This document shows, in pieces, positions 1-36,680 of a stretch of DNA of 36,680 bases. Source of the DNA: Acidobacteriota bacterium (GTDB taxonomy: Bacteria; Acidobacteriota; Thermoanaerobaculia; Gp7-AA8); assembly GCA_016184115.1 (NCBI GenBank), contig JACPDH010000064.1:1-36680 (forward strand), given 5' to 3'. The position numbers were made by a program, and so were the translations under genes. Numbering within the stretch: the first letter of the stretch is position 1; each line of letters begins with the position of its first letter. The notes under the pieces are model-generated. The model searched no databases. It was given only the letters and a program-made list of their open reading frames with translations, and was not told where the DNA came from.

Positions 1-2
1 AG

Positions 3-536
3 ATCAAGCGCGACACGAAGATCCTCACCATCTACGAGGGCACCTCGGAGATCCAGCAGAACATCATCGGCGTCTTTCGAATCCGCGAGAACGTGCGGGC
101 GAAGGGAGGCTTCTACAACGGCCTCGCCGATAAGGTGGCACGACTCGAGCACGTCAACGGTCCCCTCGTCGCCAATGCGGCTCGGTTTCTTTCGGAGTGC
201 ACGCTTGCGGCGTTCCATGGAAAGCTGATGCGCCAGCAACACGCGGTATTCGAGCTCGCCCTGGCGATGGCCGGCGTGGAGACCGCGGTCGCTCTCTGTG
301 AGGCCGCCGCGAAGAATGGCTCGGAGCTACTCCGCGCGCAGGCACGCGTGCATGGCGCAGATGTCGCGCTCAGCGTCGGCACGCGGTTGCTCAAGCTCTT
401 CGCCGGCTCAGGTCTGTACGACAGTGGGAAGCTCGCCGAGCTCAGCGCGGTGGCCGATCTCGCTGGCTCGATCGCCGCTCAGGCCGGCGTGCTCGGAGAC
501 ATGGACTTCATCGCGGCGGCGATCACCGCGGCGTGA
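3..536 (+). CDS. Acyl-CoA dehydrogenase, C-terminal part (5' end outside window)
   Basis: The frame is already open at the window edge and encodes about 177 residues to a TGA at 534-536. Near the beginning it reads IYEGTSEIQ, the hallmark of acyl-CoA dehydrogenases; in medium-chain enzymes the Glu of this motif is the catalytic base that removes the alpha proton of the acyl-CoA. The roughly 160 residues after it are Ala-rich and helical, longer than the tail of a short 380-residue enzyme. This matches the larger (about 600-residue) acyl-CoA dehydrogenases with an added C-terminal helical domain. Likely role: FAD-dependent alpha,beta-desaturation in fatty acid or amino acid breakdown in the cytoplasm. 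Substrate chain length cannot be read from this part. The next gene follows on the same strand after 89 bp. Confidence 0.9.
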   Translation: MKRDTKILTIYEGTSEIQQNIIGVFRIRENVRAKGGFYNGLADKVARLEHVNGPLVANAARFLSECTLAAFHGKLMRQQHAVFELALAMAGVETAVALCEAAAKNGSELLRAQARVHGADVALSVGTRLLKLFAGSGLYDSGKLAELSAVADLAGSIAAQAGVLGDMDFIAAAITAA

Positions 537-851
537 AAGGCGCCTGGGAACGGAGGCGGCCGTCGGCGCGGAACGCTCGTCGTGCGGGCTCCAGGTCGAC
601 GCTCGCCTCCGTTGTACGATTCCGCATGCGAATCTCCCGCGCGGTCTCCGTACTCTTCCTCTTCCTCGCACTGCCTCTGCGAGCCGCAGAGCTCACGCAC
701 ACCGAAGCGCTCGTCACCCTCTGCAAGGTCTGGTCGACCGCGAAGTTCCTCCATCCTCGGTTGATGGTGCGCGAGCTCGACTGGGATGGCGCGTTGCTAC
801 GTGCGATTCCTGCAGCGCGCGAAGCGAAAACGCACGACGAGCTCGCGAACG

Positions 852-954
852 CGATCCGCGGCGCCCGCCGGCCGTTGGTCGCAGGTTCGACGGGAGAAGC
901 AGGGCGCGTGACGAACGCGGCGTAGTAGCCGCCCGACGAGGAACCCACCTGCGG
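852..954 (+). repeat. Left arm of 103-bp inverted duplication inside the S41 peptidase gene
   Basis: Bases 852-954 are the reverse complement of 1117-1219 with three mismatches (856/1215, 921/1150, 952/1119). Read on the minus strand, the arm encodes the same peptide as the right arm (SSGGYY, FVTRPASPVEP, NGRRAPRI), with a Ser-to-Ala change. This shows it was copied from the coding right arm. It replaces the expected continuation of the N-terminal half. Confidence 0.93.
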
Positions 955-1116
955 CAGAGAGCGTTGGCAAGGGTCTCACGCGTCGTGATCGACGTTCGAG
1001 CAGAGGATCCGCATGCACTGGAGGCAATCGAGTGGTTCCTCGAGGGGATCGGCCCGCTCACGGACACGCAGATTCAGGGCATTCCAAAACGCTCCGTTCT
1101 GCACTCGGGCTGGGCG

Positions 1117-1219
1117 CCACAGGTGGGTTCCTCGTCGGGCGGCTACTACTCCGCGTTCGTCACGCGCCCTGCTTCTCCCGTCGAACCTGCGACCAACGGC
1201 CGGCGGGCGCCGCGCATCG
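1117..1219 (-). repeat. Right arm of 103-bp inverted duplication (native coding copy)
   Basis: Partner of 852-954, separated by a 162-bp spacer (955-1116). This copy reads in frame with the catalytic part of the peptidase and fits the family's HSG..PQ...GGYYS.FVT pattern, so it is taken as the original copy. Confidence 0.93.
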
Positions 1220-2860
1220 TCTTCGTGGCGCGAGCGAGCGTTCCAGAAACCGCCGCGGCCCTCGCCGCGTCGTCGAAGGCGGGCCTCATCAGCGAGCTTA
1301 CGTTAGGCGATGACGCCGTCGGAGAGACGTTCTCAATCGACGCGGGCGGCGGATGGACCGCGAGCGTCCGGACGTCGGAGGCCGCGATCTCCGGGATTAC
1401 GGCTGACGCGGTCGTCGCGCCCGGGCGGAACGATTCCACGCTTGCGTACGCCGTCGTGCTCGCGCGCGGCGACGCACCGTTCGCGCCCAGGACGACCGTC
1501 GCGCGCAATGATCTACCGCGGCGTCTTCGCGACGATCCGTACGTCGAATCGCCTTATCCCGAATTACCGGTACGACTGCTCGCCCTCTTCCGCTTCTGGT
1601 CCGTCATCGACTGGTTCTACCCGTACAAAGATTTGATCGGCGACTGGGATGCCGTGCTGCGCGAAAGCATCGCCTGCTTTGAAGAAGCAGCGGACGCCAA
1701 CGAATACACGACCGCCGTCTTTCGGCTGGTCGCGAGCGTGCCCGATGGACACTCCGGTGCGAGCGGCAACCCGGCACTCAAACTCTTCGGCGGGACCGCC
1801 CAGATCCCGATCGAGGTCCGCGCGGTCGAGGGAGAGTACGTGGTGACGGCGAAGGGATACGCCGAGGGGATCGCGATCGGCGACGTCGTCCTCGCGATCG
1901 ACGGCGAAGATCTTCGCGCGCGCGTCGAGCGCATGCGGCCGCTCTTTGCGGCCTCGACGGAGGTGGCACGCGTCAACCGGCTCCTCGCGCTTTCGAGGCG
2001 AGGCGCAAATGACACGGTCGCACGCGTGACGGTCCGGCGCACCGATGGGAGCGCTGTGACAGTCGAGGTGCCACGCGTGCCCGGCTACGTCCCGCGAATC
2101 AGCAGCGGCGAACCGTGGAGAATCCTCGAAGGCAACGTCGGCTACGTCGACCTCACGCGGCTGACGATCGATCGGGTGCCTGCGATGTTCGACGCGATCA
2201 TGACGACGCGCGCCACGATCTTCGACGTGCGCGGGTATCCGCGTGGAACGATCTGGGCGATGGCGCCGCGCCTCAACACGAAACGGGCGAAGACCGCCGC
2301 GCAGTTCCGCCGGCGGATGATCTCACCCGCGAGCCTCGACGAACGGGAAAGCAGTTACGAGTTCGAGCAGCACCTGCCAGCGGGCGATACGCCCCTGCCC
2401 ATCTACCAGGGACGCACGATCGCGCTCATCGACGATCGCGCGATCAGCCACGCAGAGCACACGTGCCTCTTCCTCGAGGCAGCGAACGGCACGACTTTCG
2501 TCGGCACGAACACTGCGGGCGCGAACGGCGACATCACGAACGTCGTGCTTCCAGGTGGCTTCACCGCCTACTTCACAGGACATGACGTCCGTCACGCCGA
2601 TGGCCGCCAGCTGCAGCGCGTTGGAATCGTGCCCGACATCGTCGCAGCGCCGACACTCGCCGGTTTGCGCGCGGGCCGCGACGAGGTACTGGAACGCGCG
2701 CTCGGGCTCTTGAATTGATTACGATGCGCCAGGCTGCACTTGCGGCTTCGCCGTTCCGTGGTGGCAAGTATCTTCGCGCATCGTTGGATGGCCACGGGTG
2801 GAGCGACGACGCACCGGCCGAGGCGATCGAAGGCTGGCCACCTGGGATTCGAGGGCACGA

Positions 2861-4084
2861 GTGATATCCGCACGACTCCGGCGCGACGAGACAATTCTCT
2901 TCCTGACGCGAGTCGTCAGGATGTTCGGCTACGGGTTTCTGTCGGTCATCCTCGTGCTCTACCTCGCGGAGACGGGGCTCGGGGAAACACGCATCGGCCT
3001 CTTGCTGACGCTGACGCTCGTCGGCGACACGCTTCTCTCGCTCTGGCTCACGACGCGCGCCGACCGGTTCGGCCGGCGACGGACACTCGTCATCGGCGCG
3101 CTCCTGATGACGATCGCCGGGGTCCTCTTCGCGACGACGCGTGACTTCACGCTACTCCTGCTCGCCGCAACGGTCGGAGTAATCAGCCCGAGCGGAAACG
3201 AGGTCGGCCCGTTCCTCCCGATCGAGCAGTCGGCACTCGCCCAGACGGTGCCTAACGACCGGCGCACGCACCTCTTCGCCTGGTACAACCTGGCTGGCTC
3301 GTTTGGAACCGCCGTCGGGGCCCTCGCCGCCGGTGTGCTCACACGAATTCTCGCGGCGAACGGGTACGAGACGATCACGAGCTACCGCATCGTCATTCTC
3401 GGCTACGCAACCATCGGGATCCTGCTCGCCACGCTGTTCACCCTCCTCACGCCAGCGGTGGAGACACGAGTCGTCGCGCACGATCGCGGCCGCGCGAGCA
3501 CTCTTGGCTTGAATCGCTCTCGAAGCGTCGTGGCGCGACTGTCGGCACTCTTTGCGCTGGACGCCTTTGCAGGTGGATTCGTGATTCAGAGTCTCGTCGC
3601 CTATTGGTTCCACGTCCGATTCGGCGCGGATCCAGGGCTGCTCGGCGCACTCTTCTTTGCCGCGAACATCCTCGCTGGTGTTTCAGCGCTCTGTGCGGCG
3701 CGGGTCGCGCATCGCATCGGCCTCGTGAACACGATGGTGTTCACCCACCTGCCGTCCAACGTCCTGCTCGTCCTCGTGCCACTCATGCCGAATCTCGGAC
3801 TCGCGATCGCATTGCTGCTCGCGCGTTTCGCGATCTCGCAGATGGATGTGCCGACCCGGCAGTCGTACGTGATGGCTGTCGTCGACCCCGAGGAGCGCTC
3901 GGCCGCCGCGGGAATCACCGGAGTCGCGCGGACGGTCGGAGCGTCGATCGCACCCGTCATCGCGGGACCGATGCTCGCAAGCGCTGCGCTCGCCTCGCTG
4001 CCCTTCTTCGTCGCAGGCGGCCTGAAGATCATCTACGACCTCGTGCTCTGGCGCAGTTTCCGCGCTCTGCCTCCCAGGCAGTGA
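2861..4084 (+). CDS. MFS transporter (12-TM major facilitator)
   Basis: A protein of about 407 residues, hydrophobic throughout, with a typical 12-helix MFS layout. It has the loop 2-3 motif A form LTTRADRFGRRRTLV, a second-half equivalent around ARVAHRIGLV, and a central cytoplasmic loop rich in Arg (about residues 200-225). The GTG at 2861 is preferred because it has a purine-rich GAGGGCACGA just upstream and gives a short polar N-terminus before the first helix; the frame is open further upstream to 2798. Its substrate cannot be predicted; drug or metabolite efflux by proton exchange is common in related proteins. It follows the peptidase gene on the same strand and is followed by a 146-bp gap with no clear signal. 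Confidence 0.85.
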   Translation: MISARLRRDETILFLTRVVRMFGYGFLSVILVLYLAETGLGETRIGLLLTLTLVGDTLLSLWLTTRADRFGRRRTLVIGALLMTIAGVLFATTRDFTLLLLAATVGVISPSGNEVGPFLPIEQSALAQTVPNDRRTHLFAWYNLAGSFGTAVGALAAGVLTRILAANGYETITSYRIVILGYATIGILLATLFTLLTPAVETRVVAHDRGRASTLGLNRSRSVVARLSALFALDAFAGGFVIQSLVAYWFHVRFGADPGLLGALFFAANILAGVSALCAARVAHRIGLVNTMVFTHLPSNVLLVLVPLMPNLGLAIALLLARFAISQMDVPTRQSYVMAVVDPEERSAAAGITGVARTVGASIAPVIAGPMLASAALASLPFFVAGGLKIIYDLVLWRSFRALPPRQ

Positions 4085-4220
4085 TGGGATGGGCCTCGCT
4101 ACGGCGAACCGGAACGGGATCGAGGTTTCGAACCTTCCGTTAGGCTTGCGCCGCCGTTTGTTATAGAGTCTCCTCGGCCCCGCCGACAAAAGGACGGAAC
4201 AGGAGCACGTCGCCGGGCCG

Positions 4221-4226
4221 GGAGGG
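4221..4226 (+). promoter_or_regulatory. Shine-Dalgarno deciding a TTG start
   Basis: GGAGGG lies 4 bases before TTG at 4231. There is no competing ATG or GTG with a comparable site before the conserved CxxC pair, so the gene starts at TTG. Confidence 0.6.
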
Positions 4227-4230
4227 CGCA

Positions 4231-5280
4231 TTGTTCTGTTCACGTTGCGGCAATCCGATCACCAACAATGAGAATTTCTGTCCACGCTGCGGAAGTCCTG
4301 CGGCGTCTGCCGGCGTCGCATACGTACCGGCAAGCGCACTCTCGATGACGCCGGTCACCATGAAGCGCCCGGGGGTCATCACGCTGCTCGCCGTGCTCGA
4401 CCTGATCGGCGGAGGCCTTTACGTCATCGGCGCGCTCGCGCTCGCATTGTCGATCGGTGTCGCCGAATGGGACGTGGCCTCAATGGTCGCCATCGGCATC
4501 ATCGGGCTCATAGGGCTCGTGCTTCTGCTTGCCGGATCGGGCCTGCTTCTAATGAAAGAATTCGGCCGCCTCACGCAGCTAGGCCTCGCGGTGTTAGGCC
4601 TGATCGGATTCCCACTGGGAACGATCATCTCGGTGCTCATTCTCTATTACCTCACTCGTCCAGGCGTTCGGATCCTCTTCTCCGAACGACGAATCGAGGA
4701 GCTATCGAGCGACGAGGTCGCAGAGGTCGCGAAGGTACAGTCGTCGGGTGGCGCAGGCGTAGCGATTGCGATCGCAGCCGGCATTCTCGTCGTCGTCGCC
4801 ATCATCGGCATCCTCGCCGCGATCGCGATCCCGAACCTCCTGACGGCGATGCAGCGCTCCAAGCAGAAACGGACCGTAGCGGACATGCGGCTCATTGCGA
4901 CGGCCATCGAGTCGTACGCAACGGACAACAACACGTACGCGCCGAGAGGCTGGACTCCGCCGTCGGCAGATGCCTTCTCGGTCAGCGAAAGCGACGTCAA
5001 ACTCGCCTCGGAGGCCCGAGTCGACATGGAGCTTCTCGCGCGCTCCCTCACACCGACGTATTCGCGCATCCTACCGCGTGTCGACGGCTGGAACCGCCCG
5101 ATCGAGGTCTACGTCGGCGAGCATGGCTATAGCTATGGCATCCGGTCGCTCGGCAAGGATGGAGCCCCCGAGGGAGACGTCTATCAAAGCGCAACGACCA
5201 CGAATTTCGACTGCGACATCGTTTTCGCAATGGGCGCATTCGTCGCGTATCCAGAGGGGTTGAGCAACGCACCACGATAG
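4231..5280 (+). CDS. Zinc-ribbon membrane protein with C-terminal pilin-like (GspG-type) domain
   Basis: 349 residues. An N-terminal zinc ribbon has Cys at residues 3, 6, 17 and 20 (CSRC...CPRC). Three hydrophobic segments follow at about 50-145 (DUF4190-like look), then a charged stretch. A fourth hydrophobic segment, VVVAIIGILAAIAIPNLL, is followed by TAMQRSKQKRTVADMRLIATAIESYATDNNTYAP. This last part is the N-terminal helix pattern of type IV pilins and GspG pseudopilins, and the remainder (DGWNRPIEVYV..., YGIRSLGKDG) matches the GspG C-terminal fold. The usual G|FTLIE prepilin cleavage site is absent and the helix is internal, so processing by prepilin peptidase is unlikely. It is probably an inner-membrane protein displaying a pilin-like periplasmic domain; its function is unknown. 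Confidence 0.85.
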   Translation: MFCSRCGNPITNNENFCPRCGSPAASAGVAYVPASALSMTPVTMKRPGVITLLAVLDLIGGGLYVIGALALALSIGVAEWDVASMVAIGIIGLIGLVLLLAGSGLLLMKEFGRLTQLGLAVLGLIGFPLGTIISVLILYYLTRPGVRILFSERRIEELSSDEVAEVAKVQSSGGAGVAIAIAAGILVVVAIIGILAAIAIPNLLTAMQRSKQKRTVADMRLIATAIESYATDNNTYAPRGWTPPSADAFSVSESDVKLASEARVDMELLARSLTPTYSRILPRVDGWNRPIEVYVGEHGYSYGIRSLGKDGAPEGDVYQSATTTNFDCDIVFAMGAFVAYPEGLSNAPR

Positions 5281-5388
5281 GGCGCTGCGCCGGCCCGGGG
5301 TCGCATGTCAGGAACGTGGTGCGAGCGGATCAGCACCACGCGAGCGTCGCCTGTCCGATCGGTTTCCTGCGCGTGCGCCCATCGTACG

Positions 5389-5417
5389 AAAAAAACAAAA
5401 GCCACCACTGGGGCGGC
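5389..5417 (-). terminator. Rho-independent terminator of the tRNA-Glu gene
   Basis: On the minus strand, GCCGCC-CCAGT-GGTGGC (5417 to 5401) forms a 6-bp stem with one G-U pair, followed directly by TTTTGTTTTTTT. It lies 18 bases past the 3' end of the tRNA. Confidence 0.8.
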
Positions 5418-5435
5418 TCGATCAGCTCGTTGATT

Positions 5436-5511
5436 TGGTAGCGCATACGGGATTCGAACCCGTGTTACCGCCGTGAGAGGGCGGCGTCCTGGACCCCTAG
5501 ACGAATGCGCC
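5436..5511 (-). tRNA. tRNA-Glu (anticodon CTC)
   Basis: 76 nt including an encoded CCA (5436-5438). Acceptor GGCGCAT pairs with ATGCGCT, with G-U as the first pair. The D arm is TCGTCTAGGGG..., the anticodon stem CCGCC/GGCGG encloses the loop CTCTCAC (anticodon CTC, reads GAG), and the T arm is ACGGG-TTCGAAT-CCCGT. The CCGCCCTCTCACGGCGG anticodon arm is typical of bacterial tRNA-Glu. A terminator follows immediately. Confidence 0.97.
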
Positions 5512-5782
5512 ACAGCGTGGCAGGGACGCGCAGAGTACAAAACCGCGGCTCGGCGTGTCAAGCGCGGTTAACTCGAAGCGAGGCATGCGCATTCCCGATC
5601 GCCGAGCCGAAGCGCGAACGCGTGCGTGGGGATGGCCGTCCGTCAGCATGAGGGTTCCGGAATGGCGTATTGCGTCGGAGGTGAGGCGAGTCCCAGCCGA
5701 TTCGTCGTGCGATCGAGCACGCCGACAGCGCACAACAAACGGGAAGCACGGTTTCCACGACGATGGAGGAGACCGAGCTCGA

Positions 5783-7099
5783 TCAGGCTTGCCTCGGCGC
5801 CTCGCGCCGGAGAATGACGTAGACGGGCACGCTGCCGAGCATGAGAATCATCCCCCAGAAGACCGCGTCCTTCCCCGCCCCGCCGACCGCCCAGAGCGCA
5901 TACGCGAAGGCGAGTCCGCCGAGGACGACGATGCCTGCCGGAATCCGTTTCGCTTCGCTCCGCTCACGCGCGAGGACGAGGAGCGCCATGCTGCAGAACA
6001 CGTAGGGCACGAGCGTCATGAGCGTCGAGAGGAGTATGAGGAAGGTGAACATCGCGACGAGGCCGCGTGTGTAGTTCATCAGAACGATCACCGTGACGAT
6101 CACGCTCGTCGATACGAGCGCGAGCGCCGGCGTGCCGTTTGCCGAGAGGCGCCCGAACCTGGGCGGCGCGAGCCCGTCGCGCGCCGCGGCAGCGGGGAGT
6201 TGCCCCTGCATCAGGATCCAGCCGTTGAGCGCGCCGAGCGTGGAGACGACCGCGCCCGCCGCGATGATGTACGCGGCCCAGTCGCCGAAGAGCAGGCGCG
6301 CCGCATCGGCGAACGGCGCAGTCGAGGTCGCGAGTGCGTCGCGCGGAATGATCCCCATGACCGCCGCGCTGCTCGCGATGTAGATGGCCGCAGCGAATAG
6401 CGTACCTACGATCGTCGCTCTGGGGATCGTTCGCTCCGGTATCTCGACGTCATCCGCGGGAACCGTTGCCGACTCGAGGCCGAGAAATGCCCAGAGCGTC
6501 AATGTGGCGGCTGCGGAGATGGCGGCGAGAAGCGGCTCGCCGCTCGGGTTGAGCGGAGTGAACTGCGAAGGATTGAGACGCGCGAGGCCGATCGCCGCGA
6601 TGGCGAGGAGGGGCGCCGTCTTGAGGATGGTCGTCACGAGCTGCACGCCGCCGGCAATCCGCACACCAGCGACGTTGACGGCTGTAAGGAGCCAGATGAG
6701 CGCGATCGTCACGAGCCCCGCGCGTGCGTTGCTTCGCCCAGGCGCGCCCCAGAACACGGTGAGGTAACCGGTGAATGCGGTCGCAATCGCCGCGTTCGAC
6801 GCCCAGATCGAAAGCCAGTAGCCCCAGCCGACGAGGAAGCCGGCAAAATCACCGAACGCTGCACGCGCGTAGATATACGGCCCGCCCGCTCCGCTCACCA
6901 TGGTCGCAAGGCGCGCGAAGACGAGCGCCAGAAGTACGGAGCCAGCCGCGGTGAACACCCAGGCGACCAGGCTTAACGCACCGAAGCGCGCGAGCGACGA
7001 CGGCAGGAGGAAGACCCCCGAGCCGATCATGTTCCCGACGACGAGCGCGGTCGTCATCCAGAAGCCGAGCTTGGGGCGTAGCTCCGTCGTGTCCGCCAT
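5783..7099 (-). CDS. APC-family amino acid permease (AdiC/YjeH-like)
   Basis: 438 residues, about 12 predicted membrane helices. Helix 1 carries the unwound substrate-binding motif GNMIGSGVFLLP, and helix 6 carries LWAFLGLESATVPADDVEIPERTIPRA, both diagnostic of the APC superfamily. The sequence YIYARAAFGDFAGFLVGWGYWL (helix 3 region) is of the arginine/agmatine antiporter (AdiC/PotE) type. Likely role: uptake or exchange of an amino acid or amine across the inner membrane. Its neighbours do not identify the substrate. The start ATG at 7097-7099 directly precedes the conserved N-terminus. A heptad repeat array begins 24 bases upstream and occupies the region where a promoter would be expected. 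Confidence 0.88.
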   Translation of the reverse strand: MADTTELRPKLGFWMTTALVVGNMIGSGVFLLPSSLARFGALSLVAWVFTAAGSVLLALVFARLATMVSGAGGPYIYARAAFGDFAGFLVGWGYWLSIWASNAAIATAFTGYLTVFWGAPGRSNARAGLVTIALIWLLTAVNVAGVRIAGGVQLVTTILKTAPLLAIAAIGLARLNPSQFTPLNPSGEPLLAAISAAATLTLWAFLGLESATVPADDVEIPERTIPRATIVGTLFAAAIYIASSAAVMGIIPRDALATSTAPFADAARLLFGDWAAYIIAAGAVVSTLGALNGWILMQGQLPAAAARDGLAPPRFGRLSANGTPALALVSTSVIVTVIVLMNYTRGLVAMFTFLILLSTLMTLVPYVFCSMALLVLARERSEAKRIPAGIVVLGGLAFAYALWAVGGAGKDAVFWGMILMLGSVPVYVILRREAPRQA

Positions 7100-7123
7100 G
7101 ACTTTCTAGATTATGAACGAGCG

Positions 7124-7330
7124 GTGCTGAGTACTGTGTACAGTGCTGAGTGCTGAGTGCTGAGTCTACGACGGGCATGGGGTTGCCACCTTCGGACCGA
7201 CGCATCAAGTCGGCAAAAGGCCGTTGGTGCTCGTCCCACGAGGTGTCCAGTATTCAGTATCCAGCACTCAGCACTCAGCACTCAGCACTCAGCACTCAGC
7301 ACTCAGCACTCAGCACTCGGCACTCGGTCC
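7124..7330. repeat. Inverted heptanucleotide arrays, locus A (GTGCTGA / TCAGCAC)
   Basis: The left array (7124-7165) has six 7-bp units related to GTGCTGA, including variants GTACTGT and GTACAGT. The right array (7247-7330) has twelve units related to TCAGCAC, the reverse complement, with seven exact consecutive copies. The spacer is 81 bp. The right array ends 3 bases from the stop codon of the radical SAM gene (7334) and the left array begins 24 bases from the permease start, so the element fills nearly the whole gap between two minus-strand genes. Confidence 0.95.
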
Positions 7331-7333
7331 TGG

Positions 7334-8338
7334 TTACTTGTAGCGCAGGTCGATCACTTTCCGGACGAGGTCCTTCGCGCCGTCGGGGAGATTCTGAACA
7401 GTCGAGAGAATGGAGTTGTAGGCCGGCGCCTCACCGCCATGCTTGAAGCACTCGGCACAGCGCGGAAGCTCGGAGAGGTCGTTCTTCGAGAAGGCGTCGT
7501 GCATCGTCGCGAAGCGCTCGCTCGCGATCATCGCCTCGAGCGATTGCGTCTTCAAGTCGCCAAAAATCTGGTCGCCGTGCGCGTCATAACAGCAATGCGT
7601 CACTCGCCCGTCGGCGAAGACGACGAGCCAGACGAAGAAGCCACCCTGCATGCAGCCCATGAACTTGCCGTGCAGGTCGGTCTCCTCGTTGACGTCGAGC
7701 GCCTCACACGTCTTCTCGATGATCTTTGCGTTCGGGTACCTCTTGATGTCGAAGAACCGCTTGAAAGCGGCAACCGTCTCCTCGGTCGTGAGGCGCGAGC
7801 GCATCTTCTGCAGCTCGATCTTCAACGAATGTCCCTTCGCCTGCTCGAGGAAGGCCTTCGTCAATTCGACGAGCTTGTTGAAATCGCCTCCGGTGCGCAG
7901 CTGCGGATAGACATCGGGGTTGATCGAGTCGACACAGATTCGAAGCCGCTTGAGCGGCGTCGCGAGGAGCCGCCTCCCAATCTCTTCGGTCAGCAGGAGC
8001 CCATTGGTCGACACGCTCGCCTCGGGGAATAGCCGGATCGCGTCGTCGATGCGCGAATAAAGGAGCGGCTCACCCATCTCATGGAGCCACTTGAGCTCGA
8101 GACCCAGGCCGTGGATCTCGCGCTCAGCCTTCTCGACGAGCCACCACTCCATGTCTTCGTACGGGCGACGGAGCACCGGCAGCGGGCACATGCCGCAGCG
8201 CAGGTTGCACTTCGACGTCAGCTCGAGGCCGACCTTGATGCGGCGCTTATTCAGCTTCACCGGTTTCATCTGTCGGGGCGGAACAGGGAGAGAGCGCGGG
8301 GCATTTCGAGCCGAGGTCGACGAGGCGTGGGCAGGCAT
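7334..8338 (-). CDS. Radical SAM/SPASM domain protein
   Basis: 334 residues as drawn. The radical SAM cluster motif is CNLRCGMC (CxxxCxxC), preceded by a strand (KVGLELTSK). MGEPLLY stands at the GEP-type SAM-contact position and STNGLLL follows the usual TNG pattern. The C-terminal part has further cysteines (FMGCMQGG, THCCYD, PRCAECFKHGG), consistent with a SPASM auxiliary cluster region. Such proteins use SAM and iron-sulfur clusters for radical modification of peptides or small molecules; the substrate here is unknown. A second possible start is the ATG at 8269 (MKPVKLNKRR); neither start has a strong Shine-Dalgarno, and the first 23 residues look non-conserved. It belongs to the same-strand row with an SDR, two glycosyltransferases and another radical SAM gene. 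Confidence 0.88.
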   Translation of the reverse strand: MPAHASSTSARNAPRSLPVPPRQMKPVKLNKRRIKVGLELTSKCNLRCGMCPLPVLRRPYEDMEWWLVEKAEREIHGLGLELKWLHEMGEPLLYSRIDDAIRLFPEASVSTNGLLLTEEIGRRLLATPLKRLRICVDSINPDVYPQLRTGGDFNKLVELTKAFLEQAKGHSLKIELQKMRSRLTTEETVAAFKRFFDIKRYPNAKIIEKTCEALDVNEETDLHGKFMGCMQGGFFVWLVVFADGRVTHCCYDAHGDQIFGDLKTQSLEAMIASERFATMHDAFSKNDLSELPRCAECFKHGGEAPAYNSILSTVQNLPDGAKDLVRKVIDLRYK

Positions 8339-8360
8339 GTCGGCGAAGCAAAGTCAGAAG

Positions 8361-8474
8361 CCGGGCGCGGGCTCGGACGCGGGCGCGTTCACGGGGGAGG
8401 CCGACTGCAGATTTCGATTGGGAACGCGGGACGTTTTCTTCCGTGAACGTGAACGGGCCCGCGCCCGCGCCCGG
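8361..8474. repeat. GC-rich imperfect inverted repeat in intergenic region
   Basis: The segment at 8361-8393 is an imperfect reverse complement of 8442-8474. The outer 12 bases (CCGGGCGCGGGC) and the inner TTCACG match exactly, while the middle is made of GGGCGC/GGGCTC-like hexamers. It lies between the radical SAM start and the SDR stop. It could fold in RNA, but no U-tract follows, so it is not called a terminator. Confidence 0.6.
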
Positions 8475-8512
8475 CTGTTCGTACTCCCCTTCGAACATCC
8501 CGCGCGAGTCCC

Positions 8513-9331
8513 TCACCCATTCCGCTTCGCTCTCTCCATCATCCCGCCGAGAAACTCGCTCATGCCGCCGCAGGCGTTCTGCGTCCAGCCTCCGTCGACC
8601 GGCAGAACGGCGCCGGTGACATACGACGCGAGGTCGGAGGCGAGGAAGAGGCAGACGTTCGCGACATCGTCAGGCGTTCCCATTCGTCCGAGCGGCACAC
8701 CTTTCGCCGTCATCGCGCGGATCTCCGGAGTCGGCGCGAGGCGCGCCATCCCCTCGGTGCCATCGATCGGTCCCGGCACGACGGAGTTCACCCGAATCCC
8801 GTCGCGGCCCCATTCGAGTGCGAGGTTGCGCGTGATCATGTCGACCCCCGCCTTCGCCGCGCTGACGTGAATCTGCGCTTTCGACGGGATGAAGGCCTGC
8901 GGCGCGGAGATGTTGATGATCGACGCGCCAGGCTTGCGAAGGCGCGAATACGATGCGGACATGACGTGGAATGTGCCGAGCAGGTCGATCTCCATCACGG
9001 CTCGAAACCCGTTCGAGGAGAGGTCGGACGCGAGCGACGGGAAGTTGCCTGCCGCGCCCGAGACGAGGACGTCGAATTCGCCGTAGCTCTCATGAACCTG
9101 AGTGAGGCCGCGCTCAACCGCTTCGAGATCGCGAACGTCCGCGACGAAACCCATCGCCTGTGCGCCTAACTTATGCAGCGCGGCGACGGTGTCGTCCACC
9201 TTGTCCTGTTTCCGGCTCGCGACCGCAACGCGGGCGCCGTGCGCAGCAAACGCCTCGGCGATTCCGCGATTGATCCCGCTCGTGCCGCCGACCACGACGA
9301 CCGTCTTGTCGCTGAAGTTCAAATACGCCAT
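8513..9331 (-). CDS. SDR-family oxidoreductase, 2,4-dienoyl-CoA reductase-like
   Basis: 272 residues. Rossmann motif VVVVGGTSGINRGIAEAFA near the N-terminus, ADVRDLEAV at the adenine contact, and SGAAGNFPS in place of the usual NNAG. The catalytic region reads SAPQAFIPSKAQIHVSAAKAGVDM, so the usual YxxxK Tyr position holds His while the Lys is kept. This pattern (HVSAAKAGVD, then ALEWGRDGIRVNSVVPGPIDGTEGMARL) is characteristic of the 2,4-dienoyl-CoA reductase branch of the SDRs. Likely role: NADPH-dependent reduction of dienoyl-CoA intermediates in breakdown of unsaturated fatty acids. The classical Tyr-Lys SDR mechanism cannot be assumed. It sits between the radical SAM and GT4 genes and may simply be a neighbour. 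Confidence 0.87.
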   Translation of the reverse strand: MAYLNFSDKTVVVVGGTSGINRGIAEAFAAHGARVAVASRKQDKVDDTVAALHKLGAQAMGFVADVRDLEAVERGLTQVHESYGEFDVLVSGAAGNFPSLASDLSSNGFRAVMEIDLLGTFHVMSASYSRLRKPGASIINISAPQAFIPSKAQIHVSAAKAGVDMITRNLALEWGRDGIRVNSVVPGPIDGTEGMARLAPTPEIRAMTAKGVPLGRMGTPDDVANVCLFLASDLASYVTGAVLPVDGGWTQNACGGMSEFLGGMMERAKRNG

Positions 9332-9374
9332 TCGCCGACCCTCCGCTAATGGAGAGAGTACAACAGTCCGTCAC

Positions 9375-10505
9375 TCACGAATGGAGCGCGCGCATCAAGC
9401 GCACAGCGAACTCGTGCCACGAGTAACGCGCGGCGGACGCTTTCGCAGCGTTCTCCATCGCCTCGCGGTTGCATGACGTGAGGAAACGATCGATCGCCTC
9501 GGCGAGAGCGGCGGCGCTCTCGGGCTCGATCAAGAGCCCATTCACGCCATTCTCGACGATCTCCGGCATGCCACCGACGCGCGTCGCAATGACGGGGCGG
9601 CCGAAATGGAACGCGGTCAGCACGACGCCGCTCTGCGCTTCATGCCGGTAAGGCGCGAGAACGAGATCTGCGGCGGCGAACCATGTCGCGATCTCGGAAT
9701 CGGGGATAAAACGAAAGTCGAAGCGCACACGACGATCGTCGAGCTCGAGACGCCTTCGCTGCTCGCGGTAGCCCGCCTCCCCTCCGTACCAGACTTCTCC
9801 GGCGACGAGGAGCAACACATCATTCTGAAGCTTCGGCCATGCGTCGAGGACGATGTCGAGTGCCTTGAATGGACGGACGTGACCGAAAAAGAGGGCAACC
9901 GCACGACCCGGGTCGACGCCTAACGCCTTCCTCGCTTCGGTGCGCGACGGGACCTCCCCTCCCATCTCATGAACCGGCAGAAAGATCTCTTCGATCCGCG
10001 GATCGCGACCTCCCTTCAGCCTCCGCCTCGCCTCGTCCGCTTCCGATCTCGCATGGATGACGAGCAGATCGGCCGAGGCGAGCGCTCGCGTCGTGAGCCA
10101 GCTCTTCCAGAACGAAGGTTCCTTGTCCGTGATGTTGTGGCACTGGTAGACGACGCGCGTTGAGGGCGGCAGAAACGCCCGCATCATGAGATACGGCAGC
10201 GCCCACACCCAGACCCACCAGGTGAAGATCACGACGTCGGGGCGCGCGCGCCGCAGACGCAGGCCGGCGCGAATCCAGGTCAGCGGGTTCATGACGTCGA
10301 TCGCGAACGTGGCGTTGCGCGGCGTCTTCGACGCGAGACTCGCATCGCGGTCGTCACTCCCCGGATAGAAGAGCCGCGGAAACTGCCGGCTGAACGAATG
10401 GATCGAGACGTCGTGAAACCGCCCGAGCTCTTCCGCGAGCCGCGTCGTGCAGTAGGCGATGCCCGCGCGATACGGAAATACAGGGCCAACGATTTCGAGC
10501 TTCAT
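9375..10505 (-). CDS. Glycosyltransferase family 4 (GT-B fold)
   Basis: 376 residues from ATG at 10503-10505. The N-terminus MKLEIVGPVFPYRAGIA is the first beta strand and Gly-rich loop of a GT-B enzyme; the frame runs further upstream but that part is not protein-like. The donor-binding half includes VALFFGHVRPFKALDIVLDA and, near the C-terminus, HEAQSGVVLTAFHFGRPVIATRVGGMPEIV, a GT4 signature in which the acidic/QSGV loop and GG.PEIV contact the nucleotide sugar. It probably transfers a sugar from a nucleotide donor to a lipid or glycan acceptor on the cytoplasmic face. A hydrophobic segment WWVWVWALPYLMMRAFL suggests membrane association. Part of the minus-strand radical SAM/glycosyltransferase row. 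Confidence 0.9.
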   Translation of the reverse strand: MKLEIVGPVFPYRAGIAYCTTRLAEELGRFHDVSIHSFSRQFPRLFYPGSDDRDASLASKTPRNATFAIDVMNPLTWIRAGLRLRRARPDVVIFTWWVWVWALPYLMMRAFLPPSTRVVYQCHNITDKEPSFWKSWLTTRALASADLLVIHARSEADEARRRLKGGRDPRIEEIFLPVHEMGGEVPSRTEARKALGVDPGRAVALFFGHVRPFKALDIVLDAWPKLQNDVLLLVAGEVWYGGEAGYREQRRRLELDDRRVRFDFRFIPDSEIATWFAAADLVLAPYRHEAQSGVVLTAFHFGRPVIATRVGGMPEIVENGVNGLLIEPESAAALAEAIDRFLTSCNREAMENAAKASAARYSWHEFAVRLMRALHS

Positions 10506-10627
10506 CGCGGTTAGAGAGTATTGCAGATCGACGCGTCCAGAACTGAGGGACGAGGCAATGCGAGATGCGCGGATGAGCGAGCGTCGCCCCTGCTTCCGGC
10601 CATTGCGGCGGTGACAGGAAGCGGCGG

Positions 10628-11707
10628 CTACGCGCCGAGGAAACTCGTCACGGTCGAGGCGAAGTACTTGCCCCACGTCTTCGGCTGGAAGACGAGCGAC
10701 GACGACATGAAGCAGGAGTGCGTACAGTGGCACTCCTTTGCCGCGACGGCGGCGCGCTGGCGGTCGGCCTCCGGCGAGAACCAGAGTTCGCCGAAGTCAT
10801 ACCCGACGTCGCGCACGTTTCCGACAGCTTCGCGCAACTCGCAAAGCCTAACCTCGCCGCGAGCGTCGATCACGCCAGAGATCGTGCCGGCGTAGCATGG
10901 CGTCACCTGCGTCTCCTCCTCGAGCACGCGCAGCTCGACCTGGCGCGAGTAAATCTTCACGAACTTCAAGAAGCCGTCGTACTTCGGAAACGTCTGCCAG
11001 TAACGCTCGAGCCTCGGCAGCACTTCGCGGTAGCGCTCGGTGGTGATCGGCTGGATGTTCTTGTCGGGCTGGTCGCCGCGAAGCATCTCGAACGAATGGA
11101 ACGAGATCTCGGGAAAGTCGCGCCTCACGCTCGCCGTCAGCTCCTCGATGTCGTCGACATTGAAAGTGCACAGGCACGTGTGCACGTTCAGCGTGAAGCT
11201 GGGAAAGCGCGTCTTGAGCGCATTGAGCTTCGCGTACGTGGCCTTCGCCTTCTCGTAGCAGCCGGGGACGCCACGAATCCAGTCGTGCTTCTCGCCGACA
11301 TGGTCGACCGAAATGTTCACGACGATCTGCGTCGCGGGGCATTTCTCCAGAATCTGCTCCGCCTGCCGTGCGATCGCGCCGGGCGAGACGGCGCCCGTCG
11401 GAATCGTGATCTGCTTCGCCCCTTTCCTCGTCGAAAGCGCCTCACAGATCTCCGGCAGGTCGCGCCGCATGAACGGTTCGCCGCCGCTCATTACCACGAA
11501 GAGCAGTTCGTCGAGCGAATCGATCGTCTGTAGCAACTCGTCGGTCGAAAGCTCGTGCTCCTTCTCCTTCCGGAGCTGCTCCCAGTTGAAACAGGTACGA
11601 CAGAAGGAATTGCAGTCGTACGTGAGGCCAAGGATCACGTAGACCGGCTTCATCCCTCGGCGAGACACGAGGTACTTGAGGTACTGAGCCTTGTCGGAGA
11701 ATTTCAT
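10628..11707 (-). CDS. Radical SAM/SPASM domain protein (second)
   Basis: 359 residues from ATG at 11705-11707 (MKFSDKAQYLKYL). The cluster motif is CNSFCRTC (CxxxCxxC) after VILGLTYD; MSGGEPFMRRDL is the GGEP motif and ITIPTGAV holds the usual position of the TNG-type loop. C-terminal cysteines (TPCYAG, VRLCEL, ECHCTHSC) fit a SPASM-type auxiliary cluster, with the pattern GVIDARGEVRLCE common in this group. It is distinct in sequence from the radical SAM protein at 7334-8338. The frame stays open upstream to 11971 only because it crosses a palindromic repeat; that extension is not treated as protein. It lies between GT4 and GT2 genes on the same strand, suggesting a joint role in making or modifying a surface lipid or glycan. 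The substrate is unknown. Confidence 0.9.
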   Translation of the reverse strand: MKFSDKAQYLKYLVSRRGMKPVYVILGLTYDCNSFCRTCFNWEQLRKEKEHELSTDELLQTIDSLDELLFVVMSGGEPFMRRDLPEICEALSTRKGAKQITIPTGAVSPGAIARQAEQILEKCPATQIVVNISVDHVGEKHDWIRGVPGCYEKAKATYAKLNALKTRFPSFTLNVHTCLCTFNVDDIEELTASVRRDFPEISFHSFEMLRGDQPDKNIQPITTERYREVLPRLERYWQTFPKYDGFLKFVKIYSRQVELRVLEEETQVTPCYAGTISGVIDARGEVRLCELREAVGNVRDVGYDFGELWFSPEADRQRAAVAAKECHCTHSCFMSSSLVFQPKTWGKYFASTVTSFLGA

Positions 11708-11817
11708 GTCGATTCGGCTGAAAGAACCTCGGGGCGTGCGAAGGTGTTCCCGGGGTGGCGGCGAAAGGCAATGCGTCGCTGGTGGTGACGGCCTCCGGCC
11801 GTTACGGTGTCGCGCCA

Positions 11818-11959
11818 GCGGCACGATGACAGCGCGCTTCCCACACGCGGCGCTTCGCGCCGCCACGGAGGCGAGACGCCTCCGCCACGCGGCACGATGA
11901 CAGCGCGCTTCCCACACGCGGCGCTTCGCGCCGCCACGGAGGCGAGACGCCCCCGCCAC
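11818..11959. repeat. Two tandem copies of a 71-bp palindrome-rich repeat
   Basis: Copy 1 is 11818-11888 and copy 2 is 11889-11959, nearly identical (period 71 bp). Each copy contains two palindromes, GCGGCGCTTCGCGCCGCC and CGGAGGCGAGACGCCTCCG (imperfect in copy 2, CGCCCCCG). The sequence looks like a REP/ERIC-type dispersed intergenic repeat. It fills most of the gap between the GT2 stop (11968) and the radical SAM start (11707), so it would lie in the 5' leader or the spacer of the transcript. Confidence 0.93.
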
Positions 11960-11967
11960 GACGTATC

Positions 11968-12933
11968 TCACCGTCTCGCCGTGACCATGCCCCAGCAGAT
12001 TCCGAGGAAATACGTCGCGTGATGCACGAGAAAGGCAAACGGAATCAGTGGCCAGGCGAGGGGGCGGAGGCGAGTCGCCAACACGCCGAACGTCAACGTG
12101 ATGACGACGTAAGCGGCCAGCATGCCGAGCGCGACTTTCGGTGTGAAAACTGCGGCGGCGATGAATGCCAGCCCGGCAAGCAGAAAGCCGGCCACCTTCG
12201 GATTCCGGTAGCGCTGGCCGGCGCTGACGAGTAGCCGCCCCGTCTTGACTCGATAGCGCCAGCGTTGGCGGATGTAAGGCCCTGGAAAGGCACGCCGGCG
12301 GTGAAAGACCACGACGGAGTCGTGGTAGAGGACTCGTCCGCGCTCCATCAGCGACTCGACGAGCGCGGTGTCTTCGCCGATGTAGCCGATCGCGGCATCG
12401 AACCCGCCCGACTCGACGAACGCGGTCCGGCGCACGACGAGATTGACGAGCGCGACGTCGTGAGGCGAGGTGACGTGAAAGATGCCGCGACGGTTTTCGT
12501 GCGCCGCGACGCCACTGCCAATGAAACGCGCGGCAAGCAAGGTGTCGGAGACGAGCTCGGCGAACGTCGACTCGGCGGGCGCGGGATCGGGCCCGCCGAC
12601 GGCGAGCACGCCAGGATTCTCGTCGAGAAACGTCGCCGCCCGCTCGAGCCAGTCTTCGCGCGCGATCGCATCGTCGTCGATGAACGCGAGGTACTCCCCC
12701 CGTGCCTCCCCCGCCGCCCGGTTCCGCCTCACCGCGGGGTTACGCTCTTCGACGATGACGAGGCGGATCCTCGGGTCGGCAGGAAGCTCGAGCGGCGCGC
12801 CCGCTACGACGAGGAGCTCATGGAGTCTCGCTCCCTGCGCCAGCACCGAATCGACCGCGCGCAGCGCATCCGGCCCCGGTCGATCCATCGGGATGATGAC
12901 GGAGCAGCGTGGAGCGGTGGGGATGTCGCTCAT
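11968..12933 (-). CDS. Glycosyltransferase family 2 with C-terminal membrane helices
   Basis: 321 residues. CSVIIPMDRPGPDALRAVDSVL is the GT-A N-terminal strand and loop, AFIDDDAIAREDWLERA is the metal-binding DxD region (DDD), and AAIGYIGEDTALVESLMERG provides the acidic acceptor-side ED motif. Two or three hydrophobic segments (about residues 245-315) anchor it in the inner membrane. RRAFPGPYIRQRWRYRVKTGRLL resembles the QxxRW-type region of processive GT2 enzymes. Probable role: sugar transfer to a lipid-linked or surface glycan. The start codon ATG (12931-12933) is followed by the divergent GT2 gene with almost no space, so the two promoters must overlap coding sequence or be shared. Confidence 0.87.
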   Translation of the reverse strand: MSDIPTAPRCSVIIPMDRPGPDALRAVDSVLAQGARLHELLVVAGAPLELPADPRIRLVIVEERNPAVRRNRAAGEARGEYLAFIDDDAIAREDWLERAATFLDENPGVLAVGGPDPAPAESTFAELVSDTLLAARFIGSGVAAHENRRGIFHVTSPHDVALVNLVVRRTAFVESGGFDAAIGYIGEDTALVESLMERGRVLYHDSVVVFHRRRAFPGPYIRQRWRYRVKTGRLLVSAGQRYRNPKVAGFLLAGLAFIAAAVFTPKVALGMLAAYVVITLTFGVLATRLRPLAWPLIPFAFLVHHATYFLGICWGMVTARR

Positions 12934-14126
12934 CTGGGTGTGATACTTTAAATCCTGCCTACAACGAAGAAGCGACGATCGCGAAGACGCTCGGGGAGCT
13001 GCCGAAACGAATCGAGGGCTTCAGTCGGATCGAGACGCTCGTCATCGATGACGGCTCGACCGACGGTACCGTCGCCGCTGCCCGCAAAGCTGGCGCCGAC
13101 CACATCGTCCGACTCGTCAGTAACCGTGGCCTCGCGACGGCGTTCGTCGCCGGGATCGACGCTTCCCTCCGTCTCGGCGCCGACGTCATCGTCAACACGG
13201 ACGCCGACAATCAGTACGTCGGGGCCGACATCGCGAAGGTGGTTAAGCCGATCGTCGACGGAACCGCCGAGGTCGTGATCGGCGATCGCGACGTGCGTAA
13301 CTCGCCTCACATGGGGCCGGTGAAGAGGTTGCTCCAGAAGATCGGAAGCCGTGCAGTCGGCCTCGCGTCGGGAGTGGACGTACCCGACGCGACGAGCGGC
13401 CTGCGGGCCTTTTCGCGTGACGCCGCCTATCAGATCAACGTATTCAACCCATTCACGTACACGCTCGAGACGATCATCCAGGCGGGAAACCGCAACTTTG
13501 GTCTGCAGTCGGTCGTCGTCGGCACGAACGCGCCGACGCGCCCTTCCAGACTCTACCGAGGAATCGCGAGCTACATCCGCAAGTCGATCGTCACGATCTT
13601 TCGCGTGTACGCGCTCTACAAACCGCTGAAGACGTTTGTCCTGATCGGCGCGCTCCTTTTCCTCGCCGGCGCGGCGATCGGAAGCCGATTCCTCTGGTTC
13701 TACCTTCGCGAGGGATCGGCGGGGCACATCCAGTCGCTGATCCTCGCTGCCGTGCTGTTGATCTCCGGCTTCCAGACGGCGCTCATCGGCCTTCTCGCCG
13801 ATTTGATCTCGGTGAACCGCAAGCTCTCCGAGGAGATCCTGATCAGGCAAAAGAAGATGGACCCAGCTGGGCTGACGAATCGTCCGCCCAGGGATCGCGA
13901 CAGGCATCATCATGGCCGTCGCGGTCGCGTCGAGCGCGAGCAACCGGCCGACCAGATCGAGACGCAGTGGGTCTGGCTGATCGACGAAGCGAAGCTCGAT
14001 GCCCCGCATGAGGGCGCACCGGCGACGGAGGAGGCGCAGGCCGGGCCGCGGCGGAGACGACGGCGAAGGCGGCGCCCTGGAGGCGCACCCGCCGGGGCGC
14101 CCCCACCCGCGACAGACGAGCAGTAG
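12909..14126 (+). CDS. Membrane GT2 glycosyltransferase (polyprenyl-phosphate sugar transferase type) with basic C-terminal tail
   Basis: GT-A domain: PAYNEEATIAKTLGELP, then LVIDDGSTDGTV and VNTDADNQY (DxD), and ATSGLRAFSRDAA, all typical of DPM1-like GT2 enzymes. Two C-terminal helices (TFVLIGALLFLAGAAIG and SLILAAVLLISGFQTALIGLL) match bacterial polyprenyl-phosphate transferases. After about residue 315 there is a polar, Arg-rich tail ending in a run of nine Arg and a Gly/Ala/Pro-rich end. The start is uncertain: the first GT2 strand (normally ...VIPAYNEE) is replaced by CDTLNPAYNEE, and the only in-frame start is GTG at 12909, inside the divergent gene. A one-base change near 12941 would join the ATG at 12923 (MSLIWV) to this frame. 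Confidence 0.82.
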   Translation: MERWGCRSSGCDTLNPAYNEEATIAKTLGELPKRIEGFSRIETLVIDDGSTDGTVAAARKAGADHIVRLVSNRGLATAFVAGIDASLRLGADVIVNTDADNQYVGADIAKVVKPIVDGTAEVVIGDRDVRNSPHMGPVKRLLQKIGSRAVGLASGVDVPDATSGLRAFSRDAAYQINVFNPFTYTLETIIQAGNRNFGLQSVVVGTNAPTRPSRLYRGIASYIRKSIVTIFRVYALYKPLKTFVLIGALLFLAGAAIGSRFLWFYLREGSAGHIQSLILAAVLLISGFQTALIGLLADLISVNRKLSEEILIRQKKMDPAGLTNRPPRDRDRHHHGRRGRVEREQPADQIETQWVWLIDEAKLDAPHEGAPATEEAQAGPRRRRRRRRRPGGAPAGAPPPATDEQ

Positions 14127-14144
14127 TCGCTTCGGTCTACGCCA

Positions 14145-15032
14145 CTATTCTTCGTCGCGCGATGGTGTCCAGCTCTGGATGAACTGGCGCGTGATCGCCA
14201 TCGCAAGGCGAAGCTCACGAGGAACGGTGACGAGCGGGTGGATCGCGCCGTAGGTGTGAGTCGCGGATTCGATCACGACCATCGAAGCATTGTCGGCCGC
14301 ATCGTGAATCTCGGTTGCCTCCTCCACCGGCACTGACTCGTCCGACGCGCCGTGGAGGACGAGCATCGGTAACGCAAGCCCGCCGAGCGCCTTCTCGAGG
14401 TCCAGGCGCTCTCGGTTCGCGTCGAGATCGTCGAGCAATCGCGTCGACATCCTCATCGTCTGTTTCGTTCGGAGATTCTCGACATCGAGGAAGCCGTCGC
14501 GGCGCCACCGTGCAATCGTCGCGTCATCCCAGCGGCGGAGCGTGGCAATCGAGCTCCAGGTGATTACGCCGTCGACTCGGTCGATCGTACGTGCACCAAG
14601 GATCGCAATCGCGCCTCCGCGCGAGTGGCCGAAGAGGAAGAGCGGCAGCGCGGAGAGATCATCGACGGAGCGTACGTGCGCGATGACGCGTTCGAGATCG
14701 GCGAGCTCGACGGAGTACGTGTCGTCGGCAAAGAGATCGAGCCTGTCAAACGTCTCCGAGCCTTCCGTGATGCCGCAACGCGACATGTCGAAGCGGCACG
14801 ACGCGATCTGCGCTTCGGCGAACGACTCGCTCGTCCAGGGAAAGAATCCCCAATCCTTGAACCCCTTGAAGCCGTGAATGGTGACGACGAGCGCGAGCGG
14901 GTTCGTGGGGATCTCGATGACCCCTCGGATGGGAAGCCCTTCGTCCGAGGAGATCTCGAACCTCGTCGTCGCGTGTTGAGTCACGGGGCCGAATTGTAGA
15001 CGCTGCGGGGCGGGGCGGGAAGGAGGAGACAC
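14145..15032 (-). CDS. Alpha/beta hydrolase (S9-like/dienelactone-type esterase)
   Basis: 295 residues as drawn; a GTG at 14984 is a plausible shorter start because the first 16 residues (rich in Pro and Arg) look atypical. Features: VVTIHGFKGFKDWGF (oxyanion HG loop), LFLFGHSRGGAIAI (nucleophile elbow GHSRGG, Ser), VLHGASDESVPVEEA (Asp), and ESATHTYGAIHPLV (His). Together these give a complete Ser-Asp-His triad. It has no signal peptide, so it is probably a cytoplasmic esterase or acyl hydrolase; the substrate is unknown. It ends 18 bp from the convergent GT2 gene. ychF lies upstream on the same strand, with a heptad array in between. Confidence 0.88.
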   Translation of the reverse strand: MSPPSRPAPQRLQFGPVTQHATTRFEISSDEGLPIRGVIEIPTNPLALVVTIHGFKGFKDWGFFPWTSESFAEAQIASCRFDMSRCGITEGSETFDRLDLFADDTYSVELADLERVIAHVRSVDDLSALPLFLFGHSRGGAIAILGARTIDRVDGVITWSSIATLRRWDDATIARWRRDGFLDVENLRTKQTMRMSTRLLDDLDANRERLDLEKALGGLALPMLVLHGASDESVPVEEATEIHDAADNASMVVIESATHTYGAIHPLVTVPRELRLAMAITRQFIQSWTPSRDEE

Positions 15033-15107
15033 CTCGAGAGCGACGACCGTGGCGGTGGATCGCGAACGCGGGAAACCGGGCTCGGGCTCGGGAAAGCAGC
15101 GTCACGT

Positions 15108-15210
15108 CTTCATCCTTCATTCCTCGTTCTTCATTCGACATATCGGCGTTCGCACGACTCGCGCCGCTCGGTCGGTACCCGAAATGAAGAAAGTCGAAAG
15201 ACCTCGAACC
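15108..15210. repeat. Inverted heptanucleotide arrays, locus B (CTTCATT / AATGAAG)
   Basis: Left array 15108-15142: CTTCATC, CTTCATT, CCTCGTT, CTTCATT, CGACATA. Right array 15183-15210: AATGAAG, AAAGTCG, AAAGACC, TCGAACC, the first unit being the exact reverse complement of CTTCATT. The right array is the more degenerate arm. It ends 5 bases before the stop codon of ychF (15216). This is the weakest of the five loci, but it has the same period and layout. Confidence 0.65.
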
Positions 15211-15215
15211 TGCCT

Positions 15216-16310
15216 TTACACGTTGAACCGGAACAGAATCACGTCGCCGTCCTCGACGACGTACTCCTTCCCTTCGCTTCGCATCTTTCCCGCAGCCTTC
15301 GCTCCCTGCTCGCCTCCGAACGCAACGAAATCCTTGTATGCGATCGTCTCCGCGCGGATGAAGCCACGCTCGAAATCGGTATGGATCTCGCCGGCGGCCT
15401 GCGGGGCCTTGAAGCCGACGTGGATAGTCCAGGCGCGAGCCTCTTTCGGCCCGGCGGTGAAGAATGTCTCGAGGTTGAGTAATGAGTACGCGGCGCGAAC
15501 GAGGGTATTGAGACCTGGTTCCTCGAGCCCGAGGTCCTCGAGAAAATGCTGGCGCTCATCTTCGTCGAGCTGAACGATCTGTGATTCGATCTCCCCGGCG
15601 AGGACGACCATCTCCCCGTTGCGCTCGGCCGCGACCTTGCGAAGGCTCTCGACATGCGCGGTCGCCTTGCCGATGTCTCCCTCCGCGACATTCGCAACAT
15701 AGAGAACCGGCTTCATCGTGAGGAGGTTGACCTGCCGGAGGATCTCGCGCTCGTTCTCATCGAGCTCGACCGCGCGAAGCGGCGTGCCGTCCTCGACGGC
15801 CTTCTGCGCCTTCTGGAGTGCGGCAAACTCGGCGACCGCTTCCTTCTGCCCCGACTTCGCAACGCGAGAGACGCGATCGGCACGCTTGGTGACGGTGTCG
15901 AGATCGGCGAGCAGAAGCTCCGTCTCGATGATGTCGACGTCGCGGGCCGGGTCGACCGATCCTTCGACGTGGACGACGTTCGAGTCGTCGAAGCAGCGGA
16001 CGACGTGGATGATGGCGTCCGTTTCGCGAATGTTGGCGAGGAACTGATTACCAAGGCCTTCGCCTTTGCTAGCGCCCTTTACGAGTCCGGCGATGTCGAC
16101 GATCTTCACGTCGGTGTAGATGATCGCCTTGCTTCCCGTAAGGCGCGCGACTTCGTCAAGGCGCTTGTCGTGGACGGGAACGATGCCGACGTTCGGCTCG
16201 ATCGTGCAAAAGGGATAGTTCGCACTCTGCGCCCCTGCGGCGGTGAGAGCGTTGAAAATGGTCGACTTGCCTACGTTTGGCAGTCCAACGATACCCGCAC
16301 TGAGACCCAT
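15216..16310 (-). CDS. ychF: Redox-regulated ATPase YchF (OLA1 family)
   Basis: 364 residues, the usual family length. G1/P-loop [18 protein letters not shown] at residues 6-23, [12 protein letters not shown] (YchF switch I signature), [21 protein letters not shown] (G3 and family signature), and [11 protein letters not shown], where the normal GTPase NKxD is replaced, as in YchF proteins, which prefer ATP to GTP. The C-terminal TGS-like domain ends [16 protein letters not shown]...[14 protein letters not shown]. It is a universally conserved cytoplasmic ATPase associated with ribosomes and stress responses. It is divergent from the YceI lipoprotein gene. Confidence 0.98.
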
Positions 16311-16444
16311 GCGCCCGACTCTCCGTTGTTGTGGGATTTGTGGCGCGGCTTGCGATTCCCTTTACCGATCAGCGAAGATGCCAGCCCGGCGCCGGCTCAA
16401 GAGACAGCATCTTGCCCCTAAACTATTCCTGGGAGGACGAATCC

Positions 16445-17131
16445 ATGAATCGCACCCGCACCTGCTTCCTCGTCACGATCGCCTGCGTCGCGCTTCTCTC
16501 CGCAGCGTGCAAGAGCGAAGTCGACGACAAGAGCGCGGCCTCCGTCTCGGAGCCCGCACCCTCGGCGTCGACCGCGCCTCCTTCGCCGCCGGCCGGCGTT
16601 CCGGCCGCAGTGATCGCCGCATCGAGTCGAATCGAGTTCGTCGGCGCTAAGGTCACCCGCGACCACAAAGGTGGCTTTCGAGAGTTCAGCGGTTCAGTCT
16701 TCTGGGTCGACGGTAAGGCGTCGTCACTCCTCTTCGAGATCGACATGAGCTCGATCTTCACCGATACGGAAAAGCTGACGGGCCACCTCAAAACGCCCGA
16801 CTTCTTCGACGTGGCGACTTACCCGAAGGCGACCTTCAGCTCGACGTCGATCGCCGAAATGCCTTCGGGCGACTCGTCTGGAGCGACGCACACGATCAGC
16901 GGAATCCTCACGATGCACGGCGTCGACAAGGCGATCTCGTTCCCAGTCACGGTGACGAGCGACGCAACGGGAGTCGGGGCTACTGCAGAGTTCACGATCA
17001 ACCGACAGGACTGGGGTATTTCGTACAGAGGGGCGGCCGACGACCTGATCAAGGACGAAGTGCTGATCCGGCTCGACATGAAGTTCCCTCCTCCTCCTTC
17101 ACCGCCGGTCGCACCGGTACCGGCGGGCTGA
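16445..17131 (+). CDS. YceI-family lipoprotein
   Basis: 228 residues starting at ATG 16445, 7 bases after a strong GGGAGGA. A lipoprotein signal ends LLSAAC with Cys22 as the lipidated residue. A Ser/Pro/Ala-rich linker (about 25-60) leads to a YceI lipocalin-like beta-barrel: IEFVGAKVTRDHKGGFREFSG, DMSSIFTD..KLTGHLKTPDFFDVATYPKATF, ISGILTMHGVDKAISFPV, and FTINRQDWGISYRG. The barrel binds isoprenoid-like lipids in characterised members. Probably anchored in the outer or inner membrane on the periplasmic side. yceH follows 10 bp downstream, so the two are likely co-transcribed. Confidence 0.95.
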   Translation: MNRTRTCFLVTIACVALLSAACKSEVDDKSAASVSEPAPSASTAPPSPPAGVPAAVIAASSRIEFVGAKVTRDHKGGFREFSGSVFWVDGKASSLLFEIDMSSIFTDTEKLTGHLKTPDFFDVATYPKATFSSTSIAEMPSGDSSGATHTISGILTMHGVDKAISFPVTVTSDATGVGATAEFTINRQDWGISYRGAADDLIKDEVLIRLDMKFPPPPSPPVAPVPAG

Positions 17132-17141
17132 CGGTCGGACG

Positions 17142-17777
17142 ATGATTCGCCAGCTCGATCGAGTCGAAGCGCGCGTTCTCGGGTCGCTGCTTGAAAAGCA
17201 GCAGGCGACGCCCGAGAACTACCCGCTGACGATGAACGCGCTGCTTCTCGCCTGCAATCAGAAGACGAGCAGGGAGCCGGTCACCGACTACTCCGAGACC
17301 GACATCGAAGACGCGCTCGCGCGACTTCGGCAGGAGAAGCTCGTTTGGAAGGTGACGGGAGCGCGCGTCCCTCGCTGGGACCACAACTTCGAAGGTGTGC
17401 TCACTCTCAGCCGGGAGGCGAAGGCGATCTTCACGGTGCTGCTCCTGCGCGGCCCACAGACGCTCGCGGAGCTTCGGACACGCACTGAGCGGCTGCACGC
17501 GTTCGAGTCCCCCGACGAGATCGAAACGACGCTACGCGTTCTCGCGGGACGTGAGGAGCCGCTCGTCCGGCAACTCGAACGCATGCCAGGCCAGAAAGAA
17601 ACGCGGTGGGCTCACCTTCTCTGCGGCGAGCCGGAGATTCCAACATTCGACGAGGCTCCGGCGCGATCGCGCCAGCATGCGGGGTCAGGTCTCGAAGATC
17701 GGCTGGCCGCGCTCGAAGCGACGGTGGAGCGACTCGAGAGCGAGCTCCTCGAACTGAAACGCGTGCTGGGCGCGTGA
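17142..17777 (+). CDS. yceH: YceH family protein (DUF480/UPF0502)
   Basis: 211 residues. The N-terminus LDRVEARVLGSLLEKQQATPENYPLTMNALLLACNQKTSREPV is the family hallmark (EARVLG.L.EK..TTP..YPL..N.L..AC.QK..R.PV). Two winged-helix units follow (about 5-90 and 95-170): the second begins GVLTLSREAKAIFTVLLLRGPQT. A C-terminal coiled coil closes the protein (LEDRLAALEATVERLESELLELKRVL). No enzymatic role is known; the winged helices suggest nucleic-acid or protein binding. It is transcribed with the YceI gene and ends 10 bp from the convergent MFS gene. Confidence 0.95.
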   Translation: MIRQLDRVEARVLGSLLEKQQATPENYPLTMNALLLACNQKTSREPVTDYSETDIEDALARLRQEKLVWKVTGARVPRWDHNFEGVLTLSREAKAIFTVLLLRGPQTLAELRTRTERLHAFESPDEIETTLRVLAGREEPLVRQLERMPGQKETRWAHLLCGEPEIPTFDEAPARSRQHAGSGLEDRLAALEATVERLESELLELKRVLGA

Positions 17778-17787
17778 GCGTCGCCAC

Positions 17788-18957
17788 TCAGCCTTCGACA
17801 TCGTCCCAGAGCTTCGAGGTCATCTGGAACACGGCAATCGCGCCGAGGCTGAGCAATGCAGCGCCCAGGAACGCTGGCCGGTACCCGAAACGCTGAATGA
17901 CCGCGCCGGTCGCGGCGGAACCGACTCCGATGCCCGAGTCGAATGCCATGATCACGTTTCCGAAGGTCGCTCCGCGGCGTGACGGATCGGTCCGCCCCAT
18001 CACAAAACTCATGAAGGTCGGGAACGCGACGCCGAGCCCCGTACCGTACAGAGCTCCGGCCGCGATCATCCAGAGCTTCGTCTCGCCGAGTGCGAGGATC
18101 GCAATCGCCATCGCCATCACGATGATCGCCGGGTAAAGCATCGCCTTCGTCGTGAACTTGTCCGCGACGGGGCCGAAGAAGATGCGCGACACGAGAATCA
18201 TCAGCGCGAACACGGTGAAGAATAGCGACGGAGGGTCGATCTTCCTCTCGACCGAAAGGAGCGCTACGTAACTCGTCAACCCGCCGTAGCCGAATGACAC
18301 AGTCGTCAGCGACAGCGCCGTCAGGACGACTTTAGGAGCCACGATCTCGTTGATCCTCGGGAACCGCGCTCCCGGACGCGGCTCGTCGTGTGGAAGAACT
18401 GTCGCAATCGCCGCCATCACGACCGAGAGTCCCGCCATCACGAAGCACATGACGTTCCAGCCGATCTGATAGAGGCGCAGTCCGATGAGCGGCGCGACCG
18501 CGATGGCGACCGTACTCGCCATGCCCCAGTACGCGAGCCCTTCCGTGCGACGCGACGCTGGAATCAGATTCGTCATGATTCCGCCGCTCGCTGTGAGGAT
18601 TCCCGACCAGAGCACCCCATGAACGACGGCGACCGCGAGAAGGAGCGATCGCTCGGTGACCACTGCGTAAAGCAGCGAGAAGGCGACGAACGCGATCGAC
18701 GCGACGATCGCCAGGCGCCGGCGCCCCACGTGGTCCGCGATCGATCCGGTCAGCGGCGCGGAAAGGGCCGCCGCTGCCGTGTAGAGTCCGAGAAAGAGCC
18801 CCGCCTCTCCCTTACTCCCCCCAAGCGCAAGAATCCTGAATGGAACCGTCGGAAAGAGCTGAAATGCCGAAAGAAACGTCACGAAGCTCAGTGCCCACAG
18901 GTTGTAGAACGTACCTGTGAAGAGTCTCTCGCGGGGAGCGCCCGGCGCTTGCGTCAC
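17788..18957 (-). CDS. MFS transporter
   Basis: 389 residues, 12 hydrophobic segments. Motif A between helices 2 and 3 reads GSIADHVGRRRLAIV, with the second-half copy FGPVADKFTTKAML. GALYGTGLGVAFPTFMSFVMGRTDPSRRG is the helix 10-11 loop typical of drug/sugar MFS efflux proteins. The substrate cannot be assigned. The gene lies 33 bp after the VTT-domain gene on the same strand, so they may form an operon. Confidence 0.87.
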   Translation of the reverse strand: MTQAPGAPRERLFTGTFYNLWALSFVTFLSAFQLFPTVPFRILALGGSKGEAGLFLGLYTAAAALSAPLTGSIADHVGRRRLAIVASIAFVAFSLLYAVVTERSLLLAVAVVHGVLWSGILTASGGIMTNLIPASRRTEGLAYWGMASTVAIAVAPLIGLRLYQIGWNVMCFVMAGLSVVMAAIATVLPHDEPRPGARFPRINEIVAPKVVLTALSLTTVSFGYGGLTSYVALLSVERKIDPPSLFFTVFALMILVSRIFFGPVADKFTTKAMLYPAIIVMAMAIAILALGETKLWMIAAGALYGTGLGVAFPTFMSFVMGRTDPSRRGATFGNVIMAFDSGIGVGSAATGAVIQRFGYRPAFLGAALLSLGAIAVFQMTSKLWDDVEG

Positions 18958-18990
18958 CGGCGCATGATAAGGCAGGCGAACGCGGATTCA

Positions 18991-19707
18991 TCATCGGTCG
19001 GCCGGCGTGCCGTCGTTCCCTGCCGCGACCGCGCGTTTGTGCCTCCGATGCCACTCCGCGACCGCCCACGATGTCAGAGCGACGCCGGCGATGCCGACGG
19101 CGATGAGCGCCGGCCAATCGCGATGGATGAAACTGTTTCCAAGCGATACCGCACCCACGGCGAACGGCAGCTCCGCGAGCGCGAGCGCCGCCACGTAGAG
19201 CCAGAACGGATATCGGAGCAGCCCTAACAAGTAGCCCGGGATCTCGGACGGTAGCGCAAGCTGGAAAAGGAGAACGATCGGAAAGCGTGCCTGCTTCGAG
19301 AGGCGCCCTTCGTAGCGCCTCAACCGGTCGGGATCGACGAGCCACACGACGACGCGCCGTCCAAGGAAGCGGCCTATTGCATACGCGGTGACACCGCCGA
19401 GCAGCCAACCGACCCAGAGGAGCACGAACGTCAGCTTTGCACCCCACACGTAGACGCCAAACGGTACGAGCACCGCCGACGAGAGGAACGCCAACATTGC
19501 CGAGAGTGCCGAGAAGAGAATGAAGACGACCACACCCCATCCGGGGCGCCTTACGATGAGCGACTTCACGGCGGCGAGCACATCGTCGAGCTCTCCGAAG
19601 AGCGTCTCCGAGCGCGCCGCAACGACAGCAATGCCAATCAGAATCAGCACGACGAGGAGTCGTCGCCAGTTGTGGACCAGAATCAGAACCGCCCTGCGTC
19701 TTCGCAT
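18991..19707 (-). CDS. TVP38/TMEM64 (VTT domain) membrane protein
   Basis: 238 residues with about five to six hydrophobic segments. The VTT (SNARE-associated/DedA-like) pattern is visible: LSSAVLVPFGVYVWGAKLTFVLLWVGWLLGGVTAYAIGRFLGRRVV, with the G...AY.IGR..GR motif, and LALPSEIPGYLLGLLRYPFWLY, which holds the PSE.PGY re-entrant loop. Members of this superfamily have been linked to lipid flipping (for example undecaprenyl phosphate recycling by DedA and UptA types) and envelope homeostasis. The exact lipid here is unknown. First gene of a likely two-gene unit with the downstream MFS gene. Confidence 0.85.
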   Translation of the reverse strand: MRRRRAVLILVHNWRRLLVVLILIGIAVVAARSETLFGELDDVLAAVKSLIVRRPGWGVVVFILFSALSAMLAFLSSAVLVPFGVYVWGAKLTFVLLWVGWLLGGVTAYAIGRFLGRRVVVWLVDPDRLRRYEGRLSKQARFPIVLLFQLALPSEIPGYLLGLLRYPFWLYVAALALAELPFAVGAVSLGNSFIHRDWPALIAVGIAGVALTSWAVAEWHRRHKRAVAAGNDGTPADR

Positions 19708-19740
19708 TCGCCTTCACGCTCGTTTCGAGATGATCTCATT

Positions 19741-19790
19741 CTAGTGGCTTGTTATGGAGGAATTGGTACTGCCGTTGCGCGCGGCGCGCA
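19741..19790 (+). mobile_element. Single end of the same MITE-like element as at 26376-26655
   Basis: CTAGTGGCTTGTTATGG... AGGAATTGGTAC TGCCGTTGCG aligns with the left terminus at 26376, with only a few mismatches over the first 38 bases, and it also begins with CTAG. No matching right end is found downstream before the methyltransferase start, so this is a truncated or decayed copy. The right boundary given is approximate. It lies in the divergent region between the VTT gene (start 19707) and the methyltransferase gene (start 19850). Confidence 0.75.
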
Positions 19791-19849
19791 TCATCGCGCG
19801 AACGACGCGGAGCGCATGTCGCTCCGATTCTGTTGCTACAATCGCGCCG

Positions 19850-20599
19850 ATGCCTGATCGCGCTGGTCCGCTCGCGCCTCACCCCGATCTCACCGACTAC
19901 TACGCGCGCTCCGAAGAGCGTCCGAAGTTCGTTCGCGACATCTTCGACAATTGCGCGCCTTGGTACGAGTGGATGATCGCTGCGCCATCGCTCGGCAGCG
20001 GCAGCTGGTACCGCGCCGACGCGCTCAGACGCCATGGGTGGCGCGAAGGGCTTCGCCTTCTCGATCTCGCGACCGGCACCGGGGTCGTCGGCCGTGCAGC
20101 GCTTGCCACAACCCACGGACAAGGACGAGTGATCGGCGTCGATCCGAGCCTGGGTATGCTCCTCGAGGCGCGACAGGGACCGCTACGCGCTCGACTCGTC
20201 CAGGCAACAGGTACCAGACTCCCGTTCGCCGACGGATCGTTCGACATGATCAGCGTCGGCTTCGCGATGCGGCACTTCGGCGACCTCAATCTCGCATTTG
20301 GCGAGATGCGGCGGGTGCTCGCCCCTGAGGGAACGCTGCTCGTACTCGAGATCACCCCTCCCCGCTCGCGGATCGCGCGCGCGTTGCTCGGAGCCTACAT
20401 GGGCCGTCTCGTTCCCTTGATGGCGCGCCTCCGGACGGGCAGCGCCGAGGCCGAGAAGCTGATGCGCTACTACTGGGACACGACGATCCAGTGCGTGCCG
20501 CCGGAGACCATTCTCGCGGCCATGCGCGACGCCGGCCTCACCGCGCCCAGACGCGACGTACAGCTCGTCGTCTTCAGCGAGTACAACGCGCGGGCATGA
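19850..20599 (+). CDS. UbiE/MenG-like quinone-biosynthesis methyltransferase
   Basis: 249 residues from ATG at 19850; the frame runs upstream into the repeat end at 19741, but that part is not family-like. VRDIFDNCAPWYEWMIAAPSLGSGSWYRADAL corresponds to the UbiE/MenG opening (..LFD..A..YD..N...S.G....WR). Class I SAM-binding motifs: LDLATGTGVVG (motif I), VIGVDPSLGML (end of strand 2), and LPFADGSFDMISVGFAMRHF (UbiE signature 2 region). The end, YYWDTTIQCVPPETILAAMRDAGL, also fits. Probable role: C-methylation of a demethyl-quinone in menaquinone or ubiquinone synthesis; other small-molecule methylation is possible because LRHF/GF variations occur. Confidence 0.8.
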   Translation: MPDRAGPLAPHPDLTDYYARSEERPKFVRDIFDNCAPWYEWMIAAPSLGSGSWYRADALRRHGWREGLRLLDLATGTGVVGRAALATTHGQGRVIGVDPSLGMLLEARQGPLRARLVQATGTRLPFADGSFDMISVGFAMRHFGDLNLAFGEMRRVLAPEGTLLVLEITPPRSRIARALLGAYMGRLVPLMARLRTGSAEAEKLMRYYWDTTIQCVPPETILAAMRDAGLTAPRRDVQLVVFSEYNARA

Positions 20600-20711
20600 A
20601 ACCGTTCGCGCAAACGCTCATCGATCGCGGTTCATCGCTCAACGCGGTCGCGGCTCACCGGCACCGGCGTTGGAGCGGATCCGGCGGCACTGCCGGTCGG
20701 ACAGCGTAGAC

Positions 20712-21224
20712 CTACGATCCGCCTCGCGCGAACGACAGCTTCGACTTTCCGAGCTCGACCTGCGGCCCCAGCTCCCAGATGTTCCGGTAGCCGTAACTGT
20801 AGAGCGCGATGAACGTCGACAGATTCAACGACGCGCTCGCGATCTTCGCCGGAAACGGGCCTTCGGCATTGCTGAAGTTGTTATTGCAGTAGATGAGGAT
20901 CCGCGTCGATTTATCGGGAGCGAGAGTTTTGAGGCTCGCAACGGTGATGTCGGGAAAGCTCAGATTCACGGCCCCGGCCACATGGAGCTCGTCGTACTTT
21001 TCGCGGCTTCGCGCGTCGAGCACGATCGTTCCAGCTTCGCGGCTCATTGCGATGAACTCCTTCTCGGTTAGGCGCCGGTCGGCACGATACTCGGCCGCCT
21101 CCTCGGCGACCCGCAGGTAACCGTCCATGTCGATCGCCGGATTCGCGATCGACGTGCGGCGGTCGTCCGCCGACGACGCCGCGCTGATGGCAACGAGCAG
21201 CAGGAACGCCACGGCCTTCTTCAT
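20712..21224 (-). CDS. Exported rhodanese-domain protein
   Basis: 170 residues with a signal peptide (MKKAVAFLLLVAISAASSA). The rhodanese domain starts at about residue 50 (RLTEKEFIAM), with IVLDARSREKYDELHVAGAVNLSF (the usual D.R...E...GHI.GA.N), and the active loop ILIYCNNNFSNAEG with Cys113. The long CNNNF loop and end region LNLSTFIALYSYGYRNIWELG define a recognised periplasmic rhodanese-like group. It probably handles persulfide or thiol chemistry, or binds an anion, in the periplasm; its sulfur acceptor is unknown. It is divergent from the DUF5916 gene, with a 496-bp gap. Confidence 0.9.
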   Translation of the reverse strand: MKKAVAFLLLVAISAASSADDRRTSIANPAIDMDGYLRVAEEAAEYRADRRLTEKEFIAMSREAGTIVLDARSREKYDELHVAGAVNLSFPDITVASLKTLAPDKSTRILIYCNNNFSNAEGPFPAKIASASLNLSTFIALYSYGYRNIWELGPQVELGKSKLSFARGGS

Positions 21225-21720
21225 GCAGTCACCTCATCTCGCGCCGCGCCAGTTGGCCCCGAGATCCCGACATGGGAACGAAGGGGCCAAGGGCGTGCGC
21301 CTGCAAATGTGACGGCGGACGGGTCGCGGGGTTTCGCGCTACTCGAGGCTCGAGCGGGCGGTCGCAGCCCCACTCGATTCCCCGTCGCGACGTCTAGCGC
21401 CGATGTCCTGAACTTAACAGGAACAGGCTGAAGTTTGAACGATGAACGATGAAGTTTGAAGCCAGAAAAGGGTGCCGGGCGGGGGTTCAGGGTTCAACAT
21501 TCATCGTTCTACGTTCTAACTTCGAGTCTTTCGTCCCTTAGTGCCCCGTTCGCTAGATTCGGCTACACAGGCCGTGACGCCGCGAGGCAGCCGAGAGCGG
21601 CCTGGATGCGAGACGCGCGGCGAGTCGCCGTGACGAACGCGCAACAGCTCGTCACGCTCGAGTGCGATTCGAGACTGACCTCACTAGACTCTCCAAAGCG
21701 ATCGATCGGGGGAGCCCAGC
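21225..21720. other. 496-bp divergent intergenic region
   Basis: It contains locus C of the heptad arrays (21428-21533) and, near its right end, the Shine-Dalgarno GGGGGAG 6 bases before the DUF5916 start. The rest (21225-21427 and 21534-21707) shows no convincing gene, tRNA or clear promoter box on either strand. Confidence 0.6.
21428..21533. repeat. Inverted heptanucleotide arrays, locus C (TTGAACG / GTTCAAC)
   Basis: Left array 21428-21462: CTGAAGT, TTGAACG, ATGAACG, ATGAAGT, TTGAAGC. Right array 21485-21533: GTTCAGG, GTTCAAC, ATTCATC, GTTCTAC, GTTCTAA, CTTCGAG, TCTTTCG. The arms are reverse complements in sense (TTGAAC versus GTTCAA) and the spacer is 22 bp. This is the only locus in a gap between divergent genes. 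Confidence 0.85.
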
Positions 21721-23946
21721 ATGCCATCGAAGCTGACCGTATCCGCCGTCTGTCTGACGGCCTCGTTGCTTGCCGTTCCCACGAATGCCGAGCCAGGCGC
21801 GCCGCCCGTCGACGTCCGGCGCGCGACGGGCGAGATCCGCGTCGACGGAGAGCTCGACGACGCGGCTTGGAAGGACGCAACGCGCTTCGACTCGTGGTAC
21901 GAGACGAACCCGGGAGACAACCTCGAGCCGAGACAGAAGAACGTCGGTTGGATGGCGTACGACGACACCTATTTCTATGTCGCCCTCGAGTTCTTCGATC
22001 CGAACATCCGCGCGATTCGCGCTCCATACGCAGACCGCGACAGCGTCGGATCTCCCAACGATTACGGCGGCATCATTCTCAGCACGAGCGGCGACGGAAA
22101 AACCGCGATTCTCTTCCTCGCCAACCCGCGCGGCATCCAGTACGACGCGATCACCAGCGATACCTCGGGGGAGGACTCCGCTCCGGACTTCTTCTGGGAC
22201 TCTGCTGCACGCATCCATGCGGACCGTTGGACGCTCGAGATCCGAATTCCCTTTAGCTCGCTTCGCTATCCTGAAACGGCCGAGCAGAAGTGGACCGCGA
22301 TTCTCTACCGGAACTACCCACGCGACAGGCGCTATCAGTACTTCACTTCGAAACTGCCGCGCGACGTCTCCTGCTTCGTCTGCAGCTACCCGCCGCTCAC
22401 CGGTATCGAGAGCCTCCCTCGCGCCGGGGGCCTCGTCGCGGCACCATACATGACCGCGAGTCGGACGAGCCTCCCGGCGGACGGGCCCGGGTCGCCTCTC
22501 GAAAGTCAGGGCACCGATCTCGACGGCGGCCTCGATGCAAAATGGACTCCTAATGCCGATACGGCGATCGATGCGACGATCAATCCCGACTTTTCGCAAA
22601 TCGAGTCGGATGTCGGCGTCATCACGACGAACGAACGATTCGCCGTCTTCCTCCCCGAAAAGCGGCCGTTCTTCCTCGAAGGGAAAGACCTATTCGCGCT
22701 TCCTCTCGATGCCGTCTACACGCGGACGATGTTCGATCCGCGGTGGGGTCTTCGCGGCACGGGCAAGTCGGGCGATGCGAGCTACACCGCTCTCGTGGTC
22801 GACGACGAGGGAGGGGGGTTCGTCATCATGCCCGGCCCTAACAACTCGAGCATCGCGAAGGCGGACTTCGGTTCGACGAACGTGGTCGCGCGCGGGCGCT
22901 ACGACGTGGGAAATTCGTTCGGCAGCTTCCTCGTCACCGACCGCGAGATTGACGGCGGAGGATACAACCGTGTCGTCGGGCCCGACATGCAATGGCGGCC
23001 CAACGACCAGGACACGCTCTCCGCGCAGTTTCTTTACTCCGAGAGCGAGACGCCCGTGCGTCCCGACCTCGCGAACGAGTGGAACGGGCAGGAGCTGTCG
23101 GGACACGGCGCCAAACTGCAGTGGTCGCGCGGTACGCGTACGTACGACTTCGTTGCCGGCTACCTCGACATCGCCGACGAGTTTCGTGCCGATCTCGGAT
23201 TCATCCCGCAGGTCGGCATCCGCGAGGGTTACTTCGAGGGTGGGTGGACCTTTTATCCGAAGGGCTTCTTTTCGCGCGTCCGTACGTTCGTTTTCTCCGA
23301 TTACACCGGCGACCGCCACGGCAACGTCGTGTATCAGGAAGTCACGCCGGGAGTAGGCGTGGATGGGCGATTCAACTCCTTCATGCGCTTCTCGCTCGCT
23401 TCGGGGAAGGTCGAAGCGGGGAATGGGCCAATCGACAGGACCAGGCTCTTCTACACGATCCAGACGAACCCGGGACGCATCGTCAACCGGCTCGAGCTGA
23501 CAGGGTGGATAGGAGAGGAGATCGACTTCGCGAACTCCCGCCCGGGAGACGGTGCGCGTATCGCATTCAACGCCACGATCCGGCCCACCGATCACCTCGA
23601 GCTCGTCGCGAACACTGAGTGGCGCTGGCTTGACGTCGAAGACGGCAAGCGCCTGTTCGATGCGGAAGTCGAGCGGCTCAAGGTGACGTACACCTTCAAC
23701 TCCCGCTCGTATGTGAGGCTCATCGGCCAGCAGGTGCGCACCGATCGCGACCCGTCGCTCTATGATTTTTCGGTTCCCGCACACTCCGGAGCGCTCGATG
23801 TCTCGGCTCTCTTCGCCTACAAACTGAACTGGCAGACCGTCTTCTTTCTGGGCTACGGCGATGAAAAGGCGTTGACCGAGGCAGATGAATTCGAGCCGGC
23901 ATCACGCTCTGCGTTCCTCAAAGTCTCGTACGCGTTCCAGATGTAG
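21721..23946 (+). CDS. DUF5916 outer-membrane protein with N-terminal CBM9-like domain
   Basis: 741 residues. Signal peptide at residues 1-23 (LTASLLAVPTNA). A CBM9-like domain (about 35-190) begins VRRATGEIRVDGELDDAAWKDATRFDSWYETNPGD and includes WMAYDDTYFYVALEFFD. The DUF5916 part follows: DAKWTPNADTAIDATINPDFSQIESDVGVITTNERFAVFLPEKRPFFLEGKDLF. It ends in an outer-membrane beta-barrel region of alternating aromatic strands (RSAFLKVSYAFQM). Such proteins are common in Acidobacteriota and Bacteroidota and are thought to bind carbohydrate or peptide at the cell surface; no activity is established. The start is supported by GGGGGAG at 21708. Confidence 0.9.
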   Translation: MPSKLTVSAVCLTASLLAVPTNAEPGAPPVDVRRATGEIRVDGELDDAAWKDATRFDSWYETNPGDNLEPRQKNVGWMAYDDTYFYVALEFFDPNIRAIRAPYADRDSVGSPNDYGGIILSTSGDGKTAILFLANPRGIQYDAITSDTSGEDSAPDFFWDSAARIHADRWTLEIRIPFSSLRYPETAEQKWTAILYRNYPRDRRYQYFTSKLPRDVSCFVCSYPPLTGIESLPRAGGLVAAPYMTASRTSLPADGPGSPLESQGTDLDGGLDAKWTPNADTAIDATINPDFSQIESDVGVITTNERFAVFLPEKRPFFLEGKDLFALPLDAVYTRTMFDPRWGLRGTGKSGDASYTALVVDDEGGGFVIMPGPNNSSIAKADFGSTNVVARGRYDVGNSFGSFLVTDREIDGGGYNRVVGPDMQWRPNDQDTLSAQFLYSESETPVRPDLANEWNGQELSGHGAKLQWSRGTRTYDFVAGYLDIADEFRADLGFIPQVGIREGYFEGGWTFYPKGFFSRVRTFVFSDYTGDRHGNVVYQEVTPGVGVDGRFNSFMRFSLASGKVEAGNGPIDRTRLFYTIQTNPGRIVNRLELTGWIGEEIDFANSRPGDGARIAFNATIRPTDHLELVANTEWRWLDVEDGKRLFDAEVERLKVTYTFNSRSYVRLIGQQVRTDRDPSLYDFSVPAHSGALDVSALFAYKLNWQTVFFLGYGDEKALTEADEFEPASRSAFLKVSYAFQM

Positions 23947-24050
23947 GTAAACAGGTCGCGCGTCGCCTGCACCTGGAACTCTCCGTGGTCCATGGCTTAC
24001 GCGAGACGGCCGGAGGCTCCCGGGCCCCCAAGCAGCCTATACTTCTTGCC

Positions 24051-26237
24051 ATGCCTCGGAACGACGAGCCGACGCGCCGCCTAGGGCCGAACGAGACACA
24101 GGAGATCATCCCGCCGCACCTCGACCCGGTCGATCGGCTCGACCCTCTCGTCGGCGAGATGGTTGGCGGGCGCTATCAGCTCGTCGCTCCGCTGGGGCGC
24201 GGAGGTTTTGGTCACGTCTATCGTGCCCGCGATCAGAAGCTCGACCGGATCGTCGCCATCAAGCTGATGCATGACGCGGGAAGCGGGCCAGACCATGAAG
24301 CACGACAGCGCGTGTTGCGTGAGACGCGCGCGAACGCCCGCCTGCAGCATCCCCACATCGTGACGCTGCACGATGCGGGCGAGGATCCGCGCGGGCTTTA
24401 CCTCGTTCTCGAATACGTCGCAGGCACGTCGCTCGAGGAGGTGCTCGCCGCGGGCCCACTGCCTCCCGAGAGGGCCGCGGAGGTGTTGCGCGAGTGTGCT
24501 GAAGCACTCGCCGCCGCGCACTCACAAGGAATCGTCCATCGCGACATCAAGCCGGCGAACATTCTCATCGACGACAGTGGCCGCGTGAAGATTGCCGACT
24601 TCGGGATTGCCCGGCTCCTCGGCGAATCGCACACGACTGACCGCGGAACCATCGTTGGAACCCCGAACTACATGGCGCCCGAGCAAATCGACGGTCGAGG
24701 CGTAGGCCCGGCCGCCGACATCTTCGAGCTCGGCTGTGTGGCATACGAGATGATCTCCGGCCGCCCCCCGTTCCACGGAGGGACGCCATCCGAGGTCATC
24801 GGCCGCATCCTCCGAGGAGTTCCCGACCCGCTGCCGCCGCTCCAGGCATCGATGCAGCCGATGGTCGACCTCGTCACGCAGATGCTCCTGAAGAGCCCCG
24901 CGGACCGTCCGCTTCCGACTTCGATCATCGCGGCGATCGACGCCTGGCGGCACGGCCATAGAGACAGTCGTCTCCATGCGGCGCCGGTCGCATTCGACTG
25001 GCGAATTGCGCTCGGCGCCGTCGCGGTCGTGGCGCTCGTCGCCGCGATCTTCGCCGTCCGCTCATGGAAGCAGAGCGACGAGGAGATCGCGACCGGCCCG
25101 CCGCCGCGTCCAACGATCGTCGAGCTCGCGGCGCCGGAGCGCTCCGCGCCGTCGGAGTCGATCAAGGTGAGCGTCACATTCTCCAACCGCGACAACGTCT
25201 TCCGATTCCTCGATTTCCTCGGGCGCGACCGCCACGGGGTGACGCGACTCGATGACCTGACCCTGCAGATCGAGGGCAATGCGGAAGATGTCGCGAAACG
25301 CTCCGAACAGGCGAGGATCGTCGACTCGATGCCGGGACAACGGTTCGCCCTGGGTCACAACGTCTTCCGCGACGGGGTCGCCTCGGATCAAGCGGTAACG
25401 CTCGCGTTCGAGCGCATCACGGCGGATGAGCTCGTCGAAACCTTCGCCTGGTCGGGAGGCTGGCCCGTCGTCCAGCGTCACGACTTTGCCGCGCTCGCGG
25501 CGCGTCACGGACCGCTCCGGGTCGAGGCACGTGCGCAGCCGTGGGACCTCGTCGTTTCGAAGGTGCTCGACACCGTGGGCGCCGAGGCGGTTCGCTTCGA
25601 GTCGACGTGGCTCGTCGTGCCGAAGGGCGCGCCGGTGCGCGAGCCGCTTCGCCTGTTAGGCGTTTACCAGGACACCGTTCCGCTCGCCGTGCTCGAACGC
25701 AAGATCGAGGAGGGAGACGGTGCGGTCGTCCTTCATGACGAGCTCTCGCTACCGCAGGGGCTGATCATCGTTGCACCGTCACGCTCGATCGACTCGATCA
25801 AGAAGCGGTTCGCAGACGGCCAGCGCGATGACTGGCGCCTCGTGGAGCCCAATGTCTTCGCCGGAGAGCCGATGACGCTCCGCGTGCAGGGGGTAAGCTG
25901 CGCCGAGCTTGCCGCACTCGCGGGAGGATCGTGGAGCGGCTGCGGTCAGCAGCGAGTCACGGCAACGATCGCCGACGTGCCGAAGGACGAGGTGCTCGCA
26001 ATCGCCGGCACGGCAGGCGAGTCGCCGCAGCTCCAGCCGCCCCAGGTCGATTTCGTCGTTCGAGCCGTAAATCGGCCGGCATCCTTCTACGCTCCGCTTG
26101 CCGTGTTAGCTGGCGAGGAGGGCGCGCTCGTGCCCGACGACCGCGCTAGGCAGCTGACGATTCGGGGTGCGACCGACGTGGCGGCCTCGCTCCGTCGCGT
26201 CATCGCTGCGATCGACACGATGCTTGCGCCTCGATGA
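24051..26237 (+). CDS. Ser/Thr protein kinase (PknB-like) with extracytoplasmic secretin/STN-like domains
   Basis: 728 residues from ATG at 24051. Kinase domain 42-300: Gly loop LGRGGFGHVY (48-57), VAIK with Lys71, Glu91, HRD 163-165 with KPAN, DFG 183-185, and APE 209-211. All catalytic residues are present. One membrane helix spans 319-337. The outer part (about 360-728) has no PASTA repeats. Instead, 447-524 (VTLAFERITADELVETFAWSGGWPVV... LRVEARAQPWDLVVSKVLDTVGAEAVRF... LVVPKG) and 607-660 resemble STN/secretin N-domain units, and the end (RQLTIRGATDVAASLRRVIAAID) resembles a secretin N-domain strand-helix unit. It probably senses a periplasmic signal and phosphorylates cytoplasmic proteins. 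The porin gene follows after 114 bp on the same strand. Confidence 0.9.
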   Translation: MPRNDEPTRRLGPNETQEIIPPHLDPVDRLDPLVGEMVGGRYQLVAPLGRGGFGHVYRARDQKLDRIVAIKLMHDAGSGPDHEARQRVLRETRANARLQHPHIVTLHDAGEDPRGLYLVLEYVAGTSLEEVLAAGPLPPERAAEVLRECAEALAAAHSQGIVHRDIKPANILIDDSGRVKIADFGIARLLGESHTTDRGTIVGTPNYMAPEQIDGRGVGPAADIFELGCVAYEMISGRPPFHGGTPSEVIGRILRGVPDPLPPLQASMQPMVDLVTQMLLKSPADRPLPTSIIAAIDAWRHGHRDSRLHAAPVAFDWRIALGAVAVVALVAAIFAVRSWKQSDEEIATGPPPRPTIVELAAPERSAPSESIKVSVTFSNRDNVFRFLDFLGRDRHGVTRLDDLTLQIEGNAEDVAKRSEQARIVDSMPGQRFALGHNVFRDGVASDQAVTLAFERITADELVETFAWSGGWPVVQRHDFAALAARHGPLRVEARAQPWDLVVSKVLDTVGAEAVRFESTWLVVPKGAPVREPLRLLGVYQDTVPLAVLERKIEEGDGAVVLHDELSLPQGLIIVAPSRSIDSIKKRFADGQRDDWRLVEPNVFAGEPMTLRVQGVSCAELAALAGGSWSGCGQQRVTATIADVPKDEVLAIAGTAGESPQLQPPQVDFVVRAVNRPASFYAPLAVLAGEEGALVPDDRARQLTIRGATDVAASLRRVIAAIDTMLAPR

Positions 26238-26351
26238 ATTCCGGGCGCCCACTCGCGCCAGCTCGACCCTTCCGATAGGATGCGTCATTCGCAACGGGTC
26301 GCCTCACGCGACGACGCGTGGCGACTCACTTCGATCGATGGAGATCTCGTC

Positions 26352-27869
26352 ATGGTGCGACGCCTGTTCATCCTTCTAGTGGCCTGTATTGAAGGAATTG
26401 GTACCGCCGTTGCGGACGCCGCGCGGCCAGATGCGAGTCGGCGCGACGTAGGCGATGCTGGGACATCGTCGAGGAGCGACGGCGAAGCAGATGGCCGCGC
26501 GCCGACCGCAACCCGAAGGGCTAGTGGTGGTTGCCGGGGAATCTCGGCGTCTCTCGTCGTCGACGATGCCACCGCATCGCCTCCTCTTCGTTCCTTGATC
26601 TTCCCCGGCAAGCACCACCAGCGGCGGTACCAATTCCTCCAATACAGGCCACTAGTCTTCGCCCTCACACTCGTGGCCCTGGCGGCTGGAGCGGAAGAGC
26701 CACCGGATTCGTCGGTGGAAGAACGCCTTCAGCGTCTCGAGAAAGGGTTCGAAGAGCTGAAGAGCGTGAACGAGACACTGCTCGCCGAGAACGCGAGCCT
26801 GCGCAAGCAGCTCGACCTCGTCGCGAGCGAAGCCAAAACGCCGGTGGTGAGGCCGTCAGGCAAGCCGGAAAAGCTCCAGTTTGGCGGCTTCGTGCAGGTG
26901 CAAGGCGAAGCGGGAGACGCGGTGGCCAGCCGCTTTGCGGACGATGGCGACCGGATCTTCGTTCGCCGCGCGCGCCTTTCCGCCTCGGGGAACTTCGCTC
27001 GACACATCGACTATCGGCTCGAGTCGGAGTTTGCCGGAACTCTCGGCAACTCGAGCGCGATGCGCGCTCAGATGACCGATGGATACGTCACATTCACGCA
27101 CTGGCCCGCTGCGACGATCCGGACAGGGCAGTTCAAGACCCCGTTCGGTTTCGAGCAGCTAGTCTCCGACACGAAGCTCGCGACTCCCGAGCGCTCCGTG
27201 ATCAACGACATGCTGACACCGGGTCGTCAGTTAGGCGTTCAGCTCGCCGGGGACATCGCCGGCAAGCGCCTCAGCTACGCGCTCGGTGCGTTCAACGGCA
27301 ACGCGTCGAACACGAGCTTCAACGACGGCGACAACTTCATGGTCGCAGCCCGGCTCTCCGCGCTTCTTGCAGGCAGCTCCGGCGGATCGAAGAGTCTCCG
27401 GATCGGCGTGAACGGCTACACGTCCGAGGATGAGTCGGTCTCCGTTTCGCCGGCGCTCGGGCTCGATTCCACGCCGGCGACACCGGCGCGCGACAACGTA
27501 TTCGCCGGCACGCGTACCGGCTACGGCATCGACGCGCAGTTCGTCGCCGGGAGGACCGAGATCTGGGCAGAGTACCTCGCAACCGACTTCGAGCCGCTGA
27601 AGGGGCTTCACTCCGACGTTTCGGCATCGGGCTGGTACGCACAGGCGGGCTACTTCGCGCTTCCGGGTACGATCCAGGTCGTCGGCAAGTACGAGTCAAA
27701 CGACCCATCCGACCTTCGCACGGGAGACGACGCCGATGTGTTCTGGCTCGGAGCCAATTGGTTTCTGCAATCTCACGACATCAAACTGCAGTTCTTCTAC
27801 GCGATCGATGATGCCGAGAGCGCGGACGGCTCTGGACGCGTCGTCGCGCGCGTGCAGACGGTTTTCTGA
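26352..27869 (+). CDS. Phosphate-selective porin (OprO/OprP-like) carrying an in-frame MITE insertion in its signal peptide
   Basis: 505 residues as it stands; without the insertion 413, a normal length. ATG at 26352 follows GGAG. Residues 1-9 (MVRRLFILL) are the n-region and half the hydrophobic core of the signal peptide. The core then breaks into element-encoded sequence and resumes as VFALTLVALAAGA|EEPP. A coiled coil follows (VEERLQRLEKGFEELKSVNETLLAENASLRKQLD). The beta-barrel begins LQFGGFVQVQGEAG and includes IFVRRARLSASGNFARHIDYRLESEF, TIRTGQFKTPFGFEQL and a C-terminal SADGSGRVVARVQTVF with terminal Phe, as in Porin_O_P trimers. Likely an outer-membrane channel for phosphate or other anions. 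Whether the present N-terminus still exports is unclear (see findings). Confidence 0.9.
   Translation: MVRRLFILLVACIEGIGTAVADAARPDASRRDVGDAGTSSRSDGEADGRAPTATRRASGGCRGISASLVVDDATASPPLRSLIFPGKHHQRRYQFLQYRPLVFALTLVALAAGAEEPPDSSVEERLQRLEKGFEELKSVNETLLAENASLRKQLDLVASEAKTPVVRPSGKPEKLQFGGFVQVQGEAGDAVASRFADDGDRIFVRRARLSASGNFARHIDYRLESEFAGTLGNSSAMRAQMTDGYVTFTHWPAATIRTGQFKTPFGFEQLVSDTKLATPERSVINDMLTPGRQLGVQLAGDIAGKRLSYALGAFNGNASNTSFNDGDNFMVAARLSALLAGSSGGSKSLRIGVNGYTSEDESVSVSPALGLDSTPATPARDNVFAGTRTGYGIDAQFVAGRTEIWAEYLATDFEPLKGLHSDVSASGWYAQAGYFALPGTIQVVGKYESNDPSDLRTGDDADVFWLGANWFLQSHDIKLQFFYAIDDAESADGSGRVVARVQTVF
26376..26655. mobile_element. MITE-like element (272 bp) with inverted ends and CTAG duplication
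   Basis: CTAG at 26376-26379 and 26652-26655 flanks a 272-bp element (26380-26651). Its ends are inverted repeats of about 34 bp: left TGGCCTGTATTGAAGGAATT then GGTACCGCCGTTG, and right, in reverse, TGGCCTGTATTGGAGGAATT then GGTACCGCCGCTG. A second, nested inverted pair lies inside at 26518-26541 and about 26602-26627 (GTGGTGG...TTGCCGGGGAA). It has no transposase gene. A 4-bp CTAG/YTAR-type target is known for several IS4/IS5/IS701-like transposases, so mobilisation in trans by such an enzyme is inferred. CTAG is palindromic, so a TA duplication with longer ends cannot be excluded. Element plus one duplication is 276 bp, or 92 codons with no stop in the porin frame. Confidence 0.93.
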
Positions 27870-27969
27870 ACTGGCGCTCCGGGCCTCGGCTCCGCGTCAC
27901 GATTCGCCTAACTGACGAGCTGGAAGCGCGAATCGAGCTTCGCGAAACTATCGTTTCTCGTCGCGAACG

Positions 27970-28227
27970 TCACCGCTGCGCGTCGCCCGGACGAGTCGCC
28001 TTCACGTTCTCGCGCGCGTACTCCATCTCTTCGAACGTCGACACGATCGCGAGTCGCGCCTCACGAACCAGAAGCAGACTGCCATAGAGAAGCGCGAACG
28101 CCACGGTGATACCCGGGACGATCGCAACGATGTTCCACCAGGCAAAGAGGACGACGGCAGCGACCCCCAGGCTCGTCGCGACGAAGAGGCCGATCGACGC
28201 ACGAAACTGGCACCTCGTTTGCTCCAT
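27970..28227 (-). CDS. Small two-helix membrane protein, unknown
   Basis: 85 residues. Two hydrophobic segments (about 10-30 SIGLFVATSLGVAAVVLFAWW and 32-53 IVAIVPGITVAFALLYGSLLL) are followed by a charged C-terminus (REARLAIVSTFEEMEYARENVK). It has no signal peptide apart from the first helix and no strong Shine-Dalgarno before the ATG at 28225-28227. The length and codon pattern support a real gene, but I do not recognise the family. It is divergent from the small barrel gene at 28288. Confidence 0.55.
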   Translation of the reverse strand: MEQTRCQFRASIGLFVATSLGVAAVVLFAWWNIVAIVPGITVAFALLYGSLLLVREARLAIVSTFEEMEYARENVKATRPGDAQR

Positions 28228-28287
28228 CTAGCCCCGAGGCCCGGGCCGGGCACGCCCGCCGTCGCGCCTTGAAAGGAGCACCGCCTC

Positions 28288-28737
28288 GTGAAAAAGACTT
28301 CAGCACTTCTCGTTCTAGTGGCAGCGATCTGCCTCTTCACTCCCGACGCGGCAGCACAAGTCTCGTTCGGACTGCGCGCCGGCCAGTACACCGACATCGA
28401 GGAGCCGATGGTCGGTGTGGAGCTCATCACGAAGATCGCGCCGCACTGGTACTTCAACCCGAACATCGAATACGTATTCGTCGACGACGGCGACCTCGTG
28501 ACGTTCAACGCCGACGTCCATTACGACTTCACGACCGGCTCAAACGTGCTGCTCGTCTGGGCCGGCGGCGGACTCGCGGTCGTTCACGAGAACATCGTCG
28601 AGAGCGACACGAACATCGGAGCGAACATCCTCGGCGGCGTCGGATGGAGACTCGGTGAGGTCATCCCCTACGTGCAGGCGAAGGCACTCCTAGGAGACAG
28701 GGACGACTTCGTCGTCGCTGGAGGTATCCGATTCTAA
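28288..28737 (+). CDS. Small outer-membrane beta-barrel protein
   Basis: 149 residues starting at GTG 28288, with AAGGAG 10 bases upstream. Signal peptide MKKTSALLVLVAAICLFTPDAAAQ, cleaved after AAA. The mature part alternates hydrophobic and polar residues: VSFGLRAGQYTDIEEPMVGVELI, WYFNPNIEYVFVDDGDLVTFNADVHYDF, VLLVWAGGGLAVVHE, ANILGGVGWRLGEVIPYVQAKALLG. It ends DDFVVAGGIRF with the terminal Phe of outer-membrane barrels. It probably forms an 8-strand OmpW/OmpX-like barrel. Its role is unknown. Confidence 0.82.
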   Translation: MKKTSALLVLVAAICLFTPDAAAQVSFGLRAGQYTDIEEPMVGVELITKIAPHWYFNPNIEYVFVDDGDLVTFNADVHYDFTTGSNVLLVWAGGGLAVVHENIVESDTNIGANILGGVGWRLGEVIPYVQAKALLGDRDDFVVAGGIRF

Positions 28738-28797
28738 GGAACGCCTTACAAAAGAGTTTGAACAATCTTCTCCATGCGAGACTGCTCCTGCCCGCCT

Positions 28798-29343
28798 CTA
28801 TTCGTCAGGGATCGAGACGGGCAGGAGCTCGCACGTGAACGTCGTCCCGTTGGCTTCCGCGTAGAGATGCCGCTCCGTGACCGAGAGCGACATCTTCATG
28901 CGTCGTTCGAGCAGCGGCACGATGCCGTCGATGAACGCGCGATCGAACGCGTGGACCATGATCTCCTCGCGCTTGTGGATCCGCTGCCCCGCGAGCTGCG
29001 GGAGGTACTGCCGGAGGTCCTTGTGCGTGTATACGACAACGCGGTCGCAGAGCTTGCTCGCCTTGTGAAGCCGCTCGGCGGCAGGCGCGCCAACCTCGAT
29101 CCAGGTCGTGATGCGTCCCGTCGCGTCGCGAACCCAGAGCGCGGGCTCGTCAGTGGTCGAGAGCCCGCGCGTCATCTCGATCCCCTCGGCATACTCGAGA
29201 CAGTAAGCCATCACGCGGACGAGCATGTATTCCGCAGTCTCCGACGGGTGTTGAGCGACTTTGAGCTCAATCGTCTCGTAGACGCCACGGTCGACATCGG
29301 CGAGCTCCACGGCGAAACTAAATACCGTTGCGGTCAGGGCCAT
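28798..29343 (-). CDS. yaeQ: YaeQ family protein
   Basis: 181 residues. MALTATVFSFAVELADVDRGVYETIELKVAQHPSETAEYMLVRVMAYCLEY is the YaeQ N-terminus (HPSET.E.M..R..A). Then EGIEMTRGLSTTDEPALWVRDATGRITTWIEVGAPAAERLHKASKLCDRVVVYTHKD follows the family pattern, including GLST.DEP.LW and W.E.G.P...R..KA. The fold is related to PD-(D/E)XK nucleases; the RNA- or DNA-related role is unproven. The start is placed at this ATG because the family begins MALKAT; the frame stays open 30 codons further upstream. Confidence 0.95.
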   Translation of the reverse strand: MALTATVFSFAVELADVDRGVYETIELKVAQHPSETAEYMLVRVMAYCLEYAEGIEMTRGLSTTDEPALWVRDATGRITTWIEVGAPAAERLHKASKLCDRVVVYTHKDLRQYLPQLAGQRIHKREEIMVHAFDRAFIDGIVPLLERRMKMSLSVTERHLYAEANGTTFTCELLPVSIPDE

Positions 29344-29446
29344 CGGTTCACGTGTCGAGCGACACGAGTCAACGGGTGCCGCGCGACCGATGCAGGGTAG
29401 CAGGGATTCGCGCATCGTGCTCGCCGCCTGCAACCTCCCTCCCGCC

Positions 29447-29758
29447 TCAGAACAAGTCGCGGCTGATCTCGAGCGTCGAGAGGTTCCGCACGTACGAGGC
29501 CGAGTATTGCTTGCCGTCGCGGGCCAGCATCACGTCGGAGATTCCGAGCACCCCGGCGCTCTCCGGCGGACTGATCGTCGCGGTCCCGGCTACGTCACCC
29601 GTCGCGGGATCGACCGACCGGATCTTCGCGAGCGCGCCTTCCGTCCGCACGACGAAGAGCCGCGTGCCGTCCGCGCTCCATCGCACCGGTGCGTCAGCCG
29701 GTGCGAGTCCAGGGACTCTCGTCAACTGCATTCTACGACGCCGGGTACGGGATACCAC
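29447..29758 (-). pseudogene. C-terminal remnant of a PD40/WD40-type sensor kinase or periplasmic beta-propeller protein
   Basis: About 94 residues from MQLTRVPGLAPADAPVRWSADGTRLFVVR to the stop. VPGL.P.D.PVRWSADGTRLFV, then SVDPATGDV...ISPPESAGVLGISDVMLARDGKQYSASYVRNLSTLEI, matches the last propeller blades of the PD40-tailed Ser/Thr kinases common in Acidobacteriota. The rest of such a gene is not found upstream (29759-29838 shows nothing related), so this is a broken 3' fragment. The first residues (VSRTRRRR) look like foreign sequence joined to it. Confidence 0.6.
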
Positions 29759-29838
29759 GCGCGCACAGGATGGCCAAAGGTCAGAAGTGTGGTGTCGTTA
29801 ACTCCTTGCCGTTCGCACGGGACTAACGAAACACTTAT

Positions 29839-31611
29839 CTAGAAAACCCGGTCCACCATCGCCTTCGCCTCTCCCGACGCGACCGGAACCTGAAGGCTGA
29901 ACCCTTGTGCGAACGAGAACCCGAGCTCGGTAACTGCGTGGCGGAGCGCGGAATCTTCGAGCCCTTCTGCGGTGGCCGGTACGCCGAACGCGGCTGCAAT
30001 CTGCACGAGCCTCCGCGCTCGCGCGCGCCCTTCATCCGTTCCGATCCCCGCGACGACGTGTAGGTCGACCTTGAAGGAATGAACTCGAAGCTCCTCGAGA
30101 AGCGAGAGCGGCAGGGGGCCGGTCCCGAAGTCGTCGACGCAGATCGCGATTCCGTAATGGCTGAGAAGCTCGCGATGAGAGAGGAGGTGATGCCCGGCTC
30201 GAGTCAGGCTCGACGAGCTGATGTCGAGCAGCAAGCGGGAGCCATCGATGTCGCCTGCAGTCAGCAGCGCCGCGAGCTCGTCGAAGAAGTCGTGGAAGCC
30301 AAGTTGGCGCTCCGCTACGTTGATGCTCACGGTGAGGTCGTGTGTCTCGGGAACGGACTGCCAGTGCTTCAATTGCGAACAGACCGACGCGAGCACCCAA
30401 TCCGAGAGTGGTCGAAGCACGTCGCTCTCGTTCGCGATGTGGAGAAAGTCAGCGGGAACGAGCAGGCCGCGCGTCGGGTGTGGCCAGCGGAGGAGCGCTT
30501 CGAACCCGACGATTCGTCCGCTCTCGAGTTCGACGATCGGCTGATAGAGAAGCACCATCTGCTCGTTCTTCACGGCCCGTCGCAGTTCCGATTCGAGCTC
30601 GAGGCGCTGGATCGCCTGCGCATGCTGTTCGCCGTCGCAGACGGAGTAACCACCTTTGCCGAGGCTCTTCGCGCGGTACATTGCTGCATCTGCATCGCGG
30701 AGCAGCTCGTCCGCCCGTTCGAATCCGGTCGTACTGACCGCAATCCCAATGCTCGCCCCGGTCAGGATCTCGTACTCACCGAGAACCACCGGCATCGAAA
30801 TGACGTCCTGGATCCTCTCGGCGACACGGATCGCGTCGCTCACCTCGCGCATGTCTTCGACGAGAACGGTGAACTCGTCGCCACCCAGGCGCGCGAGAAT
30901 GTCGCTCGCGCGGGCGACGGTATCGCTCGGTCGAAGGCAACTTGCGATTCTCCGGCTCACCTCGACGAGGAGCGCATCTCCCGCGGCATGGCCGAACGAA
31001 TCGTTGACCGATTTGAAGTTGTCGAGGTCGAGGTAAAGGACCGCGAAGATCGTGCCGGGATGCCGCCGCGCGCGGTTCGCCGCCCCTTCGAGCCGGTCGA
31101 GAAAGAGCCGGCGGTTAGGCAACCCGGTGAGCGCATCGTGCAGCGCGTTGCGTAGCAGCTCCTCGATCGCGAGCTTTCTCTCGGTGATATCGGTTTGCGA
31201 TCCCGCCATACGGATCGCCGTTCCCGCATCGTCGAAGAGTGCGGCGCCCCGGCAGAGCATCCACCGGTAATTCCCATCGGCCATCCTGATCCGGTACTCG
31301 CACTCGAGATGCGGCATCTCGTGACGCAGATGGAGATCGCGCGACTCGCGAAGTTGCTGGATGTCCTCCGGGTGAATGCGCTCGAACCACTCGTCGGGAG
31401 AATCCGAGATCTCGCATTCTTCGAAGCCGAGCATCTCTTTCCATCGAGGCGAGTAGTACATCAACCCCGTCGGAATGTCCCAATCCCACAAGCCGTCGTT
31501 CGCCCCTCGCGCGGCGAGCTCGTAGCGTTCCGCGCGAAGACGCAGATCCTCGGAGACGTCGCGAGGAAGTCCGGAACCGTGCGCGTCACGACTGGAATCG
31601 TCCGTCGGCAC
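29839..31611 (-). CDS. PAS-GGDEF-EAL protein (diguanylate cyclase with degenerate EAL domain)
   Basis: 590 residues from GTG at 31609-31611. PAS domain at about 28-150 (ANDGLWDWDIPTGLMYYSPRW... DGNYRWMLCRGAALFDDAGTAIRMAGSQTDITERK). GGDEF domain at about 155-325 with LDLDNFKSVNDSFGH and active GGDEF at 243-247; the inhibitory RxxD (R234-D237) lies five residues before it, so cyclic-di-GMP product inhibition is likely. EAL domain at about 340-580: E371-A372-L373, N431, DDFGTG at D493-D494, K514 and AEGLE are present, but the usual Glu of the LEITE motif is Ser466 (DISSS), so phosphodiesterase activity is doubtful. It has no membrane helix and is probably a cytoplasmic enzyme regulated through its PAS domain. 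The frame is open upstream into the divergent gene, but no start there has a Shine-Dalgarno. Confidence 0.92.
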   Translation of the reverse strand: MPTDDSSRDAHGSGLPRDVSEDLRLRAERYELAARGANDGLWDWDIPTGLMYYSPRWKEMLGFEECEISDSPDEWFERIHPEDIQQLRESRDLHLRHEMPHLECEYRIRMADGNYRWMLCRGAALFDDAGTAIRMAGSQTDITERKLAIEELLRNALHDALTGLPNRRLFLDRLEGAANRARRHPGTIFAVLYLDLDNFKSVNDSFGHAAGDALLVEVSRRIASCLRPSDTVARASDILARLGGDEFTVLVEDMREVSDAIRVAERIQDVISMPVVLGEYEILTGASIGIAVSTTGFERADELLRDADAAMYRAKSLGKGGYSVCDGEQHAQAIQRLELESELRRAVKNEQMVLLYQPIVELESGRIVGFEALLRWPHPTRGLLVPADFLHIANESDVLRPLSDWVLASVCSQLKHWQSVPETHDLTVSINVAERQLGFHDFFDELAALLTAGDIDGSRLLLDISSSSLTRAGHHLLSHRELLSHYGIAICVDDFGTGPLPLSLLEELRVHSFKVDLHVVAGIGTDEGRARARRLVQIAAAFGVPATAEGLEDSALRHAVTELGFSFAQGFSLQVPVASGEAKAMVDRVF

Positions 31612-31615
31612 AAAT

Positions 31616-31621
31616 CCTCCC
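31616..31621 (-). promoter_or_regulatory. Shine-Dalgarno deciding the GTG start of the GGDEF-EAL gene
   Basis: On the minus strand GGGAGG lies 4 bases before GTG (31611 to 31609). It fixes the start well inside the open frame and avoids overlap with the divergent gene at 31784. Confidence 0.8.
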
Positions 31622-31783
31622 TTTGTCTGCGTAATCGCATCGTACTGCCACGCGACCGGCTTGGCCAGCCTCCGGCAGAGAGTCATGGCCGCGCGTGTAG
31701 TGTTTCCGGGATTCACCACCTCGCAACAATGCCCGCGGAACCGTGCGACGGCTCGCGCGTAGATCTCACGAGGAGACACGACG

Positions 31784-32341
31784 ATGAGAATGATGACCTT
31801 TGCACTCGCAGCCTCGATGACCATGGCGCCGGCCGCACTCGCCGGCGACGGAGAGCGATGCGCGAAGCATGGCTCGCAACCAGCGGGGATCGGGGTCGCG
31901 AGCCCGTACGCGGGCGAGCAGGAACGCGCGCTGAAATCGCTCTCCGACGACGAGATCAAGGCGTTCCGTTCGGGAGCGGGTATGGGCCTCGCCAAACCGG
32001 CCGAGCTCAACCACTATCCGGGACCGAAGCACGCGATCGAGCTCGCGGGAGACCTTCGGCTGAGTGAGGAGCAGCTGGCGGCCGCGCGTCGCGCCTTCGA
32101 CGCGATGAACGAGGAAGCGACAACGATCGGACAACAGATCGTTGTGAAGGAAGAATCACTCGACCGGCTCTTCGCGTCGGGCCACGCGAACGACGACGCG
32201 GTAGTCGCAGCGACGCTCGAGCTCGGCGCGCTGCACGGGCGACTGCGGGCAGCACACCTCAAGGCGCACATCCGCATGCGCGAGATCATGACCGCTGAAC
32301 AGATCGCGGCGTACGACACGCTGCGCGGCTACACGCCGTGA
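31784..32341 (+). CDS. Spy/CpxP-like periplasmic protein
   Basis: 185 residues with a signal peptide (MRMMTFALAASMTMAPAALA). The mature protein has SPYAGEQERALKSLSDDEIKAFRSGAGMGLAKPAELNHYPGPKHAIELAGDLRLSEEQLAAARRAFDAMNEEATTIGQ. This is the Spy/CpxP-related periplasmic family with LT..Q-type motifs (LSEEQ; MTAEQ near the end). The helical rest (LDRLFASGHANDDAVVAATLELGALHGRLRAAHLKAHIRM) completes the fold. Such proteins act as envelope chaperones or metal-stress sensors; its partner is unknown. GAGGAG precedes the ATG. It is divergent from the GGDEF-EAL gene. Confidence 0.88.
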   Translation: MRMMTFALAASMTMAPAALAGDGERCAKHGSQPAGIGVASPYAGEQERALKSLSDDEIKAFRSGAGMGLAKPAELNHYPGPKHAIELAGDLRLSEEQLAAARRAFDAMNEEATTIGQQIVVKEESLDRLFASGHANDDAVVAATLELGALHGRLRAAHLKAHIRMREIMTAEQIAAYDTLRGYTP

Positions 32342-32359
32342 CGCGCGGAGAGAAAGCCC

Positions 32360-32773
32360 TCAGCCCGCCTTCGCCGCCTGCTTCACCGACTCGGTGATCA
32401 GCTTCGTGAGCGTCGGCACATGGATGTCGTCGAGTGTCCTGATGTAGAGGCACGCCTTGCCCGTCTTGTGCTTCCCGAGCTTTGCGAGAAGCTCCTCGCG
32501 CATCGGAAAGCCGGTGACGAGGTAGAGGGTCAGGTCTTGTTTTCGCGGCGAGAAGCCGACGAGCATCCAGTCGATCTCGCGGCCGGTCGCATACTTGTAT
32601 CGCCGGATCCCGAAGCCGACGATACTGGAGCCCCACATCTTCGGTTCGCACTTCGTGATCTTCGACATCAATCCGACGATCGTGACGCAGTCGCGGCGTC
32701 TTCGTTCGTCTGCAACCCCTTCGAGAAACTTCGTCACGCTCGCATCGTTCAGCTTGGTCTTCAGCTCGGCCAT
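32360..32773 (-). CDS. DUF1801 domain protein
   Basis: 137 residues. LNDASVTKFLEGVADERRRRDCVTIVGLMSKITKCEPKMWGSSIVGFGIRRYKYATGREIDWMLVGFSPRKQDLTLYL, with a conserved W.S..GFG.Y.Y.....G....VGFSPRK pattern, is characteristic of DUF1801 proteins. The domain has a YdhG-like fold that is widely distributed and without a known reaction. The cytoplasm is its likely location. A strong GAGGAGGGGG lies before the ATG (32771-32773). It ends 18 bp from the convergent Spy-like gene. Confidence 0.92.
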   Translation of the reverse strand: MAELKTKLNDASVTKFLEGVADERRRRDCVTIVGLMSKITKCEPKMWGSSIVGFGIRRYKYATGREIDWMLVGFSPRKQDLTLYLVTGFPMREELLAKLGKHKTGKACLYIRTLDDIHVPTLTKLITESVKQAAKAG

Positions 32774-32884
32774 CGGCCCCCTCCTCGACGCGCGTCGTGG
32801 GATCGCTTCGTCCTCGCGGCGCGCGTCAGAGATACTCCCTGCGCTTCGTCAGTGATAACCAGAAGATTGGCGACGCGACGATCG

Positions 32885-34789
32885 TCATCGCGAACTCTCG
32901 GCCAAAGGTCGGTCGAAATCGAGATTCTCGGTGATCCGGGTACCGTGCTTCGCGAAGCTCTCGATGTAGAGCGCGATACGCTTTCGCGCGGTTTCGAGGT
33001 CATCGAGGTTGAGGTTCAGGTTCAGAAGGTCGATGTACCAGGGAGGCTTCGCCGCACTTCGAATGTAGTGCGTCGCGATCTCCCGGGCGATCGGCAGCGT
33101 CGTTCGCTTCGAATCGTCGTGAACGTCGCGGTTCCCCGCGCGCTCGAGCTTCGCGTATTCCTCGTCGAGAAGGCGCTCGAAGAGCGGCATCGTCAAGACG
33201 TCGCCCGATTTCACGCCCGACTCGGGATCGTCGGCGGTGAACGCAGCTTGCTTGTGGATCCACTCCCAGAGAATGCTCAGCCGGATCTCTCCCGTCGCCA
33301 TGTCCTCCATCAGATAGAGGACGTCGTCGTTGCCGAAGAAGTCGGCAGGCTTGAGGGCCGCTGCCTGGAATCCCTGGCCGAACGCATTGCCATACTGCAG
33401 CGCAACGCTGAGCAGGTCGCGCGCACCGCGCACCGTGCGTGGCGCAGGCTCGAGCAGCGTGAGGCCGGCCGCATCCCGTTCGCTGTAGCTGAGCGGCGGA
33501 AAGGCGCGCCCGAGTTGGTTCGCCTCACCCGCCCTCTCCCAGACCGGGCGGACGATGTGGACCATCTTCCAGTGCGCCACCCACTTGCCGCTTGCCCCTT
33601 CTCGCTGTTCGCGCTCGCCGCCGGCGACCGCGCGCCGCATTCCCGCCTCGACTCCCTCGCGTGAGCCGACCGGAATGTTCGGCTCCATGCCTCCCTGCCA
33701 GAGTGCGAAGCGCCCGCTCCGATCGGGAGTGTTCACCGCGCGCCGCACGCGGTCCTCATAAACCCTCATGTAGCCGTAGGTCATCGTGATGGCGTCGATG
33801 TTCGGGTTGATGAACTCCAGATCCCACGAGCGCGCGTCGGAGACACTGTTGATGTAGTCCCACCGGCCGGTGTTGTAGCCGACGAAGTGCAGGCCGAGCG
33901 CGGCCCGGATCTCCATGAGCTGGAAGCACTCCTCGATCTGCTCGACGAGGACGTAGCACTTGATCGTCCCGTGCGGGAGCCCCAGCTGCTTTTCGAGGGT
34001 CAGGAGCATCTCGTTCCAGAGTGCGGCATCCTCGCCAGTCTGGATCTTCGGGAGATACAAGACGATCGAGCGCCCCTCCGAGCGAAGCTGCCGGTAGTTG
34101 TTCACGACGTAGAGAACGATGTCGACGATCGAGGCGGAGAAGCCGGTGCCACCTCGCTCGCGCACGTGACGATCGTCGAGGTGCAGGCCTCGCGCACGGA
34201 AGATCCTCGTCGTGAAGTCGAGCTGTGCTCGCCAGTCGTCGACAATCGCCCGGCCGAAGAAGCCCTGAGCCCACCCGTTCATCTCGCCAGCGACCTGCTC
34301 CGCGACTTCGAGAAAGAGCGGATCCCGCGCGAATGCGAGCTTCAGGTTGCGTTGATTGTCGAGCGACATCGTCGCGACCTGGCCGAGTGCGTCCTCGCCG
34401 TCGAACATCCATCCGTCCGCTCCCGAGAGGAGCGCATACGCGACATTGCGCAGTCCGACCCTCGCCGGAGCGTGCGGTTTCGTTGCAGGTCCCGTCCCCT
34501 GTATCCACTGGCGCTGCAGGTCGGGCGGGATGTCGCTTCCATCGAAGTTGCCGTCGCGTGCATCCTTCACGCGAATGTTGGTTCGGGGAACGAGCGTGTT
34601 GGGATCGAGAAACGCGATTCCGCGGCGCCCGCGAATCCGCTCGAGCCGCCGGGCAGTGCGCGCGGCCATCACCTCGCGCCGGTCGCGATTCAACGGTGCA
34701 AGCGCTTCGAGTACTTTGAGCGCATCAGGAGTGTAGACGTCGGGATACGCCTGGAGGACGCCTGCTCGGAAGTCGAGGATTCGGTTCAT
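32885..34789 (-). CDS. Malate synthase-like enzyme (divergent malate synthase A family)
   Basis: 634 residues. Family blocks in order: ADGWMFDGEDALGQ with DNQRNL (124-148, the ..DFEDS.SPTW.N...GQ.NL block), RGLHLDDRHV (200-209), LYLPKIQTGEDAALWNEML (245-262), GLPHGTIKCYVLVEQIEECFQL (270-291), and GYNTGRWDYINSV (304-316). GKWVAHW follows (401-407) and LMEDMATGEIRLSILWEWI (493-511) is the MED.AT.EI...Q.WQW block near the catalytic Asp. It is about 100 residues longer than typical malate synthase A, and several residues next to the active site differ. The acyl-CoA or 2-oxoacid used may not be acetyl-CoA and glyoxylate. No isocitrate lyase gene lies nearby. GAGGTGAG precedes the ATG. Confidence 0.8.
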   Translation of the reverse strand: MNRILDFRAGVLQAYPDVYTPDALKVLEALAPLNRDRREVMAARTARRLERIRGRRGIAFLDPNTLVPRTNIRVKDARDGNFDGSDIPPDLQRQWIQGTGPATKPHAPARVGLRNVAYALLSGADGWMFDGEDALGQVATMSLDNQRNLKLAFARDPLFLEVAEQVAGEMNGWAQGFFGRAIVDDWRAQLDFTTRIFRARGLHLDDRHVRERGGTGFSASIVDIVLYVVNNYRQLRSEGRSIVLYLPKIQTGEDAALWNEMLLTLEKQLGLPHGTIKCYVLVEQIEECFQLMEIRAALGLHFVGYNTGRWDYINSVSDARSWDLEFINPNIDAITMTYGYMRVYEDRVRRAVNTPDRSGRFALWQGGMEPNIPVGSREGVEAGMRRAVAGGEREQREGASGKWVAHWKMVHIVRPVWERAGEANQLGRAFPPLSYSERDAAGLTLLEPAPRTVRGARDLLSVALQYGNAFGQGFQAAALKPADFFGNDDVLYLMEDMATGEIRLSILWEWIHKQAAFTADDPESGVKSGDVLTMPLFERLLDEEYAKLERAGNRDVHDDSKRTTLPIAREIATHYIRSAAKPPWYIDLLNLNLNLDDLETARKRIALYIESFAKHGTRITENLDFDRPLAESSR

Positions 34790-34860
34790 GCGTCACTCAC
34801 CTCGATCGAGAACGGCGTCGCCATCGGCATCGTCCGCGCTTCCGCCCCGAGCTTGCGCGC

Positions 34861-35508
34861 CTAACCACCAACCTCGGCGCGGCACGATGCGCAAACGAGG
34901 GCTCGCGGATCGATTTTCGCTCCACACTTCGGGCAGGCGATCTTCCCTTCGCGCGTGACGGCACCCAGGCCGGCTGCAACGACGATCGCGCCGAGCGCGA
35001 GGATTCCGGCAACGAGCGGCGCAAGGAACGCCGCGCTGCTCACCGCGCCCGCAAACGCAGCCTCGCTCGCCGTCGCCATGTTGCCGACACCGTGGTGAGT
35101 CGACTCGACGTGATCGCGTAATGGTCTTCGCACGAAGTTCCGCACCATCCGCACACCGACCGCCGTGCCACTGCCCAGAAGGCCAGAGGCTGCCAGTTGA
35201 AGAAGGCTCGAGTCGATTTCGCCGGTCGACGCAGCGAATGCGATGAAGCCGGAAACGATCGTCGGCAGATAGCCGGTTCGGTCGCTCCACGCTCCCAGTT
35301 CCGGATGCGCATCGGCCCAGAGCTCGACGACGAGCATTACGATGAGCACGGCGAGGACCGGCGGACTCGCGATCCAGGCCCATTGCGGCGAGAGCTCGAA
35401 GTAAGGCGTGTAATGGAAGAGCCCTAGCGCGACGACCGGGATCGTGGCCTTCGTTCCCGCGCCCGTCGCGAGACCGAATGCGGTCAAGTAGGAGACGATG
35501 TCTTCCAA
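34861..35508 (-). CDS. DUF4126 membrane protein with C-terminal zinc ribbon
   Basis: 215 residues from TTG at 35506-35508. The DUF4126 part reads LTAFGLATGAGTKATIPVVALGLFHYTPYFELSPQWAWIASPPVLAVL..., with about five hydrophobic segments. A zinc ribbon at the C-terminus (CPKCGAKIDPRALVCASC) carries the four Cys. An upstream ATG (35526) is in frame, but its codons overlap the ideal Shine-Dalgarno AAGGAGG 6 bases before the TTG, so the TTG is preferred. Likely an inner-membrane protein of unknown function. It is preceded by heptad locus D. Confidence 0.87.
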   Translation of the reverse strand: MEDIVSYLTAFGLATGAGTKATIPVVALGLFHYTPYFELSPQWAWIASPPVLAVLIVMLVVELWADAHPELGAWSDRTGYLPTIVSGFIAFAASTGEIDSSLLQLAASGLLGSGTAVGVRMVRNFVRRPLRDHVESTHHGVGNMATASEAAFAGAVSSAAFLAPLVAGILALGAIVVAAGLGAVTREGKIACPKCGAKIDPRALVCASCRAEVGG

Positions 35509-35514
35509 ACCGAT

Positions 35515-35521
35515 CCTCCTT
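35515..35521 (-). promoter_or_regulatory. Shine-Dalgarno deciding the TTG start of the DUF4126 gene
   Basis: On the minus strand AAGGAGG (35521 to 35515) lies 6 bases before TTG at 35508. It overlaps the inner edge of the heptad array. Confidence 0.75.
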
Positions 35522-35620
35522 GGCAAGGCGAAAGGCGCGACGCGAAAGGCGATGAGCGGATGGAACCGTTCGACACCGATTCGCCCGCCTGCTTGTCGAC
35601 TCTCGCCTGTCGCCTCAGTT
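35521..35620. repeat. Inverted heptanucleotide arrays, locus D (GCGAAAG / CTGTCGC)
   Basis: Left array 35521-35562: TGGCAAG, GCGAAAG, GCGCGAC, GCGAAAG, GCGATGA, GCGGATG. Right array 35586-35620: CGCCTGC, TTGTCGA, CTCTCGC, CTGTCGC, CTCAGTT. Read in reverse, the right arm is GCGACAG, GCGAGAG, matching the left unit. The spacer is 23 bp. The right array overlaps the stop codon of the next gene (35615-35617) and the left array overlaps the Shine-Dalgarno of the DUF4126 gene. Confidence 0.8.
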
Positions 35621-36256
35621 CTGCGTGAGTAGCTTCACTCCGTATCCTAGTGCGAGTGAAAACACGAGCAATGTGACGACTATGCCGGCCAGAAGCACCG
35701 CGATGACCGCAAGCGCGATTTTCTCCGCGAGGAGAAGCGGTGAACGGTCGCGCTCCCGGCGGAGACTCCACATCAAGTGCGTGTAGGCCAGCCACGTGAC
35801 GCAAGCGAAAACCGCAGCGCCGATGAGCGCGCCTGCAAGCGGGATTGCGGTGAAGGCGTAACCGACGAGAGTGAGCAGAAGGAAGGCCCAGCGCGAGATG
35901 TTTCGAGTGAAGAAGCGACGGCTGTTCCCCAGCAGCCGTCGCGGCTCCCCTGCGAGAGCGACGCGGAAGGCGATCACGTGCGCAATCGAAAAAAGCGGGA
36001 GAGCGATGACGACGGCGGGGCCCCAGTGGAACAGTGGACCGGCGAGCGACACGAGCCCCGCAATCGGAGTCCCGATCGTGAGGAAGCGGAGAAAACGTGC
36101 GTGGTTTTCAGCGACGACGCGATCGTAGACGAGGTCGATCTCGCGAAGCTCGTTCCCGTCTCCGTCGCGCAGAGCGCGCCCACACGCCGGACAGGCGTCC
36201 GGCGTCTCTCGCGTCAGGCGGGTGCGGCACCAGGGGCAGTCGCGGGGGGAGAGCAT
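35615..36256 (-). CDS. Zinc-ribbon membrane protein, unknown
   Basis: 213 residues from ATG at 36254-36256. An N-terminal zinc ribbon, CPWCRTRLTRETPDACPACG, is followed by a soluble charged part (LREIDLVYDRVVAENHARFL) and about five hydrophobic segments (IGTPIAGLVSLAGPLFHWGPAVVIALPLF..., WAFLLLTLVGYAFTAIPLAGALIGAAVFACVTWL, IALAVIAVLLAGIVVTLLVFSLALGYGV). Function unknown. It has no Shine-Dalgarno because heptad locus E lies directly before the ATG. The open frame extends upstream through the array (EDPKSEIRNPKYK), which is not considered protein. Confidence 0.78.
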   Translation of the reverse strand: MLSPRDCPWCRTRLTRETPDACPACGRALRDGDGNELREIDLVYDRVVAENHARFLRFLTIGTPIAGLVSLAGPLFHWGPAVVIALPLFSIAHVIAFRVALAGEPRRLLGNSRRFFTRNISRWAFLLLTLVGYAFTAIPLAGALIGAAVFACVTWLAYTHLMWSLRRERDRSPLLLAEKIALAVIAVLLAGIVVTLLVFSLALGYGVKLLTQN

Positions 36257-36259
36257 TTT

Positions 36260-36392
36260 GTATTTCGGATTTCGGATTTCGGATTTCGGATCTTCAGGCT
36301 GGAGCAGTTGCGAGGCAACGGAGGGAACGACACCAACCAATCAGGCTGGCGAAGCCAAATTTGCAATCCGAAATCCGCAATCCGGAATTCAC
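36260..36392. repeat. Inverted heptanucleotide arrays, locus E (GGATTTC / AATCCGA)
   Basis: Left array 36260-36294: GTATTTC, GGATTTC three times, GGATCTT. Right array 36358-36392: AATTTGC, AATCCGA, AATCCGC, AATCCGG, AATTCAC. The arms are reverse complementary (GAAATCC versus GGATTTC in rotated phase). The spacer is 63 bp. The left array begins 3 bases from the start codon of the gene at 36256, and the right array ends 14 bases before the next gene's stop at 36407. Confidence 0.9.
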
Positions 36393-36406
36393 CCGGCCTG
36401 CTCAGC

Positions 36407-36680
36407 CTACTCCGCCAGGAGTTTTGCGTGCCACGAACCGCCGGCCCGCTTGTGGAACCCTCCGTTGCGAAGGCCGTCGAGTGTGGTGACAGACACGTCG
36501 AACACGTTTGTTTCTGAGCCAACTTCACCGCTCGCTGCAAGCTGCTGGAACTCGGCGCGCGTCGCGCTTCGCACCTCGCCATTTCCCTCTTCGAAGAAGA
36601 CGAGAGACGAATCGAGCAGGGAGACATTCGTCCGCGCTTCCAGCGCCGACACGAGCCGGAACAGGCGATCGACCGAGCAA
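36407..36680 (-). CDS. C-terminal part of an unrecognised protein (5' end outside window)
   Basis: The frame is open from the window edge to a stop at 36407, about 90 residues. It reads ...RLFRLVSALEARTNVSLLDSSLVFFEEGNGEVRSATRAEFQQLAASGEVGSETNVFDVSVTTLDGLRNGGFHKRAGGSWHAKLLAE. The VFFE...G.VR.AT..E...L...GE.G..T.VFD..VTTL..LR pattern looks like a compact conserved domain but I do not recognise it. An internal GTG at 36652 is possible but not preferred, since protein-like sequence continues upstream. The neighbouring minus-strand genes are zinc-ribbon membrane proteins. Confidence 0.6.
   Translation of the reverse strand, partial: CSVDRLFRLVSALEARTNVSLLDSSLVFFEEGNGEVRSATRAEFQQLAASGEVGSETNVFDVSVTTLDGLRNGGFHKRAGGSWHAKLLAE

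Follow-up and report, generated by a model that had tools for sequence, protein, structure and literature searches.

The signal-peptide codons of a porin gene are interrupted here by a palindromic element while the reading frame stays unbroken, which raises the questions of how the element came to lie there and whether the porin can still be made and exported. The locus lies in the window, i.e., the whole stretch of 36,680 nucleotides that was analysed, within a draft genome (G000) of 4.42 Mb in 126 contigs that is 97% complete and probably belongs to the class Thermoanaerobaculia of the Acidobacteriota. The insert is probably a non-autonomous MITE, mobilised by an IS630-type transposase, that landed in frame in the signal peptide, with reduced or lost porin as the most likely consequence.

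The host gene (26352..27869, forward strand) starts at ATG 26352, comprises 505 codons including the insert and is assigned to the Porin_O_P family by its orthologues and by a match to the profile PF07396 (E=3.4e-30, 106 bits against a cut-off of 20.9; Pfam). A GGAG at 26340..26343 (forward strand), with a spacing of 8 nt, is the likely Shine–Dalgarno sequence of this ATG. As the earlier note had claimed, the open reading frame (26280-27869) is stop-free across the whole MITE, and when 276 bp, equal to 92 codons, are taken out in silico, MVRRLFILL is joined to VFALTLVALAAGA and a textbook signal peptide is restored. The right half of the original signal peptide (LVFALTLVALAAGA), identified by frame reading and from the orthologues, now occupies 26652..26691 (forward strand). 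Three porin orthologues (L051-L053, from G010, G016 and G017) with 40–44% identity were aligned; none of the three carries the insert, the 92 residues are not conserved there, and their signal peptides of 20–25 residues likewise precede the SVEERL-type coiled coil. The porin search gave no match in the sole other genome of the genus, which marks the porin as accessory.

Direct reading of the sequence places the CTAG flanks of the insert at 26376-26379 and 26652-26655. The element itself, recognised from its genomic copies and from ends matching IS630 elements, measures 274 bp (26379..26652, forward strand), and the target duplication is the 2-bp TA, with its left copy at 26377..26378 within CTAG 26376-26379 and its right copy at 26653..26654 (both forward strand), as indicated by the sequence and by the flanks of other copies; together they account for the 276 bp. 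The terminal inverted repeats, 37 nt each including CTAG and 95% complementary, were located by inverted-repeat analysis at 26376..26412 (forward strand; also by the match to the end of L109, an IS630-family element discussed below) and 26619..26655 (reverse strand). They enclose two hairpin arms of a core, at 26409..26512 and 26520..26622 (no strand assigned), which are delimited by repeat analysis, folding and core alignment. The earlier description as a 272-bp element with inverted ends of about 34 bp and a duplicated CTAG holds for the flanks, the presence of inverted ends and the total of 276 bp, but its size and duplication are corrected to 274 bp and TA, and the ends belong to a larger fold with two further arms. 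In the predicted single-strand fold, a stem formed from both ends bears these two long arms (MFE -182 kcal/mol, z = -13.6 against dinucleotide shuffles). At 274 bp the MITE has no coding capacity for a transposase; neither a sigma-70-like promoter nor a terminator was found within or around it, and an Rfam search of it returned nothing at gathering level. MIR1437 was rejected as the identity of its RNA, the 30 bits obtained against 168 being a generic-hairpin match. Across the window CTAG is depleted, with 20 occurrences against 121 expected from base composition.

The genomic search for further copies bore out the reading of the insert as MITE-like: the genome holds three more copies that are 94–95% identical to the porin-gene MITE, each with unique flanks, as well as diverged full-length copies (75–78% identity), one-arm copies of ~170 bp and palindromes of ~50 bp. 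A relict or degenerate left end of the same family also lies in the window at 19741..19779 (forward strand), directly upstream of a UbiE-type methyltransferase gene. Flanks and frames were counted over 31 bounded copies in this genome, whose flanks show TA on both sides, mostly with C before and G after; the outer flank bases are unequal in L008 (ATAG..CTAG), L015 (CTAG..CTAA) and L019 (GTAG..CTAG), which fits a 2-bp TA duplication within a preferred CTAG rather than a 4-bp CTAG duplication. Copies L003, L004 and L010 (C53, C70 and C73) stand at or just past what look like stop codons, a position that would be expected were CTAG to persist mainly in the form of TAG stops. All four near copies add 276 bp in total, a multiple of 3, and their first forward frame is stop-free in 4/4, with several frames open in some; because these properties are common to all near copies, the open frame was inherited with the element and not selected at the porin. 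It follows that insertions into genes keep the downstream frame, and an appreciable fraction of orientations and frames allows read-through. In-frame entry into a gene is rare in this genome, and the propensity for it suggested earlier was not borne out: a frame with a coding signature, judged heuristically from the codon-position composition of real genes and not by gene calling, is interrupted by 1 of the 31 bounded copies, namely the porin copy.

The link to IS630 comes from the ends and the target. The same class contains L109, a complete IS630-family element of 1110 bp with CTAGTGGCCTGTAATGG at both ends, which agree with the MITE ends at 24–25 of the first 30 positions and at 13/14 at the tip; its left end and the right end in the window have 25/30 positions in common. 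L110, another complete IS630-family element of the class, has ends agreeing at 12–13/14 at the tip, and those of L101, also of the IS630 family, match more distantly; the transposase of L101, which served as the query for the element search, matches NF033545 (transpos_IS630, E=1e-76; NCBIfam) and is ~69–70% identical to that of L109. The title of Tenzen and Ohtsubo 1991, as cited in PMC2170065, gives the TA in 5'-CTAG-3' as the IS630 target preference. The element thus shares with IS630-type MITEs the ends of an autonomous element, the TA duplication with CTAG preference, and multiple copies (4 near-identical and many diverged) without a transposase of their own. The core had no match inside the IS elements tested, where the terminal ~30 bp alone match L109 and L113, which means that the MITE did not arise simply by internal deletion from L109-type elements, an origin not required of all MITEs; one core-like match lies just outside the IS of L114, which bears type B-like ends.

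No transposase able to act in trans was found in the 97%-complete draft by PF13358 or IS630 matches, nor did terminal-inverted-repeat pairs at IS spacing reveal an autonomous partner, so mobilisation in trans is proposed from the relatives; an IS630 transposase may be absent from this assembled genome only through incompleteness. One PF01609 transposase of the genome was rejected as partner because its ends differ from those of the MITE. Plasmids and phages yielded no relatives of the MITE, viral contigs gave no exact match to the end pattern, and a pattern scan of GTDB returned one named relative.

In the proposed course of events, an IS630-family transposase acting in trans would have excised a MITE by its inverted ends, and the MITE would have been pasted into the TA of a CTAG that by chance encodes Leu-Val in the hydrophobic core of the signal peptide; 276 bp and one stop-free forward frame would then leave the porin frame open by inheritance. 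A very stable mRNA hairpin that starts ~25 nt past the first base of the start codon would lower the yield of porin, and of the native signal peptide there would remain a short, weak signal and, far from it, an internal hydrophobic segment, so that porin expression or export would be reduced. A recent insertion is supported; private substitutions in the porin copy affect up to 5 of 276 positions, at most 1.8%.

The most serious alternative is that the porin still works, either because the left end and the native n-region form a new cleavable signal (MVRRLFILLVACIEGIGTAVADA) or because a downstream segment (QYRPLVFALTLVALAAGA) acts as the signal through translation or processing, the mature protein being unchanged in both cases. 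The hydropathy of both candidate N-termini is comparable to that of the orthologue signals, and an RPE insert leaves a rickettsial Gmk active (PMC2229807). The porin frame downstream of the MITE is also intact over ~405 codons, but a simple neutral model gives a chance of 12–56% that the gene would be free of stops and frameshifts without selection, so this intact frame does not discriminate a live from a dead porin. Against the first route, the h-region of the left-end N-terminus consists of 9 uncharged residues and is ended by the charged residue Glu, and the native hydrophobic core, now ~80 residues downstream, would be a second membrane segment that, coming after 80 exported linker residues, would tend to arrest transfer. 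Against the second, the TTG seen earlier as an alternative start is indeed in frame (26595..26597, forward strand; from sequence and fold), but it lies within arm 2, buried in the hairpin, and has a pyrimidine-rich upstream region and no Shine–Dalgarno sequence. The lack of conservation of the gene within its genus also counts against a porin in use. Of the two rescue routes read from the sequence earlier, what survives is that the same end, encoding LQYRPL, serves as an n-region elsewhere; a working porin is conceivable but doubtful, and a reduced or lost porin remains the preferred reading.

The other signal-peptide cases bear on this point. At G000:C49:4192-4211 (in L080:4181-4260), a 20-bp relict of the MITE right end lies in frame three codons past a TTG start, which itself overlaps the stop of the upstream gene (MKTNLQYRPLVLLVCALFAQLSSAAALEE); we take this upstream gene to be purS, a label given from the sequence as read, without profile search. 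The N-terminus of the downstream gene is MKTNLQYRPL-VLLVCALFAQLSSAA, in which the relict forms the n-region of the predicted signal peptide. The same-genus orthologue has MKTRVAALLALVTLATGASAATLEE with the same overlapping TTG, an overlap legible in G012 and G011 as well. Of 18 family genomes, 17 have the gene, and its pairwise dN and dS against G001 are 0.17 and 0.94. The relict end is very probably part of a working signal peptide in this gene, and the peptide LQYRPL from the MITE right end is compatible with export, so that the purS-adjacent relict is a stronger lead than the porin for an element end serving in a signal peptide. The third case concerns a small secreted protein rich in Cys: a 162-bp relative (L163, G009:C10:107375-107540) lies immediately past its signal peptide and truncates the protein by an in-frame stop; frame keeping is therefore no rule for the element family.

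These three signal-peptide-associated cases might suggest that the MITE has specialised in supplying export signals and that selection has favoured its landing in signal peptides. This is very improbable: the remaining bounded copies are not in signal peptides, the G009 copy brings a stop, and survival bias suffices as an explanation, since Leu-Val is a possible reading of CTAG and insertions at the N-terminus are the easiest to tolerate. An assembly artefact, in which a repeat was wrongly joined into the porin gene, would fit a draft of 126 contigs, as repeats of such size often break contigs and many G009 contigs end within a copy, but the porin copy bears its own substitutions, and joining its flanks at CTAG gives, precisely and without a shift of frame, a perfect signal peptide, which makes such an error even less credible. 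An ancient protein segment instead of mobile DNA has nothing but the open frame in its favour and is refuted by the copies of the same DNA at intergenic sites and by the insert-free orthologues, leaving it a negligible chance.

The core of the element extends beyond this family of ends. Eighteen two-arm elements align over the entire core with a mean column identity of 78%, and 62 of 96 predicted pairs changed on both sides with pairing kept, a count that kinship may inflate; arm-to-arm repair without function could be the source of this covariation. At least five terminal types are found with the same core, namely IS630-like A, B and D, IS5-like E, and C; in G000 such cores with varied ends lie on C73, C118, C31, C61 and others (L010, L013-L021, L024-L027, L030), an element end is also present on a contig of G016 from the same family, and cores with yet other ends occur in other families of Thermoanaerobaculia. 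End types A (three subtypes), B and D start with CTAGTG and resemble IS630 ends. Type E ends (GGAACCTCTGAACAAG) match an end beside a transposase in G009 that is presumably of IS5 type, judging from the sequence as read and the CTAG-flanked end, Pfam giving DDE_Tnp_1 only; in G009 the partner search found this one transposase with an end next to CTAG, at a contig edge, and not its other end. For type C ends (GTACTGCTCCCCGGAAATA), the search for partners yielded just MITEs and ~48-bp palindromes.

The core is tentatively seen as a modular passenger that switches ends among unrelated transposase families (IS630-type, IS5-type and a third) and thus uses several transposases, its IS630-type ends (LQYRPL) having been recruited at least once as the positive region of the signal peptide that a conserved gene encodes; this account as a whole is possible and falls somewhat short of even chances. 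The association of one core with the ends of at least two unrelated transposon families is more unusual than the porin insertion, and no report of a core common to IS630-type and IS5-type ends was found in the open-access literature. In L007 and L030 (G000:C65 and C34), type A and type D elements abut with one CTAG in common, a CTAG made at the edge of earlier elements serving later copies. On nine contigs of G009 (C2, C36, C52, C57, C65, C66, C70, C81 and C87) the end of a copy lies ~90–145 bp from the contig start, which suggests that the assembly broke inside nearly identical copies of 166 bp and that the element underwent a recent burst. Some short palindromes, at least, look like deletion products, and palindromes as precursors were rejected because remnants of the core or of mixed ends are present in L082 and L084; C49:176-4210 as a 4-kb composite element was likewise rejected, as it contains ordinary genes and two unrelated insertions.

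The locus is a case, open to testing, in which a palindromic mobile element has entered a signal peptide and left the frame unbroken, and for which the purS-adjacent gene, with a trimmed end apparently in use, is a natural control; the family also prompts one to ask how a structured element that is not autonomous can change its transposase, a question relevant to the survival of MITEs beyond their parent insertion sequences. The suggestion that an in-frame mobile element supplying export signals would be unusual is not supported by the literature. Delihas described in-frame fusions of bacterial MITEs to genes, some of them forming predicted signal peptides (PMC2759123, PMC2229807), and Ogata and colleagues described Rickettsia palindromic elements (RPEs) in protein genes (reviewed in PMC10969869); given the published fusions in Rickettsia and in Yersinia YPO1552, the porin insertion is a new instance of a precedented event. 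With IS630-family MITEs of the Tc1/mariner-IS630 superfamily, the element shares the TA duplication, CTAG target, IS630 ends, non-coding nature, high copy number and strong hairpin, but it is larger (274 bp) and has two extra covarying arms that are also found with other ends. Like RPEs it is a palindromic repeat in frame within a protein gene, whereas RPEs recur in many genes and here 1/31 bounded copies does so, with a TA duplication and IS630 ends. In YPAL/RU-2 of Yersinia (YPO1552) the MITE starts the gene, while in the porin gene it interrupts a signal peptide that was already there. Correia/NEMIS elements similarly have terminal TA and form a long dsRNA stem in transcripts that likely affects mRNA stability, but differ in sequence and hosts. 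MITEPsy1 of Pseudomonas syringae, which is IS5-like, has the same CTAG target and ends like type E (..CCTCTGAA..) (PMC3189936), but it measures 100 bp and is without the two-arm core.
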